From the NCBI RefSeq assembly GCF_025996515.1, contig NZ_BLRH01000014.1, positions 124,001-188,000 on the forward strand: a DNA stretch of 64,000 bases. Reading direction: 5' to 3'. Below the pieces are notes generated by a model that saw nothing but the letters and a program-made list of their open reading frames with translations, did no database searches and had not been told where the DNA came from. The translations under genes and the position numbers were made by a program. Positions within the stretch are counted from its first letter, which is position 1; every line of letters starts with the position of its first letter. Positions 1-64,000 of this stretch are shown piece by piece. This DNA comes from Rhizohabitans arisaemae. GTDB taxonomy: Bacteria; Actinomycetota; Actinomycetes; Streptosporangiales; Streptosporangiaceae.

Positions 1-1
1 G

Positions 2-1099
<1,098 letters not shown>

Positions 1100-1163
1100 C
1101 CCCGTCGCCGCGCACCGCCGGGTCCGGCGGAGCCCTGAGGGGGCGCCGCCGGCCCGTGCGTCG

Positions 1164-2948
1164 TCAGCGGCCCCCGGGCGTCGAGGTCACCAGCCGTTTG
1201 GTGTACCAGTGCTCCGGTTCGGTCAGCACTCCGGCCGTCTCTCCGCTCTCCACCACCTGTCCGCGGTGCAGGACGACGACGCGCTCGGTCATCTGCCGGG
1301 CGACCGCCAGGTCGTGGGTGATGAAGAGCATGGCGATCTTCCTCTCCCGGCGCAGGTCGCGGAAGAGTTCGAGGATCTGCGCCTGGACGGACACGTCCAA
1401 CGCCGCGACCGGCTCGTCGCAGATGAGCAGGTCGGGGTCGGTGGCGATCGCCCGGGCGATCGCCACGCGCTGCCGTTCGCCCCCCGACAGCGCCGGAGGG
1501 CGGCGGCTCGCGTACCCGGCCGGCAGGCCCACCAGGGCCAGGAGATCGGCCTCGGCCGGTACGGGACGGTCCCGCCGGTGCGGCACGCGGTGCCGGATCG
1601 CCTCGCGCAGGCACGCGCCGACGGTCAGCGAGGGGTTGAGCGAGGAGTACGGGTCCTGGAAGACGACCTGGACCGCGGGCCTGTGCCCACGCCCGAAGCG
1701 GATCTCGCCGGAGTCCGCGGTCTCGAGTCCGAGCAGGATGCGGGCGATGGTCGACTTGCCGGAGCCCGACTCACCGAGGAGCCCGAGCGATTCGCCCTCG
1801 CGGATGCGGAACGACACGCCGTCCAGAGCCGTGGTGCTTCGCCCGGGACCGACGAGCGGCCTGCTCCGGAACGTCTTGCGGAGCTCGCCGACCACGACCA
1901 GATCGTCCGGTCGCCCGGCGTCCTCCGCCCGTGTTTCCCCGGCGTCGTCCCGGTCCGCGAGCATCGCGTCCAGCTCAGCCCCGATGTCGGCGACGCGCGT
2001 GCACGCCGTCAGGTGACCCGCCCCGACGGGTGACAGCGTCGGCCTGGTTTCCCGGCAGGGTCCCGCGTGCCAGGAGCAGCGGTCGGAGAACGGGCAGGTG
2101 TGCCGGACGGCGTCCGCCGCGGGCACACTGCCGGGGATGGAGGTCAGCTCGGCGAGGTATCTGTCCCTGGGGACCCGGGACCTGAGCAGGCCCAGCGTGT
2201 AGGGGTGGCGCGGGCGCGTCGCGAGCGTCCCGGCCGGAGCGCTCTCCAGCACGGCCCCGGCGTACATCACCACGACGTCGTCACAGGCGCCGAACGCGAC
2301 GTCCAGGTCGTGGGTGACCAGGATCAGCGACATGCCGCGGCTCTCCCGCAGCCGGCCGAGCAGGTTCAGCACGTCGGCCTGCGAGGAGGGGTCGAGCGCG
2401 GTCGTCGGCTCGTCGGCGAGGAGCAGGTCGGGGTCCCGCCCGAGCGCGGCGGCGATGGCGACCCGCTGACGCATGCCTCCCGACAGCTGGAAGGGGTAGT
2501 CGTCCGCCACCGTGGGGTCCAGCCCGACTTCGGCCAGGCGGCGGGTCGTCTCCTCCCTGCTCGCCGCGCGGTCCGAGCGGATCTCGGGCGCCAGCGACTC
2601 CCGGAGCGTCACGCCCACCCGCTGGAGCGGGTTGAGCATGGTGAACGGGTCTTGCAGGAGCAGGCTGATCCGCTCACCCCGGACGGTTCGAAGCCGCCGC
2701 TCCGGCAGGCCGATGAGCTGAAGACCGTCCAGCCTGACCTCGCCGTCGGCGCGGACGCCGCTCGGGAGCAGTCCGACGAGGGACCGGAGCGTCATCGATT
2801 TCCCCGAACCGGATTCTCCGACGACGCCCAGCGCCGCCCCCCGGGCGATGGTGAAATCCAGCTCACCGGCGAGCCGGCGCGGCCGGCCGCCGACGTCGGC
2901 GGTGATCGTGAGTCCGGTCGCCGACAGCAGAGGGGGGTGGGGTGTCAT
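1164..2948 (-). CDS. Fused tandem ATPase of a peptide-type ABC importer (DppD-DppF fusion)
   Basis: The 594-residue protein carries two complete ABC ATPase cassettes. The first has Walker A GESGSGKS near residue 45, signature LSGGMRQRV and Walker B LLLADEP, followed by the cysteine-containing tail typical of oligopeptide transporter ATPases (CPFSDRC). The second starts near residue 345 with GESGSGKST, LSGGERQRV and LLICDEP. In most systems these are two genes, DppD and DppF; here they form one polypeptide that energises the permeases encoded just upstream. The ATG at 2948 overlaps the permease stop (ATGA). An open frame extends further upstream, but that part is a shadow of the permease gene. 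Substrate is unknown. Confidence 0.93.
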   Translation of the reverse strand: MTPHPPLLSATGLTITADVGGRPRRLAGELDFTIARGAALGVVGESGSGKSMTLRSLVGLLPSGVRADGEVRLDGLQLIGLPERRLRTVRGERISLLLQDPFTMLNPLQRVGVTLRESLAPEIRSDRAASREETTRRLAEVGLDPTVADDYPFQLSGGMRQRVAIAAALGRDPDLLLADEPTTALDPSSQADVLNLLGRLRESRGMSLILVTHDLDVAFGACDDVVVMYAGAVLESAPAGTLATRPRHPYTLGLLRSRVPRDRYLAELTSIPGSVPAADAVRHTCPFSDRCSWHAGPCRETRPTLSPVGAGHLTACTRVADIGAELDAMLADRDDAGETRAEDAGRPDDLVVVGELRKTFRSRPLVGPGRSTTALDGVSFRIREGESLGLLGESGSGKSTIARILLGLETADSGEIRFGRGHRPAVQVVFQDPYSSLNPSLTVGACLREAIRHRVPHRRDRPVPAEADLLALVGLPAGYASRRPPALSGGERQRVAIARAIATDPDLLICDEPVAALDVSVQAQILELFRDLRRERKIAMLFITHDLAVARQMTERVVVLHRGQVVESGETAGVLTEPEHWYTKRLVTSTPGGR

Positions 2949-3805
2949 CGTGCCTCCGTCGCCAGGGTCGCCCTGTCGTAGAGCCGGTCGCCGACGAGTG
3001 TGGCGCCGACGGCCGTGAGCACGATCAGCAGCGCCGGTGTCAGCGACATCATCGGGTTCTCGAAGATGAGTTCCTGTCCGTCGGCGAGCATCGTGCCCCA
3101 GTCCGCGGCGCCGGGGGCGACCCCGAGCCCGAGGAAGGACAGCGCCGAGAACGACACCAACGCGGTCGTGAACTCCAGAAGGAAGGTGGCGACCACCGTC
3201 GGCATGATGTTCGGGAGGATGTGGCGGCCGAGGATCCAGCCCGGCCGGACGCCCATGGCGCGAGCCGCGTCGACGTACGGCAACCGCGCCTGCGACAGGG
3301 TGGCGCTTCTGATCAGGCGCACCGTTCCCGGCAGGGTGAGCACGATGAGCAGGCCGATGGTGAGCAGGTAGCCTCCGCCGACGGTCCCGATGACGACGAT
3401 GGCCACCAGCAGCGCCGGCATCGAGTAGAGGATGTCGGCACCCCTGGCGATCACCGCGTCGATGCGGCCGCCGTGGTAGCCGCCGAGCAGTCCCAGCAGG
3501 GTGCCGGCGACAAGGACGCCGATCGCGACGCACACCGGGCCCGCCACGGCCGGAAAGGTCCCCACGATCAGCCGGGACAGCACGTCACGTCCGAGGACGT
3601 CGGTGCCCAGCGGGTGGCCGGGACCGGGCGGGCCGGCGCCCAGCGCCGGGTTCTGGGCGTCGGGGTCCTGGGGGGCGAGCTCCGCGCCGAACACCGCGAG
3701 CAGGGCGACGACGGCGAGGAGGGCCGGGAGTGCGAACCGTAGCGGGGACGGCCGTTTCCGAAGAGTGTCCGGCTTGGCCGGGGGCGGGTTCACGCCGATG
3801 GTCAT
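2945..3805 (-). CDS. Peptide-type ABC transporter permease (DppC family)
   Basis: The 286-residue inner-membrane permease has about six hydrophobic segments. The first follows a short cytoplasmic N-terminus containing KPDTLRKRPS. The EAA loop that contacts the ATPase is visible as YVDAARAMGVRPGWILGRHI. Family: binding-protein-dependent transport permease, DppC/OppC type, which pairs with a DppB-type subunit. Both ends overlap their neighbours by four bases (ATGA), so permeases and ATPase are translationally coupled. The family is usually called dipeptide/oligopeptide/nickel transport, but members also carry other small molecules. The neighbouring hydrolases favour a peptide- or amide-bearing substrate, which is inference. 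Confidence 0.93.
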   Translation of the reverse strand: MTIGVNPPPAKPDTLRKRPSPLRFALPALLAVVALLAVFGAELAPQDPDAQNPALGAGPPGPGHPLGTDVLGRDVLSRLIVGTFPAVAGPVCVAIGVLVAGTLLGLLGGYHGGRIDAVIARGADILYSMPALLVAIVVIGTVGGGYLLTIGLLIVLTLPGTVRLIRSATLSQARLPYVDAARAMGVRPGWILGRHILPNIMPTVVATFLLEFTTALVSFSALSFLGLGVAPGAADWGTMLADGQELIFENPMMSLTPALLIVLTAVGATLVGDRLYDRATLATEAR

Positions 3806-4752
3806 GGGGACGTCCTCACTCCCAGCCGGAGGCGGGGGTCGATCATGATCGACACCAGGTCCACGAGCAGGTTGGTCAGTACGACGACCACCGCGATCAG
3901 CATGCCGAGGGCCTGGATGACCGGCATGTCCTTGGCTTCGACCGAGTTGACCATGAGGGTGCCGATGCCGGGCAGCGAGAAGACGCTCTCCACCAGGACG
4001 GTCCCCGCCGCCAGCTGGATGACGAGGATCCCGACCGTGTTCACGATCGGCAGGGCGCTGTTTCTGAGCACGTACCGGGTGAGGATCCGGGAGATCCGCA
4101 GGCCCCGGGCGTGGCCGAAGACGACGTGGTCCTGCCGGCAGGTGTCCAGGACGGCGGCCCGGGTCTGCCGGACGACGATCGCGATGAGGACGATCGACAG
4201 GGCGACCGCCGGCAGGATCAGGTGCCGCAGCCGGTCCAGCCCCGCCCCTCCCGCACCGAACACGGGAGCGCCGAGACCGACCCCGAAGACGTAGATCAGC
4301 AGCACGCCCGTCGCGAACGGCGGCGAGCTCATTCCGACGACGGCGGCGAACGAGGTCAGGCGGTCGGCGGCACGACCGCGCCGCAGGCCGGCGGCCATGC
4401 CCAGCGGAATGCCGACCAGCACCGTGATGACAAGGGTGAGAGCCGCCAGCTGGGCGCTCACCGGGGCGAACTCGCCGATGCGGGCCAGCGCGGAGGTGTG
4501 CGAGAGGATCGACCGGCCGAAGTCCAGCTGGACGGCTCGGGCCAGCCAGCTCCCGTACTGGACCAGGAAGGGCTCGTCGAGGCGGTACTCGCGGACGAGG
4601 GCCGCGATCTGCTCGTCGCTCGCGTCCTGCCCGCCGAGCAGGCTGGTGAGCGGCGATCCGGGCGCGAGGTGCAGCAGGCTGAAGATGAGGAAGCTCACCG
4701 CGACGAGCAGGCCTCCGCCGGCGGCGAGTCGCCTCAGCACGAATCCCGTCAT
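3802..4752 (-). CDS. Peptide-type ABC transporter permease (DppB family)
   Basis: The 316-residue permease starts with a hydrophobic helix (LAAGGGLLVAVSFLIFSLL) and the PGSPL motif typical of DppB proteins. It has about five more membrane segments and an EAA-like loop (FGHARGLRISRILTRYVLRN). With the DppC-type protein it forms the channel of the importer. The ATG at 4752 follows GAGGGAT at a workable distance. It lies 39 bp after the MaoC gene on the same strand, so transporter and hydratase are probably one transcript. The solute-binding lipoprotein for this importer is encoded on the other strand at 5958. Confidence 0.93.
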   Translation of the reverse strand: MTGFVLRRLAAGGGLLVAVSFLIFSLLHLAPGSPLTSLLGGQDASDEQIAALVREYRLDEPFLVQYGSWLARAVQLDFGRSILSHTSALARIGEFAPVSAQLAALTLVITVLVGIPLGMAAGLRRGRAADRLTSFAAVVGMSSPPFATGVLLIYVFGVGLGAPVFGAGGAGLDRLRHLILPAVALSIVLIAIVVRQTRAAVLDTCRQDHVVFGHARGLRISRILTRYVLRNSALPIVNTVGILVIQLAAGTVLVESVFSLPGIGTLMVNSVEAKDMPVIQALGMLIAVVVVLTNLLVDLVSIMIDPRLRLGVRTSP

Positions 4753-4791
4753 CGCCGGGGGATCCCTCGCGCCGGTCCGGTGCGGCGGGCC

Positions 4792-5304
4792 TCAGCGGCG
4801 GTCATCGGCGGTCTCCGCGGGGGCGCGGTCCTTGCGTACCAGGTTGGTGCGCCGGAGGCGGACGACCTCCGCGTTCCGCTGATTGACCCCGACCGTCTCC
4901 CAGGTGACGATGCCCATCCGGGGACGGCTGGCCGATTCGCGCAGTGCGATCACCGTCGACCGGGCGGAGAGGGTGTCCCCGGGGTGGACCGGGACACCGA
5001 ACCGCACGTCGTCCACGCCGAGGAACGGGCCCCCGGACTCGCTCAGGTCTTCGACCGAGAGCCCGACCACGGTGCACAGCACCAGCATCGGGTTGACGAC
5101 GACGCCGGGATGGCCGTGCGCGCGGGCGAACTCACCGTTGACGTAGAGGGGGTGCCAGTTGCACGTCGAGGTGGAGAACAGGATGGCCTCCGCCTCGGTG
5201 ACGGTCCGTCCCCAGTGGTGTTCGATCTCCTCGTGAAGGGTGAAGTCCCGGAAGACGCGCCCCTTCTCCTGCATGACGAATTTCGTGAAGTCCGGATTAT
5301 TCAT
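4792..5304 (-). CDS. MaoC-type single-hotdog acyl-CoA hydratase-like protein (subunit 1)
   Basis: The 170-residue protein has one MaoC/hotdog fold. Hydratase-2 enzymes carry a D-x4-H active-site pair in GDxNPLH. Here the matching stretch is CNWHPLY (residues 48-54), so the Asp position is Asn49 and the His position is Tyr54. That suggests it is not a conventional hydratase alone and may pair with the second MaoC protein encoded at 7552. ATG 5304 is chosen because GGGAAGG lies about seven bases upstream; a GTG at 5325 is in frame but less well placed. It is the first gene of the minus-strand operon that continues into the importer. Substrate is inferred from context only. Confidence 0.85.
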   Translation of the reverse strand: MNNPDFTKFVMQEKGRVFRDFTLHEEIEHHWGRTVTEAEAILFSTSTCNWHPLYVNGEFARAHGHPGVVVNPMLVLCTVVGLSVEDLSESGGPFLGVDDVRFGVPVHPGDTLSARSTVIALRESASRPRMGIVTWETVGVNQRNAEVVRLRRTNLVRKDRAPAETADDRR

Positions 5305-5957
5305 CGGATGCCTTCCCGGACGCACCGTGCTGCGGGCCTCCAGTCCAGAGGCACGCCGGACGCGTGCGTCGTCGGTGGCACCGCAGGCCGGGACAGGCCG
5401 GGGGGCGACCGAATCGGCACGGAGGCGTGGCCTCGATCGGTCAGGATTCAGTGCACCGCTGCGTCACCACACGATGACCGGGTCCACGTCGGCGAGGATC
5501 GTGGACGGTGGAAGCGGCGTACGGAGAGGCACCCCGGAGTGGCGGGTTCGGCGCCTCCGTCTGGCACGTCGGTTGCCGCATCGTGACACCGGTGACCTCG
5601 GCTGTCAATAGTGCAGTGCTCGGTGGTAGAGCTCGCCCGGGATGTTGACAGGTCACGCACTCAGTGCGACGCTGCGATGACCGACGTGCCCCGCAGCGGC
5701 ACGACTGTCCGGATTTCCGGGGAGCCGCTCCGCACGTCGCCTCTCACGTCCGTGATCGTGATCGATCACGGATGCGGTCATCGCGGATCCGAGACAACGA
5801 CGCGAGCCCTGGCCGATCGAGATCCCTTCCGATCGAGGCTTCGCTTCCACCTGTCGTCACCTCTCGGCCGCCCCGGACGCCCGTCCCTTCCGGTGCCACC
5901 GAGGGTTCACGACTCCATCCCCGCGAACGTCTCGGATGCGCCACCTGAGGAGTAGTG
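5305..5957. promoter_or_regulatory. Divergent intergenic region between the two catabolic gene sets
   Basis: No convincing gene lies in these 650 bases; frames are short and lack ribosome-binding sites. The region must hold the promoters for the leftward MaoC-importer operon and the rightward operon starting with the binding protein. Its only clear signal is the inverted repeat at 5749-5772. The segment next to 5958 carries GAGGAG, which serves the binding-protein start. Confidence 0.6.
5749..5772. promoter_or_regulatory. 24-bp perfect inverted repeat, candidate operator
   Basis: TCCGTGATCG at 5749-5758 and CGATCACGGA at 5763-5772 are exact reverse complements separated by TGAT. A second overlapping palindrome, GTGATCGATCAC, occupies 5758-5769. 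The site is about 185 bases before the binding-protein start and 445 bases before the MaoC start. It has the form of a dimeric repressor site (for example GntR or TetR class), but no regulator gene is in the cluster, so the binding protein is unknown. Confidence 0.5.
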
Positions 5958-7514
5958 ATGGGCCGTCCATCCCAGTCGCTGGCCGTGGTCCTCGCCACGG
6001 TGTCACTCATCGCCGGCTGCGGGTCGTCCACCGGCACGACCCCGCCCGCGTCCTCCGAAGTCACCTTCGCCTCGTCCGCACCGCCCTCGCTGGACGTGGC
6101 GAAGAACTACAACATCGCCGAGACCAACATCATGGCCATGATCACTGAGCCGCTGGAGACCCTGACGCAGGACGGGACGTACACGCCGTTGCTCGCGCGG
6201 TCCGTCACCCAGCCCGACAAGACGACGATCGTGTACGACCTCCGGCCCGACGTGACGTTCTCCAACGGGAAGCCGCTCACCGCCGAGGACGTGGCGTGGA
6301 GCCTGAAGCACGTCACCGGGGACACGGCCCAGACCAAGAACACGCTGGAGTACGTGAAGTCGATCGAGGTCACCGGGGAGCGCCAGGTGACCGTCACCCT
6401 GTCCCAGCCCGACCCGCTGACCCGCGCGGCGCTCTGCGTCGTGGGCCTCATCCAGGAGAAGGCGTTCGCCGAGGCGCACGCCGCCGACCTCGGGTCGGCG
6501 AACGCCGTACCCGTCGGCACCGGCCCGTACACGGTGGACCGCTACACCCCCGACGAGATCGGCATGAAGCGCAACCCCCGCTACCAGGGCAGTCCGCCCG
6601 CACCGGACCGCCTGACCTTCACGGCGATCACCGGTGAGACCAAGGGTCAGCTGGCCATGCGCTCCGGCCGGATCCAGGGGGCGATGATCTCGGACGTCAC
6701 CGCGATCAAGGAGTGGGAGCGGATCTCCGGGGCGAAGGTCTACAACGTCCCCAGCCTCCAGTCGAACTTCCTCGCGCTCGACGTCACCAGGCCCCCCTTC
6801 GACGACGTGCACGTACGGCGGGCCGTCGCCCACGCGCTGGACCGGCCCGGCGTGCTGTCGGCCGCCTTCGGCTCGCAGGTGCGGCCGCTCCGCTCGTACC
6901 TGCCGGACGACATCGTCCGGGCCACCGCGCCGTCCCCCGCGGAGGCCGACGCCTTCCTGGCGGGCCTGCCCTCCTACCCGTTCGACCTGGAGCTGGCCAA
7001 GCGGGAACTGGAGAAGTCGGCCCACGCCCGCGGTCTGTCGTTCCCCGTCTACTTCCTCGACGAGCTCCCGTGGACGAAGCTGGTCGCGCTGAACCTGCAG
7101 GAGAACCTGGCGAAGATCGGTGTCTCGGCCGAGGCCAAGCAGGTCGGCCGCAACGAATGGCTGGAGAGCATCTACGCCAAGAAGGCCGGAACGCCCACGC
7201 CGTTCAACCTCGGGACCTTCGCCCCGGTTCCCAACGGCCTGGACAAGGTCGTCGGCGAAGGCGCGTTCAACGTCGCCAAGTACTCGACCCCGCAGACCCG
7301 TTCCGCGCTCGGCGGGCTCACCGGCGACGACGCCGAGCGGTGGGAAGCCACCAAGACCCTGCTCGGCCGGATCGCCGAGGACGTGCCGTACATCCCGGTC
7401 TACCAGGGCGCACAGGTCTCGGTCCTCGGGGGCGGCTACACCTACACCCGGGCTCCGTCACAGCTGGACTTCGCCCAGGGGACCAACATCCGGCTGCTGA
7501 AAGCCGCCGGGTGA
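5958..7514 (+). CDS. Solute-binding lipoprotein of a peptide-type ABC importer (SBP family 5)
   Basis: The 518-residue extracytoplasmic binding protein has a lipoprotein signal peptide: a hydrophobic stretch ends in the lipobox LIAGC with the lipidated cysteine at residue 21. The mature part has family-5 hallmarks such as LARSVTQPDKTTIVYDLRPD, FSNGKPLTAEDVAWSL and VRRAVAHALDR. It would capture the substrate for the DppBC-ATPase system encoded from 4752 leftward. ATG 5958 is preferred to the GTG at 5955 because GAGGAG sits five bases before it. The MaoC gene downstream begins 37 bp after the stop, consistent with one operon through 11564. Confidence 0.93.
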   Translation: MGRPSQSLAVVLATVSLIAGCGSSTGTTPPASSEVTFASSAPPSLDVAKNYNIAETNIMAMITEPLETLTQDGTYTPLLARSVTQPDKTTIVYDLRPDVTFSNGKPLTAEDVAWSLKHVTGDTAQTKNTLEYVKSIEVTGERQVTVTLSQPDPLTRAALCVVGLIQEKAFAEAHAADLGSANAVPVGTGPYTVDRYTPDEIGMKRNPRYQGSPPAPDRLTFTAITGETKGQLAMRSGRIQGAMISDVTAIKEWERISGAKVYNVPSLQSNFLALDVTRPPFDDVHVRRAVAHALDRPGVLSAAFGSQVRPLRSYLPDDIVRATAPSPAEADAFLAGLPSYPFDLELAKRELEKSAHARGLSFPVYFLDELPWTKLVALNLQENLAKIGVSAEAKQVGRNEWLESIYAKKAGTPTPFNLGTFAPVPNGLDKVVGEGAFNVAKYSTPQTRSALGGLTGDDAERWEATKTLLGRIAEDVPYIPVYQGAQVSVLGGGYTYTRAPSQLDFAQGTNIRLLKAAG

Positions 7515-7551
7515 CCGCATGCGCCCATCGCACACAGAAGGAACAGGCACC

Positions 7552-8061
7552 GTGGACGATTCCATCGCCCGGCAGACCTCCGGGCTGCTCGGCGCCACCG
7601 GATGGTTCGAGGATTTCACCGTCGGCCTGCGGCTCCGCCACGCCCGCTCGTCGACCATCGGCGAAGCCGAAGGGTCCTTCCTCGCCAAGCAGGTCATGAA
7701 CACCGCGCAGGCGCACTGGAACGACCATCAGCGCGACACCCGTGACACCGCCGAACTCGGTTCCGGCCGGCTCGTCTTCGGGCTGGCCACCGCGGCCACG
7801 GTCCTGGGGCTCGCCTTCCAGGACACCACCGAGCACGCCCTCGCCGAGGTGTCCTACGACGGGTTCCGCTTCCGTGCGCCCGTCCACCACGGCGACACGC
7901 TCACGGCGTACACCGAGGTGCTGGACATCGCTCAGTCCGAGCACCCGGACGCCGGCCTGGTCACCTTCAAGCACTGGGGTCTGCGCCAGGACGACGTCGT
8001 CGTCTTCGAGGGAATCCGCACCGCCTTGATCAAGAGAAGAAGCCATTGGGGGATTCGATGA
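7552..8061 (+). CDS. MaoC-type single-hotdog acyl-CoA hydratase-like protein (subunit 2)
   Basis: The 169-residue protein has one MaoC hotdog fold. Its active-site region reads MNTAQAHWNDH (residues 49-59). By position Asn50 and His55 match the N-x4-H arrangement I recall for mesaconyl-CoA hydratase (NTQPLH), so this half keeps the histidine that the protein from 4792-5304 lacks. Mesaconyl-CoA hydratases are usually a single chain of two hotdog halves; here the halves may be separate. GTG 7552 is chosen because AAGGA lies nine bases upstream, whereas an in-frame ATG at 7519 has none. The stop overlaps the next start (ATGA at 8058). Confidence 0.85.
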   Translation: MDDSIARQTSGLLGATGWFEDFTVGLRLRHARSSTIGEAEGSFLAKQVMNTAQAHWNDHQRDTRDTAELGSGRLVFGLATAATVLGLAFQDTTEHALAEVSYDGFRFRAPVHHGDTLTAYTEVLDIAQSEHPDAGLVTFKHWGLRQDDVVVFEGIRTALIKRRSHWGIR

Positions 8062-8996
8062 CACACCCGTCACCGGTACGCCGGTTGCGCCGCAGCGAGC
8101 TGGCGACACCGGGAAGCAACGAGAAAATGATCGCCAAAGCCGCGGAGAGCACCGCCGACCTGGTCTTCCTGGATCTGGAGGACGCGGTGGCCCCGGCGGA
8201 GAAGGACGCCGCCCGCGGCAAGGTCGTCCGCGGCCTGACCGAACTCGACTGGGGCGCCAAGACCCGTGCCTGCCGGATCAACCCGGTGCAGACCCCCTGG
8301 TGCTTCGGCGACGTCATCGAGGTCGTCGGCGGGGCCGCGGGCGCGCTCGACGTCGTCATCGTGCCCAAGGTGCGGGGGCCGCGGGACGTGTGGTTCGTCG
8401 ACGACCTGCTCACCCAGCTGGAGGCCAGACTCGGGCTGCCCCATCGGGGGATCGGTATGGAGGTCCTCATCGAAGAGGTCGAGGCGCTCGCTCGCGTCGA
8501 CGAGATCGCGGCGGCCAGCCCACGGCTCGAAGCGCTGATCCTGGGCTTCGGCGACCTCTCCGCCGACCAGGGCATGCGGGGCGATCACGTCGGGGGCGCG
8601 GATCAGGGCGCCTTCCCGTACCCGGGTGACATCTGGCACTACGCGCGGTGCCGGATGGTCGTCGCGGCCCGGACCAACGGCATCGACGCGATCGACGGGC
8701 CGTACGCCGGCATCGGCGACCCCGAGGGCTACCGGGCGTCCGCCGTTCAGGCCGCGGCGCTCGGCGCGGTCGGCAAGTGGTGCGTCCACCCCGGCCAGCT
8801 CCCCATCGCCAACGAGGTGTTCGCCCCGACCCGCGTGGAGCTGGACAAGGCGGTGGCGGTGATGGCGGCCCTGCGGGAGGCGGAGGAGAACGGCCTTGGC
8901 GCCGCCGTCCACCAGGGCAGCCTGATCGACGCGGCGGCGCGGCGCATCCATGAGACCGTGATCGAGCGCGCCCGCCGATGCGGGATGCATCCGTGA
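8058..8996 (+). CDS. CitE-like HpcH/HpaI-family acyl-CoA lyase
   Basis: The 312-residue TIM-barrel protein belongs to the citrate lyase beta / malyl-CoA lyase group. It shows the N-terminal RSELATPGSNEKM, the metal-site segment FLDLEDAVAP, RINPVQTPW with the substrate-binding arginine, and ALILGFGDLSAD with the second acidic ligand. Members cleave beta-hydroxyacyl-CoAs such as malyl-, beta-methylmalyl- or citramalyl-CoA, giving acetyl- or propionyl-CoA plus glyoxylate or pyruvate. Next to a MaoC hydratase it most likely cleaves the hydrated product. ATG 8058 follows GGGGGA and overlaps the upstream stop; a TTG at 8046 is less likely. The exact substrate cannot be read from the sequence. Confidence 0.9.
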   Translation: MTHPSPVRRLRRSELATPGSNEKMIAKAAESTADLVFLDLEDAVAPAEKDAARGKVVRGLTELDWGAKTRACRINPVQTPWCFGDVIEVVGGAAGALDVVIVPKVRGPRDVWFVDDLLTQLEARLGLPHRGIGMEVLIEEVEALARVDEIAAASPRLEALILGFGDLSADQGMRGDHVGGADQGAFPYPGDIWHYARCRMVVAARTNGIDAIDGPYAGIGDPEGYRASAVQAAALGAVGKWCVHPGQLPIANEVFAPTRVELDKAVAVMAALREAEENGLGAAVHQGSLIDAAARRIHETVIERARRCGMHP

Positions 8997-10405
8997 CCCA
9001 GGCTCCGGATGTCACGGACCATCTGGCGCGGTCGGTGCCGACGTACCTCTACGAGCGGATACCGGCGGACGTCGTTCTGATCGCCAAGTCGAGCATCCTG
9101 GACTGGCTGGGTGTCGCCCTCGCCGGTGCCGGGGAGCCGGTCTCCCAAGCGATCGCCGGTACGGCGGCGCCGCCCGCGACCGGACCGGCCGCCACCGTGC
9201 TCACCCGGGCCGACGGGGCCTCGCCCGCCGATGCGGCGAGGATCAACGGAACCGCCGGGCACGTGCTCGACTACGACGACGTCCTCACCGCGTTCGACGG
9301 CCACCCCACGGCTCCGGTCCTGCCCGCGGCGCTCGCCGTGGCCGAGGTGCGCGGGGCGAGCGGCCGGGACCTGCTGGCCGCGTTCGTCGCGGGCGTGGAG
9401 ACCCAGACGCGGGTGAACCGCGCCGTCACGCCGTCGCACTACCTGAACGGTTTCCACACCACCGCCTCGGTGGGTGTGTTCGGGGCGGCGGCGGCGAGCG
9501 CGCACCTGCTCCGGCTCGGGCCGCGGCGGACCGGGCACGCGCTGGGCCTCGCCGCGACCGCCGCGTCGGGACTGAAGTCCGCCTTCGGGTCCTGGGGCAA
9601 ATCGCTGCAGGTGGGCCGGGCGGCCGCCGAGGGACTGCTGGCCGCCCGGCTCGCGCGGCGCGGTGCGATCGGGCCCGTCGACGGCATCGGGTGCGCGCAG
9701 GGGTTCGCGCCGACCCACGCGGACGCCGTCGACCTCGCCGAAGCCATGACCGCGGCCGGTACCCCCTGGTACTGCCGGGAGATCCTCTACAAGTTCCACG
9801 CCTCCTGCTACGGGACGCACTCCTCCGTCGAGGCCCTGCTGCGGCTGCGGCCGCGGCTGCCCGTGGACCGGATCGCCGGTGTCGAACTGCGCGTCACGCC
9901 CATGCATGTGGGGATGTGCACGCGTCCTTACGTGCGGACGCCGCTCGACGCCAAGTTCAGCCTGGAGTTCACCGCGGCGATGGCCCTGGTCCTCGGCCAG
10001 GTGGGGGAGGACGCCTTCACCCCCGAGACCCTGGCCAGGGACGACCTGCGGCGCCTGGCCGCCGTGGTGCGCACGGAGGTCGACCCGGACCGCCCGTTCA
10101 CCCGCACCGCGGTGTCGGTCGTCCTGACCGACGGCACGACGTTGAGGGACACGGTCGACGTCGGGGTACCGGCCGCGGCGGGGCGGCTCGAACCGCAATG
10201 GGACCGTCTCACCGGCAAGTTCCGCTCCCTCGCCGTGCCGGTGGTGGGCTCCGCCCGAGCCGAGGAGATCGTCTCCCGGGTCGCCGCCCTCGACGGGCTC
10301 GTCTCCGTGGCCCGGCTCACCGCGTTGCTCCGCGAGCCGGGCCCCACGTCCCCCACCGGCCCCTCCGGGGCACAGATCCGCAGATGGGAATCGCATGAAC
10401 CTTGA
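8993..10405 (+). CDS. MmgE/PrpD-family protein
   Basis: About 470 residues of the MmgE/PrpD fold, which includes 2-methylcitrate dehydratase and cis-aconitate decarboxylase. Segments matching the catalytic pocket are present: GHVLDYDD, FDGHPTAPVLPA, GFHTTASVGVFGAAA, SWGKSLQVGRAA and KFHASCYGTHSSVEA. The Asp, His, Lys and distal His positions therefore appear intact. The start is taken as GTG 8993, which forms a GTGA overlap with the upstream stop; ATG 8978 is in frame and also possible. In a cluster with CitE, MaoC and acyl-CoA dehydrogenase it could dehydrate or decarboxylate a tricarboxylate-like acid feeding the pathway. The reaction is not settled by sequence. Confidence 0.88.
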   Translation: MTQAPDVTDHLARSVPTYLYERIPADVVLIAKSSILDWLGVALAGAGEPVSQAIAGTAAPPATGPAATVLTRADGASPADAARINGTAGHVLDYDDVLTAFDGHPTAPVLPAALAVAEVRGASGRDLLAAFVAGVETQTRVNRAVTPSHYLNGFHTTASVGVFGAAAASAHLLRLGPRRTGHALGLAATAASGLKSAFGSWGKSLQVGRAAAEGLLAARLARRGAIGPVDGIGCAQGFAPTHADAVDLAEAMTAAGTPWYCREILYKFHASCYGTHSSVEALLRLRPRLPVDRIAGVELRVTPMHVGMCTRPYVRTPLDAKFSLEFTAAMALVLGQVGEDAFTPETLARDDLRRLAAVVRTEVDPDRPFTRTAVSVVLTDGTTLRDTVDVGVPAAAGRLEPQWDRLTGKFRSLAVPVVGSARAEEIVSRVAALDGLVSVARLTALLREPGPTSPTGPSGAQIRRWESHEP

Positions 10406-11564
10406 CCAGAGCACAGGGATGGGCCTCACCGGCGACCAGCGCGCGCTGCAGCGCCTGGCCCGCGAGTTCGCCATGAAGGAGGTGCTTCCGCTCGCCAACG
10501 AGCTCGACCCGATCGACGGTGAGATCCCGCTCGCCCTCCGGGAGAAGATGGCCGACATCGGATTCTTCGGGATCATGGTGCCTGAGGAGTACGGAGGACT
10601 CGGCCTCGGCGTCCTGGAGTACTGCATCACCGCCGAGGAGCTCTCCCGGGCCTGGATGAGCGTCGGGAGCCTGATCGCCAGAGGCAACGGACTGCACGGA
10701 GGGTTCTCGCCGCGGCAGAAGGCCGAGAAACTCCCGCTGGTGGCCCGCGGGGAGTTCCTCTCCGCCATCGCGATCTCCGAGGCGGAGGCGGGCTCCGACG
10801 TCGCCAACATCACCTGCCGCGCCACCCGGACGGGGGACGGCTGGATCCTCAGCGGGACGAAGATGTGGTGCACCTTCGCCGACGGCGCGGACTACCTGGT
10901 GGTCTTCGCCCGTACGGCACCGCCGCCCGGCGCCGCCCGCAGGCACGAGGGGGTCTCCGCCTTCTACGTCCCCAAGGAGCGGGGTGGGCTCCCGCCCGGG
11001 GTCTCCGGGACCAGGATCCGCAAGATCGGTTATCGCGGCTGGAAGACCTGGGAGCTCGCCTTCGAGGACCTGCGGCTCCCCGAGGACGCGCTGCTGGGCG
11101 AGGAGGGGAAGGCCTTCCGTACGATCATGGAGGTGCTGGACGTCGCCCGGGTGCACACCGCGGCCCGGTCCATCGGCCTGGCGCGGGGCGCACTCGAGGA
11201 CTCGCTCGCGTACGCGGTGACGCGCAGGCAGTTCGACAGCCGCATCGCCGACTTCCAGGCCATCCGCTTCAAACTGGCCGGCATGGCGGCCGAGATCGAG
11301 TCGGCCAGGCAGTTGATGTACGCCGTGTGCCGGGAGATCGACGCCGGGCGGAAGGCGAGCACGCAGGCGTCGATGGTGAAGCTGCTCGCCAGCGAGATGG
11401 CCGAGCGGGTCACCAGTGAGGGCATCCAGATCCACGGCGGCGCGGGGTACACCACCGACTGCGCCGTGGAGCGCCACTGGCGGGACGCCCGGCTGACGAA
11501 GATCTTCGAGGGGACCAGTGAGATCCAGCTTCGGGTGATCTCGGACGCACTGCTGGGCCGCTGA
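10395..11564 (+). CDS. Acyl-CoA dehydrogenase
   Basis: The 389-residue FAD enzyme has the standard three-domain layout. FAD and substrate signatures are AISEAEAGSDVANI near residue 125 and GGAGYTTDCAVERHWRD near the C-terminus, and the catalytic glutamate lies in IFEGTSEIQ. It oxidises an acyl-CoA to the enoyl-CoA. In this setting a methylsuccinyl-CoA-like substrate giving a mesaconyl-CoA-like product would suit the adjacent MaoC and CitE proteins, which is inference. The start overlaps the end of the MmgE/PrpD gene by 11 bases. A symmetric terminator follows the stop. Confidence 0.93.
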   Translation: MNLDQSTGMGLTGDQRALQRLAREFAMKEVLPLANELDPIDGEIPLALREKMADIGFFGIMVPEEYGGLGLGVLEYCITAEELSRAWMSVGSLIARGNGLHGGFSPRQKAEKLPLVARGEFLSAIAISEAEAGSDVANITCRATRTGDGWILSGTKMWCTFADGADYLVVFARTAPPPGAARRHEGVSAFYVPKERGGLPPGVSGTRIRKIGYRGWKTWELAFEDLRLPEDALLGEEGKAFRTIMEVLDVARVHTAARSIGLARGALEDSLAYAVTRRQFDSRIADFQAIRFKLAGMAAEIESARQLMYAVCREIDAGRKASTQASMVKLLASEMAERVTSEGIQIHGGAGYTTDCAVERHWRDARLTKIFEGTSEIQLRVISDALLGR

Positions 11565-11570
11565 GAACGC

Positions 11571-11592
11571 CGGCCGCCCCGAGGGGCGGCCG
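11571..11592. terminator. Bidirectional terminator between convergent operons
   Basis: A 10-bp perfect stem (CGGCCGCCCC / GGGGCGGCCG) with a GA turn lies between the acyl-CoA dehydrogenase and the convergent amidohydrolase. There is no T-run, as is common for actinomycete terminators. Confidence 0.7.
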
Positions 11593-11608
11593 ACGTCTCC
11601 TTCCGTCG

Positions 11609-12835
11609 TTAACCGCGGTCGTTCCGGACGACCTCGCCGTCCTTCACCACGAGCACCGTACGGCCTGAGTCACCGAACAGGTGCGGCTCGGCGAGCGGGT
11701 CGAAGTCCACGGCGACGACGTCGGCGAGCTTGCCCGCCTCCAGGGTGCCGACTCTGTCCCGTACCCCGATGATCTCGGCGTTGACCGACGTCGCCGCCAT
11801 GATGGCCTGCATGGCTCCGACGATCTCCGCCCGCAGGGCGATCTCCAGCCCGCGGTTGTCCTGCTTGGGGCCGACGTAGTCGGTGCCGGAGCCCACGAGC
11901 ACCCCGGCGTCGGTGGCCACCTTGATGGCCCTCGCCATCTTGGCCTCGACCCCGCTGAAGCGCTCGCGGATGTCGCCGTGCAGCGACATGTCGTCGAAGT
12001 CCCGGGCGTGGATGTGCATCACCGCCAGCGTCGGCACCAGGTGGACCCCGAGGGCCGCCATCTCCTCCGCGAGTTCTTCGTCGATGTCGGTACCGTGCTC
12101 GACGCACGTGGCGCCCGCGGCGATTCCATTGCGAATCCCCTGGTTGTTGTGGGCGTGCACGGTGACGTAGGTCTTCCGCGCCTGTGCCTCGAGCACCGCG
12201 GCCTCGATCTCGGGGACGGTGAACTGCGTGTCGTCCATGGAGTCGGAGAGGGAGATGATGCCGCCGGTGATGTTCATCTTCAGGAAGGTGGCGCCGCGCC
12301 GGAAGTTGTCGCGTGCGGCGGCGCGGACCTGGTCCGGGGAATCGCAGATGACGCTCAGCGTGGCGAGCCCGGGCAGCTCCCGGCTCTTCCATTCGTGCAC
12401 GCACTCGTTCGGCGAGGTGTAGTGGGCGTGGCCGCCCGTCTGCGCCAGGATCGCCCCGCAGCACAGGATGCGGGGGCCGCGGATCCGGCCGGACTCCACG
12501 GTGCGCACCAGCCCCCAGTCGATCCCCCCGGTGTCGCGCACCGTCGTGAAGCCCTGGCGGAGGGTGTCCTCGCACACGGCGAACATGTTGGCCGCGCGTT
12601 CGGCGATGCTCAGCTCCTTGGCCAGCATCGGGCCGATGGGGCTGGTGAGGCCGAAGTGCACATGGGCGTCGATCAGTCCGGGCAGGATCGTGCACCCCGC
12701 CATGTCGATCACCTGGTCGTCACGCTCGACCGGGCCGATGCCGACGATCCTGTCTCCGTCGATCCGCACCGCGGCGCCGCGGATGGGATCACGTCCGGTC
12801 CCGTCGATGATCTGTGCACCCTGTATCGCGATCAT
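11609..12835 (-). CDS. Metal-dependent amidohydrolase (prolidase/imidazolonepropionase-like)
   Basis: The 408-residue amidohydrolase-superfamily enzyme has the full metal set: HxH in DAHVHFG, a candidate carboxylated lysine in TFLKMNITGG, His in VHAHNNQG, His in CVEHGTDID and Asp in GSGTDYVG. Relatives hydrolyse Xaa-Pro-type dipeptides, N-acyl amino acids or cyclic amides. With the peptide-type importer nearby it probably cleaves an imported amide. The start ATG 12835 overlaps the stop of the CoA-transferase gene (ATGA); the open frame continuing upstream to 13231 is a shadow of that gene. It is the last gene of the leftward operon from 14600. Confidence 0.9.
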   Translation of the reverse strand: MIAIQGAQIIDGTGRDPIRGAAVRIDGDRIVGIGPVERDDQVIDMAGCTILPGLIDAHVHFGLTSPIGPMLAKELSIAERAANMFAVCEDTLRQGFTTVRDTGGIDWGLVRTVESGRIRGPRILCCGAILAQTGGHAHYTSPNECVHEWKSRELPGLATLSVICDSPDQVRAAARDNFRRGATFLKMNITGGIISLSDSMDDTQFTVPEIEAAVLEAQARKTYVTVHAHNNQGIRNGIAAGATCVEHGTDIDEELAEEMAALGVHLVPTLAVMHIHARDFDDMSLHGDIRERFSGVEAKMARAIKVATDAGVLVGSGTDYVGPKQDNRGLEIALRAEIVGAMQAIMAATSVNAEIIGVRDRVGTLEAGKLADVVAVDFDPLAEPHLFGDSGRTVLVVKDGEVVRNDRG

Positions 12836-14046
12836 TGGTTCTCTCCTGAAGGGGTCGGGTCGCCACAGAACCGGGCGAGGATGTCGTCGCGGTGTTCGTC
12901 GAGGCGCGGCGCGCGGTGCCGTACGCCCGACGGTGTGAGGCTGAATTTGATGGGCTGACCGGCGATGACGACCGGCTCGGCGGAACCGGGCTGCTCGACC
13001 GCGCACAGCATGTCGCGCCGCCGGACATGCGGGTCGGCGAAGACGGCCCGGGCGTCGTTGACCGGCCCGCAGGGCACGTGACCGCCGAGCACCGAGAGCG
13101 CCTCCGCCGTCGTCCGGACGGCCAGCCAGTCCGCGACGATCGCGCGGACCACGGGAGCGTGGCCGACCCGGTCGGCGTTGGTCCGGTAACGCGGATCGTC
13201 GCCCAGCTCGGGGCGGCCCATCAGGTCGCACAGGACCCGCCAGTGCCGGTCGCCGGGCGCCGCCAGCGCCAGGAAGCCGTCGGCGGTCGGGTAGACGTCG
13301 AACGGGCAGAGCAGCGGATGGGTGTTTCCCTGGGGGAGCGGGCTCCGGCCGGTGTAGCTGTACTGGTAGACGATCCGTTCGCAGAGCGAGAGGACCGAGT
13401 CGTACATCGCCACGTCGACGAACTGCCCCAGGTTCGAGCGCCGCGCCTCATGGACGGCGGCGAGGATGCCGATCGCGCACAGCGCGCCCGGGAAGATGTC
13501 GCCGATGCCGGGCCCGGTCTTCACCGGCTGCCCGGGACCGGCGCCGGTGATGCCGACGAGCCCGCCCATGGCCTGCGCGGTGACGTCGAAGGCCGGCCAG
13601 TCCTGGTACGGGCTGCCGCCGGATCGGGGGTCGCCGAAGCCGCGGACGCACCCGTAGACCAGCACCGGGTTGATCGCGCTCAGCGTCTCGTAGGAGAGGC
13701 CGAGCCGGTCCATCACCCCGGCGGAGAAGTTCTCGACCAGCACGTCGGCGCCGGCGACCAGCCGGAACAGCGACTCCTTGCCCGCCTCGGTCTTCAGGTC
13801 CAGCACGATGCCGCGCTTGTTCCTGTTGACCGACTGGAAGTAGCCGCCCAGCGCCTCGGGCCCGTCGCCGTCGCGACGGGGGCCCATCCACCGGGTGAGG
13901 TCGCCGCCGGGCGGCTCGACCTTGATGACGTCGGCGCCCAGGTCGGCCAGCATCATCGTGCAGTACGGTCCGGCCAGCATCTGGGTCAGGTCGATGACGG
14001 TGAGGTCGCGGAGGGGACCTGTCCTGGGGGGCGGATCGATGCTCAC
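12832..14046 (-). CDS. CaiB/BaiF-family (class III) CoA-transferase
   Basis: The 404-residue protein has the class III CoA-transferase pattern: LTVIDLTQMLAGPYCTMMLADLGADVIKVEPP at the N-terminus, then RNKRGIVLDLK, NFSAGVMDRLGL and the region around QDWPAFDVTAQAMGGL that precedes the catalytic aspartate zone. These enzymes move CoA from a donor such as succinyl-CoA to a free acid. Here it would activate the dicarboxylate that the dehydrogenase, MaoC and CitE proteins then process. The start is GTG 14046, preceded by AGAGGA. The gene lies 143 bp downstream of the DUF3870 gene and overlaps the amidohydrolase by four bases. Confidence 0.92.
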   Translation of the reverse strand: MSIDPPPRTGPLRDLTVIDLTQMLAGPYCTMMLADLGADVIKVEPPGGDLTRWMGPRRDGDGPEALGGYFQSVNRNKRGIVLDLKTEAGKESLFRLVAGADVLVENFSAGVMDRLGLSYETLSAINPVLVYGCVRGFGDPRSGGSPYQDWPAFDVTAQAMGGLVGITGAGPGQPVKTGPGIGDIFPGALCAIGILAAVHEARRSNLGQFVDVAMYDSVLSLCERIVYQYSYTGRSPLPQGNTHPLLCPFDVYPTADGFLALAAPGDRHWRVLCDLMGRPELGDDPRYRTNADRVGHAPVVRAIVADWLAVRTTAEALSVLGGHVPCGPVNDARAVFADPHVRRRDMLCAVEQPGSAEPVVIAGQPIKFSLTPSGVRHRAPRLDEHRDDILARFCGDPTPSGENQ

Positions 14047-14189
14047 ATGAGTCCTCTTCCCTGGTGAACATGCCTTTGGTGGGGCCAGGGAAAGTCACCG
14101 TGGAGGTACGGGGCGATCGAACGCGACCGGCACCGGGGCGGACTCTGTGGTGAGATGTGTCTACGTGAGACGGGCGGCGACTGTCAAGG

Positions 14190-14600
14190 TCAGGCTTCTC
14201 CGTCCGGCCCGGCCGGCTCCGGCAGGACGACGCCCTCCAGCTTGAGCCGCTCCCGGTAGCGGCGGACCAGGTCCCGGTAGGCCTGGGTGAGAGCGCCGCT
14301 CGACGCGCCCCAGTAGTCGCGCTTGACGTCACGCAGGAACTCGGCGGGCTCCTCCAGGAGCCTCCGGCCCACCAAATGCTCCTCGACCCATTCGCGGCCG
14401 ACGTCGGTCACCAGGGTGGACGACGCCTTGACGATCGTGTGCGTCCGCAGGTCGACCAGGACCCCCAGGGTGAGCGTCTCGTAGAGGGCGCGGGCCGCCG
14501 TACCCGCCGGCATCTTGGCGTATCCGCTGACCACGACGATCCGGCCGTCGCCATCGACGCCTGCAGCCGTCGCCGCCTTTTCCGGACCGAGCGGTGACAT
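14190..14600 (-). CDS. DUF3870-family protein
   Basis: The 136-residue soluble protein contains VVVSGYAKMPAGTAARALYETLTLGVLVD, then ASSTLVTDVGREWVEEHLVGR and a C-terminal helix with YRDLVRRYRERL. This is the pattern I recall for DUF3870, a family without an assigned function that often sits beside catabolic enzymes. AGGAGG lies eight bases before ATG 14600; a GTG three bases earlier is equally usable. It precedes the CoA-transferase on the same strand, so it is probably part of that operon. The short size and lack of membrane segments would suit a sensor or accessory protein, which is a guess. Confidence 0.8.
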   Translation of the reverse strand: MSPLGPEKAATAAGVDGDGRIVVVSGYAKMPAGTAARALYETLTLGVLVDLRTHTIVKASSTLVTDVGREWVEEHLVGRRLLEEPAEFLRDVKRDYWGASSGALTQAYRDLVRRYRERLKLEGVVLPEPAGPDGEA

Positions 14601-14876
14601 CACGGTTGCCTCCTGGTGGATCTTGGTGAGGTTGACGAGCGTGATAGGGCGTGATGATACTAATCAGGCGCATAGAACCGATGTCCGCCGGCCTCGATGA
14701 ACAGCGCATCCTTCGACCGCCGGCGATGACGACGACGTTCTCCCTGTCTGACGGTGGCAGATGTGACGTCGTGCCCCGACCCCGCACACGTTCGCACCCT
14801 CGTGTGTTCCGGCTGCCGCCACCACTCGTGCCCGCTCCGGCACTTCCGCACCGTGGACTTCAGCCGAGGAGACGGC
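14601..14876. promoter_or_regulatory. Divergent promoter region between DUF3870 and S9 peptidase genes
   Basis: These 276 bases separate two outward-reading genes, so promoters in both directions are expected. An AT-richer patch (TGATACTAAT near 14655) could be a -10 region. I see no clear inverted repeat and no gene with a ribosome-binding site. Confidence 0.4.
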
Positions 14877-17156
14877 ATGACGAACCTGAGATCGCGCTAT
14901 CGGCGGGCCGAGGCCCTCCTGCCGGCGAACGTCGGCGCACTCGTGTACCGCGCCCGCGTACGGCCCAACTGGCTGTCGGATCACGAGTTCTGGTACCAGG
15001 TCCGGACCCGGGAGGGAATCCGATACCACCGCGTCGACCTGCGTTCCGGACTCAACGCGCCCGCCTTCGACCACGTGGAGCTGGCGCGGGCGCTGGGAGC
15101 GGCGGCGGGCGCGCGGCCCGACCCGAACGCCCTCGGGTTGAGCCGTCTCGTCTTCACCCCCGGCGGCGTGGAGTTCCACGCACTGGGCGCCGCCTGGCAC
15201 TGCGACACCACGACCTACCGATGCCGCCGTCTTCCCCGCCGTCCTCCCTCCCTCGACGAATCCGTCGCCCCCGGGGGCCGCTGGGCCGTACGGCTTCGCG
15301 ACCACAATCTCGTGCTGCGGGACCTCGACGGGGTCGAGGCGGACCGCGAACTGACCACGGACGGCACTCCCGAGCTCGGCTACGGGACGTCCCCCGACCC
15401 CATGGCCCTCCGGTCGCTCCTGGACCACATCGGTGTCACGCCGCCCCCCGCCGTGCTCTGGTCGGCGGACGGTACGGCTTTCGCCACACACCGGGTGGAC
15501 CAGCGGGGCGTGGCCCGGGCCGCCCTCGTGCAGTCCACCCCGCCGGACGGCTCGCGTCCCCGGCTGCGGACCTTCGCCTACTCGACGGTCGGCGAGGAAC
15601 GCCTGCCCACGTCCACCCCGCTCGTCTACCACCTGGACACCGGGACCTGGGTGGAGTGCAAGGACGATCCGCTGGTGACCCCGTTCGAGCCGGCCCTCGC
15701 CTTCGGGCGTACCCGGTGGTCGGCGGACGGCCGCGCGCTCCTCTGGCACGCCGGAGACCGCGGGGACAGGCGGGTACGGCTGATGCGCATGGACGCCGCG
15801 ACGGGCGAGGTCGAGGAGCTGCTGGAGGAGCGGTCCGAGACCCAGGTACAGACCCATCCGATCCGCTACCGCAGCCCGAACCTCCTTGAGCTGTCGTCGG
15901 GTGAGATCCTCTGGTGGTCCCAGCGCGACGACTGGGGGCACGTCTACCTGCGTACGGTGGACGGGGCACTCCGGCAGGTCACCCACGGCCCGTGGCTGGT
16001 CCGCGAGACCCTGGCGGTGGACGAGACCCGCCGGGAGCTGTACTTCACCGCCTCCGGCCGGGAGGCGGATCTCGATCCCTACGTGCGGCAGATCTACCGG
16101 GTGGGCCTCGACGACGGCCGGATCGGCCGCCTGACCGACGACGACCTCGACCACGACGTGGTCGCCTCCCCGGCCGGCACCTACCTGCTGGACGTGGCCT
16201 CCGGCCTCGACCGCCCTGCGGTCAGCCGGGTCCTGGACCGCTCCGGCGAGGTCGTCGTCGAGCTGGAGACCGCCGACGCGGCGGACCTGTACCGGGCGGG
16301 CTGGCGCCCGCCCGAGCGTTTCCGGGTGAAGGCGGCCGACGGGACGACCGACATCCACGGTGTCCTGTACCTGCCGCACGGGTTCGACCCGGGAGCGCGG
16401 TATCCCGTGTTGGACAACTTCTATCCGGGCCCGCAGGTCACGGCCGCGCCCGTCCGGTTCCCCCTCTCGGGGGAGATCGTCCCGACCGTCGAGGCCGCGG
16501 CCATGGCGGCGCTCGGTTTCGTCACCGTGGTCGTCGACGGGCGCGGTACGCCGTACCGGTCCAAGTCCTTCCAGGAGCACCAGCGCTTCGACCCGGACCG
16601 CACCGCCTTCATCGACGACCACGCCGCCGCCATCGAGCAGCTCGCCGCGACCCGGCCCTGGATGGATCTCGGCCGGGTGGGCGCCTTCGGCACCTCGGGC
16701 GGCGGGTACGCCGCGGCGCGGGCGCTGCTGCACCGGCCGGACTTCTTCACGGTGGCGGTCGCCACCGCCGGCGACCACGACGACCTCGTCTACCAACCGG
16801 CCTGGGGCGAGAAGTTCTTCGGGTTGCCCTGGGAGACCGACTACCGCGCCAAGTCCAACTCCGCGCTCGCCGCCCGGCTCGAAGGCAGGCTGCTGCTGAT
16901 CCACGGCGAGCTCGACGACAACGTGCTGCCGTCCCAGACGCTCAGGTTCGCCGAGGCGCTGATCCGGGCCAACCGCGACTTCGACCTCCTCCTGGTGCCG
17001 GGGGCCGACCACACCATGGCGGTACACGGCGCCTACACCACCCGGCGGCGCTGGGACTATCTGGTCCGCCACCTCATGGGGGCCGAGCCGCCCCCCTACG
17101 AGATCGCCGAGTTCCCCCTCGACCTCGGCGCGATCGCCGAGATCCTCGGCGGCTGA
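14877..17156 (+). CDS. S9-family serine peptidase (dipeptidyl peptidase IV / prolyl oligopeptidase type)
   Basis: The 759-residue protein has an N-terminal beta-propeller region (about 1-480) and a C-terminal alpha/beta-hydrolase domain. The nucleophile motif is GTSGGGYAAARAL, an acidic residue follows in HGELDDNVLPSQT, and the histidine is in VPGADHTMAVHG, giving the Ser-Asp-His order. No signal peptide is visible, so it is probably cytoplasmic and acts on short imported peptides. ATG 14877 is preceded by GAGGAG at six bases; a longer reading from 14754 has no such site. The amidase and flavin-protein genes follow on the same strand. Confidence 0.92.
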   Translation: MTNLRSRYRRAEALLPANVGALVYRARVRPNWLSDHEFWYQVRTREGIRYHRVDLRSGLNAPAFDHVELARALGAAAGARPDPNALGLSRLVFTPGGVEFHALGAAWHCDTTTYRCRRLPRRPPSLDESVAPGGRWAVRLRDHNLVLRDLDGVEADRELTTDGTPELGYGTSPDPMALRSLLDHIGVTPPPAVLWSADGTAFATHRVDQRGVARAALVQSTPPDGSRPRLRTFAYSTVGEERLPTSTPLVYHLDTGTWVECKDDPLVTPFEPALAFGRTRWSADGRALLWHAGDRGDRRVRLMRMDAATGEVEELLEERSETQVQTHPIRYRSPNLLELSSGEILWWSQRDDWGHVYLRTVDGALRQVTHGPWLVRETLAVDETRRELYFTASGREADLDPYVRQIYRVGLDDGRIGRLTDDDLDHDVVASPAGTYLLDVASGLDRPAVSRVLDRSGEVVVELETADAADLYRAGWRPPERFRVKAADGTTDIHGVLYLPHGFDPGARYPVLDNFYPGPQVTAAPVRFPLSGEIVPTVEAAAMAALGFVTVVVDGRGTPYRSKSFQEHQRFDPDRTAFIDDHAAAIEQLAATRPWMDLGRVGAFGTSGGGYAAARALLHRPDFFTVAVATAGDHDDLVYQPAWGEKFFGLPWETDYRAKSNSALAARLEGRLLLIHGELDDNVLPSQTLRFAEALIRANRDFDLLLVPGADHTMAVHGAYTTRRRWDYLVRHLMGAEPPPYEIAEFPLDLGAIAEILGG

Positions 17157-17198
17157 CGTCGGCCCCGTCGACCCTCTGCGTAAGGACACCGGATCCTC

Positions 17199-18584
17199 AT
17201 GAACCCCCTGATCTCTCTCACCGTCGCCGAGGCCGCCCACCTCATCCGCCTCGGTGAGCTCTCCCCCGTCGAGCTCACCGAGGCCTACCTGGCCCGGATC
17301 GACGAGGTGGAGCACATCGTCCAGGCCTTCGTCCACATCGCCGCCGACCAGGCGCGCGTCCAGGCGCGGCAGGCCGCCGCCGAGGTCGCCCGCGGCGAGT
17401 GGCGAGGGCCGCTCCACGGCGTCCCGGTCGGCGTCAAGGACGTCGTCGACACGGTCGACATGCCCACCCGCCACGGCTCGAAGGCGTTCCACGACCACCG
17501 GCCCCGGCGGGACGCCACCGTCGTGGTCCGGCTCCGTGAAGCCGGCGCGGTCCTCATCGGCAAGAACACCACGCAGGAGTGCGCGGTCGGCATCGCGTGC
17601 GCGCCGACGACGAACCCGTGGGACCCGGGCCGCATCGCGGGCGGGTCCAGCGGTGGATCGGCGGCCGCGGTGGCCGCCCGCGAGTGCGCCGCCTCGATCG
17701 GCTCCGACACCGGGGGATCGATTCGGATCCCCGCGGCGTTCTGCGGCACGGTGGGTCTGCGCCCTACGGGGGGCGTGGTCTCCCGCCGCGGGCTGCTGCC
17801 CGCCGCCACCTCGCTGGACCGGGTCGGCCCCATCACCGCCTCCGTCGAGGACGCCCGCATCCTGCTCGCCGCGATCGCCGGTTACGACGCGGCGGATGCG
17901 GCGAGTGCCCCCATGGCCTCGGTGAGCGGCTCGCGGACCCCGTTGCGCGGGGCGAGGATCGGCGTCTTCCGCGAGTGGGCCGACCAGTCCGAACCGGAGA
18001 TCCGCCGGGCCTTCGACACCGCGGTCGAGGTCGTCCGGGAGAACGGGGCCGAGCTCGTCGAGGTCGCGGTGCCCGCCGCCGATCTCGTCCTGCCGGCCTA
18101 CCAGGGGGTGGCGCTGCACGAGCTGGGGACGGTGCACCGCACGACGGTGGAGACCAGGTCCCACCTGTACTCTCCCGGGGTCCTCGCGATCGTCCAGGCG
18201 GGCATGGAGGTCGACGCCGACACCTACGCGGCGGCGAAGACCATGCATGAGGAGATCCGCCGGGCCTGGCGGCGCCTGTTCGCCGACAGCCGCCTTTCCG
18301 CCTGCATCGCGCCGGCCGTACCGGTCACCGCCTGTCCGCCCGGCGAGGTCGCCGACATCGAGATGCGGGTCGGCGGTTTCACCATCCCGGTGAGCCTGGC
18401 CGACCTGCCGGTCGTCGTCCAGCCCATGGGCCGGTCCGGCGGATTGCCGGTCGGCCTGCAGTGGATCGGCCCACCGCTGGAGGAGTCCCGGCTGCTGGAC
18501 TTCGCCGGGACCTACGAGCGGTCCACCGACTGGCTCGCCGTCCACGCCCCGGTCTCCGCCGGCTCGCCGGGGGGACTCTCATGA
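17199..18584 (+). CDS. Amidase-signature family hydrolase
   Basis: The 461-residue enzyme has the amidase-signature triad: Lys in PVGVKDVVDT, cis-Ser in GGSSGGSAAAVAA and nucleophile Ser in GSDTGGSIRIP. It resembles GatA, but it stands apart from gatC and gatB and sits with the S9 peptidase, so it is more likely a catabolic amide hydrolase than the aminoacyl-tRNA amidotransferase subunit (a separate gatA is at 22343). It begins 42 bp after the peptidase gene; its stop overlaps the next start (ATGA). Substrate is unknown. Confidence 0.92.
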   Translation: MNPLISLTVAEAAHLIRLGELSPVELTEAYLARIDEVEHIVQAFVHIAADQARVQARQAAAEVARGEWRGPLHGVPVGVKDVVDTVDMPTRHGSKAFHDHRPRRDATVVVRLREAGAVLIGKNTTQECAVGIACAPTTNPWDPGRIAGGSSGGSAAAVAARECAASIGSDTGGSIRIPAAFCGTVGLRPTGGVVSRRGLLPAATSLDRVGPITASVEDARILLAAIAGYDAADAASAPMASVSGSRTPLRGARIGVFREWADQSEPEIRRAFDTAVEVVRENGAELVEVAVPAADLVLPAYQGVALHELGTVHRTTVETRSHLYSPGVLAIVQAGMEVDADTYAAAKTMHEEIRRAWRRLFADSRLSACIAPAVPVTACPPGEVADIEMRVGGFTIPVSLADLPVVVQPMGRSGGLPVGLQWIGPPLEESRLLDFAGTYERSTDWLAVHAPVSAGSPGGLS

Positions 18585-19276
18585 GCGATCCGGGCGGACG
18601 CGGTCCGGAAAAACACCGTCCCGCCGGGGAGCGCGTCCGGGTGAGACGCCTGCCGGCCCGTGCCGACTACGACCCCGCGGTGGCGTACCGCCTGTTCGAC
18701 GAGGCCGTGATGTGCCACGTCGGGTACGTCCTCGACGGGGTGCCCTACGTCATCCCCATGCTGCATGTACGGGCGGACGACCGGCTCTACCTGCACGGGG
18801 CGGCCGGCAACCGCACGCTCGACGCCGTCGTCTCCGGAGCGGCCGTCTGCGTGGAGACGACCCTGCTGGACGGTCTGGTCCTCGGGCGTTCGGCCTACGA
18901 GAACTCGGTGAACTACCGCTCGGTGATCGCGTTCGGCCAGGGACGTCCGGTCGAGGGGGAGGACGCCAAACGGGATGCCATGACCCTTCTGCTGCGCCGT
19001 CTTCTGCCGCCGGGACGGCTGGAGGACGTGCGGGCGCTCTCGCCCCGGGAGCTGGCCCGGACCAAGGTCATCGAACTCACCCTCGCCGAGTGTTCCGTCA
19101 AGGTTCGCCGGGGCCCGGCCCTGGACGACAGGCGGGATCTGGACGCGCCGGTCTGGGCGGGCGAGATACCGTTCCTGTCCGTGCTCGGCACACCGCGCCA
19201 TGACGGGGCGGGGCGCACGGACATCCCGGCTCCCGCCTTTCCCGACGGCTGGGCGGGGCCGCCGAATCCCCGATGA
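18581..19276 (+). CDS. Pyridoxamine 5'-phosphate oxidase-family flavin-binding protein
   Basis: The 231-residue protein has the split-barrel FMN-binding fold, with CHVGYVLDGVPYVIPMLHVRADDRLYLHGAAGN as the core beta segments and AVCVETTLLDGLVLGRSAYENSVNYRSVIAFG after it. The family includes NimA-like and other flavin- or F420-binding reductases, and real pyridoxamine phosphate oxidase activity is unlikely for this branch. ATG 18581 overlaps the amidase stop. It ends the rightward S9 peptidase-amidase operon, and a strong hairpin follows at 19335. Its role in the cluster is unclear. Confidence 0.88.
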   Translation: MSDPGGRGPEKHRPAGERVRVRRLPARADYDPAVAYRLFDEAVMCHVGYVLDGVPYVIPMLHVRADDRLYLHGAAGNRTLDAVVSGAAVCVETTLLDGLVLGRSAYENSVNYRSVIAFGQGRPVEGEDAKRDAMTLLLRRLLPPGRLEDVRALSPRELARTKVIELTLAECSVKVRRGPALDDRRDLDAPVWAGEIPFLSVLGTPRHDGAGRTDIPAPAFPDGWAGPPNPR

Positions 19277-19334
19277 CGAATCCCCTCCCCGATGACCGCC
19301 GGCCGTGAGGCCGGAGCATCGTCAGGCCGTATCC

Positions 19335-19373
19335 CGCAGGCCGTACCCCCGGTGGACGGGGGTACGGCCTGCG
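19335..19373 (+). terminator. Strong stem-loop terminator ending the catabolic block
   Basis: A 17-bp perfect stem, CGCAGGCCGTACCCCCG at 19335-19351 against its complement at 19357-19373, has the loop GTGGA. There is no T-run. It closes the catabolic block. Confidence 0.8.
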
Positions 19374-19849
19374 GCGTACGGCCCCGAGGTGCACGGCCGG
19401 ACCTGATCGGGGTCGCCGTGACGGTCGCGTGGCGTAAGCCGTACCACGGCTTCTGTGTCAATTGTGAAAAATGTTCGTGACAGAACGTGCTCAAGTGGTT
19501 TCGCGAAGTCGTCCGGCTGCCTTACTCTCCCCATAGTGACCTTTGGGGGCTCCTTGACCGTCACGGTGGTCGATCTCCGCGGGGGAGGAGCTCTCAAGTC
19601 CGGTACGCGGGGGACGTGACGAGGGGTCTGCCGACCTCTTCACGGCGATGGGGCCGGGCATCCCCACCCTCGTGGGCAGGTCAGGTCCCTCCGCACCCAC
19701 CGGTCGCCCGCGAGAGAGGACCTTTCCTTGAGCGCTCACATTCAGGCCGCAGGCGTTCGGGTCGGCCACCTGCCCGATGCGCCGGCCACGCTCCCCACGC
19801 CGGAAGGCGAGGTCTCCCCACGTGAGGTCTCCCCAGGTAAGGATTGTCG
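19374..19849. other. Noncoding spacer before the GGDEF-EAL gene
   Basis: Apart from promoter-like AT-rich patches (TGTGTCAATTGTGAAAAATG near 19454), I see no gene. I looked for a GEMM-type c-di-GMP riboswitch in front of the c-di-GMP gene and found none. AAGGA at 19838 is the ribosome-binding site of the next gene. Confidence 0.4.
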
Positions 19850-21931
19850 ATGAAGGACCCGACCGACACCCGCGACATCGGGCCCCGCGCGGGCTCGCCC
19901 CTGTGGACGTACCTCGCCGGTGTGATCACGATCGGGTTCACGGCGCTTTTCGTCGCCCAGCTCAGGCTCGGGGCGGACGAGTACCTCACCCTCTTCCGGT
20001 CGGAACTCTTCTGGATCCTCGCCGTGCTCGTCGTCTTCGGCCATCTTCGCTCGGTGGTCATGCCGGGGGCGCTTCCGGTCGGGGGGACACCCGCCTCGGT
20101 CATGTTCACCTTCGCCACGCTGCTCCACTTCGGGCTGGCGGCCGCCACCCTCCTGCAGGCGCTCGCCGTGGTGGTGCACGGGATCGTGACGCGCAAGGCC
20201 TGGCATCGGATCGTGTTCAACCTGGCCCAGCTCACCCTGTCGTTCACCGCGGCGGCCGTGGTGATGGGCGCCTACGGCGTGCGCCCCAACCCCTCCACCC
20301 CGTGGACCCCGGGCGGTGACGACGTCCTCCCGGTGGTGCTGGCGGGGCTGGCCTACTTCGGGGTCACCGCCGCGCTGGTCTGCGGCGCCGTCGCGCTGCA
20401 CGAACGGCGCTCGGTGCTGCGCGTGGTGCGGGCGACCGTCGGCTACCAGGGGCTGGTGCACGGGGCCATGCTCGGGCTCTCGCCGCTCGTGGTCGTGGTG
20501 ATGGACCACTCGGTCGCGCTGGTCCCCCTGTTCATCGCCCCGCTGATCGCCGTGTACTCGACCGCCACCCTGTCGATGCGCCGGGACCACCAGGCGATGC
20601 ACGACGTCCTCACCGGCCTGCCCAACCGCAAGCTGCTGCACAACCGGACCGACGAGGCCTTGGCCGAGGCGGAACCACCCATGCGGGTGGGGCTCTTCCT
20701 GATGGATTTGAACAGGTTCAAGGAGGTCAACGACACGCTTGGGCACGCCGTCGGGGATCGCCTGCTCCAGCTGGTGGCGCATCGGCTGACCCACAGCGTC
20801 CGTCCGGGGGACATGGTGGCGCGGCTGGGCGGGGACGAGTTCGCCGTCCTGCTGCCCACGATCAGGAGCGCCGCCGCCGCGCGCGAGGTGGCGACCCGGC
20901 TGCGGGCGGCGCTCAACGAGCCGGTGCGGTTCGAGGGGATGACCTTCGACTTGGACGTCAGCATCGGGATCGCGCTCTACCCCGAGCACGCCCCGAACTT
21001 CGAGACGCTGCTGCAGCGCGCCGATGTGGCGATGTATCTGGCCAAGGACGGCCGTACCGGGGTGGAGAGCTACAGCTCGCAGCGGGACCGGAACTCCCCG
21101 TCCCGGCTCAACCTCATGGGGGATCTCAGGCGCGGCCTGGATCGGGGCGAGCTGACCGTGTTCTACCAGCCCAAGGTCTCCCTGGAGACCGGCCGGCCCG
21201 TCGGCGCCGAGGCGCTGGTCCGCTGGCGGCATCCGACCCGGGGCCTGGTGCCCCCGTCCGAGTTCCTCCCCCTGGCCGAGCAGTCCTACCTCATGCGTTC
21301 CCTGACCCAGTATGTGATCGAGAGCGCACTTGAGCAGTCGGCGCGCTGGTGGGCGGCGGGGACGCCGGTGCAGGTGGCCGTGAACCTCTCGGCCAGGGAT
21401 CTGCTCGACTCGACGCTCCCCGACGTGATCACCGCCTCGCTGAGCCGCCACGGTGTGCCGACGACGTCGCTGCAGCTGGAGGTCACCGAGCGCATTCTCA
21501 TGACCGAACAGGCATACTCCGCCGACACCGTGCGCATCCTGGCCGACCTCGGCATCCCGCTCGCCTTGGACGACTTCGGCACCGGCTACTCCTCCCTGGT
21601 CCGGCTGCACCGGCTCCGGATCGAGGAGGTGAAGATCGACGCTTCGCTGGTACGGCGGGTCGCGGACTCCCGGGACGACGCCATGATCGTCCGCTCGTTC
21701 GTGGAGTGCGTCCGTTCTCTGGGGATGCGTTCGGTGGCGGAGGCGGTCGAGGACTCAAGGACCGCCGAGATGCTTCGGGAGATGGGGTGCGACGTGGGTC
21801 AGGGCCGGTGGTTCGGGGAGCCGATGGCCTCGGAGGCGTTCACCGAGTGGATCCGCGAGCACGGGGCGGATCCGGCCGGGGCCGCCTGCGAACGCCGCCC
21901 GCTCGGCGTGGTCTCCCGGAGCGGCGGCTAA
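19850..21931 (+). CDS. Membrane GGDEF-EAL cyclic-di-GMP protein (RmdB-like)
   Basis: The 693-residue protein has about six or seven membrane segments in its first 230 residues, then a GGDEF domain ([22 protein letters not shown]) and an EAL domain. The EAL catalytic set looks intact: [50 protein letters not shown] and [14 protein letters not shown] makes and EAL breaks c-di-GMP, and composite proteins often favour one activity. The position after ligA and before gatC matches, from memory, the Streptomyces phosphodiesterase RmdB. ATG 19850 is preferred to TTG 19844 because AAGGA is seven bases away. Confidence 0.92.
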
Positions 21932-22005
21932 TACGTCGGTCCCCTGGTGGCCCGGTCACTAGGATGGGGAGGAAGCCTTCCACTAGCGAAACGGTTCTCA
22001 TTACC

Positions 22006-22302
22006 ATGTCCGCCATAACCCGCGACGAAGTGGCACACTTGGCTCGCCTGTCCCGGCTGGCGCTGACCGAGGACGAGCTCGACCACTTCGCGGCCCAGCT
22101 CGGCGTGATCCTCGAATCGGTGGCCCGCGTGAGCGAGGTCGCCGCCGACGACATTCCGCCGTCCTCGCACGCACTGCCGCTGACCAACGTCTTCCGGCCC
22201 GATGAGCGACAGCCCTCCCTCACCCCGGATCAAGCGCTCGCCGGCGCACCCGCGCCCGAGGAGAACCGTTTCCGCGTGCCGCGCATCCTGGAGGAAGAGT
22301 GA
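22006..22302 (+). CDS. gatC: Aspartyl/glutamyl-tRNA amidotransferase subunit C
   Basis: The 98-residue protein has the GatC pattern: [22 protein letters not shown] at the N-terminus and [13 protein letters not shown] at the C-terminus. GatC wraps GatA and GatB together in the GatCAB complex that converts misacylated Glu-tRNA(Gln) to Gln-tRNA(Gln). It starts at ATG 22006 without a strong Shine-Dalgarno. gatA follows after 40 bases. Confidence 0.96.
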
Positions 22303-22342
22303 GCGGGTCCATCGGCAAGCATCGCAACGAGGAGGTGGGCAA

Positions 22343-23833
22343 GTGACGCTCATCCACAAAAGCGCCGCCGAGCTCGCGGCGCTCATCGCCTCCGGCGAGG
22401 TTTCGGCCGTCGAGGTCTCAAGGGCCCACCTCGACCGGATCGCGGAGGTCGACGAGCAGGTCGGCGCCTTCCTGCACGTGGCGGAGGACGCCGCGCTGGC
22501 GCAGGCGAGGGCGGTCGACGCCCGGCGCGCCGCCGGGGAGGAGCTCGGGCCGCTGGCGGGTGTGCCCATCGCGCACAAGGACGTGTTCGCCACGACCGAC
22601 ATGCCGACGACCTGTGGATCCAAGATCCTGGAAGGCTGGCGCCCGCCGTACGACGCGACCGTGACGCGGCGGCTCCGCGAGGCCGGGCTGGTGATCCTCG
22701 GCAAGACCAACATGGACGAGTTCGCGATGGGCTCCTCCACCGAGAACTCGGCGTTCGGCCCCTCGCGCAACCCGTGGGACCTCTCCCGGGTCCCCGGTGG
22801 ATCCTCCGGTGGATCCTCCGCCGCCGTCGCCGCCTTCGAGGCGCCGCTTTCGACCGGCACCGACACCGGTGGCTCGATCCGTCAGCCCGCCGCCGTGACC
22901 GGGCTCGTGGGCATGAAGCCGACGTACGGCGGATCCTCGCGGTACGGGGTGGTGGCCTTCGCCTCCTCCCTGGACACGCCGGGGCCGTTCGCCCGCAACG
23001 TGCTCGACGCCGCGCTGCTCCACGCCGTGTTCAGCGGCCACGACCCGCGTGACTCCACCTCGATCGACGCGCCGGTCCCGCCGGTGGTGGAGGCCGCCCG
23101 GCAGGCGTCGGTGGAGGGGCTGCGCGTCGGCGTGGTCAACGAGTTCTCCGGCGAGGGGTACCAGCCCGGCGTGCTGGCGCGGTTCCACGAGGCGTGCGCG
23201 CTCCTGGAGGAGTTCGGCGCCAAGGTGGTCGAGGTCTCCTGCCCCTCCTTCCGGTACGCGATGCCCGCGTACTACCTGATCGCTCCTTCGGAGTGCTCCT
23301 CCAACCTCGCCCGTTTCGACGCCATGCGGTTCGGCCTGCGGGTCGGGGACGACGGGACGAGGTCGGCCGAGGAGGTGATGGCGCTCACCCGGGCGGCCGG
23401 TTTCGGCCCGGAGGTGAAGCGGCGGATCATGATCGGCACGTACGCGCTCTCCAGCGGCTACTACGACGCCTACTACGGCCAGGCCCAGAAGGTCCGCACG
23501 CTGATCACCCGCGACTTCACCGCGGCGTTCGAACAGGTCGACGTGCTGATCTCGCCGACGACCCCGACCACCGCGTTCCCCATCGGGGAGCGGGCGGACG
23601 ACCCGATGGCGATGTACCTCGCCGACCTGTGCACCATCCCCGCCAACCTGGCCGGCAACGCCGCCATCTCGGTGCCCTGCGGGCTCGCCGACGAGGACGG
23701 CATGCCGGTCGGGCTGCAGATCATGGCCCCGGTGCTCGGCGACGACCGCTGCTATCGCGTGGGGGCGGCCCTCGAAGCCGCCTACCGTGACCGCTGGGGC
23801 GGGTCGCTGCTGGAGAAGGCCCCGGCCTTCTGA
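22343..23833 (+). CDS. gatA: Aspartyl/glutamyl-tRNA amidotransferase subunit A
   Basis: The 496-residue amidase-signature subunit frees ammonia from glutamine for transamidation. The triad is visible: Lys in [11 protein letters not shown], cis-Ser in [13 protein letters not shown] and Ser in [12 protein letters not shown]. GatA-specific segments include [22 protein letters not shown] and [17 protein letters not shown] 22343 has GGAGGTG just upstream. It shares an operon with gatC; gatB begins 297 bp later and may have its own promoter. Confidence 0.97.
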
Positions 23834-24130
23834 CCCGATGCCACTTTCGTGAACACCCTGCCGTACGGCCGGGGCAGGCCGGCGTACCGGTTTCGGGAGG
23901 GCGGTGCCGTGGGACGGCGCCGCCCGCCGGACCGGGGCGCGGCTCCCGGCGGGTACGGCGGAGCGTGTCCGTCCCCGAGGGGACACCGTCGATCCGCTTC
24001 CGTGACGAGCCGATCCGGCCGGATCGGCGGTTCGCCGAGGGCGACGACCACTTACCCGGAGACCGTCCCTCCCGCCCGGCGTTAGGCTGGACGGTGGGAC
24101 GACCCGTAGTCAGGACCAGGGACTTTTCTT

Positions 24131-25630
24131 ATGACTGTCGAGACGCTGACGAGCTACGATCAGGCGCTCACCCGGTATGAGCCCGTGCTCGGCATGGAGA
24201 CCCATGTGGAGCTGGGCACCGCGTCCAAGATGTTCTGCGGCTGCCCGACGACCTTCGGCGCGCCGCCCAACACCCAGGTCTGCCCGGTCTGCCTGGGGCT
24301 GCCGGGCTCGCTGCCCGTGGCGAACGCGATGGCGATCGAATCCACGATCCGCATCGGCCTCGCGCTGAACTGCTCCATCGCCTCCTGGTGCCGCTTCGCC
24401 AGGAAGAACTACTTCTATCCGGACATGCCGAAGAACTACCAGATCTCGCAGTACGACGAGCCGCTCTGCTCGGACGGATACCTCGACGTCGAGGTGGGGG
24501 GCGAGACGATCCGGATCGAGATCGAGCGGGTCCACCTGGAGGAGGACACCGGCAAGTCCACCCACATGGGCGGGGCCGGCCGCATCCAGGGTGCCGACTA
24601 CTCGCTGGTCGACTACAACCGGGCGGGCATTCCGCTCGTGGAGATCGTCACCAAGCCGATCACCGGGACGGGCGCGCTCGTCCCCGAGGTGGCCCGGGCC
24701 TACGCCACCGAGCTGCGCGAGGTGATGCGGTCGCTCGGCGTCTCGGACGTGCGGATGGAGGAGGGCTCCATGCGCTGCGACGTCAACCTCTCCCTGATGC
24801 CGCGCGGCTCCTCCACCTGGGGGACCCGTACCGAGACCAAGAACGTCAACTCCCTGCGCTCGGTGGAACGGGCGGTGCGCTCCGAGGTCGAGCGGCAGGC
24901 GGGGGTGCTGGACGCCGGGGGACGGATCGTCCAGGAGACCAGGCACTTCCATGAGGAGACCGGGACGACGACGCCGGGTCGCTCCAAGGAGGAGGCGCAG
25001 GACTACCGGTACTTCCCCGAGCCCGACCTGCTGCCGATCGCGCCGGACCCCGCCTGGATCGAGGAGTTGCGGGCGACCCTGCCCGAGTTGCCCTCGACGC
25101 GGCGGCGCCGGCTCCAGGCCGAGTGGTCGCTGTCCGATCTGGACATGGCCGCCATGCACAACATCGGGGCGATCCCGCTGGTGGAGCAGACCGTCGCCGC
25201 GGGCGCGCCGGCCGCCGACGCCCGGAAGTGGTGGATGGGCGAGCTCGCGCGCCGGGCCAACGAGTCGGGTGTCGCGCTCTCCGATCTCGCGATCACTCCC
25301 GGGCAGGTCGCCCGGGTGGGCGCGCTGGTCGCCGAGGGGGCGCTCAACGACAAGCTGGCCCGTCAGGTGATCGAGGGCGTGCTCGCGGGCGAGGGCGACC
25401 CGGACGCGGTGGTCGCCGCCCGGGGGCTGAAGATCGTTTCAGATGAGGGCGCGCTGTCGGCCATCGTCGATCAGGTCATCGCCGAGAACGCCGACGCGGC
25501 CGAGAAGGTCCGCAACGGCAAGGTCGCCGCCGCCGGAGCCTTGGTGGGCGCGGTGATGAAGGCGAGTCGCGGCCAGGCCGACGCCGGTCGGGCCCGGGCT
25601 CTCATCCTGGAGAAGCTCGGCGCCTCCTGA
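24131..25630 (+). CDS. gatB: Aspartyl/glutamyl-tRNA amidotransferase subunit B
   Basis: The 499-residue subunit activates the glutamyl group with ATP and binds the tRNA. It shows [19 protein letters not shown], the second cysteine pair of a zinc site ([13 protein letters not shown]), [14 protein letters not shown] and the C-terminal YqeY-like tail ([25 protein letters not shown]). Length matches the family. AGGGA precedes ATG 24131. A hairpin with a T-run ends the transcript at 25644. Confidence 0.97.
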
Positions 25631-25643
25631 CTCACGCGACAAG

Positions 25644-25684
25644 ACGCCCGCACACCTGGTCACGGCCGGTGCTGCGGGCGTTTT
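25644..25684 (+). terminator. Intrinsic terminator after gatB
   Basis: ACGCCCGCA at 25644-25652 pairs with TGCGGGCGT at 25673-25681. The inner pairs CACC/GGTG extend the stem past a bulged C, and TTTT follows. Confidence 0.85.
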
Positions 25685-25824
25685 GCATGCGTGCCAGGGG
25701 TTTGGTCGGCGAGATGATCGAGTTACGGTATCAATGTCCCTATTTGCGGATAAGTCCCAGCAACCGGTGCCCTATTGTTGCCCAGGAGTAGCCGCCGAGC
25801 TGGAACCGAGCAGGAGGGACGGGC

Positions 25825-28149
25825 GTGTCGTACGCAGGATCCTCAGTCGACCCGCCGGACCCTTACGGGCAGTCGCCCGATGTCACGGGGAGTGGCCGCG
25901 GGCCGGGACCTGCGGAGGGGGACGGCTTCACCGCGTCGCCCCCGCGCGGTCGGGGCGACGACGGCCGGGAGCTCAGCCGGGGCCAGCAGCGGATCTCCCC
26001 CCACGAGGCGTGGGGTTCCCGGGACGTCGACGACACCGGTCCACAGACGGGTTGGATAGGGCATCTCCCTGCGATTGACGACACCGGTCCCCAGACCGGC
26101 TGGATCGGGCACATCCCTGCGATGCCTCCGACTCAGGAGGATCCCGCCACGAGCAAGGTCAACGGTCCGTCCGGTCCGATCGACCAGTGGAGCAGCCCGC
26201 CGACACCGGCTCCGCCGACACCGGCCGCCGCCGGCCCCTACGGGCCGGACCCGGGTGGGTGGCCGCCGGAGTCTCCCGGGCCGGCCACCGGTGCGTACGG
26301 CCGGCCGCATCCGACCCCGGAGCCGGCGGCCCCCGGCCCGTACGGCAGGCCGGATCGGCGCTGGGACGAGGCGCCAGGCCGTACGGCGGTCGCCTCGGAA
26401 CCCGGGTATCCGGTTTCCACCCCCGCCGTCGGCGGGCCGGGGGGAGCCGACCCCGTCGGCTCAGCCGGCGAAGGGCCGCCGGAGAGGCGGAAGTCGGTGC
26501 TGAAACTCGTCGCGCTGGGCGTGCTGGTCCTCGCCGTGCTGGCGTACGCCGTTCCGGCGGTGATCCTCTCCGGTGAGATCAGGCCGGGCACGAGCGTTGC
26601 CGGGATCGATATCGGTGGGATGACCAGGGCAGACGCCGAGGCGAAGATCCGTACCACGCTGAACGCCCGAATCCGCAAGGCCATCAGGGCCGAGGTGGGG
26701 AACAAGAAGTTCGAGCTGATCCCGGTGGACGTCGGGCTGACCTTCGACGTGGGGGCGATGCTGGAGGGAGCCGAAACCGGCTTCCCCGGCCCGGTGGCGG
26801 TCTTCGACGCCTTAACCGGAACCCGGACCCTCCCCCTCAAGGTGGACGTGGAGGAGCAGGCCCTGGACAGTGCCATCGCGACCGTGGCCGGGGCCGTCGA
26901 CCAGCGGGTGCGCGAGGGCTCCGTGCGCTTCAAAGGGACCGTTCCCGCCTCGGTGACGCCGCGGAACGGCAGGACCCTGGACCGCAAGGCGAGCGCGGAG
27001 GCGATCCGGGCGGCGTTCCTGGCGGGGAAGACCTCCGTGCGGTTGCCCACCGTCACGGTCCGCCCGAAGGTCTCCGCCGCGGAGGTGAAGCGGACCGTGG
27101 GTAAGATCGCCCCGGCTGCCGTCGCCGGCCCGATTACGCTGAAAAACGGCACCAAGTCAGCGGCACTCCAGCCGGCGGTCATCGCGGCGAACCTGGAGTT
27201 CGTCCCCGACGGGCAGGGCGGGCTGCGTCCTGAGTTCGACGGGAAGACGGCGGTCGAAGGCATCGGGACGAAGCTGGTCGACGCCGGTAAGGCCCCCAAG
27301 GACGCCACCTTCGACGTGGTGCGGGGGAAGCTGAAGTTCATCCCGGGCAAAAAGGGCCAGGGGGTGGACTCCGACAAGCTCTCCGCGTCCGTCGAGGAGC
27401 TCCTGGCCGAGGGCGGCGGCGGCCGTACGGTCGACGTGAAGCTCACCACCGTCGAGCCGAAGATCACCGACGAGGAGGTCAAGGGGCTCGGCATCAAGGA
27501 GAAGATCAGCGAGTTCACCTCGAACTACCCCTGCTGCGCGCCGCGGGTGAAGAACATCCACGCCATCGCCAAGATCCTGGACGGCTACGTCGTGCGGCCG
27601 GGGGAGACCTTCTCACTCAACGACATCGTGGGGGAGCGGGACACCGCCCGCGGCTTCGTGGAGGCGCCGATGATCGAGCGGGGCCGCTTGGTCAACAGCG
27701 TCGGCGGCGGTATCTCGCAGTTCGCGACCACGATGTTCAACGCGGTCTTCTTCGGCGGGCTGCAGTCGGTCCAGCACACCCCGCACGAGTTCTACATCTC
27801 CCGCTATCCGGCGGGCCGCGAGTCGACCGTCTCGTTCCCGCAGCCGGACTTCCGGTGGAAGAACGACTCCAAGTACGGCGTCCTGGTCAAGACCGGCGTC
27901 ACCGGTACGTCGGTCACCGTGCAGTTCTGGAGCACCAAGCGCTACGACATCGAATCAAAGAGCTCGGAAAGGTATAACGTCACCACTTTCGAGACAATTC
28001 GGGAGAGCGCCGACGACTGCATCCCGATGCCCGGCGCGCTGGGCTTCACCATCGACGTCTGGCGGATCTTCAAACAGAACGGGCGGGAGATCAAGCGGCA
28101 GCAGTTCCACACCGTCTACAAGCCGGAGATCAAGCTGATCTGCGAGTGA
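25825..28149 (+). CDS. VanW-family, peptidoglycan-associated membrane protein
   Basis: The 774-residue protein has a long proline- and glycine-rich cytoplasmic N-terminus (1-220), one transmembrane helix (about 225-249) and a large extracellular part. The latter has two repeated regions resembling the peptidoglycan-binding PG_binding_4/YoaR domain (GTSVAGIDIGGMTRADAEAKI first) and a VanW domain at about 575-700 (RPGETFSLNDIVGER, VGGGISQFATTMFNAVFFGG). The family is envelope-associated and its exact function is unsettled. Residues 69-100 are an exact-phase 16-residue tandem repeat. GTG 25825 follows GGAGGGAC. The next gene starts 26 bp later. Confidence 0.9.
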   Translation: MSYAGSSVDPPDPYGQSPDVTGSGRGPGPAEGDGFTASPPRGRGDDGRELSRGQQRISPHEAWGSRDVDDTGPQTGWIGHLPAIDDTGPQTGWIGHIPAMPPTQEDPATSKVNGPSGPIDQWSSPPTPAPPTPAAAGPYGPDPGGWPPESPGPATGAYGRPHPTPEPAAPGPYGRPDRRWDEAPGRTAVASEPGYPVSTPAVGGPGGADPVGSAGEGPPERRKSVLKLVALGVLVLAVLAYAVPAVILSGEIRPGTSVAGIDIGGMTRADAEAKIRTTLNARIRKAIRAEVGNKKFELIPVDVGLTFDVGAMLEGAETGFPGPVAVFDALTGTRTLPLKVDVEEQALDSAIATVAGAVDQRVREGSVRFKGTVPASVTPRNGRTLDRKASAEAIRAAFLAGKTSVRLPTVTVRPKVSAAEVKRTVGKIAPAAVAGPITLKNGTKSAALQPAVIAANLEFVPDGQGGLRPEFDGKTAVEGIGTKLVDAGKAPKDATFDVVRGKLKFIPGKKGQGVDSDKLSASVEELLAEGGGGRTVDVKLTTVEPKITDEEVKGLGIKEKISEFTSNYPCCAPRVKNIHAIAKILDGYVVRPGETFSLNDIVGERDTARGFVEAPMIERGRLVNSVGGGISQFATTMFNAVFFGGLQSVQHTPHEFYISRYPAGRESTVSFPQPDFRWKNDSKYGVLVKTGVTGTSVTVQFWSTKRYDIESKSSERYNVTTFETIRESADDCIPMPGALGFTIDVWRIFKQNGREIKRQQFHTVYKPEIKLICE
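26029..26124 (+). repeat. Tandem 48-bp coding repeat in the VanW gene
   Basis: Two adjacent 48-bp units (26029-26076 and 26077-26124) encode DDTGPQTGWIGHLPAI and DDTGPQTGWIGHIPAM. The copies differ at several bases, mostly silent, so the peptide is better conserved than the DNA. It lies in the cytoplasmic disordered tail. Confidence 0.85.
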
Positions 28150-28175
28150 ACCGGTCACCCCGTAGGGTCGTCACC

Positions 28176-29084
28176 ATGAAGATCTGGGTTCCCGAGCGGT
28201 CGTTCGCCCGAATCCTGAGCGAGCTTCCCGGAGTCGAGTGCGTGGTCTTCGACGGCTCCGGGGAGGTTCCGCCGGGGATCGAGGACGTGGAGATCTGGGT
28301 GCCTCCGCTGACCCCCTTGCCCGACACCCCCGGGCTGCTGCGCCGGATGAAGGGCCTCAGGCTTCTGCAGACCGTGACGGCCGGGGTCGAGGCCTATCGG
28401 CCGTACCTGCCGCCGGGGGTGCCGCTTTGCAACGCCCGGGGCGCGCACGACGCCGGCACCGCGGAGTGGGTCGTGGGGGCGATCCTGGCGACGGTGCGGG
28501 GAATCCCGGGCTTCACCGACGATCAGCGGGCCGGGCGCTGGAACTACCACCCGACCAAGGCGCTGGCCGATTCGACGGTGCTCATCGTCGGCTACGGGTC
28601 CATCGGCGCCGCCGTGGAGCGGCGGCTGGCGGGGTTCGAGGTGCGGACGGTACGGCTGGCGCGGACCGCGCGTGCGGGGGTGCACGGCGAGAGCATGCTC
28701 CCCGAGCTCCTCCCGGAGGCCGACGTGGTCGTGCTCCTGGTCCCCGCCACCGCCTCGACCCGGCGGATGGTGGACGCCGGATTCCTGGCCAGGATGAAGG
28801 ACGGCGCGCTCCTGGTCAACGCGGCCAGGGGGTCGGTCGTGGACACCCACGCCCTGGTGGCCGAACTCACCACCGGGCGGCTCACCGCGGCGCTGGACGT
28901 CACCGACCCCGAGCCGCTGCCCGAGGGGCATCCGCTGTGGAGTGCGCCCGGAGTGCTGATCACCCCGCATGTGGCGGGGAGCACCCCGGCCTCGTGGCGT
29001 CGTATTCAGCGGCTCGTCCGGGATCAGGTCGAGCGCCGGTTGGCCGGCGAGCCGCTCCACAACGTCATCACCGGCGCCTACTAG
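28176..29084 (+). CDS. D-isomer-specific 2-hydroxyacid dehydrogenase
   Basis: The 302-residue NAD(P)-binding oxidoreductase has the Rossmann motif GYGSIGAAVE near residue 148. The catalytic arginine is in LVNAARGSVVDTHALV, the glutamate in DVTDPEPLPEGHPLW and the histidine in LITPHVAGSTPAS. It reduces a 2-keto acid or oxidises a D-2-hydroxy acid; substrate is not evident. ATG 28176 is chosen; a GTG at 28146 overlapping the VanW stop is in frame but less like family N-termini. A terminator follows at once. Confidence 0.9.
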   Translation: MKIWVPERSFARILSELPGVECVVFDGSGEVPPGIEDVEIWVPPLTPLPDTPGLLRRMKGLRLLQTVTAGVEAYRPYLPPGVPLCNARGAHDAGTAEWVVGAILATVRGIPGFTDDQRAGRWNYHPTKALADSTVLIVGYGSIGAAVERRLAGFEVRTVRLARTARAGVHGESMLPELLPEADVVVLLVPATASTRRMVDAGFLARMKDGALLVNAARGSVVDTHALVAELTTGRLTAALDVTDPEPLPEGHPLWSAPGVLITPHVAGSTPASWRRIQRLVRDQVERRLAGEPLHNVITGAY

Positions 29085-29105
29085 CCCGGACGGCCCGCCG
29101 CCCTG

Positions 29106-29138
29106 CCCCACAGGTCACTCGACCCCTGTGGGGTTTCC
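29106..29138 (+). terminator. Intrinsic terminator after the dehydrogenase gene
   Basis: CCCCACAGG at 29106-29114 pairs perfectly with CCTGTGGGG at 29125-29133, followed by TTTCCTT. Confidence 0.85.
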
Positions 29139-29431
29139 TTATTGTGCAGAAATATCAACAGTCACTCCAATATCTCAATTTAAATATGCCTGTTTATCTC
29201 TAAATTACAGAGTCATACCTTCTATTGACTTTGAGTCATATCAGTAGTCAACTCCTATCACGGCCGATATGTAGTGTCCCGTATCCAGTCCGTTACCTCG
29301 AACGTGTGCCCCCGTTCGCGCCGATGGCGCGCGTTCGAGACGGGTCCCACCCCCCAACTCGACGACATCGGGCCGTCCCGGAGGAGACCTCTGCGGGATG
29401 TCGTCGCTCCAGGAGAAGAAGGAGTATCTGC
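29139..29431 (+). promoter_or_regulatory. AT-rich upstream region of the metalloprotease gene
   Basis: The first 140 bases are strikingly AT-rich for this genome (AATTTAAATATGCC, GTTTATCTCTAAATTAC). GAGTCATA occurs twice, at 29210 and 29233, and TTGACT at 29225 is mirrored by AGTCAA at 29246. This could be a promoter with activator sites, a curved segment or a foreign insertion. No gene is seen. AAGGAG at 29419 is the ribosome-binding site of the protease. Confidence 0.5.
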
Positions 29432-30976
29432 GTGAGAAGAAATGCCGCGTTTGGCCTCGTGGCGGCAGCCACGGGGATCGTCGTGGCGCTCTCCGCGACC
29501 ACAGCCGTCGCGAGCGCACCAAAAGCCTCGTCACCGGAAGACCTCAAGGCCCTCGCCGTTCAGTCGGCCGAGCGAATGATCGCGGCCGACCCCGCGCCCC
29601 TCCACCTCACCGCCAAGGACGCCGTGCAGCGGCTGAGCGTCGTGAGCGAGCTGGGGATCCAGTACGTCTCCTACGGCCGGACCCACGCCGGCTTGCCGGT
29701 CTACGGCGGCGACTTCGTGATCGCCACGGACTCCGCGGGGACGGTCGTCGCCACCTCCGTCAACCAGACCCAGACGCTCGACGTGGCCACCACGGCGAAG
29801 CTCACCCCGGCCGAGGCCGCCAAGATCGCCCGTGCTCAGGTGTTCAAGGCGGGCTTCAGCACGGCACCCGAACTCACGATCATGGCCGAGGGCTCCGGGC
29901 GGCTCGCCTACAAGGTCGTCGTCAGCGGGCAGCGGGGCGGGAACGAGAGCATCCTGCACGTCTACGTGGACGCGCTCACCGGAGAGATCGCCGAGGCGGA
30001 CGACCTGGTGAAGGCCGGGAACGGCAACAGCTTCTACCACGGCCCCGTCGTCTTCAACACCACTCCCTCCTACTCCATGCAGGACTCGACCCGGCCCGGC
30101 CTGCGCTGCGGCGGCCAGAACGGCGTGACCTTCACCGGCCCCGACGACAACTGGGGCAACGGGGTCGGCAACAACCTGGAGACCGCCTGCGTCGACGGCA
30201 TGTACGCCGCCGGCAAGCAGTGGGACATGCTGCGGAACTGGCTCGGCCGCAACGGCGTCAACGGCACCGGCGGCACCTTCCCGATGCGGGTGGGCCTCAA
30301 CCAGGCGAACGCGTTCTGGAACGGCAGCTACACCAACTACGGCCGCTCCTCCAACGGCGCCCGCCACGCCGCCGCGATGGACGTCGTCGCGCACGAGTAC
30401 GGCCACGCGATCTTCCAGACCACCCCGGGCGGCTCCACCGGCAGCAACGAGAAGGGCGGCCTGAACGAGTCCACCGGTGACATCTTCGGCGCGCTGACCG
30501 AGTTCTACACCAACGAGCCGGCGATCTACGACCCGCCGGACTACGACGTCGGCGAGGAGGTCAACCTGGTGGGTTCCGGTCCGATCCGCCGGATGCACCA
30601 GCCCTCGCTGATCTCCGGGCACCCCAACTGCTACTCGGCCTCGACGCCGACCCTCGGCGTGCACGCCATGGCCGGGGTGCAGAACCACTGGTTCTACCTG
30701 CTCGCCGCGGGCAGCGCCCCCGGTGGCGGCCTGCCCAACAGCCCGACTTGCAACGGCACCTCCATCGCCGGTCTGGGCATCCAGAAGGCCGGTCGGATCT
30801 TCATGGGCACGCTCAACCTGAAGACCGCGACCTGGACCCACGCCCGCGCCCGCGCGGCCTCCCTCCAGGCCGCGAAGGCGATCTTCGCTCCGTCCTGCGT
30901 CGAGCACGCCCGGGTCAAGGCGGCCTGGAACGCGGTGAGCGTCGGGGCCGTCGCGGGTGAGGTGACCTGCCCGTAG
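29432..30976 (+). CDS. Secreted M4-family (thermolysin-like) zinc metalloprotease
   Basis: The 514-residue preproenzyme has a Sec signal peptide (VRRNAAFGLVAAATGIVVAL, probable cut after TTAVASA), an FTP-type propeptide to about residue 190 and a catalytic domain. The zinc motif HEYGH is at 321-325, with the third ligand glutamate in NESTGDIFGAL near 345. A downstream histidine in GVHAMAGVQNHWFYLLA fits the transition-state residue region. It would be an exported, self-processed protease. GTG 29432 is set by AAGGAG seven bases before. The product lacks the extra C-terminal domains of some relatives. Confidence 0.94.
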   Translation: MRRNAAFGLVAAATGIVVALSATTAVASAPKASSPEDLKALAVQSAERMIAADPAPLHLTAKDAVQRLSVVSELGIQYVSYGRTHAGLPVYGGDFVIATDSAGTVVATSVNQTQTLDVATTAKLTPAEAAKIARAQVFKAGFSTAPELTIMAEGSGRLAYKVVVSGQRGGNESILHVYVDALTGEIAEADDLVKAGNGNSFYHGPVVFNTTPSYSMQDSTRPGLRCGGQNGVTFTGPDDNWGNGVGNNLETACVDGMYAAGKQWDMLRNWLGRNGVNGTGGTFPMRVGLNQANAFWNGSYTNYGRSSNGARHAAAMDVVAHEYGHAIFQTTPGGSTGSNEKGGLNESTGDIFGALTEFYTNEPAIYDPPDYDVGEEVNLVGSGPIRRMHQPSLISGHPNCYSASTPTLGVHAMAGVQNHWFYLLAAGSAPGGGLPNSPTCNGTSIAGLGIQKAGRIFMGTLNLKTATWTHARARAASLQAAKAIFAPSCVEHARVKAAWNAVSVGAVAGEVTCP

Positions 30977-30999
30977 CCGAACCGATTGATCGAACCGGG

Positions 31000-31045
31000 C
31001 TCCCCGCTCGGATCGGTGACCTTGCGGTCCCGATCCGGCGGGGAG
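31000..31045 (+). terminator. Intrinsic terminator after the metalloprotease gene
   Basis: CTCCCCGC, a bulged T, then CGGATCGG pairs with CCGATCCG and GCGGGGAG ending at 31045, followed by TTTC. This is a 16-bp stem with one bulge. Confidence 0.85.
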
Positions 31046-31296
31046 TTTCGGTCTGCCGGTGGGGCTTTCACCACCCCCAAGGGAGATAAAAGTCGCCCAT
31101 CGGTGACGAGGTAGGGACGGAAGGACTCCCGACCGTGGCTGTGTCGTGACCTTGAGTGCGTACCGTAATCATTACCGTTGACCCGCATGTCCGTGCCCGC
31201 GACTCCGGACCAACGGGGTATCGGTTATCAGATCGGTGACGACTCCGGCAATGGAGCCGCGACGTCGTGGAGAGAGCGCGAGACTAAGCGCCATGA

Positions 31297-33957
31297 ATGG
31301 ACGAGACCATCATGATCGGCAGGCGTGACTTCCATGTCCCGCTGGCCGCCGCGGCCGGACTCGGCGCGGCGGGGTTGCTCGGCGTGCTCGCCGCCGGCGG
31401 TGTGACACCGGGTGTCCTGTTTCTCGCCGGGCTGCTCTCGTCCTTCTCGCTGTTCGTGTTCGCCACCCGGGTCTCCACGCCCCGCCGGGCCGCCCTGCGG
31501 TGGCTGGGCGCGGGTGTGCTCGCCTGGGCCGGCGCGATCGGGGTCAGGATCTCGATGCCCGCGCTGGACCGGGCGGCCTCGGTCTCCTACTCCGATCTCT
31601 TCCTCCTCGCCGCCACGGTGCTTCTCGCCGTCGGGTGCGTCCGGGCCAGGGCCCGCCCCATCGCGTTGAGCAGGGTTCTGCGGCACCTGGCCGACTCCTA
31701 TCTCTGCATGGCGGGTCTCTTCCTGATCGTCTGGGTGATCTGGCTCGGCGAGCCCTACGCGGAGTCCGGGGAAACCCCCGGCGGGTTCCTGCTCAAGATG
31801 TCGCTCCCGCTGATCGGGCTGATCGTGACGTGCGGGGTCGCCCCGCTGGTCCTCGCCGGGCGGACCACGGCCGCCGCGCTTGGCGGATTGGTCTGCCTGG
31901 CCGCGCTCACCCTCACCGAGGCCGTGCTGGTGGTGACGCGTCTCACCGCGGGCACCGCCGTCCCGCCGGGCGCCGCGGCGCCGGGGGCGCTCACCCTGAT
32001 CGCCTTCCTTCTCCTCGCGGTGGCCCCGTGGAACGGCCGGCTGGTCCGGCACACCCACCCGATCCGGCGCTCGCTGATCGCGATCCTGCCCCCGGTCACC
32101 GTCGGGGGAGCCACCGTGGTGCTCACGTGGAGCGCGCTGGCCGGCCCCGGCCACCGGGTGGCGGCGGTCGTCCCGATCCTGGCGGCCTCGGTGGTGCTGC
32201 TGCTCCTGTCCCGGTTCTTCCTGCTGCTCGCGTCGACGGTACGGCTGCGCAGGGGGGTGGCGAGCGGGGAACGGCACCTGCGGGAACTCGCCGAGAGCAC
32301 CGGCGACCTCGTGCTCGTCGCCGACTACGAGGGCGTCGTCCGGGAGGCGAGCGCCGGGGTGACCCGGACCTACGGCTACGATCCCGCCGAGCTCGTCGGG
32401 CGTCCGATGGCCGAGTTCGTGCACCCCGAGGACGTCCCGGACATCGAGGCCGCCCTGCGCGCCTTCGCCGAGTACGAGGCCGGCCGGTCGGATGCGGGCG
32501 CGGGGGGCGGGCCGACCCGGGTCTGCAAGGTCTCCTGCCGGGTCAGGGCCAGCGACGGCACCTGGCGGCCCACCGAGTCGGTCGCCACCGGGTACCCGGG
32601 GCGGGAGTTCGTGATCATCACGGCGCGCGACGTCGCCGAACAGGAGGCCCTCCGGCGCCAGGTCACCCACCTGACCTTCCACGACGGCATCACCGGCCTG
32701 CCCAACCGGGCCTACTTCGAGGAGCGCACCCGCGACGTGCTGGAACGGCGCCCTTCCCAGGTCGCCGTGGTCTTCCTCGACCTGGACGGGTTCACCGCGG
32801 TGAACGACTCGGTGGGACACGCGAGCGGCGACTACCTGCTCGGCCAGGCGGCGCGGCGACTCCGCGCGGCCGTACAGCCCCAGGACACCCTGGTCCGCTG
32901 GGGCGGCGACGAGTTCGCGGTCCTGGTGGACGCGCACGGCGTCGTCGACCTCGCCGAGCGGCTGGTCCGGACGGTGTCGTCGGACCCGTTCCGCGTCGCC
33001 GAACGGGACATCGCGCTCACCGCGTCCGTGGGGGTCGCCTTCGCGGAGGAGGGCATCGCGCCGGGGGATCTGATCCGCAACGCCGACGTCGCGATGGCCC
33101 GGGCCAAGGAGCTGGGCGGGCGCCGCGTCGAAGTCTTCGCCGCGCACATGCACGCCGACGTGGTCCGGCGGCTGGAACTCGCCGCCGACCTGCAGCGCGC
33201 GCTGTCGGAGAACCAGTTCAGCGTGGAGTACCAGCCGGTGGTCGACCTGGCCACCTCCCGGGTGATCGCGGTGGAGGCGCTGGCCCGCTGGTGGCGGGGG
33301 AGCGGGTTCGTCCCGCCGGAGCAGTTCCTCGGGCTCGCCGAGGACACCGGGTTGATCGTTCCGCTGAGCGAGCGGATCCTGCGGGACGCCTGCCGGGAGG
33401 TCGCCGCCTGGCGGGCCTCGTCGTGGGAGATCGGGCTCTGCCTCAACCTGTCCGCGCGGCAGATCCGGTCGCCCAGGTTCGTCGAGACCGTCGCCTCGGC
33501 TCTGGCGGAGAGCGGGCTCCCGCCGAGCGCGCTCACCCTGGAGGTCATCGAGGAGATGCTGGTCGAGGACTCCGAGGAGATCGTCGCCAGGCTGTCCGAC
33601 CTGCGGGCCATGGGGATCCGCCTGGCGATCGACGACTTCGGCACCGGGTACGCCTCACTCGCCTACCTGCGCCAGCTCCCGGTGGACATGATCAAGATCG
33701 ATCCCTCGTTCGTGGCGGGGCTCGGCACCGACGAGACACTGACCCTGCTGACCCAGACGATTGTCCGCCTGGGACACGAGCTCGGGCTTATCGTGGTGGC
33801 CGAGGGTATTGAGCGTCCCGAACAGCTTGAGCTGCTCAAGGAGCTGGGGTGCACCCGAGGGCAGGGCTTCCTCGTGGCGCGTCCCATGGCGCCCAGGCGG
33901 GTCGAGACGCTCATCGAGTCGAGTCTGTCCACCTGTCCGATCCAGACGGCCAGCTGA
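31297..33957 (+). CDS. Membrane PAS-GGDEF-EAL cyclic-di-GMP protein
   Basis: The 886-residue protein has about eight hydrophobic segments up to residue 310, then a PAS sensor domain (RELAESTGDLVLVADYEGVV onward, about 325-450). A GGDEF domain follows ([25 protein letters not shown]), then an EAL domain (VEALARWW, NLSARQIR, LEVIEEML, IDDFGTGYASL, VDMIKIDPSFV, VAEGIERPEQ, RGQGFLVARP). Both catalytic motifs are intact. A homologue sits before ilvB in Streptomyces, from memory. The start is uncertain: ATG 31297 and ATG 31312 both lack a strong ribosome-binding site. It ends 87 bases before the ilvB leader peptide. Confidence 0.9.
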   Translation: MDETIMIGRRDFHVPLAAAAGLGAAGLLGVLAAGGVTPGVLFLAGLLSSFSLFVFATRVSTPRRAALRWLGAGVLAWAGAIGVRISMPALDRAASVSYSDLFLLAATVLLAVGCVRARARPIALSRVLRHLADSYLCMAGLFLIVWVIWLGEPYAESGETPGGFLLKMSLPLIGLIVTCGVAPLVLAGRTTAAALGGLVCLAALTLTEAVLVVTRLTAGTAVPPGAAAPGALTLIAFLLLAVAPWNGRLVRHTHPIRRSLIAILPPVTVGGATVVLTWSALAGPGHRVAAVVPILAASVVLLLLSRFFLLLASTVRLRRGVASGERHLRELAESTGDLVLVADYEGVVREASAGVTRTYGYDPAELVGRPMAEFVHPEDVPDIEAALRAFAEYEAGRSDAGAGGGPTRVCKVSCRVRASDGTWRPTESVATGYPGREFVIITARDVAEQEALRRQVTHLTFHDGITGLPNRAYFEERTRDVLERRPSQVAVVFLDLDGFTAVNDSVGHASGDYLLGQAARRLRAAVQPQDTLVRWGGDEFAVLVDAHGVVDLAERLVRTVSSDPFRVAERDIALTASVGVAFAEEGIAPGDLIRNADVAMARAKELGGRRVEVFAAHMHADVVRRLELAADLQRALSENQFSVEYQPVVDLATSRVIAVEALARWWRGSGFVPPEQFLGLAEDTGLIVPLSERILRDACREVAAWRASSWEIGLCLNLSARQIRSPRFVETVASALAESGLPPSALTLEVIEEMLVEDSEEIVARLSDLRAMGIRLAIDDFGTGYASLAYLRQLPVDMIKIDPSFVAGLGTDETLTLLTQTIVRLGHELGLIVVAEGIERPEQLELLKELGCTRGQGFLVARPMAPRRVETLIESSLSTCPIQTAS

Positions 33958-34044
33958 GCTGCCACGCCGGGTCGGCGTCTTGAATCGTGAGACATCCGTC
34001 TCGTGAAGTTGACGTGTCGCCTCACATCGGCCAAGGTGGTTGAC

Positions 34045-34092
34045 ATGCATCTCAGTGGGATTCTCGTAGTACTTGGCTGGCGCGCGGGCTAG
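34045..34092 (+). CDS. ilvB leader peptide (attenuation peptide)
   Basis: A 15-codon gene encodes [22 protein letters not shown] stands a few bases before the ATG. Six codons are Leu, Ile or Val, five of them consecutive (ATT CTC GTA GTA CTT, 34060-34074), several using triplets that are rare in a 70% GC genome. This is the form of the branched-chain leader known ahead of ilvB in actinomycetes. Slow reading when Ile, Leu or Val is short would stall the ribosome before the terminator at 34114. Confidence 0.9.
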
Positions 34093-34147
34093 CCGAGTCA
34101 ACGAGTCCTGCGCGCCCCTCACCGCCGAAGGCGGAGGGGCCTTTTTT
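34079..34147 (+). promoter_or_regulatory. ilvB attenuator: antiterminator and terminator hairpins
   Basis: The terminator pairs GCCCCT (34114-34119) and CCGCC (34122-34126) with GGCGG (34130-34134) and AGGGGC (34135-34140), followed by six T (34142-34147) that run into the ilvB ATG. An alternative 10-bp stem pairs 34079-34088 (GGCGCGCGGG, end of the leader gene) with 34107-34116 (CCTGCGCGCC, one G-U) and would take three bases of the terminator arm. A ribosome stalled on the Ile-Leu-Val codons leaves this stem free; one at the stop codon hides it. The terminator 3' arm also contains GGAGGGG, the only good ilvB ribosome-binding site. Confidence 0.85.
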
Positions 34148-35965
34148 ATGAGCAAAACCCAAGCCACGCTGCAACCGCTTCAAGGAACGAGCCAGCCGAT
34201 GACCGAACAGATGACAGGCGCACAGGCCCTAGTGCGGGCGCTGGAGCATGTCGGCGTTGACACCGTGTTCGGGATCCCAGGTGGTGCGATTCTGCCCGCC
34301 TATGATCCGCTCTTCGACTCCGAGAAGGTCCGGCATGTGCTTGTACGCCACGAGCAGGGCGCCGGACACGCCGCCGAAGGGTACGCGCAGGCCACCGGCC
34401 GCGTGGGTGTGTGCATGGCGACGAGTGGGCCCGGGGCCACGAATCTGGTGACGCCGATCGCGGACGCCTACATGGACTCGGTGCCGATCGTCGCCATCAC
34501 CGGGCAGGTCCCGAGCGAGTCGATAGGCACGGACGCCTTTCAAGAGGCGGACATCTCCGGCATCACCATGCCGATCACCAAGCACAACTTCCTGGTGACC
34601 GATCCGGCCGACATCCCCCGGACGATCGCAGAGGCGTTCCACATCGCCTCCACCGGACGCCCTGGACCCGTTCTCGTGGACATCTCCAAGGACGCGCTCC
34701 AGAAGACGATGACCTTTACCTGGCCCCAGCCGATGCAGCTCCCCGGATACCGGCCGGTGACCCGGCCGCACTCCAAGCAGATCCGGGAGGCGGCCAGGCT
34801 GATCGCCTCCTCGAAGAAGCCGGTGCTCTACGTCGGCGGCGGGGTGCACCGCGCCGGCGCCGCCAGGGAGCTGCGCGCCCTCGCCGAGCTCACCGGAATC
34901 CCCGTCATCACCACCCTGATGGCGAGGGGGACGTTCCCCGACAGCCACCCGCTGCACCTGGGCATGCCCGGGATGCACGGCACGGTGGCCGCCGTCGGGT
35001 CGCTCCAGCGGGCCGATCTGATCATCGCGCTCGGGGCGCGTTTCGACGACCGGGTGACCGGCAAGCTGAGCAGCTTCGCCCCGGAGGCCAAGATCGTGCA
35101 CGCCGACATCGACCCGGCGGAGATCTCCAAGAACCGTCACGCCGACGTGCCGATCGTGGGCGACTGCCGGGAGGTCCTCGCCGACCTCCTCGTCGCGGTC
35201 CAGGCGGAGATCGCCGCCCGTGGCCTCCCGCCGGACGGCGGCATGGCGGGCGACTACGCCGAATGGTGGCGCACGCTGAACAGCTGGCGGGACACCTACC
35301 CGCTCGGCTACGAGGACTTCGCCGACGGCTCGCTCGCCCCGCAGTACGTGCTGCGGCGGCTCGGGGCCATCGCCGGTCCGGACACCCTCTACGTGGCGGG
35401 CGTCGGGCAGCACCAGATGTGGGCGTCCCAGTTCATCGGGTACGAGAACCCCGGGACCTTCATCAACTCGGGCGGGCTCGGCACGATGGGCTTCGCGGTC
35501 CCCGCCGCGATGGGCGCCAAGATGGGTGCCCCCGACAAGACCGTGTGGGCGATCGACGGGGACGGCTGCTTCCAGATGACCAATCAGGAACTGGCCACCT
35601 GCGCCCTGGAGGGCGTGCCGATCAAGGTCGCTGTGATCAACAACGGTAACCTGGGCATGGTCCGGCAGTGGCAGACGCTCTTCTACGAGAAGCGCTACTC
35701 CAACACCGACCTGCAGTCCGCGCGGCGCATCCCCGACTTCGTGAAGCTGTCGGAGGCGTACGGATGCGTCGGATTGCGCTGTGAGCGGCCCGAGGACGTC
35801 GACGCGACGATCCGGAAGGCGATGGAGATCAACGATGTCCCCGTCGTCGTCGAGTTCATCGTGCACAAGGACGCGATGGTCTGGCCGATGGTCGCGGCCG
35901 GGACGAGCAACGACGACATCAAGCTGGCTCGGGACATGGCTCCCGACTGGGAGACCGGAGATTAG
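34148..35965 (+). CDS. ilvB: Acetolactate synthase, large (catalytic) subunit
   Basis: The 605-residue thiamine-diphosphate enzyme condenses pyruvate with pyruvate or 2-ketobutyrate, the first shared step of valine, leucine and isoleucine synthesis. Signatures: [38 protein letters not shown] with the catalytic glutamate, [24 protein letters not shown], and the cofactor motif [12 protein letters not shown] ending near [15 protein letters not shown] 34148 directly follows the attenuator T-run. ilvN begins nine bases after the stop and ilvC follows, so this is the classic ilvBNC operon. Confidence 0.97.
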
Positions 35966-35974
35966 GGACATCCA

Positions 35975-37542
<1,568 letters not shown>

Positions 37543-37561
37543 GAGGTTTCGTCTGGCTTGT

Positions 37562-37599
37562 ACGGCGCCGTCCCCTTCCGTGAACGGGGGCGGCGCCGT
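37562..37599 (+). terminator. Terminator of the ilvBNC operon
   Basis: A 14-bp stem (ACGGCGCCGTCCCC at 37562-37575 against 37586-37599, one G-U pair) has a 10-base loop; TCTCGTTT follows. Confidence 0.85.
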
Positions 37600-37830
37600 C
37601 TCGTTTCGGGGTGTGCGCCCTTCCGCCGACGACCCGGCCGGACGGGTTCCGATCGGTTTCCGTACGGTTCCCGCGGCGCGGACTTCCCCCGTGGGAGAGG
37701 AGGCGTCGCCCCCCGGCGCCGCCGGGACGATCAAGGTTCGCCGTGTTGACGGGAGGCGCTTGACCCTCAAGGGGGTCTCACGAAAGCATGTCCCACCAGT
37801 CACACCCAAAACACCTGAAAAGGGGACGGC

Positions 37831-39474
37831 GTGAAACGCGCTTTCGGCTTGATGGCCGCATTCGCTCTGGTAGCGACCGTTGTCAGCGTCCCAGGACCGG
37901 CGATCGCGCGGCCCACCCCCTGTCTGAGCGAGGGCGCGGAATCCACCGCCGCGCAGGTGATGAAGGGCGAGCTCACCTTCCTCGGACAGGCGCCCGTGCG
38001 GATCGGCGCGGACATCGACTGGCGGCGCAGCCCGTACGGAAACCGCTCCTGGGACCTGATGTTCCACTCGCTCCGCTGGATCGTGCCGTTGATCTCGGAG
38101 TTCGAGAAGTCCAAGGAACGGCGGTACCTCGACCGGGCGGCCCAGATCGCCGAAGACTGGGTGGCGGACAACAAGCGGGGTGCCGCGGGCGTCAGCAAGG
38201 TCGCCTGGGACGAGCACCCCATCGCGCTGCGGGCCCCCGCCCTGGTCTGCCTGAGCGCGCACGTGGACGACTCCTGGCTGCGGGAGAGCCTGTCCGAGCA
38301 CGCGAGGGTCCTCGCCGACCCCGGCAAGTACGAGGCCGGCCACAACCACGGGCTCGACCAGGACATCGCGCTGCTCGGGATCGGCTGCCGGTACAACCGC
38401 GAGGAGTGGACCGGCCTGGCCACGCGGCGCATGGTCAAATCAGTCAAGATCGCCATCGACGGCCAGGGCGCGCTGATCGAGCAGGCGCCGAAGTACGTCT
38501 CCTACGTGCGGGATCGCTGGGCGGTCGCCGAGCGGCTCATCAAGGCGTGCGGGCTCCGCGTGCCCGCCGAGGTCGCCGAGCGGACCGCACGGCTGCCGAT
38601 CTTCATCGCGCACGCCACGCAGCCCGACGGCCAGATGGCGCCGATCGGGGACACCCCGGCGGACTTCGTGGCGCCCAAGGTGGAGCAGCCGGCCGAGCGG
38701 GTGAAGATCTTCAAGGCGGGCTACGTCTTCGGGCGCACCCGCTGGGAGGACCCCAAGGCGGCCTTCTACTCGATCCACTTCGGTCCGGGCGCCCTGGAGA
38801 ACTTCCACGGGCACGAGGACCACATGGGCGTGACCTATCAGGCGCAGGGGAGGGACGTCCTGGTGGACGTCGGATTCCACTCCTACGAGAACACCTCCTA
38901 CCGGAAGTGGACCCTCTCCCCTGAGGCCCACAACGTGCCGATCGTCGAGGGGGCGCCGTTCCGGAAGAGTACGGCGACCCGGCTGACGGGCTCGCGGATC
39001 CGGGACAAGCGGGAGTCCTACACCCTGGAGGACCGCGCGTTCGGCGTCACCCGGACCAGGTCGGTGCTGGTCAACCACGAACAGGACCTGATGGCGGTCC
39101 TCGATCGGGCCGAAGGCGGCCGGCGGATCTCCAACCTGTGGCACCTCGACCGGAAGTTCAAGATCTTCTCAACCGCGGGCGGCCGGGTCGTCTTCGGCGA
39201 AGGGGACTGGCGGGGCACCCTCGTCCAGCTGAACTCCAAGACCTGCAAGCCGGCCGCCGGCCTCAAGGCGGAGCGGAGCTGGGTCTCGCCCGAGTACCTC
39301 AAGCGGGCGCCCGCCTACCTGATCAGGTCGGCGCCGTCCAAGGACCCGCTGCTCACGCTGGTGGTCCCCGGCACCGACGCGCCCAAGGTGAGCTGCGTAC
39401 CCGGGAAGGTGACCGTGGGGATCGACGACGTCGACGTGGTCGTCGGGGTACGCGCCGACGGTGAACTGACCTGA
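37831..39474 (+). CDS. Secreted heparinase II/III-family protein
   Basis: The 547-residue protein has a Sec signal peptide (KRAFGLMAAFALVATVVS, probable cut after PAIA). The first half is an alpha-helical toroid with RSWDLMFHSLRWIVPLISEFEKS. The second half matches the heparinase II/III beta-sandwich, with GPGALENFHGHEDHMGVTY, GRDVLVDVGFHSYEN and RKWTLSPEAHNVPIVEG holding the usual His and Tyr positions. Relatives are lyases for uronate-containing polysaccharides. AGGGGA precedes GTG 37831. The gene stands alone between the ilv terminator and a bidirectional terminator, so its substrate is not indicated. Confidence 0.88.
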   Translation: MKRAFGLMAAFALVATVVSVPGPAIARPTPCLSEGAESTAAQVMKGELTFLGQAPVRIGADIDWRRSPYGNRSWDLMFHSLRWIVPLISEFEKSKERRYLDRAAQIAEDWVADNKRGAAGVSKVAWDEHPIALRAPALVCLSAHVDDSWLRESLSEHARVLADPGKYEAGHNHGLDQDIALLGIGCRYNREEWTGLATRRMVKSVKIAIDGQGALIEQAPKYVSYVRDRWAVAERLIKACGLRVPAEVAERTARLPIFIAHATQPDGQMAPIGDTPADFVAPKVEQPAERVKIFKAGYVFGRTRWEDPKAAFYSIHFGPGALENFHGHEDHMGVTYQAQGRDVLVDVGFHSYENTSYRKWTLSPEAHNVPIVEGAPFRKSTATRLTGSRIRDKRESYTLEDRAFGVTRTRSVLVNHEQDLMAVLDRAEGGRRISNLWHLDRKFKIFSTAGGRVVFGEGDWRGTLVQLNSKTCKPAAGLKAERSWVSPEYLKRAPAYLIRSAPSKDPLLTLVVPGTDAPKVSCVPGKVTVGIDDVDVVVGVRADGELT

Positions 39475-39490
39475 TCGACGCGGTGCGCGT

Positions 39491-39522
39491 CCGAGCCTTT
39501 GGACCTTGGCCCAAAGGCTCGG
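39491..39522. terminator. Bidirectional terminator
   Basis: CCGAGCCTTTGG (39491-39502) and CCAAAGGCTCGG (39511-39522) form a perfect 12-bp stem between two convergent genes. Confidence 0.85.
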
Positions 39523-39550
39523 GCGGCATCGGGCCCGCCGGTCCGGCGGA

Positions 39551-40087
39551 TCAGCGACCGGCGAGGACGAAACTCGAGTCGCCGAAGGAGATCTCGTCTC
39601 CCGGGCGGATCAGCGCGGGACCGAGGAGACGCCACCCGTTGAGCCGGGTGCCGTTCATCGAACCGAGGTCGACGACCAGCCAGGACTCGCCCTCATGGCG
39701 GAGCTCGGCGTGCCGCCGGGAGACCGTGAGGTCCCCGAGTACCAGATCGCAGGTCGGCGCCCGGCCGATCGAGAAGACCGTCCGGGTGTCGCTCGGCAGC
39801 GCCAGCCGCTGCAACCTCGGCTTGCGCCACGCGCTGGCGACCCGGCCGACGAACTCCGAGACCTTGCCGACCTTGTCGGTGACGAATCTGCTGAACCGTC
39901 CGCGCGGGGGGAGATCGGCGACCAGCTGGTCCAGCTCGCCACGATGGCGGGCACGCAGCGCCATGTCGATCCGGCCGACGAAGGTTTCGTGGGAGAGCTG
40001 ACCTTCGACGGCTCTGTCGCGTAGCTCGCTGATCGCACGATCACGGTCCCCGTCGGAAGCGCGCACAGGGGGATACGTCGAGCTCAT
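39551..40087 (-). CDS. DUF1707-FHA domain protein
   Basis: The 178-residue protein has an N-terminal DUF1707 segment (VRASDGDRDRAISELRDRAVEGQL and the following helix with the RIDMALRARHRGELDQLVADLP pattern). A C-terminal forkhead-associated domain binds phosphothreonine: FSIGRAPTCDLVLGD, LTVSRRHAEL and DLGSMNGTRLNG are the canonical GR, SxxH and NG sites. It is a likely adaptor for Ser/Thr kinase signalling. ATG 40087 is chosen although the ribosome-binding site is weak. It lies 79 bp after the SseB-like gene on the same strand. Confidence 0.9.
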   Translation of the reverse strand: MSSTYPPVRASDGDRDRAISELRDRAVEGQLSHETFVGRIDMALRARHRGELDQLVADLPPRGRFSRFVTDKVGKVSEFVGRVASAWRKPRLQRLALPSDTRTVFSIGRAPTCDLVLGDLTVSRRHAELRHEGESWLVVDLGSMNGTRLNGWRLLGPALIRPGDEISFGDSSFVLAGR

Positions 40088-40166
40088 TTTCTGAGTATCC
40101 GGCCAGAAACTGTCGGGTGTCCAGGAGTTGTCAGGGGCTGTTTGCCTCTCCGGTCGATCACTCCGA

Positions 40167-41036
40167 TCAATCCCGCACGTCGGCACAGACGACGTGGGCG
40201 CCGATCTCGACCATGCGGCGTTCGGTGTGCGAGTCGACGACCCGGGCCATCAGGATCGGGGCCTCGCTCGCGGCCAGCTGGGGCAGCCGGGCCCGTACCG
40301 AGTGGTGGAGTTCCCTGGAGATCTCCTCTCCGAGCGAGCCCGACGCGGAATGGACCTTGACGTGCAGCATGAGGCCGGGGGCGCCCGACGGAGTCCGTAC
40401 CTCGGAGATCCACACGTGGTGGATGAGGGGGAACTCCGCGAGGAGCCGTCCGATCGCGGCACGCAGGTCGGGGATGAGCGGGTGCCTGCTGCGCTGGTAG
40501 CCGTGGTCGATCCGGGGCTGCGGGCCGGACATGTGCGGACGCGGGGAGGGGATCCAGGCGGGTGCCGCCGGTGCGTTCTGCGCCGAGGCGCCGGCGGAGC
40601 CGGGCCCTCCCCGGGGGGAGGCGGGGCTCACCACGGTCATGGGTCCGGTGGCGTACGCCTGGGGCGGGGTGCCGCGGACCGGGGTGAGCGCCCGGTAGCG
40701 CACGAGATACCGATGGAGGTCTTCGATGGGTACGGCGGCGGCGGCCGGTCCCGCGGCGTCCACGACGATCTCTCGCACGGCCGTCACCCGCTGGATGTCG
40801 AGGATGGTCTCGGCATCGCAGAGGGAGAGTGAGTGACGGCCGCCGTGGCGGGCGTAGGACTGGGTGCCTGTGTAGCCGAGCAGGACCCGCTCTCCGGTCT
40901 TGGTCGTCCCCAGGACGACTGAGCGGTCGGGGCGCACGGCGACGAGGACGCCGCTCTCAGCGAGGGCGGCAAGCATCTGCTGCGGGCTTCCGTGCGTGGC
41001 GAGCACTTCAGCGAGAGCGGGATTCCCGATGCTCAT
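40167..41036 (-). CDS. SseB-domain (enhanced serine sensitivity-like) protein
   Basis: The 289-residue soluble protein has an N-terminal SseB-like domain (NPALAEVLATHGSPQQMLAALAESGVLVAV, then GYTGTQSYARHG). An alanine/proline linker follows (about 140-175), then a C-terminal domain with LIHHVWISEVRTPSGAPGLMLHVKV. The SseB family was named for serine sensitivity; its biochemical role is not known. It is divergent from serA, the first gene of serine synthesis, across 165 bp. The assignment rests on pattern memory. Confidence 0.7.
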   Translation of the reverse strand: MSIGNPALAEVLATHGSPQQMLAALAESGVLVAVRPDRSVVLGTTKTGERVLLGYTGTQSYARHGGRHSLSLCDAETILDIQRVTAVREIVVDAAGPAAAAVPIEDLHRYLVRYRALTPVRGTPPQAYATGPMTVVSPASPRGGPGSAGASAQNAPAAPAWIPSPRPHMSGPQPRIDHGYQRSRHPLIPDLRAAIGRLLAEFPLIHHVWISEVRTPSGAPGLMLHVKVHSASGSLGEEISRELHHSVRARLPQLAASEAPILMARVVDSHTERRMVEIGAHVVCADVRD

Positions 41037-41201
41037 AGACGAACTTTAGGTAGTTTGCGCCAACTTATCTGCCCATTTCGGAAGAATATTCATGATCGTC
41101 ACGACGCGGGTGCTGTCTCGGATTTCGGACACTCGTGAATGCGTTCACAAGCTCCGCTAGAATCGGGAGTCCAACACACCCTCCCTCTCGAAGGACGCGT
41201 C

Positions 41202-42791
41202 GTGTCAAAGCCCGTTGTTCTGGTCGCCGAAGAGTTGTCCGAGGCGGGCCTCGCCGTGCTCGGAGCGGATTTCGAGGTACGTCACACCGACGGTGCGGAC
41301 CGGTCGCAACTGCTGCCCGCGCTCGCCGACGTCGACGCGCTCATCGTCCGGAGCGCCACCAAGGTCGACGCCGAGGCCATCGCCCACGCCCACAAGCTCC
41401 GGGTGGTCGCCCGGGCCGGAGTCGGGCTCGACAACGTCGACGTCGAGGCCGCCACCAAGGCCGGGGTCATGGTGGTCAACGCCCCCACCTCCAACATCGT
41501 CAGCGCCGCCGAGCACACCGTCGCGCTGATCCTGGCCTCGGCGCGCAACGTCGCCCAGGGCCACTCCGCGCTCAAGAACGGCGAGTGGAAGCGCTCCAAG
41601 TACACCGGCGTCGAGCTCCTGGAGAAGGTCGTCGGCGTCCTGGGCCTCGGCCGGATCGGCCAGCTGGTCGCCCAGCGCCTGGTCCCGTTCGGCGTGGAGC
41701 TGATCGCCTACGACCCGTACCTGCAGCCGGCCCGCGCCGCGCAGATGGGGGTGCGCCTGGTCTCCCTCGAGGAGCTGATCAAGCAGTCCGACTTCATCAC
41801 CGTGCACCTGCCCAAGTCCAAGGAGACCGTGGGGCTCATCGGTGACAAGGAGCTGCACGAGGTCAAGCCCTCGGTGCACATCGTCAACGTGGCCCGGGGC
41901 GGCATCGTGGACGAGAGCGCGCTGTACAGCGCCCTCAAGGAGGGACGGGTCGCGGGCGCGGGGCTCGACGTCTTCGCCAAGGAGCCGTGCGTCGACAGCC
42001 CCCTGTTCGAGCTCGACAACGTGGTGGTCACGCCGCACCTCGGCGCCTCCACCCACGAGGCCCAGGAGAAGGCCGGCACCCAGGTCGCCCGCTCGGTGAA
42101 GCTCGCGCTCTCCGGCGAGTTCGTCCCGGACGCCGTGAACGTGCAGGGCGGCGCGGTCGCCGAGGACATCAAGCCCGGCCTGCCGCTCGCCGAGAAGCTG
42201 GGCCGGATGTTCACCGCCCTGGCCGGCGAGGTCGCGGCGCGGCTGGAGGTGGAGGTCCGCGGCGAGATCGCCGCGCACGACGTGCGGGTGCTGGAACTCG
42301 CCGCGCTGAAGGGCGTCTTCACCGACATCGTCGAGGAGACCGTGACCTACGTGAACGCCCCGCTCCTGGCTACCGACCGCGGCGTCGCGGTGGAGCTGGT
42401 GACCAGCTCGGACAGCCCGGACTGGCGGAACGTGGTGACGGTCCGGGGCACGCTCGCCGACGGCCGTTCGGTCTCGGTCTCCGGCACGCTCTCCGGCCCC
42501 CGCCACATCCAGAAGATCGTGGAGGTCAACGGGTTCGACATGGAGATCGAGCCCACCGACCACCTGGCGTTCTTCAGCTACGCCGACCGCCCCGGCATCG
42601 TGGGCATCGTCGGGCGGATCATGGGGGACCACGGCATCAACATCGCCTCGATGCAGGTGTCCCGGAGCGCGCGCGGCGGCAAGGCGCTGATCGCCCTCAC
42701 CGTCGACTCCGCGATCCCCTCCGAGGTCGTCGTCCAGATCGCCGAGGAGATCGGCGCCGAGACGGGCCGCACGGTCACGCTGGCCGACTGA
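41202..42791 (+). CDS. serA: D-3-phosphoglycerate dehydrogenase
   Basis: The 529-residue long-form enzyme catalyses the first step of serine synthesis. It has the NAD motif GLGRIGQLVAQR near residue 152, the arginine in NVARGGIVDESAL, the catalytic histidine in VVTPHLGASTHEAQEKAG, an allosteric intervening domain and a C-terminal ACT domain (DRPGIVGIVGRIMGDHGINIASMQV) for serine binding. GTG 41202 has AAGGA six bases upstream. A 12-bp terminator with a T-run follows. Confidence 0.97.
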   Translation: MSKPVVLVAEELSEAGLAVLGADFEVRHTDGADRSQLLPALADVDALIVRSATKVDAEAIAHAHKLRVVARAGVGLDNVDVEAATKAGVMVVNAPTSNIVSAAEHTVALILASARNVAQGHSALKNGEWKRSKYTGVELLEKVVGVLGLGRIGQLVAQRLVPFGVELIAYDPYLQPARAAQMGVRLVSLEELIKQSDFITVHLPKSKETVGLIGDKELHEVKPSVHIVNVARGGIVDESALYSALKEGRVAGAGLDVFAKEPCVDSPLFELDNVVVTPHLGASTHEAQEKAGTQVARSVKLALSGEFVPDAVNVQGGAVAEDIKPGLPLAEKLGRMFTALAGEVAARLEVEVRGEIAAHDVRVLELAALKGVFTDIVEETVTYVNAPLLATDRGVAVELVTSSDSPDWRNVVTVRGTLADGRSVSVSGTLSGPRHIQKIVEVNGFDMEIEPTDHLAFFSYADRPGIVGIVGRIMGDHGINIASMQVSRSARGGKALIALTVDSAIPSEVVVQIAEEIGAETGRTVTLAD

Positions 42792-42805
42792 CACACCGAC
42801 GGCAC

Positions 42806-42839
42806 GAGGGCGCGACCGCCGGTCGCGCCCTCTGTTTTT
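42806..42839 (+). terminator. Intrinsic terminator after serA
   Basis: GAGGGCGCGACC (42806-42817) pairs perfectly with GGTCGCGCCCTC (42821-42832) around a GCC loop; TGTTTTT follows. Confidence 0.9.
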
Positions 42840-42972
42840 CTCCCCGGTCTTTTCCCCAGGTCAGTCGTGATCTGTCTCACTATTCAAGAAGTGAGGACAT
42901 TTGGCGAGACAATCCGGCAATCACCGGGTAATCTCGGCAGATGATGCGCCAGGTATACGTACTCATTACCGG

Positions 42973-43016
42973 CCGCGACGGGGCCTGAACCAAGGCAGGC
43001 CGGCTCCCCGTCGCGG
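42973..43016 (+). promoter_or_regulatory. Long stem-loop in the leader of the 37-residue gene
   Basis: CCGCGACGGGG (42973-42983) pairs perfectly with CCCCGTCGCGG (43006-43016). The interior holds a further CCTG/CAGG pairing. It sits about 100 bases before the small gene at 43118 and could be a terminator, an attenuator or an RNA element. There is no T-run, and it matches no RNA family I recognise. Confidence 0.5.
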
Positions 43017-43117
43017 AGTGTGGCGCTTGCCGGCTGTGATCCCTACGCCTTCCCCCGATCTCCACGACCGCCTCCGGGTGCTCCGGTCGGCTGTCCGCGT
43101 ATACCCGAGGAATCCCC

Positions 43118-43231
43118 ATGTACGAGATGTATCCCTGGAACCACGCCGAAGAGCAGGAGACCGACGCGGTCGACGCGGTTCAGATCGCCCTCGACCGCAG
43201 GGACAACGGCGGCCGCCCGCAGGAGCGGTAG
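43118..43231 (+). CDS. Small uncharacterised protein (37 residues)
   Basis: An ATG at 43118 follows GAGGAA at six bases and opens a frame encoding 37 residues that begins MYEMYPWNHAEEQETDAVDA and ends RRDNGGRPQER. It is acidic in the middle and basic at the end, with no membrane segment. The strong ribosome-binding site, proper stop and ordered codon use argue that it is real. A second ATG at 43127 is possible. It is convergent with the NlpC/P60 gene. I do not recognise the family. Confidence 0.6.
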   Translation: MYEMYPWNHAEEQETDAVDAVQIALDRRDNGGRPQER

Positions 43232-43281
43232 CGGCGGGCGTGGTGTACGGCTTCCCGCACACCACGCCGGATCGCCGCGGA

Positions 43282-43968
43282 TCAGGGGGCCGGGCGGACC
43301 GCCCCGCTGAAGACCGCCTTCCGCCAGGAGCTGAGCTTCTCCTCCTTGATCGGCATACCGGTCCGCGAGGCGTGGATCATGTAGCCCGGGCGGGAGACGA
43401 TGCCCACATGGCTCCGGCTTCCGTACGAGAAGATCAGGTCGCCGGGCTTGAGGTCCTCGAACGCCACCTTGGTCTTGACGCCGTGGTACTGCGCGGTGGA
43501 GACCCGCGGCAGGTCGATGCCCGCGGCCTTGTAGGCCATCAGCATCAGGCCTGAGCAGTCGAAGCCGCGTGGGCCCTCACCACCCCAGATGTACGGCTTG
43601 CCGAGCTGCTTCCGGGCGTAGGCGACGGCGATCTCCGCCTTGCTCGGCTTCTTCACCTCGGGCTTGTCGGCTTCCGGCTTCTTCGGCGCCGGGGTGGCCG
43701 GTGCCGGGGTGGACGGCTCCGGGTCGGCCGCCTTCGGTACGGGCTGTGGCGCAGGCTCGGCGACATAGCGGACGGACTGTACGGCCGTCGCGCCGCCCAC
43801 GGCCTTCGTCTCCGCCTTCACCTGGGGTTCGGCCACGGCGGGACCCAGAGCGAGGGGGATGGCGACGGCGGTCGCCGCCGTGATGGAGAGACCGCTCAGC
43901 AGGAGTAGTCCGGTCTTACGATTGCGTGGTTTGGCGTGCCTGGACAGGACTGCGTTCCCTTCTTCCAT
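43282..43968 (-). CDS. Secreted NlpC/P60 peptidoglycan hydrolase
   Basis: The 228-residue protein has a basic N-terminus (RHAKPRNRKT), a signal helix (GLLLLSGLSITAATAVAIPLAL) ending near GPAVA, a proline/lysine-rich linker and a C-terminal NlpC/P60 domain. The catalytic cysteine is in GFDCSGLMLMAYK and the histidine in SRSHVGIVSRPGYM. It cuts peptide cross-links of the cell wall. The likely start is ATG 43968, just after the riboswitch; its ribosome-binding site is weak. A c-di-AMP riboswitch in the 5' leader is its probable control. Confidence 0.92.
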   Translation of the reverse strand: MEEGNAVLSRHAKPRNRKTGLLLLSGLSITAATAVAIPLALGPAVAEPQVKAETKAVGGATAVQSVRYVAEPAPQPVPKAADPEPSTPAPATPAPKKPEADKPEVKKPSKAEIAVAYARKQLGKPYIWGGEGPRGFDCSGLMLMAYKAAGIDLPRVSTAQYHGVKTKVAFEDLKPGDLIFSYGSRSHVGIVSRPGYMIHASRTGMPIKEEKLSSWRKAVFSGAVRPAP

Positions 43969-43970
43969 GA

Positions 43971-44111
43971 CGCCTACCGGGTTAGCTGACGGGTTCGGGC
44001 GTGGAAGTCGCCCTACGGCGCGCATGGCGCCGATTCACCCCGAAGCCGGAGTGGGGAGTCGCATGCTCCCCACGCCCTTGGGTGGGTCCCCGGTTCCGCG
44101 AAGCCGCGGAT
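43971..44111 (-). ncRNA. c-di-AMP (ydaO/yuaA-type) riboswitch
   Basis: Read on the minus strand, the conserved blocks of the actinobacterial ydaO class appear in order: CGCGGAACCGGGGACCCACC (44100 downward), GGGGTGAATCGGCGCCATGC, CGTAGGGCGACTTC and CCCGAACCCGTCAGCTAACC with GGTAGGCG at the end (43971). The class binds cyclic di-AMP and usually turns off cell-wall hydrolase genes such as rpfA and NlpC/P60 genes. It ends three bases before the ATG of the NlpC/P60 gene. Confidence 0.93.
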
Positions 44112-44310
44112 TCGGCGTAAGGCCCAAGATCACGAAATTTCGGTATAACTTGGGCAAAACGGAATCTACTTCGTTGTAGCCCAGCACTGTAGGGGAACGG
44201 TCAAAGAAGGACAAAGGGGATCAATAATCCTTTACCTTCCCTTGGTCCCGCACTGTCCGAGTGCTGAGATCCATGCTCAAGTCCTGAGACGAGCCGGGTA
44301 GGGTACCCGC

Positions 44311-45366
44311 ATGCGGGAATCAATGCGTATGGCCGTCATTCCAGGTGACGGCATCGGTACCGAGGTCGTGGCCGAAGGGCTGAAGGTTCTGGAGGCGGCC
44401 CTCGCCGGAGAGGCGATCAAGCCCGAGCTCACGATGTACGACTTGGGCGCCGGGCGCTGGCACGCGACGGGGGAGACCCTGCCCGACCAGGTCCTCGCGG
44501 AGATCAGGGAACACGATGTGATCTTCCTCGGCGCGGTCGGCGATCCGAGTGTGCCGAGCGGCATCCTGGAGCGTGATCTTCTTCTCCGCCTCCGCTTCGA
44601 GCTCGATCACTACGTCAACCTCCGCCCGGTGAAGCTCTTCCCCGGCGTGGCCACCCCGCTCTCGGGCGTCCGGCCCGAGGACCTCGACATGCTCGTGGTC
44701 CGGGAGGGCACCGAGGGCCCGTACGCCGGAGCCGGGGGCGTCCTGCGCCGCGGCACACCGCAGGAGATCGCCACTCAGGAGAGCCTGAACACCGCGTTCG
44801 GCGTCGAGCGGGTGGTCCGCTACGCTTTCCAGCAGGCGGCGAATCGGCCACGCAAGAAGCTGACCCTGGTTCACAAGACCAATGTCCTGACCTACGCCGG
44901 TGACCTGTGGGCGCGTACGGTCGACGCGCTGAGCGCGGAGTTCGGTGAGGTCGAAACCGACTACTGCCACGTCGACGCGGCCACGATGTACTTCGTCACC
45001 CAGCCGCAGCGATTCGACGTCGTGGTCACCGACAACCTGTTCGGTGACATCCTCACCGACCTGGGCGCGGCGGTCGCCGGGGGCATCGGCCTCGCGGCGA
45101 GCGGGAACATCAACCCCGAGCGCACCGCGCCGAGCATGTTCGAGCCGGTCCACGGGAGCGCGCCGGACATCGCGGGCCAGGGCAAGGCCGACCCCACCGC
45201 CACGATTCTGTCGGTCGCGATGCTGCTGGACCACGTGGGGCTGCCGGAGGCGGCGCGTCGGGTGGAGCAGGCCGTCGCGGACGATCTGGTGGCACGGCAG
45301 GGGGTGTCGGCGGCGCGGAGCACCCGTGAAGTAGGTGATGACATAGCCGCCCGTGTGTTGATTTGA
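44311..45366 (+). CDS. leuB: 3-isopropylmalate dehydrogenase
   Basis: The 351-residue decarboxylating dehydrogenase catalyses the third step of leucine synthesis; with citramalate synthase in the genome it would also act on 3-methylmalate for isoleucine. Motifs: [20 protein letters not shown], the substrate arginines in [26 protein letters not shown], and [29 protein letters not shown] with the metal aspartates. AGGG stands before ATG 44311; ATG 44323 is a possible alternative. ilvE follows after 85 bp. Confidence 0.96.
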
Positions 45367-45403
45367 CGCTGAGGGAGTAGATTCACCCCACAGTGGAGAA
45401 ACG

Positions 45404-45426
45404 AGGACGACCAAGTAGGTTGTCCT
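45404..45426 (+). promoter_or_regulatory. Inverted repeat between leuB and ilvE
   Basis: AGGACGACC (45404-45412) and GGTTGTCCT (45418-45426) can pair over nine positions with one G-U and an AAGTA loop, 25 bases before the ilvE start. It may be an RNA hairpin or an operator. No leader peptide is visible here. Confidence 0.4.
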
Positions 45427-45451
45427 GAGAGGTACGAAAGAGGGACCTGTC

Positions 45452-46537
45452 ATGACGCTCAGCTTCGATGTGCAGCTATCCGAGAACGGGCGCACTCCGG
45501 CCGAGCGTGAGCAGGTATTGAGTGATCCGGGGTTCGGCAAGACCTTCACCGATCACATGGTCACGATCGACTGGACCGAGGAGAGAGGCTGGCACGACGC
45601 ACGGCTGACGCCGTACGCGCCGCTCTCCCTCGATCCGGCGACGTCCGTCTTCCACTACGCGCAGGAGCTGTTCGAGGGGCTGAAGGCCTATCGGCAGACG
45701 GGCGAGTCGATCGTCACGTTCCGCCCCTACTCCAACGCGGCGCGGTTCAACGCCTCGGCGCGCCGGATGGCCATGCCCGAACTCCCCGAGCAGGTCTTCG
45801 TGGAGGCCCTCGAACTCCTGGTGCAGACCGACCGCGACTGGGTGCCGACCACCGAAGGGCACAGCCTCTACCTGCGGCCCTTCATGATCGCCACCCAAGT
45901 GGGGCTCGGGGTCAACCACCCGTCCAACGCGTACCGGTTCGTCGTGATCGCCTCGCCGGCCGCCTCCTACTTCGCCGGCGGGGTCAAGCCGGTCTCGGTG
46001 TGGCTGTCCCAGGACTTCACCCGGGCCGCGGTGGGCGGCACCGGGGCGGCCAAGTGCGGCGGCAACTACGCGGCGGCTTTCCTCGCCCAGCGTCAGGCGG
46101 TGGAGAAGGGGTGCGACCAGGTGGTCTGGCTCGACGCCGTCGAGCACCGCTGGGTGGAGGAGATGGGCGGGATGAACCTGTTCTTCGTCTTCCGCGACCG
46201 GCTGTTCACCCCGGCGCTGACCGGAACCCTGCTTCCCGGCATCACCCGGGCCTCCCTCCTCACCCTCGCCGCGGATCTCGGCATCCCGGCCGAGGAGGGG
46301 CGGATCAACATCGACGAGTGGCGGGACGGCTGCGCGTCGGGTGAGATCACCGAGGTCTTCGCCTGCGGCACCGCGGCGGTCATCACCCCGGTCGGCACGG
46401 TGAGCGGGCAGGACGGCTCATGGACCGTCGGTGACGGCACCCCCGGTCCGATGACCATGCGCCTCCGCGACGAGCTCATGGGGATTCAGTTCGGCTCCAG
46501 GGTGGACTCCCACGACTGGATCCACAAGATCTGCTGA
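45452..46537 (+). CDS. ilvE: Branched-chain amino acid aminotransferase
   Basis: The 361-residue class IV PLP enzyme performs the final transamination to valine, leucine and isoleucine. The PLP lysine lies in GTGAAKCGGNYAAAF. Other signatures are FHYAQELFEGLKAY, YLRPFMIATQ, EEMGGMNLFFVF and EVFACGTAAVITPVG. Length is typical for the BCAT of actinomycetes. It follows leuB on the same strand and ends at a perfect 11-bp hairpin. Confidence 0.97.
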   Translation: MTLSFDVQLSENGRTPAEREQVLSDPGFGKTFTDHMVTIDWTEERGWHDARLTPYAPLSLDPATSVFHYAQELFEGLKAYRQTGESIVTFRPYSNAARFNASARRMAMPELPEQVFVEALELLVQTDRDWVPTTEGHSLYLRPFMIATQVGLGVNHPSNAYRFVVIASPAASYFAGGVKPVSVWLSQDFTRAAVGGTGAAKCGGNYAAAFLAQRQAVEKGCDQVVWLDAVEHRWVEEMGGMNLFFVFRDRLFTPALTGTLLPGITRASLLTLAADLGIPAEEGRINIDEWRDGCASGEITEVFACGTAAVITPVGTVSGQDGSWTVGDGTPGPMTMRLRDELMGIQFGSRVDSHDWIHKIC

Positions 46538-46546
46538 CGCCGTTCC

Positions 46547-46573
46547 GGGTACGGCGGGCGTTCCGCCGTACCC
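46547..46573 (+). terminator. Terminator after ilvE
   Basis: GGGTACGGCGG (46547-46557) pairs with CCGCCGTACCC (46563-46573) around GCGTT. No T-run follows. Confidence 0.75.
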
Positions 46574-46779
46574 GATTCCGGTACGGCGGCCACGCGGTGG
46601 CCCCAGCCCGGCTCATGGCTGCCGTCGGCCGTACCGGACATCCCGTATCGCCATCTGATCTCTGTTTGTGTGGTTTCAAGGAACCGTGGTGGTCACTGTC
46701 CGGTTTCCGATGATCAGCGCTGGGTAGCAAAGCTGTCATATGTCAAGCTGATTCGTCGCGGCCTGAATCGGGGGGCACC

Positions 46780-48372
46780 GTGGACGCAGAGAGTCGGCGC
46801 AGGTGGCGGGCTCTCGTCGTGACCGGCGCGATGGCGGCGCAGATCGCGCTGGGCGGCTCGGCCGCGGCGGACGCCCGTACCGGTTCCGCCGCTCCCTCAG
46901 GCCCCGCGGACCGCGCGCCCACGCCGTGCCCGGCCCCCGCCGTACCCGAGACCGTCACCTCCCAGGGGGTGGAGGTGACCGGCTGCGCGAACCGCGCGGC
47001 GGTCCGGGTGGGGGAGAAGGCGACGTTCATCCTGATCGTCAGGAACACCAAGCAGACGATCTCCGACCCGATCAAGCTGGATCTGAATCTGCGGGGTGTC
47101 CTGGACGACGGCCGGCTCACCCGCCCGCCGGTCGTGTACACGGCCGAGCGTCCCGTGGAGCAGCCGGAGGTCGCGGCGGTACGGCCCAAACCGAGCGAGC
47201 GGGCCAAGCCCGAGGGCGTGCCCACGGCCAGGCCCACGTGGATGCCGTACACCACGCTGACCGGTCCGTCCGAGGGGGCGGGCGACGCGGCCGACTTCGA
47301 GTGGACCGGCCGTCTCGCCGGCCAGGCCGGGGCGAGGATCGTGTTCGAGGCGAGGGCGGAACGCACGGCGCAGGGGGATCGGCGCCTCACCGCGGTGGTG
47401 GAGTTCGGCGGGAAGACCATGCGGCTCACCGTCGCCGTCATGGATGTGACGATCAAGAGTTCGGCCGTCCCCACCGGTCTGTGGCCCGGCGGGCGGGTCG
47501 ACTACTCGATCCTGGTGCGGTCGGTCCGGGGGCCCGCGACCGACGTCCGGATCGCGGTCCCGCAGAGCGGGGTGGTCGACGACGCCGGTTGGGTGGGCGA
47601 CCAGCGGGCGTCCTACCTCGGCGTCGGCACCCCCGGTGAGCCGCCCGCGCCCGGCTACTCGGACGGGGTGCTCCGCTGGCGGGGAGACGTGCCGGAAGGC
47701 GGGGTGCGGATCACCTACTCGGTGCGCATCGGCGCGGCCAAACGCGACCACAGCCTCACCAACCTGGTCGAGGACAGCTACGACTACTGCGCGACGGCGG
47801 GTAACCAGCCCCGGTGCAGCACCGTGGTGCTCCTGCCCGACCTGGTGGTCACCAAGTCGGCGGCCCAGGCCAAGGTCCTGCTCGGGGATCAGGTGCGGTT
47901 CCGGCTCACCCTGGCCAACCCGGGGAAGGCGGCGACCGGGCGGGTAAGCGTCGTGGACCACCTGGAGCGGGTGCTGGACAAGGCGGAGTACGACCGGGAC
48001 GCCCGGGCGAGCCTGGGCTCGGTGGACCTCCGGGACGACAGCCTGAGCTGGGCGGGCTCGATCTCCCCGGGGAAGACATCGGAGGTCACCTACAGCGTCC
48101 GGGTGCTCCGCCTCGGCGACGGGGAGCTGGTCAACCGGGTCGAGGCCGAGCACGGCAACTGCGCGGGCGCCGAGGCCGACAAGCGCTGCGCGAGCGCCGT
48201 CCGAATCACTCCGCCCGGCGCCGGCGGGGGCAAGGCCCTCAAGGGTCTCCTGAACACCGAAGGCCCCGGGGTGATCTTCCTTCTCGGGTCCGTGCTCACC
48301 GGTCTCGCGGGCGGGCTGGTGAAAAGTAGGTTCTCAGGGCCCGGAATCGGCGCAGGTCAAAAGCTTTACTGA
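46780..48372 (+). CDS. Secreted DUF11-repeat surface protein
   Basis: The 530-residue protein has a signal peptide (RWRALVVTGAMAAQIALGG, cut near SAAADA), three immunoglobulin-like DUF11-type repeats and a C-terminal hydrophobic segment (GVIFLLGSVLTGLAGGL) followed by basic residues. Repeat hallmarks are VRVGEKATFILIVRN, LWPGGRVDYSILVRS and VLLGDQVRFRLTLANPGKAATG. It is probably anchored in the membrane with its repeats in the wall; no LPXTG sorting motif is visible. GTG 46780 follows a GGGGGG stretch. Function unknown. Confidence 0.85.
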   Translation: MDAESRRRWRALVVTGAMAAQIALGGSAAADARTGSAAPSGPADRAPTPCPAPAVPETVTSQGVEVTGCANRAAVRVGEKATFILIVRNTKQTISDPIKLDLNLRGVLDDGRLTRPPVVYTAERPVEQPEVAAVRPKPSERAKPEGVPTARPTWMPYTTLTGPSEGAGDAADFEWTGRLAGQAGARIVFEARAERTAQGDRRLTAVVEFGGKTMRLTVAVMDVTIKSSAVPTGLWPGGRVDYSILVRSVRGPATDVRIAVPQSGVVDDAGWVGDQRASYLGVGTPGEPPAPGYSDGVLRWRGDVPEGGVRITYSVRIGAAKRDHSLTNLVEDSYDYCATAGNQPRCSTVVLLPDLVVTKSAAQAKVLLGDQVRFRLTLANPGKAATGRVSVVDHLERVLDKAEYDRDARASLGSVDLRDDSLSWAGSISPGKTSEVTYSVRVLRLGDGELVNRVEAEHGNCAGAEADKRCASAVRITPPGAGGGKALKGLLNTEGPGVIFLLGSVLTGLAGGLVKSRFSGPGIGAGQKLY

Positions 48373-48440
48373 GAGAATCGTCTCATCCTGCGAGATCACT
48401 GTGTCGGATGGTGTCACAGCTGTGGCAGACTGAGGTCATC

Positions 48441-48485
48441 ATGTTCTGCGCTCTGCTCATTATTGGCGGGCGCGTCGGCACCTAA
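48441..48485 (+). CDS. cimA leader peptide (candidate attenuation peptide)
   Basis: A 14-residue frame, MFCALLIIGGRVGT, starts at an ATG preceded by TGAGG at five to six bases and ends TAA. It holds four consecutive control codons, CTG CTC ATT ATT (48453-48464), with the Ile codons in the form rare in this genome. It lies 18 bases before a terminator and 140 bases before cimA, an isoleucine-pathway gene. This matches leader-peptide attenuation driven by Leu/Ile supply. Confidence 0.75.
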   Translation: MFCALLIIGGRVGT

Positions 48486-48536
48486 GGGACACCGCCGGCG
48501 CGCAGACCTCTCACGTCCGTGAGGGGTCTTTTTGTT
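48470..48536 (+). promoter_or_regulatory. cimA attenuator: pause hairpin and terminator
   Basis: Terminator: AGACCTCTCAC (48504-48514) pairs with GTGAGGGGTCT (48519-48529, one G-U) with loop GTCC, followed by TTTTTGTTT. Just upstream, GCGCGTCGGC (48470-48479, inside the leader gene) pairs with GCCGGCGCGC (48494-48503, one G-U) and ends directly at the terminator. I could not identify a convincing antiterminator; GAGGTC of the leader ribosome-binding region (48432-48437) is complementary to GACCTC (48505-48510). Confidence 0.75.
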
Positions 48537-48627
48537 TGGGCCCCAGCGCATCCGACAGGCCGGCATCCGGATCCGCGAACCCCGTGGCGGCGAGCACAGC
48601 ACAAGATTCACCGACAGGAGACTTCCG

Positions 48628-50208
48628 ATGACCGACGACAGCTTCCACGTCTACGACACGACACTGCGGGACGGCGCGCAGCAGGAGGGGCTCAACCTCA
48701 CCGTCGCCGACAAGCTCGCCGTCGCGCGGCACCTGGACGGGCTCGGCGTCGGCTTCATCGAGGGGGGCTGGCCGGGGGCCAACCCCAAGGACACAGAGTT
48801 CTTCCGGCGGGCTCGGACCGAGCTCGACCTGAAGCACGCGCAGCTCACCGCGTTCGGCGCGACCCGCCGGCCCGGTGCGAAGGCAGCCGACGACCCCCTG
48901 GTGGCCGCTCTGCGCGAATCCGGCGCGCCGGTCGTGACCCTTGTCGCCAAGAGCCACGACCGGCACGTGGAGCTGGCTCTCCGCACAACCCTTGAGGAGA
49001 ACCTCGCGATGATCCGCGACACGGTCTCCCATCTCCGTGCGGAGGGCCAGCGCGTCTTTCTCGACGCCGAACACTTCTTCGACGGATACAAGTCCAATCC
49101 GGCGTACGCGCTTGAGGTCGTACGCGTCGCGGCCGAGGCCGGCGCATCGGTCTTCGTGATGTGCGACACCAACGGCGGCATGCTCCCCGACGAGCTCGCC
49201 GACATCGTCCACGAAGTGGCCCAGACGAAGGCCCGCCTGGGCATCCACTGCCACGACGACACCGGGTGCGCCGTGGCCAACACCCTGGCAGCGGTCAAGG
49301 CGGGCGTCACCCACGTCCAGGGCTGCGCGAACGGGTACGGCGAGCGCTCGGGCAACGCCAACCTCTTCACCGTCGTCGCCAACCTCCAGCTCAAGCGAGG
49401 CATGCAGGTGGTCGCCGACGCCCAGCTCGCCGAGATGACCCGGATCGCCCACGCGATCTCCGAGATCACCAACATCACCCCCAACTCGCACCAGCCGTAC
49501 GTCGGCCTCTCCGCCTTCGCGCACAAAGCCGGGCTGCACGCCTCGGCGATCAAGGTGGACCCCAACCTGTACCAGCACATCGAGCCCGCCACCGTCGGGA
49601 ACGACATGCGGATGCTCGTCTCCGACATGGCCGGCCGGGCCTCGGTCGAGCTCAAGGGCAAGGAGCTGGGGTACGACCTCTCCGGCGACGCGTCCCGGGA
49701 GCTGGTCGAGAAGGTCAAGGCGATGGAGGCCAAGGGGTACACCTTCGAAGCCGCCGACGCCTCGTTCGAGCTGCTCCTGCGGGACACGGTCCTCGGCGAG
49801 CAGGAGCGGCGGCACTTCGCCGTGGAGTCCTGGCGGGTCATCGTCGAGCGGCGGCCCGACGGCGCGGTCGTCAGCGAGGCCACCGTCAAGCTGCACGCCA
49901 AGGGCGAGCGGATCGTCGCCACCGGCGAGGGCAACGGCCCGGTGAACGCCCTGGACAAGGCGGTGCGGTTCGCGCTGGAGCGCCTCTACCCCGAGTTGGC
50001 CGGGGTCGAGCTGATCGACTACAAGGTCCGTATCCTGGAGGGCTCGCACGGCACCGGCGCGGTCACCCGGGTGCTCGTCACCTCCAGCGACGCCGACAGC
50101 GAGTGGAGCACGGTCGGGGTGGACGAGAACATCATCGAGGCGTCCTGGCAGGCCCTTGAGCAGGCGGTGACGTACGGCCTCCTGCGGGCCGGCTACAGCC
50201 CGGCCTGA
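48628..50208 (+). CDS. cimA: (R)-citramalate synthase
   Basis: The 526-residue enzyme of the isopropylmalate synthase group has an N-terminal TIM barrel (VYDTTLRDGAQQEGLNLTVADKL, EGGWPGANPKD, HCHDDTGCAVANTLAAV, NGYGERSGNANL). A C-terminal regulatory LeuA dimer domain follows (about 380-526, ERRHFAVESWRVIVERRPDGA). The opening HVYDTTLRDGAQ and EGGWPG patterns fit the CimA rather than the LeuA branch. It condenses acetyl-CoA and pyruvate to citramalate for threonine-independent isoleucine synthesis. ATG 48628 is set by AGGAGA. It lies behind the leader-peptide attenuator. Confidence 0.92.
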   Translation: MTDDSFHVYDTTLRDGAQQEGLNLTVADKLAVARHLDGLGVGFIEGGWPGANPKDTEFFRRARTELDLKHAQLTAFGATRRPGAKAADDPLVAALRESGAPVVTLVAKSHDRHVELALRTTLEENLAMIRDTVSHLRAEGQRVFLDAEHFFDGYKSNPAYALEVVRVAAEAGASVFVMCDTNGGMLPDELADIVHEVAQTKARLGIHCHDDTGCAVANTLAAVKAGVTHVQGCANGYGERSGNANLFTVVANLQLKRGMQVVADAQLAEMTRIAHAISEITNITPNSHQPYVGLSAFAHKAGLHASAIKVDPNLYQHIEPATVGNDMRMLVSDMAGRASVELKGKELGYDLSGDASRELVEKVKAMEAKGYTFEAADASFELLLRDTVLGEQERRHFAVESWRVIVERRPDGAVVSEATVKLHAKGERIVATGEGNGPVNALDKAVRFALERLYPELAGVELIDYKVRILEGSHGTGAVTRVLVTSSDADSEWSTVGVDENIIEASWQALEQAVTYGLLRAGYSPA

Positions 50209-50259
50209 CGGCGGCCGGAGCCGCCCGGCCCGGCAGGGGGTCGGGCGGTCCGTTCTCGC

Positions 50260-50604
50260 TCAGGCGGGGCCGGTGCTCTGCACGACCTCGAACGACCACA
50301 GCTCCGCCTCGCCCGCCGCGGGACCGCCGTGTCCGTGTCCGTGCCCCTGGGCCGCCTCTCCCGCGGCCTGGGCGTGCCCCTTGCGGAACCCCTGGCTCTG
50401 CGTCCAGCGCTCGAAGTCCTCCTCGCTCCGCCATCGGGTGTAGACGAGGTAGCGGTCGCTCCCCGCCACCGGCCGGAGCAGTTCGAACCACTCGAACCCG
50501 TCCGCCGACTCCACCATCCCGGCCCGCCCCGCGAACCTGCGCTCCAGCTCCTGGCGCATCTCGACGGGGACGGTCAGGACGTTGATCTTTACCACTGAGG
50601 GCAT
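50260..50604 (-). CDS. Antibiotic biosynthesis monooxygenase (ABM) domain protein
   Basis: The 114-residue ferredoxin-like protein has VVKINVLTVPVEMRQELERRFAGRAG, GFEWFELLRPVAGSDRYLVYTRW and FERWTQSQGFRKGHAQ, typical of ABM/heme-oxygenase (MhuD-like) monooxygenases. Between the last helix and strand there is a histidine-rich insert, GHGHGHGG, unusual in the family and possibly metal-binding. It stands alone, divergent from the methyltransferase gene. Confidence 0.88.
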   Translation of the reverse strand: MPSVVKINVLTVPVEMRQELERRFAGRAGMVESADGFEWFELLRPVAGSDRYLVYTRWRSEEDFERWTQSQGFRKGHAQAAGEAAQGHGHGHGGPAAGEAELWSFEVVQSTGPA

Positions 50605-50899
50605 GGGGACTCCTCGCTGACGGTGACCGCTGTCCGGTCCTGGTGAATCCGATTCTCCCGGTCCGCCTTCCGGGGTCGGCGGGCCGTCGCCCCCATCGTG
50701 CCGCGCGCCGGGTGTCCGGTACGGCTTCCGCAGGCCGGACAGCGTGGCGTGGCGGCCGGATATCGGCGGGCTGAAACGCGGAAATCAAAATCACTTCCAC
50801 GCTTTCTCATGCGTCCCTCCGGGCTCGCTGAGAAACACCGGTAAATCCGGCGGTCAGGGGTCTAGCAAACGCTCCTTTTATCCAGATAGCGTCCTCCTT

Positions 50900-51784
50900 G
50901 TGAAGGCAACTCGTCGTGGGTTGACCAGGCCTGCCCGAATCGCCGTCGGGCTGCTACGGCCTTCTTCCCGAGAGCGCTATTTGACGGCGCTACGCGATCG
51001 TTTCGGCCATCGCGGTGAACGGTGCGCGGTCTGCCGGTCGGATTCGCTGAAGATTCAGACCCTCACCCATGTCAAGAAGCGAAAGACGCTGACTCTGCGG
51101 GTGTGCCGTGAATGCGGCCATGTGGGTAACCCCGATAATTTCAAGGATTACACGGAGTATGAATCATTGACCCGGTTCCCCGTCACGCCCAGGGTCGGTA
51201 CCGAGGAGCGCCCCGGGCGGGAGTTTCACATGGCGCGCATGGCGGTCGAGATCATGGGGGGATCGGAGCTGTCCGTCCTCGTGTACGGCCCCGGACGGAG
51301 CCTGGACTATCGGCACATCGGCGCGCTGGACAAGGTGCGCAGGGCCGCCGTCGGCGATTTGATGAAGCTGGTGGAGGACGCGGACTGGGTCGACCTGGCC
51401 GCGCCGGTGACCGACCGGTTCGACCTGCTGATCGCCTGTGAGGTGGTCGAGCACTTCACCGACCCTCCGGCCGACTTCGCCCAGCTCTTCAGCCATGTGA
51501 CCGACGACGGGCTGGTCGTCTGCTCGACCAACATCTACGACGGGACCGACCTGAAGAAGCACGACTACGTCTTCATCAAGGGTCACACCTCGTACTACAG
51601 CCCGCGGTCGATCGCCCGTATCGCCAAGGAGAACGGGTTCTACATCGATTTCCGGGTGCCCTTGGCGGCGACGACCACGGTGGGCCCGCGTAAGCGCTAT
51701 GTGCTGTTCAGCCGGTCGATCGAGCGGATGCAGGACGTCGCCCTCTATTTCGGTCGGAACCTATATGCGCCCTCGGAGCGCTGA
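50900..51784 (+). CDS. Zinc-ribbon class I SAM-dependent methyltransferase
   Basis: The protein of about 294 residues begins with a basic segment, then a four-cysteine ribbon (CAVCRSD and CRECGHVG) and a Rossmann-type methyltransferase core: SVLVYGPGRSLDYRHIG in place of the glycine-rich loop, FDLLIACEVVEHFTDPPADF (motif for the post-SAM helix) and SYYSPRSIARIAKENGF. Such proteins modify small molecules or cell-surface precursors; the substrate is unknown. The start is uncertain: GTG 50900 is a reasonable choice, but it lacks a clear ribosome-binding site. Confidence 0.8.
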   Translation: MKATRRGLTRPARIAVGLLRPSSRERYLTALRDRFGHRGERCAVCRSDSLKIQTLTHVKKRKTLTLRVCRECGHVGNPDNFKDYTEYESLTRFPVTPRVGTEERPGREFHMARMAVEIMGGSELSVLVYGPGRSLDYRHIGALDKVRRAAVGDLMKLVEDADWVDLAAPVTDRFDLLIACEVVEHFTDPPADFAQLFSHVTDDGLVVCSTNIYDGTDLKKHDYVFIKGHTSYYSPRSIARIAKENGFYIDFRVPLAATTTVGPRKRYVLFSRSIERMQDVALYFGRNLYAPSER

Positions 51785-51966
51785 AACGCGACGTCGCGCG
51801 ATGAGGCGACTCGAAGGAATCGTACAGACAGTCATTTTGATGGGGTAGCAGGAGGAAATCGCCTCGATATCCACTCCGGATTCGTCGCATTGTTTGCCCG
51901 GCGAGTTAAGGCCGGACGCGGCGGGTACTTCCCTGCGTGGGCCGAACCTGTGGGTGGGAGTTGATG

Positions 51967-52320
51967 ATGATCAATGGCGCGCACGTCGTACTCTTCAGCG
52001 AGGACGCCGACGCGGATCGGCGGTTCTTCCGCGACGTCCTCGGCTTTCCCGCGGTCGACGTCGGGCAAGGGTGGCTCGTCTTCGCGCTGCCACCCGGGGA
52101 GATGGGCATCCACCCCACCGACGAGCGGGGGAGCCACGAGCTCTACCTGATGTGTGACGACATCAACACCACGATGAAAGACCTCCTCGCCCGCGGGGTG
52201 GAGTTCACCCGCCCGGCGATCGACGAAGGATTCGGATTGGTGGCCTGGATCAGGACCCCGGGAGGGGGTGAACTCGGGCTGTACGAGCCGCGGCATCCCA
52301 TCGCCACCGGCGTGAACTGA
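51967..52320 (+). CDS. VOC-superfamily (glyoxalase-like) protein
   Basis: The 117-residue protein has the beta-alpha-beta-beta-beta pattern of the vicinal oxygen chelate fold: INGAHVVLFSEDADADRRFFRDVLGF, then HELYLMCDDINTTMKDLLARGVEF and TPGGGELGLYEP, where the glutamate and histidine are candidate metal ligands. GGGAG lies six bases before ATG 51967. Substrate unknown. Confidence 0.85.
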   Translation: MINGAHVVLFSEDADADRRFFRDVLGFPAVDVGQGWLVFALPPGEMGIHPTDERGSHELYLMCDDINTTMKDLLARGVEFTRPAIDEGFGLVAWIRTPGGGELGLYEPRHPIATGVN

Positions 52321-52439
52321 CCGCCCGATCCGCCCGCCGGGGGAGACGACTGCGGCGGACTCGCGGACCAGGGTCGGGTGAGGGCGCGGCAATGACTAGG
52401 CTCGTTCCGTACCACATCCGATCCCTGAGGCAGTGACCA

Positions 52440-53204
52440 GTGCGTATCGCAAGGTTCTCCACCGACGACGGCGTCGCGTTCGGAGTGGTCGAAGGAGATG
52501 TGATCTCCCAGATCGCGGGACATCCCTTCGGCCAGATCCAGTTCAGTGGCGAGCGGTTCCCGCTGGCCGAGGTGAGGCTCGTGGCGCCGATGCTCCCGAG
52601 CAAGGTCATCGCGATCGGCAAGAACTACGTCGATCACGCGCGGGAGATGGGTTCCGAGCCCCCCGGGGAGCCCCTCGTCTTCAGCAAACCCTCGACGTCG
52701 GTGATCGGCCCCGGCGAGGCCATCGCCTATCCGGTCAAACTCTCCGAACGGGTGGACTTCGAAGGCGAGCTGGCCGTGGTGATCGGACGACTCTGCCGTG
52801 ACGTCCCGGTCGCCCGGGCGCACGAGGTCGTCTTCGGCTACACCTGCGCCAACGACGTGACCGCGCGGGACCTGCAGGCGAAAGACGGCCAGTGGACCCG
52901 CGCCAAGGGGTTCGACACCTTCTGCCCGATCGGCCCGTGGATCGAGACCGTGCTCGACCCCGCCGATCTGGCGATCAAGACCGAGGTCAACGGCGAGGTA
53001 CGGCAGGACGCGCGCACCTCCCAGCTCATCCATGACATTCCCACGCTGATCGCCTACGTGAGCGCGGTCATGACCTTGATTCCGGGAGACGTGATCCTCA
53101 CCGGGACCCCCGCCGGTGTCGGCCCCCTCGACATCGGCGACGAGGTCAGCGTCACCATCGACGGCATCGGCACTCTCACCAACAGGGTGGTCTCCCGTGA
53201 CTAA
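52440..53204 (+). CDS. Fumarylacetoacetate hydrolase-family protein
   Basis: The 254-residue FAH-fold enzyme has [15 protein letters not shown], the metal-binding glutamates in [43 protein letters not shown] and [17 protein letters not shown]. Members hydrolyse or decarboxylate acylpyruvates and related acids. It is a fixed neighbour of gltX in many actinomycetes, as I recall. The start is GTG 52440. Its stop lies inside the first codons of gltX (8-base overlap). Confidence 0.92.
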
Positions 53205-54573
53205 CGAGGTCCGTGTCCGCTTCGCTCCCTCCCCGACGGGGATCTTCCACGTCGGCGGCGCCCGATCGGCCCTGTTCAACTGGGCCGTCGCCGAGCAGAC
53301 GGGCGGCACCTTCGTGCTGCGGATCGAAGACACCGACGCCACCCGGAACCGGCCCGAGTGGACCGACGGGATCATCGACGCCCTCACCTGGATCGGCATC
53401 GGCAAAGACTCCCCGTTCTTCGAGGGACCCCACTTCCAGTCCGAGTACGAGCCGCAGCACCGGATCGCCGCCAGCAACCTGTACACCGAGGGCAAGGCCT
53501 ACTTCTGCGCCTGCACCCGTGACGAGGTCAAAGCCCGGACCGGATCCGAGCACGCCGGATACGACGGACACTGCCGGGATCGCGGGCTGGAAGGCGGGCC
53601 CGGGCAGGCCCTCCGCTTCCGGACCCCCGACGAGGGGATCACCGTCGTGGACGACCTGATCCGCGGCCGGGTGGAGTTCCCCAACAACGCGATGGAGGAC
53701 TTCGTCGTCGCCCGGGGCGACGGCTCACCCCTCTACGTGCTGGCCAACGCGGTGGACGACATCGAGCAGGGCATCACCCTGGTCATGCGGGGCGAGGAAC
53801 ACCTGCCCAACGCGGCCCGCCAGCAGCTGCTCTGGCCCGCGCTCGGCGCGACCCCGCCCCAGTGGGCGCACATGCCGGTCATCGTCAACGAGCAGCGCAA
53901 GAAGCTGTCCAAGCGGCGGGACAAGGTCGCCCTGGAGTCCTATCGGGAGGAGGGTTACCTCGCCGAGGCGATGATCAACTATCTGATGCTGCTCGGCTGG
54001 GGCCCCGGCGACGACCGTGAGATCATGCCCTGGTCCGAGATGGTCCCGCTCTTCAAGGTATCCGACGTCAACCCCTCCAACGCGTACTTCGACGAGAAGA
54101 AGCTGCGGGCGTTCAACGGTGACTACATCCGGGCCCTGCCGCCGGAGGAGTTCATCGCGCACTGCGACCCCTGGCTCCGGCCGGACTGGGATCGGAAGGT
54201 CTTCGCACAGGTCGCCGGGCTCGCCCAGACCCGCATCGCCGTACTCTCCGAGGTCACCGCCAACGTGGACTTCCTCTTCCTCGACGAGCCGCCCGCGGAC
54301 GAGGCGGCCTGGGCCAAGGGGATGAAGGGTCCCGCCGCCGAGATCCTCGGCGGCTATCTCGCCGCGCTCCCGGACGAGTGGACCGCAGACGCGCTGAAGA
54401 CCGCTTTGGACGAGGTCGGCACGGCCCGCGGGCTCAAACTCGGCAAGACCCAGGCGCCGGTGCGGGTTGCCGTGACCGGCCGTACCGTCGGCCTCCCGCT
54501 CTTCGAATCCCTGGAGCTCCTCGGCCGTGAGCGGGTCGAACGGCGGCTCCGGGCCGCGCTCGCCAAACTCTGA
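53197..54573 (+). CDS. gltX: Glutamyl-tRNA synthetase
   Basis: The 458-residue class I synthetase has the HIGH-like motif in [22 protein letters not shown], the KMSKS-like motif [14 protein letters not shown] near residue 240, and the anticodon-binding C-terminal cage. It charges tRNA-Glu. Because GatCAB is encoded at 22006-25630, it is probably non-discriminating and also charges tRNA-Gln; a GlnRS elsewhere cannot be excluded. GTG 53197 overlaps the FAH gene by eight bases. A long bidirectional terminator follows. Confidence 0.95.
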
Positions 54574-54582
54574 CCCCGGACC

Positions 54583-54615
54583 CCGAGGGCTTCACGCCGG
54601 CCGTGAAGCCCTCGG
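54583..54615. terminator. Bidirectional terminator between gltX and the M3 peptidase gene
   Basis: CCGAGGGCTTCACG (54583-54596) and CGTGAAGCCCTCGG (54602-54615) form a perfect 14-bp stem with a CCGGC loop. Confidence 0.9.
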
Positions 54616-54627
54616 ACACCCGCCGGA

Positions 54628-56631
54628 TCAGGCCTGGACGAGCCCCCTGCGTGCGAGCAGCGGCTCGATCGAGGCGTCCCGCCCGCGGAACGCCCGGAAA
54701 ACCTCCATCGCGTCGGCGCTGCCGCCCTTGGCGAGCAGCTCGCGCCGGAACCGGTCGCCGTTCCCCCGGCGCAGGCCGCCGTTCTCCTTGAACCACTCGA
54801 CCGTGTCCGCGTCCAGGATCTCGCTCCAGATGTAGGAGTAGTACCCGGCGCTGTAGCCGCCGGCGAAAATGTGGGCGAAGTAGGTGCTTCGATAGCGCGG
54901 AGGTACGGTCGCCAAGGCCACCCCCGCCTTCTCCAGCGCCGATCGCTCGAACTCCTCCACCTCGCCCGGGTCCTCATCGGCGCCCAGCCGATGCCAGGCC
55001 AGATCGAGGAGCGTGGCGGCGAGATACTCCGTCGTCGCGTAACCCTGGTTGAACCGCTGCGACGCGACCACCCGGTCCGCCAGCTCCTGCGGCATCGGCT
55101 CGCCCGTCCGATGATGCCTGGCGTAGTTGGCCAGCACCTCCGGCCACACCGCCCACATCTCGTTGACCTGAGACGGATACTCCACGAAATCACGGGGCAC
55201 CGACGTCCCGGAGAAACGGGGGTACCGGACATCGGAGAAGAGGCCGTGCAGCGCATGGCCGAACTCGTGGAACAACGTCGTGACCTCGTCGAACGTCAGC
55301 AACGTCGGCTCCCCGTCCGCCGGCTTGGGAATGTTGAGGTTGTTGACCACGACGGGGCGCCGACCCGTGAGACGCGACTGGCTGACCAGACTGTTCATCC
55401 ACGCCCCACCGCGCTTGGAGGCACGCGCGTGGAAATCGCCCAGATACAGGCCGAGCGGCGACCCGTCCTCGTCGAACACCTCGAACACCCGGACATCGCT
55501 GTGATAGCCCTCCAGGTCCGGGCGGGCGGTGAAGCGCAGCCCGTACAGCAGCCCGGCCGCGTGGAAGACGCCGTCGAGCAGCACCCGGTCCAGTTCGAAG
55601 TACGGGCGCAAGCCGGCGCTGTCCACGTCGAAACGCTCCCTGCGCACCCGGTCCGCGTGGAAAGACCAATCCCAAGCCTGAAGATCGGGCACCTGGAACG
55701 CCTCGGCCTCCCGGTGCGCGTTGGCGACGGCGGCCGGAACAAGCCTGCCGAGCATCCCCGTCACCGCGGCGCTCGTCTCCGCCGTCTGATCCGCGATCAC
55801 ATAATCCGCGTGATTCGCGAACCCCAGCAGAACCGCCCGCTCCGCCCGCAACCTCGCCATCCGCACCACCAGTTCGGCGTTGTCCGGCAACCCCCGTGAC
55901 ACCGACGCGTCGAACAGGCGCCGACGGAGCCCACGATCGGTCAACTGCCCCAAAGCCGGCTGATTCGTGAACAACGACAACGTCAGCAGATAATTGCCGG
56001 CCAAACCGCGGGCTTTCGCCTCCGCCGCCGCGGCACCGATCGCGTCCTCCGGTAGCCCGTCCAGCTCGGCCGCGCTCTCCACCACCACCGCCCGCTCATT
56101 CGTATCGGCCAGCAGGTTCCGCTGAAAAGCGGTGCCAAGCGTGGAAAGCTCCTCGTTGATCTCACGGAGCCGCTCCTTCTCCCCGGCCCCGAGGCCCGCC
56201 CCCGCTCGGACGAAATCCCGGTGATACCGCTCCACCAGCCACGCCGACTCCGGATCGAGGCCGTCCCTGGCCTCGTAGACGGCCCTGATCCGGTCGAACA
56301 GCGCGGAGTTCAACCGGATCGCGTCACCATGCTTGGCCAGCTCCGGCGTGACCTCGGCCTCAATCCGCTGAATCTCCGGATCGGTATCCGAAGACGCCTG
56401 ATTGAAAAACACCGCCGACACCCGCTCCAGCAGATCCCCAGAAAGCTCCAACGCGACCACCGTGTTCTCCAGCGAAGGAGCCTCCCCACTCGACACGATC
56501 ACCTCGATCGCGGCCAGCTGCTCCGCCATACCCCGCTCGAACGCGGGGACGAAATGCTCCGAACGGATCTCGCCGAAAGGCGGAAGCTCATACGGGAGAG
56601 CGCTCGGCGAGAAGAACGGGTTGACGGCCAT
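54628..56631 (-). CDS. M3-family metallopeptidase (peptidyl-dipeptidase / oligopeptidase A type)
   Basis: The 667-residue cytoplasmic zinc peptidase has HEFGHALHGLFS in its catalytic core, with the third ligand in VEYPSQVNEMWAVWPEVL, and the tyrosine-rich YFAHIFAGGYSAGYYSYIWSE near the C-terminus. The N-terminus (NPFFSPSALPYELPPFGEIRSEHFVPAFERGM) is standard for Dcp/PrlC enzymes. It trims short peptides. ATG 56631 is used. The gene is convergent with gltX. Confidence 0.95.
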   Translation of the reverse strand: MAVNPFFSPSALPYELPPFGEIRSEHFVPAFERGMAEQLAAIEVIVSSGEAPSLENTVVALELSGDLLERVSAVFFNQASSDTDPEIQRIEAEVTPELAKHGDAIRLNSALFDRIRAVYEARDGLDPESAWLVERYHRDFVRAGAGLGAGEKERLREINEELSTLGTAFQRNLLADTNERAVVVESAAELDGLPEDAIGAAAAEAKARGLAGNYLLTLSLFTNQPALGQLTDRGLRRRLFDASVSRGLPDNAELVVRMARLRAERAVLLGFANHADYVIADQTAETSAAVTGMLGRLVPAAVANAHREAEAFQVPDLQAWDWSFHADRVRRERFDVDSAGLRPYFELDRVLLDGVFHAAGLLYGLRFTARPDLEGYHSDVRVFEVFDEDGSPLGLYLGDFHARASKRGGAWMNSLVSQSRLTGRRPVVVNNLNIPKPADGEPTLLTFDEVTTLFHEFGHALHGLFSDVRYPRFSGTSVPRDFVEYPSQVNEMWAVWPEVLANYARHHRTGEPMPQELADRVVASQRFNQGYATTEYLAATLLDLAWHRLGADEDPGEVEEFERSALEKAGVALATVPPRYRSTYFAHIFAGGYSAGYYSYIWSEILDADTVEWFKENGGLRRGNGDRFRRELLAKGGSADAMEVFRAFRGRDASIEPLLARRGLVQA

Positions 56632-56786
56632 ACGGCGGCTCCTTCAAGCGATGACGTCCGGCCACCAGGGTTACACAGCAACCGTCCGACAAGGCCCGAC
56701 AAGCACCCACCCGACCCACCGACCACCGAAGACGCCGGCCGCGACACGAGTTTTTGCCACACATCCGAGATCTCCAAGCATTCGCT

Positions 56787-56849
56787 TTGGTCTCAAGGCC
56801 CACAGTCGGCTATTCTTTCGGAGTCGAGCGCGGCCAACAGGCCGCCTCG
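56787..56849 (+). promoter_or_regulatory. Candidate promoter and 5' hairpin of tRNA-Gln
   Basis: TTGGTC (56787-56792) and TATTCT (56811-56816) are 18 bases apart, a fair sigma-70-type pair. The expected transcript would begin with a hairpin: CGAG, a bulged C and GCGGCC (56825-56835) pair with GGCCGC and CTCG (56840-56849), immediately before the tRNA. Confidence 0.5.
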
Positions 56850-56850
56850 G

Positions 56851-56922
56851 TGGGGTATGGGGTAATTGGCAGCCCAACTGATTCTGGTTCAGTTAGTCTA
56901 GGTTCGAGTCCTGGTACCCCAG
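56851..56922 (+). tRNA. tRNA-Gln (CUG)
   Basis: The 72-base cloverleaf has acceptor TGGGGTA / TACCCCA, anticodon stem ACTGA / TCAGT with loop TTCTGGT (anticodon CTG), and T-arm CTAGG-TTCGAGT-CCTGG. The first pair is U1-A72, the identity feature GatCAB recognises. CCA is not encoded. The repeat unit downstream begins with the same CAG that ends the acceptor region. Confidence 0.95.
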
Positions 56923-57008
56923 CACGATCGGGTCTTGGTGCTCGCCCCCTTCGGGGGGCTTCGCCCAAGGCCCGTGCTGTATTTATCCCGGGGGGACGAT
57001 CCCCCCGG
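56920..57008 (+). repeat. Hairpin-rich 89-bp direct repeat, copy 1
   Basis: This unit starts at the 3' end of tRNA-Gln and is repeated at 57065-57153 with one mismatch in 89 bases. It includes GCCCCCTTCGGGGGGC, a C(UUCG)G tetraloop hairpin, and CCGGGGGGACGATCCCCCCGG, another stem-loop. Copy 1 is followed by a 10-base extra AGCCCCCCGG absent from copy 2. No gene is credible here. Confidence 0.85.
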
Positions 57009-57018
57009 AGCCCCCCGG

Positions 57019-57463
57019 TGTGGCGGCTTCGCCGCCACCTGCGGACCTGGTTCCTGTGGCTCGCCAGCACGATCGGGTCCTGGTGCTCGCCCCCTTCGGG
57101 GGGCTTCGCCCAAGGCCCGTGCTGTATTTATCCCGGGGGGACGATCCCCCCGGTGTGGCGGCTTCGCCGCCATCTGCGGACCTGGTGCTGGGCTCGCCCT
57201 TCGGGCGTCGCGAGGTGGCTGTGCTTGAGCCTTAGCCGGTGTGGCGGCTTCGCCGCCATCTGTGGACCCGGTTCCTGTGGCTCGCCCTTCGGGCTTCGCT
57301 GGTGGTGTTTCGATGGACCGGTTCGCTGAGCTCGCCCTTCGGGCATCGCCGGGGGGCCTTCGGCCTCGTGGCCCCAGGACCGCTGGTGTGGCGGCTTCGC
57401 CGCCACCTGTGGACCCGGTTCCTGTCGCTTGCCCTTCGGGCTTCGCTGGTGGTGTTTCGATGG
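57019..57463 (+). repeat. Four copies of a UUCG-hairpin module
   Basis: A module beginning TGTGGCGGCTTCGCCGCCA recurs at 57019, 57154, 57240 and 57387. The last two copies share a longer unit of about 77 bases ending GGTGGTGTTTCGATGG, 147 bp apart. Each has the GGCGGC/GCCGCC hairpin, and most also have GCCCTTCGGGC (cUUCGg loop). Frames across the tract read differently in each copy, which argues against coding. It may be a repetitive element or a processed hairpin RNA. Confidence 0.75.
57065..57153 (+). repeat. Hairpin-rich 89-bp direct repeat, copy 2
   Basis: Second copy of the unit at 56920-57008, 145 bp downstream, differing by one C/T. The very high identity in noncoding DNA points to recent duplication or conversion. 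Confidence 0.85.
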
Positions 57464-57750
57464 GTACTTTTGGTGGGCTTGCCCTTTGGGCTTCGCGGGG
57501 TGGCCTGTTTGAGTTGTGGCCGGTGTGGGGGCTTGCCGCGCTTGGGGCGGCTTCGGCCAAGGCCCGTGCTGCGTCTCGGCGTTCTTGCGTTGGCTTGGGC
57601 TCTTTCGCCCCGGGAAACCTGGTCACGGCCTCGTCCGGGGCGACGGGGCACCCGCTCGCTCGCCGGCACCTCCTGGGACCTGATCGTCTTGAACGCGACC
57701 GCCTGGGTGAACTCGCCATGAGATACCCGGGCCCGGCGGAGTGCGGTCCG
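57464..57750. other. Decaying end of the hairpin tract and spacer
   Basis: Weaker hairpin fragments continue to about 57560 (GCCCTTTGGGC, GGCGGCTTCGGCC). From there to 57750 I see no repeat, gene or clear signal. The next gene is on the minus strand and ends at 57751. Confidence 0.4.
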
Positions 57751-58443
57751 TCAGACCCCCAGATCCCGGGCGAGCAAGGCCGCCTGGAGTCGGCTGCGCA
57801 GCCCCAGTTTTCCCAGGACCCGGCTGACGTGGGTCTTCACCGTGCCTTCGGCCAGATCGAGGCGGTCGGCGATCTCAGCGTTGGACAGTCCCTCACCGAG
57901 GCAGGAGAACACGTCGCGCTCCCGATGGGTGAGAGTGTCGACGACGGAGGGATCGGGGCTGCCGGCACCGTGTACCGGGTGGGCGGTGGCGAGCTTCGCG
58001 ATCAGGCGACGGGTCACAGCCGGTGCGATCAGTCCCTCTCCACGCGCCACGGTGCGTACGGCCTCCAGCAGGTCGGCCGCGTCGGTGTTCTTCAGGATGA
58101 AGCCCGCGGCACCAGCCTGCAGCGCACCAAGAAGGTACTCGTCCAGGTCGAAGGTGGTCAGCACCAGTACATCGGCCAATCCTTCCGCGACGATTCGGCG
58201 GGTGGCCGAGACACCGTCGAGCCGGGGCATCCGGATGTCCATCAGCACCAGGTCGGGGCGGAGCCGCCGGGCGAGCACCACCGCCTCTTCGCCGTCCGCC
58301 GCCTCGCCCACGACGTCGACGTCCGGGGCGCTGCCCAGGATGAGCACCAGCCCTGCCCGTACCGAACTCTGGTCCTCGGCTACCAACACCCGCACCCGCT
58401 CTTCGGGCCCGGAGCGGTCGCCGGTCGCTGTGCACTCGGTCAT
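57751..58443 (-). CDS. NarL/FixJ-family response regulator
   Basis: The 230-residue regulator has an N-terminal receiver domain (VRVLVAEDQSSVRAGLVLIL; phospho-acceptor Asp in DLVLMDIRMPRLDGV; Thr/Lys switch region in VLTTFDLDEYL and FILKNTDAADLL). A C-terminal LuxR-type helix-turn-helix follows (LTHRERDVFSCLGEGLSNAEIADRLDLAEGTVKTHVSRVLGKLGL). It is encoded after its partner kinase and overlaps it by four bases. The regulated genes are not evident. Confidence 0.95.
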   Translation of the reverse strand: MTECTATGDRSGPEERVRVLVAEDQSSVRAGLVLILGSAPDVDVVGEAADGEEAVVLARRLRPDLVLMDIRMPRLDGVSATRRIVAEGLADVLVLTTFDLDEYLLGALQAGAAGFILKNTDAADLLEAVRTVARGEGLIAPAVTRRLIAKLATAHPVHGAGSPDPSVVDTLTHRERDVFSCLGEGLSNAEIADRLDLAEGTVKTHVSRVLGKLGLRSRLQAALLARDLGV

Positions 58444-59684
58444 GCGGAGGACTCCTGGTCATGGTGTACGGGTAGGACGGCACGTACGCGCCAGACATCC
58501 GGCGGCCCTCCGGGCGGGCCCGGGGCGGGTCCCGCCTCCACCTCTCCTTTCACCAGGCCAACCCGCTCCCGGATGCCGATCAGGCCACTGCCCGAGCCGG
58601 GGGCGCGTGGATGGGATCGGCTCAGGTAAGGGCTGGTCACCGCCACCGTAAGTGTGCCGTCGGTGTCCTGCGACAGCTGTATCCGCACCTCACCGGCGCC
58701 CGCGTGCTTCAGGGCGTTGGTCAGCGATTCCTGGACCAGGCGATAGGCCGCCAGTTCCACCGGCGCGGGCAGCGGCGGCTTCTCGTTCCGCCGGTCGTCG
58801 AGGGTGAAGGTGAGCCCGCTCGGGGCGCCGTCGGTACGCGCCTTCTCCGCCAAGGTCTCCAGTCCGGCGAGAGTGGGGACGGCGGCCGGCGACCGGTCGT
58901 CGTCACCCTCCCGGAGCAGCCCGATCATGCGGCGCATGTCGGCCAGTGCGGCGACGCTGTTCTCCCGGATGGTCCCCAGGGACTGCCGCGTGGTCGCCGG
59001 GTCGTCAAGGGAGAGCGCGGCGGTGGAGTGGATGGCGATGGCCGAGAGATGGTTGGCGACCATGTCGTGCAGTTCACGGGCCATCCGCCCGCGTTCGGCC
59101 GCGACCGCCTGCGCCTGGTCCATCTCGGCGAGCAACGTGGTCTGCTCCGCCCGCAGCCGGGCCACGTCGGCGGCCTCCCGGTGGTTGCGAATGATCACAC
59201 CGGTCATGGCGGGGGCAATGGTGATCATGCCGATGACTACCCCGAGCAGCAGCCCTTGGGGAGACCTGGTCCACAGGAGCAAGGCGATGGTCGAGGCCAC
59301 CGTGAGCGGCACCGAGACCACGGGGATCCGCCGGGCGATCCGGGGCGGCCCGTAGACCACCGCCGCGTACACCACGTCGGTGAAGACCAGGATGGTGGCC
59401 AGGTTTCCGACCGTGAAGAGGTCGGCGATCAGTGCCACCGTGCCGACCAGCAGGGCGACCGGCGGCAGCGAGCGGCGGAACAGTTCGGCCGCACAGATCA
59501 CCGCCAGCGGCACCAGGGCCGCCCAGGCGGGCAGTGGCGACATCGGGTGGCTGTACAGGCCCAGGGACCACAGGAGCACACCGCCGAGGAACGCGGCCAC
59601 GGCGATGAACACATCATCGCGATGGGGACGAAGGAACCTCACCGTTCCATCAAACACCCAGGTGAGACCAGGGGGCCTCACCAC
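58440..59684 (-). CDS. Membrane sensor histidine kinase (NarL-partner type)
   Basis: The kinase of about 414 residues has five or so membrane helices in the first 160 residues, a HisKA_3 dimerisation segment with the phosphorylated histidine in RMARELHDMVANHLSAIAIHS, and a C-terminal ATP domain (LTNALKHAGAGEVRIQL, GSGLIGIRERVGLVKGEVEAG). It is paired with the overlapping response regulator. The start is uncertain: GTG 59684 lacks a strong ribosome-binding site and later GTG codons are possible. Confidence 0.92.
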   Translation of the reverse strand: MVRPPGLTWVFDGTVRFLRPHRDDVFIAVAAFLGGVLLWSLGLYSHPMSPLPAWAALVPLAVICAAELFRRSLPPVALLVGTVALIADLFTVGNLATILVFTDVVYAAVVYGPPRIARRIPVVSVPLTVASTIALLLWTRSPQGLLLGVVIGMITIAPAMTGVIIRNHREAADVARLRAEQTTLLAEMDQAQAVAAERGRMARELHDMVANHLSAIAIHSTAALSLDDPATTRQSLGTIRENSVAALADMRRMIGLLREGDDDRSPAAVPTLAGLETLAEKARTDGAPSGLTFTLDDRRNEKPPLPAPVELAAYRLVQESLTNALKHAGAGEVRIQLSQDTDGTLTVAVTSPYLSRSHPRAPGSGSGLIGIRERVGLVKGEVEAGPAPGPPGGPPDVWRVRAVLPVHHDQESSA

Positions 59685-59803
59685 GGGGACGGAGTGGCAC
59701 CTACATCGAAGGATGCACTCCGGTTCCTCATTTTCGACGACGAGGCGAGGCCGTGGAGAGGGGACGCTGGGAAGACAAGCACCATCGTCAACGGGAGAAG
59801 TCC

Positions 59804-60373
59804 TTGATCTTTACGCTGATCATCATATGCGAGATCGGCTTCTGGGTCCTGCTGGCCGCAGGACTCGCCGCGCGCTACCTGCTGAAAAGGCCGAAACTCG
59901 GCGCGGCCCTGTTGCTCTGCGAGCCGCTGCTGGAGATCGTTCTCCTCGTCGCCACCGCCGTCGACCTCAAGAACGGCGCCGAGCCCAGCTGGCACCATGG
60001 CCTGGCCGCCCTTTACATCGGCTACACCGTCGGTCACGGCCACCGCACCGTGAAGTGGCTCGACGGCCATGCCGCCCACCGCCTCGGCGGCGCACCACCC
60101 CCGCCCAAGCCGCCCCGGTACGGCGTGGCCCGCGTCGCCCATGAGGGCAAGGTCTGGGTCGGCACCCTGGTGGCCGCGATCATTGCGACCGGACTGCTGC
60201 TCCTCGCCGTCCGGTATGTGGGTGACGCCGACAGCGCCGAGCCCTTGAAGGCATGGATCCTCAACGCCTGGAAGGTCACCGGCTTCCACGGTGTCTACGT
60301 CCTCAGCTACCTCATTTGGCCTCGCAGGGCCCCCAGGACGGACCACGCCCCGGTTCCGCCGGGCCGCCGATAG
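59804..60373 (+). CDS. Small integral membrane protein
   Basis: The 189-residue protein has about four membrane segments (IFTLIIICEIGFWVLLAAGLAARYLL, GAALLLCEPLLEIVLLVATAV, VGTLVAAIIATGLLLLAVRYV and a weaker one near FHGVYVLSYLIW). A histidine-rich loop, GHGHRTVKWLDGHAAH, lies between. TTG 59804 is preferred because GGGAGAAG stands about five bases upstream; GTG 59753 is in frame. It is divergent from the kinase and may be its target. Family not named with certainty. Confidence 0.75.
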   Translation: MIFTLIIICEIGFWVLLAAGLAARYLLKRPKLGAALLLCEPLLEIVLLVATAVDLKNGAEPSWHHGLAALYIGYTVGHGHRTVKWLDGHAAHRLGGAPPPPKPPRYGVARVAHEGKVWVGTLVAAIIATGLLLLAVRYVGDADSAEPLKAWILNAWKVTGFHGVYVLSYLIWPRRAPRTDHAPVPPGRR

Positions 60374-60832
60374 CCACGGTCCCGCCGGCACTTGTCCGGC
60401 GCCGCCAAGGAGGCGGCTTTGGCCGTACAAATCGCCCTCGAAGGCAGAGGGCACGAGCTGGCGTAGTCGGTGGCGACGGTGTCGTTGGCCACCCGGGTGG
60501 CGTGCAGATGGTTTGGCTCGGCCATAGTCGAGAACACCATGCCCGCCTGCCGTCGTCAGTTGGATTCCGCTGTACGTCGGGCACGGCCCAGGAGGGGTCG
60601 GCGCGAGCAGAGCCTGCTCGGCGTCGGCGGTTCCCAGGTGCGGGGTGATGGTAACCGGGTCGCTGTGCGTGGCTCGGGTGTGCCGCATCCTGTATCGGCC
60701 GGACATCGGGCCGTACAGATACCCGTGGGCAGGCGCTGGGCGATTTCGGTCCCGGCACCTGCCCCACGGCCTGCTCAGCCGGAGTGGCGCACCCCTCCGG
60801 CGAAGCGGGGGTTCACGTGATCACTTCACTGG
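60374..60832 (-). pseudogene. Possible remnant of a SAM-dependent methyltransferase gene
   Basis: No intact gene fits this 460-base stretch. On the minus strand near 60540-60460 a frame reads AEPNHLHATRVANDTVATDYASS, which resembles the N-terminus of small methyltransferases (...YDTVAxDYA...). The frame then loses all similarity and no glycine-rich SAM loop follows. It may be a decayed fragment; chance is not excluded. Confidence 0.25.
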
Positions 60833-61639
60833 TCATCGGATCGGCCAGGCCACCTGGGTGAGCAGATCGGCTTGAGCGGTGGTGGTCGGGTCGTTGAGGT
60901 AGGTTTCCCGGGGCGGACCGGCGACCTCGTGCCCGTGTTCGGAGATCCAGGTGGTCAGGGCGTGGTAGGCGGGGCTGATCTCGTCGTACCGCCCCCGGTG
61001 GGTGGTGACCGCGGCGGTGATCGCGGCCATCTCGCCGACCTGCACCGGAGAGGGCGCGGTGACGGGCGACGCGATCGGCAGGCAGACGTCGATGTCGCCG
61101 TCGTTCTCCGCATCGATGATGTCGTGGAACACCAGGAACGGAGCACCCGACGGGCCCTGACCGGCTTCCGTGAGCACCCCGACGAGAGTGCCGAAGCCCT
61201 CGGCGATCGTCGCGCCGACACCGGCCAGATCGGTGTGGCGGCGCAACGAGGCCACGATCTGTGCGGGCAGGTTTTCGATGGTGATGGCGTAGCTCATGAG
61301 GCTCTCCTCGCCGTTGATCAACCTTGATAGGACGGCCAGCATGTGATTGTGGCGATCACGCTCCGCCAGCAGGCGTTGCCGATGCGCGGCCAGCAGGCCT
61401 GGGACATTCGCCGGGGAGGCGGCCAGAACACGCCTGATCTCTTCGATCGGCATGTCGAGTGCCCGTAGTCTGCGGATCGATTCGGCTCTTCCTGCTTGAC
61501 TGAGCGCGTAGTAGCGATAACCGCTGGAGGCGTCGACCTTTGTCGGCCGCAGCAGATCCAGCTCGTCGTAGAGGCGCAACGCCTTGACCGACAGCCGGGT
61601 CATTGCGGAGAACGTGCCGATCGACACGAGTTGCGTCAT
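60833..61639 (-). CDS. MerR-family regulator with GyrI-like ligand domain
   Basis: The 268-residue regulator has a MerR winged helix at the N-terminus (LVSIGTFSAMTRLSVKALRLYDELDLLRPTKVDASSGYRYY), a dimerising coiled coil (RRLRALDMPIEEIRRVLAA and following) and a C-terminal effector domain like GyrI/BmrR. Such proteins activate multidrug-transport or detoxification genes on binding hydrophobic ligands. ATG 61639 is chosen over an in-frame start at 61651. No efflux gene lies beside it in the window. Confidence 0.93.
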   Translation of the reverse strand: MTQLVSIGTFSAMTRLSVKALRLYDELDLLRPTKVDASSGYRYYALSQAGRAESIRRLRALDMPIEEIRRVLAASPANVPGLLAAHRQRLLAERDRHNHMLAVLSRLINGEESLMSYAITIENLPAQIVASLRRHTDLAGVGATIAEGFGTLVGVLTEAGQGPSGAPFLVFHDIIDAENDGDIDVCLPIASPVTAPSPVQVGEMAAITAAVTTHRGRYDEISPAYHALTTWISEHGHEVAGPPRETYLNDPTTTAQADLLTQVAWPIR

Positions 61640-62140
61640 CACCAACCCCAATCACGCTTCCGGTCCACACACCGTCGTCTCTTCCCCTGGGGGAGAGTCA
61701 ATCCGATGTCCCCGAGCGCGTGCTCGGCGACAGGGGGAGGCACGGTCTTGGCCGAGGTGATCTGGGAACAGGATGAGCAAGCGGCGGACCGCTGAGGAGG
61801 AGCTGTCGTCGTGGTTGATGATCAAACGGGCGAGAGTGGTGGGGATTTTGGGCGAAATCTCGTGGCTCGCAGGGGTTGATACACCCGGTCGGCCTGACCA
61901 ACCGGCTCTCCGGAACCGTCGCACCTCTTGGGGCTGCCGGAGGGGTTCGACTGGTGTGGTTTAACCACGGGCTCCGACGAGGCCGGTTCTGGGGTCGGCT
62001 TGGAGGCTCGCGCGGGATGTTTGATCGACGGGGCTCGCTGAAGCCGAATTACTATGACTAGTTGGAACTTAGTGGACATTGGGGGAAATCGGTGATCGTT
62101 GGGGCGCTCGTGGGGGCTGCGGATTCATAGGGTTATGGGT
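61640..62140. other. Noncoding or degraded 500-bp spacer
   Basis: Several short frames cross this region in both directions, but none has a ribosome-binding site with recognisable protein similarity. It would hold the promoters of the MerR gene and of the DedA gene. Confidence 0.35.
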
Positions 62141-62779
62141 ATGAGTTCACTGAGTTCCGCCATCGCCGACTGGGCGGTCGATCTTATGGAGTCGCTTGGC
62201 GGGCCCGGTGCCGGGTTGCTTGTCGCCTTGGAGAACCTGTTTCCTCCGATTCCCAGCGAGGTGATCCTGCCGCTCGCCGGCTTCGCCGTCGGTCAGGGCA
62301 AACTCTCCATCGTCTCGGCCATCACATGGACCACATTGGGCTCGCTGATCGGAGCGGTCCTGCTCTACCTGCTCGGGGCGGTCCTCGGACGCGAGCGGAT
62401 GTACGCCATCGCCGCCCGCCTCCCCCTGGTCAAAACCGAGGACGTCGCAAGATCCGAGGCGTGGTTCGTCAAGCACGGCTCCAAAGCGGTGTTCTTCGGG
62501 CGGATGATCCCCGTCTTTCGGAGCTTCATCTCCATTCCCGCAGGCATCGAACGCATGCCGATCGGCACGTTTCTCCTGCTCACCGGCCTCGGCAGTCTCA
62601 CCTGGAACACGATCTTCATCACCGCCGGGTACTTCCTCGGCGAGAACTGGGAGATCGTCGAACAGTACGCCTCCGTCCTCCAGATCGCGGTCATCGCCGG
62701 CGTTGTCCTGGCCGTCGCCTACTTCGTCATCACCCGACTCCGGGACCGTACCGAGAAAGATCGAACCGGGGTTCGGTAG
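62141..62779 (+). CDS. DedA-family membrane protein
   Basis: The 212-residue inner-membrane protein has the DedA/SNARE-associated signature: ALENLFPPIPSEVILPLAGF with the acidic pair, and FFGRMIPVFRSFISIPAG with the essential arginines. Family members are implicated in lipid flipping and proton-dependent membrane homeostasis. AGGG about eight bases upstream supports ATG 62141; ATG 62135 is also possible. The gene stands alone before tRNA-Glu. Confidence 0.93.
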   Translation: MSSLSSAIADWAVDLMESLGGPGAGLLVALENLFPPIPSEVILPLAGFAVGQGKLSIVSAITWTTLGSLIGAVLLYLLGAVLGRERMYAIAARLPLVKTEDVARSEAWFVKHGSKAVFFGRMIPVFRSFISIPAGIERMPIGTFLLLTGLGSLTWNTIFITAGYFLGENWEIVEQYASVLQIAVIAGVVLAVAYFVITRLRDRTEKDRTGVR

Positions 62780-62996
62780 GGGCGTTCACCCCTGACCCAA
62801 TCGGTTTGTTGGCACTCCGGCGGTGCGGTAGAGTTAGCGCCGTCGCCAAGGAGCAAGGCCCCAAAGCCCTGGACCTCGGCGAACAAGCGCCTCACCAGAA
62901 GGTGCAAAGACGTGCCAAGCAGCCGCACAAGCTGCCTGACACAATGGCAAGAACAGTCGCGGGGATCCGATAGAATTCCCAAAGCTAAACAAGCAA

Positions 62997-63069
62997 GGCC
63001 CCGTCGTCTAGTGGCCTAGGACGCCGCCCTCTCAAGGCGGTAACGCCGGTTCGAATCCGGTCGGGGCTA
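62997..63069 (+). tRNA. tRNA-Glu (CUC)
   Basis: The 73-base cloverleaf has acceptor GGCCCCG / CGGGGCT (G1-U72 wobble), D-arm beginning GTCTAG, anticodon stem CCGCC / GGCGG with loop CTCTCAA (anticodon CTC) and T-arm GCCGG-TTCGAAT-CCGGT (outermost pair G-U). It is the substrate of GltX. CCA is not encoded. Confidence 0.95.
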
Positions 63070-63078
63070 CAGGTCTTG

Positions 63079-63125
63079 GGCCCGTGTGGTTGAAAGCCTT
63101 GGCTTTCTTTCCATACGGGCCTTTT
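63079..63125 (+). terminator. Intrinsic terminator after tRNA-Glu
   Basis: GGCCCGTGTGG (63079-63089) pairs with CCATACGGGCC (63111-63121, one G-U). An inner GAAAGC/GCTTTC stem lies between, and TTTT follows. Confidence 0.9.
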
Positions 63126-63190
63126 GCTGTTTCCCCTGAGGCTGCCCTGGAGCCCCACGAGAGTGGAAGTAGGGCATACCGCGCGATGTG

Positions 63191-63379
63191 GGTTCAATTC
63201 CCACCGGCAGGGGGAGCAGCCGGAGGCCAAGGAGCAGATCAAGACTCCGAGGATCCACCCTGCAGGCATTGGTAGCAGGTCCGATACGTTCTCCGCAGAT
63301 GGGGCCGGGGCGTTTTACCTCAACGGGCGTAGGGAAGCAGCGTGGCCGGATTCGTGTAGGCGTTTCGGGTGGGGAGCAG
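63191..63379 (-). CRISPR. Decayed trailer end of the CRISPR array
   Basis: Four degenerate repeats can be placed by the shared ending GAGCAG or close variants. Their ends fall at 63219 (GGTTCAATTCCC... GGGGAGCAG), 63278 (GGATCCACCC... GTAGCAG), 63340 (... GGGAAGCAG) and 63379 (... GGGGAGCAG). The first three are spaced 59-62 bases, the period of the intact array, and the fourth lies 39 bases on, suggesting a deletion. Divergence increases away from the intact part, as expected at the old end of an array. Confidence 0.65.
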
Positions 63380-63407
63380 CGAGGCGCGGGCACCAGCGGC
63401 AGGGCGT

Positions 63408-63680
63408 CGGTTCAGCCCCACGGGTGTGGGGAGCAGCGGCACACGGTGTACGGGGAGAGCCCGGGCACCGGTTCACCCCCACGGGGTGTGGGGAGCAGTC
63501 CGGGTACGGCACGACCACCGGGATCATGCTCGGTTCACCCCCACGGGTGTGGGGAGCAGCTCGTGTACGACTCCGTATCGGGCCGGGCGGTCGGTTCACC
63601 CCCACGGGTGTGGGGAGCAGCTTGACGAACGGCGGCTTGCTCTTCTTCTTGGCGGTTCACCCCCACGGGTGTGGGAGCAG
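63408..63680 (-). CRISPR. CRISPR array, type I-E-like repeat, five repeats and four spacers
   Basis: Repeats begin at 63408, 63469, 63531, 63592 and 63653 and read CGGTTCACCCCCACGGG followed by TGTGGGGAGCAG on the plus strand. All four spacers are 32 bases. One repeat has an extra G (63469) and the last lacks one G (63653). By comparison with the E. coli I-E repeat, transcription runs on the minus strand, ending each repeat in GTGAACCG, the likely 8-base 5' handle of the crRNA. The leader is then at the right end (63681 onward). No cas gene lies in the window. Confidence 0.93.
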
Positions 63681-63919
63681 ACTTCCTGAACTGCGGAAAC
63701 GTGAGTGAGCTACGAAAACACAGAGGTCGGGGTTTGCGGGTGATCCGATGGCCCGAACTGGTCGCCTTGGGCAGGTGTCGACGCAAAACCCCGGCTTGGC
63801 GCAGGTCATGCAGATGAAGTCACCTCCCTGCGACAAGTACCTAGCCACCCGCACGCATGCGACAGCAAGCCCAACCCCGGTCGCCATCCTGCCGGATACA
63901 ACAGGTCGCCGAGGTCGGT
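63681..63919 (-). promoter_or_regulatory. Putative CRISPR leader and spacer
   Basis: Read leftward, the DNA next to the newest repeat contains TTTTCGTAGCTCACTCACG and GTTTCCGCAGTTCAGGAAGT before the first repeat, an AT-richer stretch suitable for a leader. The remaining 150 bases hold no convincing gene. Confidence 0.45.
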
Positions 63920-64000
63920 TCAAGCCGCGTGTTTTCGCATCCAGGGCGGCCGGAGAATCCGGTACACCATCCTGCCGTCCGGCCCGCGGGCGATCTCGTA
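63920..64000 (-). CDS. C-terminal 26 residues of an unidentified protein (cut by the window edge)
   Basis: From the right edge the minus strand is open and reads YEIARGPDGRMVYRILRPP, then WMRKHAA and TGA. The fragment is too short to name. If this is the gene next to a type I-E leader it might be cas-related, but nothing in the fragment shows that. Confidence 0.35.
   Translation of the reverse strand, partial: YEIARGPDGRMVYRILRPPWMRKHAA

Follow-up and report, generated by a model that had tools for sequence, protein, structure and literature searches.

A hairpin cassette is repeated in tandem behind tRNA-Gln

In the 64,000-nt stretch of Rhizohabitans arisaemae DNA that we analyzed (the window), a tRNA-Gln gene is followed by about 4.5 tandem units of a hairpin cassette, which together occupy positions 56923 to 57575. 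The cassette starts with a long hairpin whose internal loop is made of pyrimidines. A short link rich in T joins this to a core hairpin made of a G-run and a C-run, after which come a repeat of the 3′ arm of the core and, usually, a variable hairpin. The features are listed below with bit scores from two models: R1, built from 15 copies of this genome that are themselves among its matches here, and R2, built from 35 sequences of other genomes with this genome excluded.

56851 to 56922, + strand: tRNA-Gln (anticodon CTG), the gene preceding the array (ARAGORN, 56851 to 56923; Rfam RF00005, 56851 to 56922, 57.1 bits)
56923 to 56979, + strand: unit 1, long terminator-like hairpin with a GCTCG...CTTCG internal loop (fold z of unit 1, -4.05; alignment with 30 other trailers)
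56980 to 56986, + strand: unit 1, T-rich link TATTTAT (sequence; aligned T-rich columns)
56987 to 57008, + strand: unit 1, core hairpin CCCGGGGGGACGATCCCCCCGG (arms 56988 to 57008; R1, 71.3 bits at 56976 to 57044; R2, 48.0 bits)
57009 to 57018, + strand: unit 1, repeat of the core 3′ arm, AGCCCCCCGG (sequence; C-run lengths, given below)
57020 to 57038, + strand: unit 1, second hairpin GTGGCGGCTTCGCCGCCAC (repeat, motif, and stem analyses)
57066 to 57186, + strand: unit 2, with long hairpin, link, core (57132 to 57153), and second hairpin (57155 to 57173) (repeat family D3; R1, 52.3 bits; R2, 29.6 bits)
57187 to 57324, + strand: unit 3, degenerate, core unrecognizable, second hairpin (57241 to 57259) retained (repeat families D1, D2, and D5; R1, 22.0 bits at 57216 to 57265)
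57325 to 57471, + strand: unit 4, degenerate, second hairpin (57388 to 57406) retained (86% identity to unit 3 over 125 nt; R1, 34.6 bits; R2, 13.8 bits)
57472 to 57575, + strand: partial unit (remnant), whose end at 57541 to 57571 is like the end of the unit 1 long hairpin (repeat families D4, 90%, and D5, 85%)

The original prediction described two 89-bp units with 88/89 identical bases, the first starting at the tRNA 3′ end, and both points were borne out (56920 to 57008 versus 57065 to 57153, with the tRNA ending at 56923 by ARAGORN or 56922 by Rfam). The four copies of a second module, GGCGGCTTCGCCGCC, were also found (at 57015, 57150, 57236, and 57383), but they do not all follow the 89-bp units as had been thought, since copies 1 and 2 alternate with these units and only copies 3 and 4 come after them. 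The spacings of 135, 86, and 147 place the copies in two reading frames; the frames support the earlier view that the tract is noncoding and are its sole basis. Unit 2 is without the 10-nt second arm present in unit 1, and in units 3 and 4 the core is no longer recognizable while the second hairpin is kept; R2 did not detect unit 3 at an E value of ≤1.

Matches to GGCGGCTTCGCCGCC with up to one mismatch number four in the window, all exact, versus 0.12 expected, and none of 100 shuffled sequences reached four. When the 652-nt tract was compared with 98 blocks of the same size, which tile the entire window and hence contain pieces of the tract, it held 20 TTCG tetramers (block mean, 3.1; maximum, 17) and nine perfect stems of at least 7 bp (block mean, 3.05; maximum, 7). 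Its 21 stems of at least 5 bp equal the block maximum of 21 (mean, 13), so that only the long stems are exceptional. None of 200 shuffled sequences was as stable as the unit 1 fold, and for the entire tract (z of -2.96) none of 20 was.

The cassette recurs behind other RNA genes of the same genome

Used as a query against the 8.33-Mb genome, the tract gave 11 matches, and those elsewhere follow tRNA-Thr, tRNA-Val(CAC), a group of Gly, Cys, and Val tRNAs, and a pair of Gly and Val tRNAs. The 59 tRNAs found in the genome form 50 units, and inspection of every flank by eye found a tract behind 14 of them; that of tRNA-Ala(TGC) is partial only. The genome has 12 exact GGYGGCTTCGCCGCCA sites, every one of them inside such a tract and on the tRNA strand, while the reversed pattern has no site. 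R1 gave 41 matches in this genome at an E value of ≤1 and 31 at <1e-4. Of these strong matches, 30 were assigned by hand to positions behind tRNAs, tmRNA, or, at an integrated island, a tRNA 3′ fragment, and the remaining one is located behind a protein gene that we take to resemble FKBP. Of matches placed at random, 0.46% would fall on the right strand and at most 1.5 kb downstream of any of 51 units. Two of the 31 belong to the tRNA-Thr tract and lie about 1.35 to 1.5 kb from the tRNA, past a reading frame. Because the R1 training copies sit among these matches, the independent test is that in other genomes.

At tRNA-Gly(CCC) (L271, G000:C59:600900-618900), the last 26 bases of the gene are repeated 14.5 and 15.6 kb downstream, with an island between. 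Both 3′ fragments precede a tract copy (R2, 50.7 and 35.9 bits), and in the relative G105 the module stands directly behind an intact tRNA-Gly. We infer that the tract belonged to tRNA-Gly(CCC) before an element integrated.

The search for similar tracts behind other tRNAs, proposed with the original prediction, thus found them, and the absence of the units elsewhere that would have suggested a passive local duplication therefore did not hold. Duplication of a GC-rich sequence without wider meaning would fit tandem copies that decay, but the same cassette also follows other tRNAs, both in this genome and in many genera, which makes this reading highly improbable. As the whole story it was rejected, because the cassette recurs genome-wide and in relatives; passive duplication may be the origin of the extra copies.

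Some of these tracts have further features. In L009, a reading frame at about 1800 to 2750 (minus strand) lies between the tRNA-Thr tract copies, like a gene trapped within the array. Behind tRNA-Leu(TAG) and tRNA-Ala(GGC) (L063 and L072), the first cassette unit is followed by different tandem repeats that are not the cassette.

The cassette in other genomes

Among 120 genomes of the family, this one included, 79 had a match at an E value of ≤1e-3 and 41 had none, and among 345 genomes of the class 69 had a match at ≤1e-4 (17 in the same family, 30 in family f17, 19 in family f18, and a single match in each of three others); these counts, like those below, pool related genomes. In 25 of the 29 best loci of other genomes, a tRNA or tmRNA end was found on the same strand 40 to 56 nt before the match, the exceptions being L129, L144, L147, and L148. 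A further 40 loci were picked by hand down the match listing, and 28 of them adjoin an RNA gene by ARAGORN (≤330 nt), with 5 others added on inspection by eye; of 24 class loci, the corresponding numbers are 15 and 3. The cassette of f17 has the same layout as that of the R. arisaemae family. This second family is probably the Frankiaceae, as suggested by the Frankia loci L177, L208, and L218, which are missing from the listed nonadjacent matches. Neither of the two f18 loci that we viewed (L350 and L361) is RNA-linked.

Two complete genomes had RNA-linked shares of 10 of 15 matches (G097, two of them behind tmRNA) and 7 of 11 (G221) at an E value of ≤1e-4, leaving 5 and 4 matches, respectively, that were not RNA-linked; at ≤0.01 the tRNA-adjacent shares were 9 of 26 and 7 of 17. 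Several of the matches that are not RNA-linked lie behind protein genes, one of which, we presume, has an IF-2-like end.

A search of window positions 56000 to 58500 against Rfam 15 (E ≤ 1) returned the tRNA only, with no family match to the tract. At the other loci searched, the Rfam 15 matches were tmRNA alone at L111 and L115, a single tRNA for L266 to L271, and none at L129, L144, L147, and L148. The literature searched contained no description of the cassette, nor did the core string GGGGGGACGACCCCCC occur in it.

Structure of the long hairpin and the core

Behind RNA genes, the 5′ motif of the long hairpin, TG[GCT]T[CT][GA], was present in 33 of 39 trailers versus 24% of shuffled sequences. 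In 22 of the 39, the predicted fold contained a 2x2 or 2x3 internal loop, versus 11% of shuffled sequences. The stem sequences of this hairpin vary between loci. In the core, one pair is variable across 35 sequences (G-C in 13, C-G in 11, A-U in 5, U-A in 4, and unpaired in 2), so that pairing is kept in 33 of 35, and the other pairs are almost invariant. In at least 226 of 260 contexts, pooled over related and dispersed copies, the C-run of the core and the C-run that follows it are of one length (r = 0.72). This second C-run could serve as an alternative partner for the G-run. The second hairpin has 28 distinct arm pairs among the 39 trailers, the best stem having been taken per sequence without a control. 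The T-rich link, TATTTAT in the window, is weak in many relatives' copies, and some have no U-run. A crude scan of the 50 tRNA units for perfect-stem terminators did not separate those with a tract (6 of 14) from those without (13 of 36).

The original prediction also considered an RNA processed together with the tRNA. The position and strand of the cassette, directly behind tRNA and tmRNA genes, and the stable predicted fold of unit 1 would suit a tract that is cotranscribed with tRNA-Gln, cut off, and put to work as a small RNA or a sponge. Against this reading, the RNA genes concerned are unrelated, as are the stem sequences, and there is little conserved unpaired sequence available for base pairing, so we think it quite improbable.

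Joint gain or loss of the long-hairpin motif and the core at tmRNA

An exact 18-base tmRNA-type 3′ end was found in 96 of the 120 family genomes, and 10 family genomes had the strict cassette pattern behind it, a count that is an underestimate because the spacing limit misses longer hairpins. We fetched 30 tmRNA-type loci, of which ARAGORN called 28 as tmRNA, 27 of them with downstream sequence; L416 and L429, whose tmRNA status ARAGORN did not confirm, and L421, which had no downstream sequence, were left out. The internal-loop motif was present in 9 of the 11 loci with a core and in none of the 16 loci without one, with L427 counted as core bearing by eye and the motif pattern defined after the sequences had been seen. 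Fisher's test gave a P value of 5.5e-6 for 9 of 11 versus 0 of 18, with L416 and L429 still included and kinship uncorrected. Many of the core-less loci have plain hairpins. The mean number of T residues in the next 8 nt was 3.6 with the core and 1.8 without it, at hairpin ends that are not cleanly set. Thus, at tmRNA the long-hairpin motif and the core are gained or lost together.

The tRNA-proximal copy is the best preserved in most arrays

In seven of eight arrays of this genome, the tRNA-proximal copy had the best R2 score (with a tie in one), averaging 20 bits above the other copies (permutation P values of 0.0025 and 0.0003, with copies that R2 failed to detect entered as 10 bits). This polarity is compatible both with selection on the proximal unit and with new arrivals beside the tRNA. 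Under the latter view, a selfish hairpin element would land preferentially at tRNA and tmRNA 3′ ends, with repeated arrivals, the newest proximal and the older ones decaying outward. The better preservation of the proximal copy and the patchy presence of the cassette at tmRNA both agree with such an element. However, the tRNA-Pro array reads A A B A B′, a pattern to be expected of block duplication; the variable core pair covaries four ways; and just 1 of the 31 strong matches in this genome lies off RNA genes, which is unexpected under simple terminator targeting.

The core is dispersed in some genomes

In the collection of named genomes, a 27-base core pattern matched 115 stretches. Among the 80 core loci listed (85 matches), only 19 have a tRNA within 150 nt, and 3 are at contig edges; dispersed copies dominate this pattern, which is why so few of the listed loci are near a tRNA. 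All 80 are, by our reading of their sources, actinobacterial, mostly from Streptosporangiales groups, plus Frankia, Pseudofrankia, and one Propionibacteriaceae MAG. The small share of loci near a tRNA argues against a core that is exclusive to tRNAs. When up to two mismatches were allowed, Trebonia kvetii had 71 core copies and three Streptosporangiaceae MAGs had 117, 26, and 32, with 0 in the control, and part of the cassette can therefore spread without RNA genes. In G121, most tandem core copies have a spacing of 39 nt.

Dispersed core was seen at loci L204, L207, L182, and L225 and in genomes G120 to G123, sometimes in frame within conserved protein genes and in either orientation. One in-frame copy coincides with an exact 13-residue gap against biotin carboxylase 9yx0, and another, in an aminotransferase, with an exact 12-residue gap against a solved homologue. 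Two cases are less clean: UvrD, with 34 unaligned residues terminating at the core element, and EttA, with an 8-residue gap beside it.

The dispersal of the core in four genomes (26 to 117 copies per genome) and its in-frame occurrence in proteins speak for the selfish element and bear out in part the "mobile hairpin element" of the original prediction. In R. arisaemae itself, however, the core is tied to tRNA and tmRNA 3′ ends, and no PF01797 transposase was found. With both sides considered, we regard the selfish element as possible but somewhat unlikely.

Proposed role and comparison with known systems

The genes for tRNA and tmRNA rank among the most transcribed, and to our knowledge the ending of such transcripts in high-GC actinobacteria is poorly described. 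In its own family and in a second one, the cassette is found directly downstream of tmRNA and of many unrelated tRNA genes, on the strand of the RNA gene. As judged from sequence, the tract is best read, with a probability of about 0.6, as a tandem and partly decayed array of a clade-specific stable-RNA trailer cassette acting in termination or 3′-end formation, and the cassette probably helps to end tRNA and tmRNA transcripts. The tRNA-proximal unit would end the transcript and set the 3′ end of the precursor, replacing a plain hairpin terminator, and the core behind the T-rich link would act as a second barrier. Extra units would arise by unequal recombination, and distal units would decay because only the proximal one is under selection. 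Several findings count against this role: the T-rich link that is weak in many copies, the strong matches off RNA genes in G097 and G221, the 41 family genomes with no match, the terminator scan that did not separate the tRNA units, and the dispersed core. Since unrelated RNA genes in two families share the cassette, and an orthologous gene either has it or lacks it as one unit, it poses a testable question about transcript ends.

Intrinsic (Rho-independent) terminators, tandem ones included, consist of a GC-rich hairpin with a T-rich stretch. The cassette is like them in having a GC-rich hairpin directly behind the RNA gene; the hairpin is present in unit 1, and trailers at other loci fold alike. 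A T-rich stretch comes after it in unit 1; in many relatives this stretch is weak or absent. Unlike them, it has an internal loop of conserved sequence, an extra core hairpin with a duplicated arm, a family likeness across the clade, and tandem arrays of whole units.

REP and BIME repeats, which are associated with RAYT transposases, are short palindromes scattered outside genes, often at gene ends. The cassette shares these traits, but here it is tied to tRNA and tmRNA, and many dispersed intergenic copies are not a feature of this genome, given that 30 of its 31 strong matches are RNA-linked; dispersed copies were seen only in other genomes. The original prediction had included a reverse-transcriptase or REP-like repeat. 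A search for the Y1 transposase family of RAYT (PF01797) gave no match in this genome (G000), and a RAYT-driven REP was rejected for it; the family was found in 2 of 10 carrier genomes tested (G119 and G120) versus 3 of 5 genomes in which the model had no match. REPs are mentioned in PMC10969869, which also names SPRITE, a pneumococcal rho-independent terminator-like element. Like SPRITE, the cassette is a repeat family resembling a terminator, but it is found in another phylum and has a different sequence. We know of no link between SPRITE and tRNAs. PMC10969869 also describes the Rickettsia palindromic elements, palindromes in frame inside protein genes. Only the dispersed core is like these, in its in-frame insertion within conserved proteins, and it differs in being actinobacterial, with a tandem spacing of mostly 39 nt as compared with about 150 bp for the Rickettsia elements; the copies in the window lie outside genes.

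A broader scheme, which we offer tentatively and consider rather unlikely, is that Streptosporangiales and Frankia-type actinobacteria possess a dedicated stable-RNA 3′-end system. In it, a putative factor would read the internal loop and the G-C-C core, and the cassette would have displaced plain terminators behind many genes for tRNA and tmRNA and would multiply in tandem, while the core would have escaped in some lineages as an in-frame palindromic mobile element. A link to the in-frame palindromic repeat would tie a gene-end signal to selfish DNA.

Other repeats in the window

Two further repeats were seen in the window. A tandem array with a period of 61, at 63469 to 63622, lies just behind tRNA-Glu (62997 to 63070), and its unit is one that we take to resemble a CRISPR repeat plus spacer. 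At 26029 to 26123 there is a 48-nt direct repeat in two copies that match at 87%.
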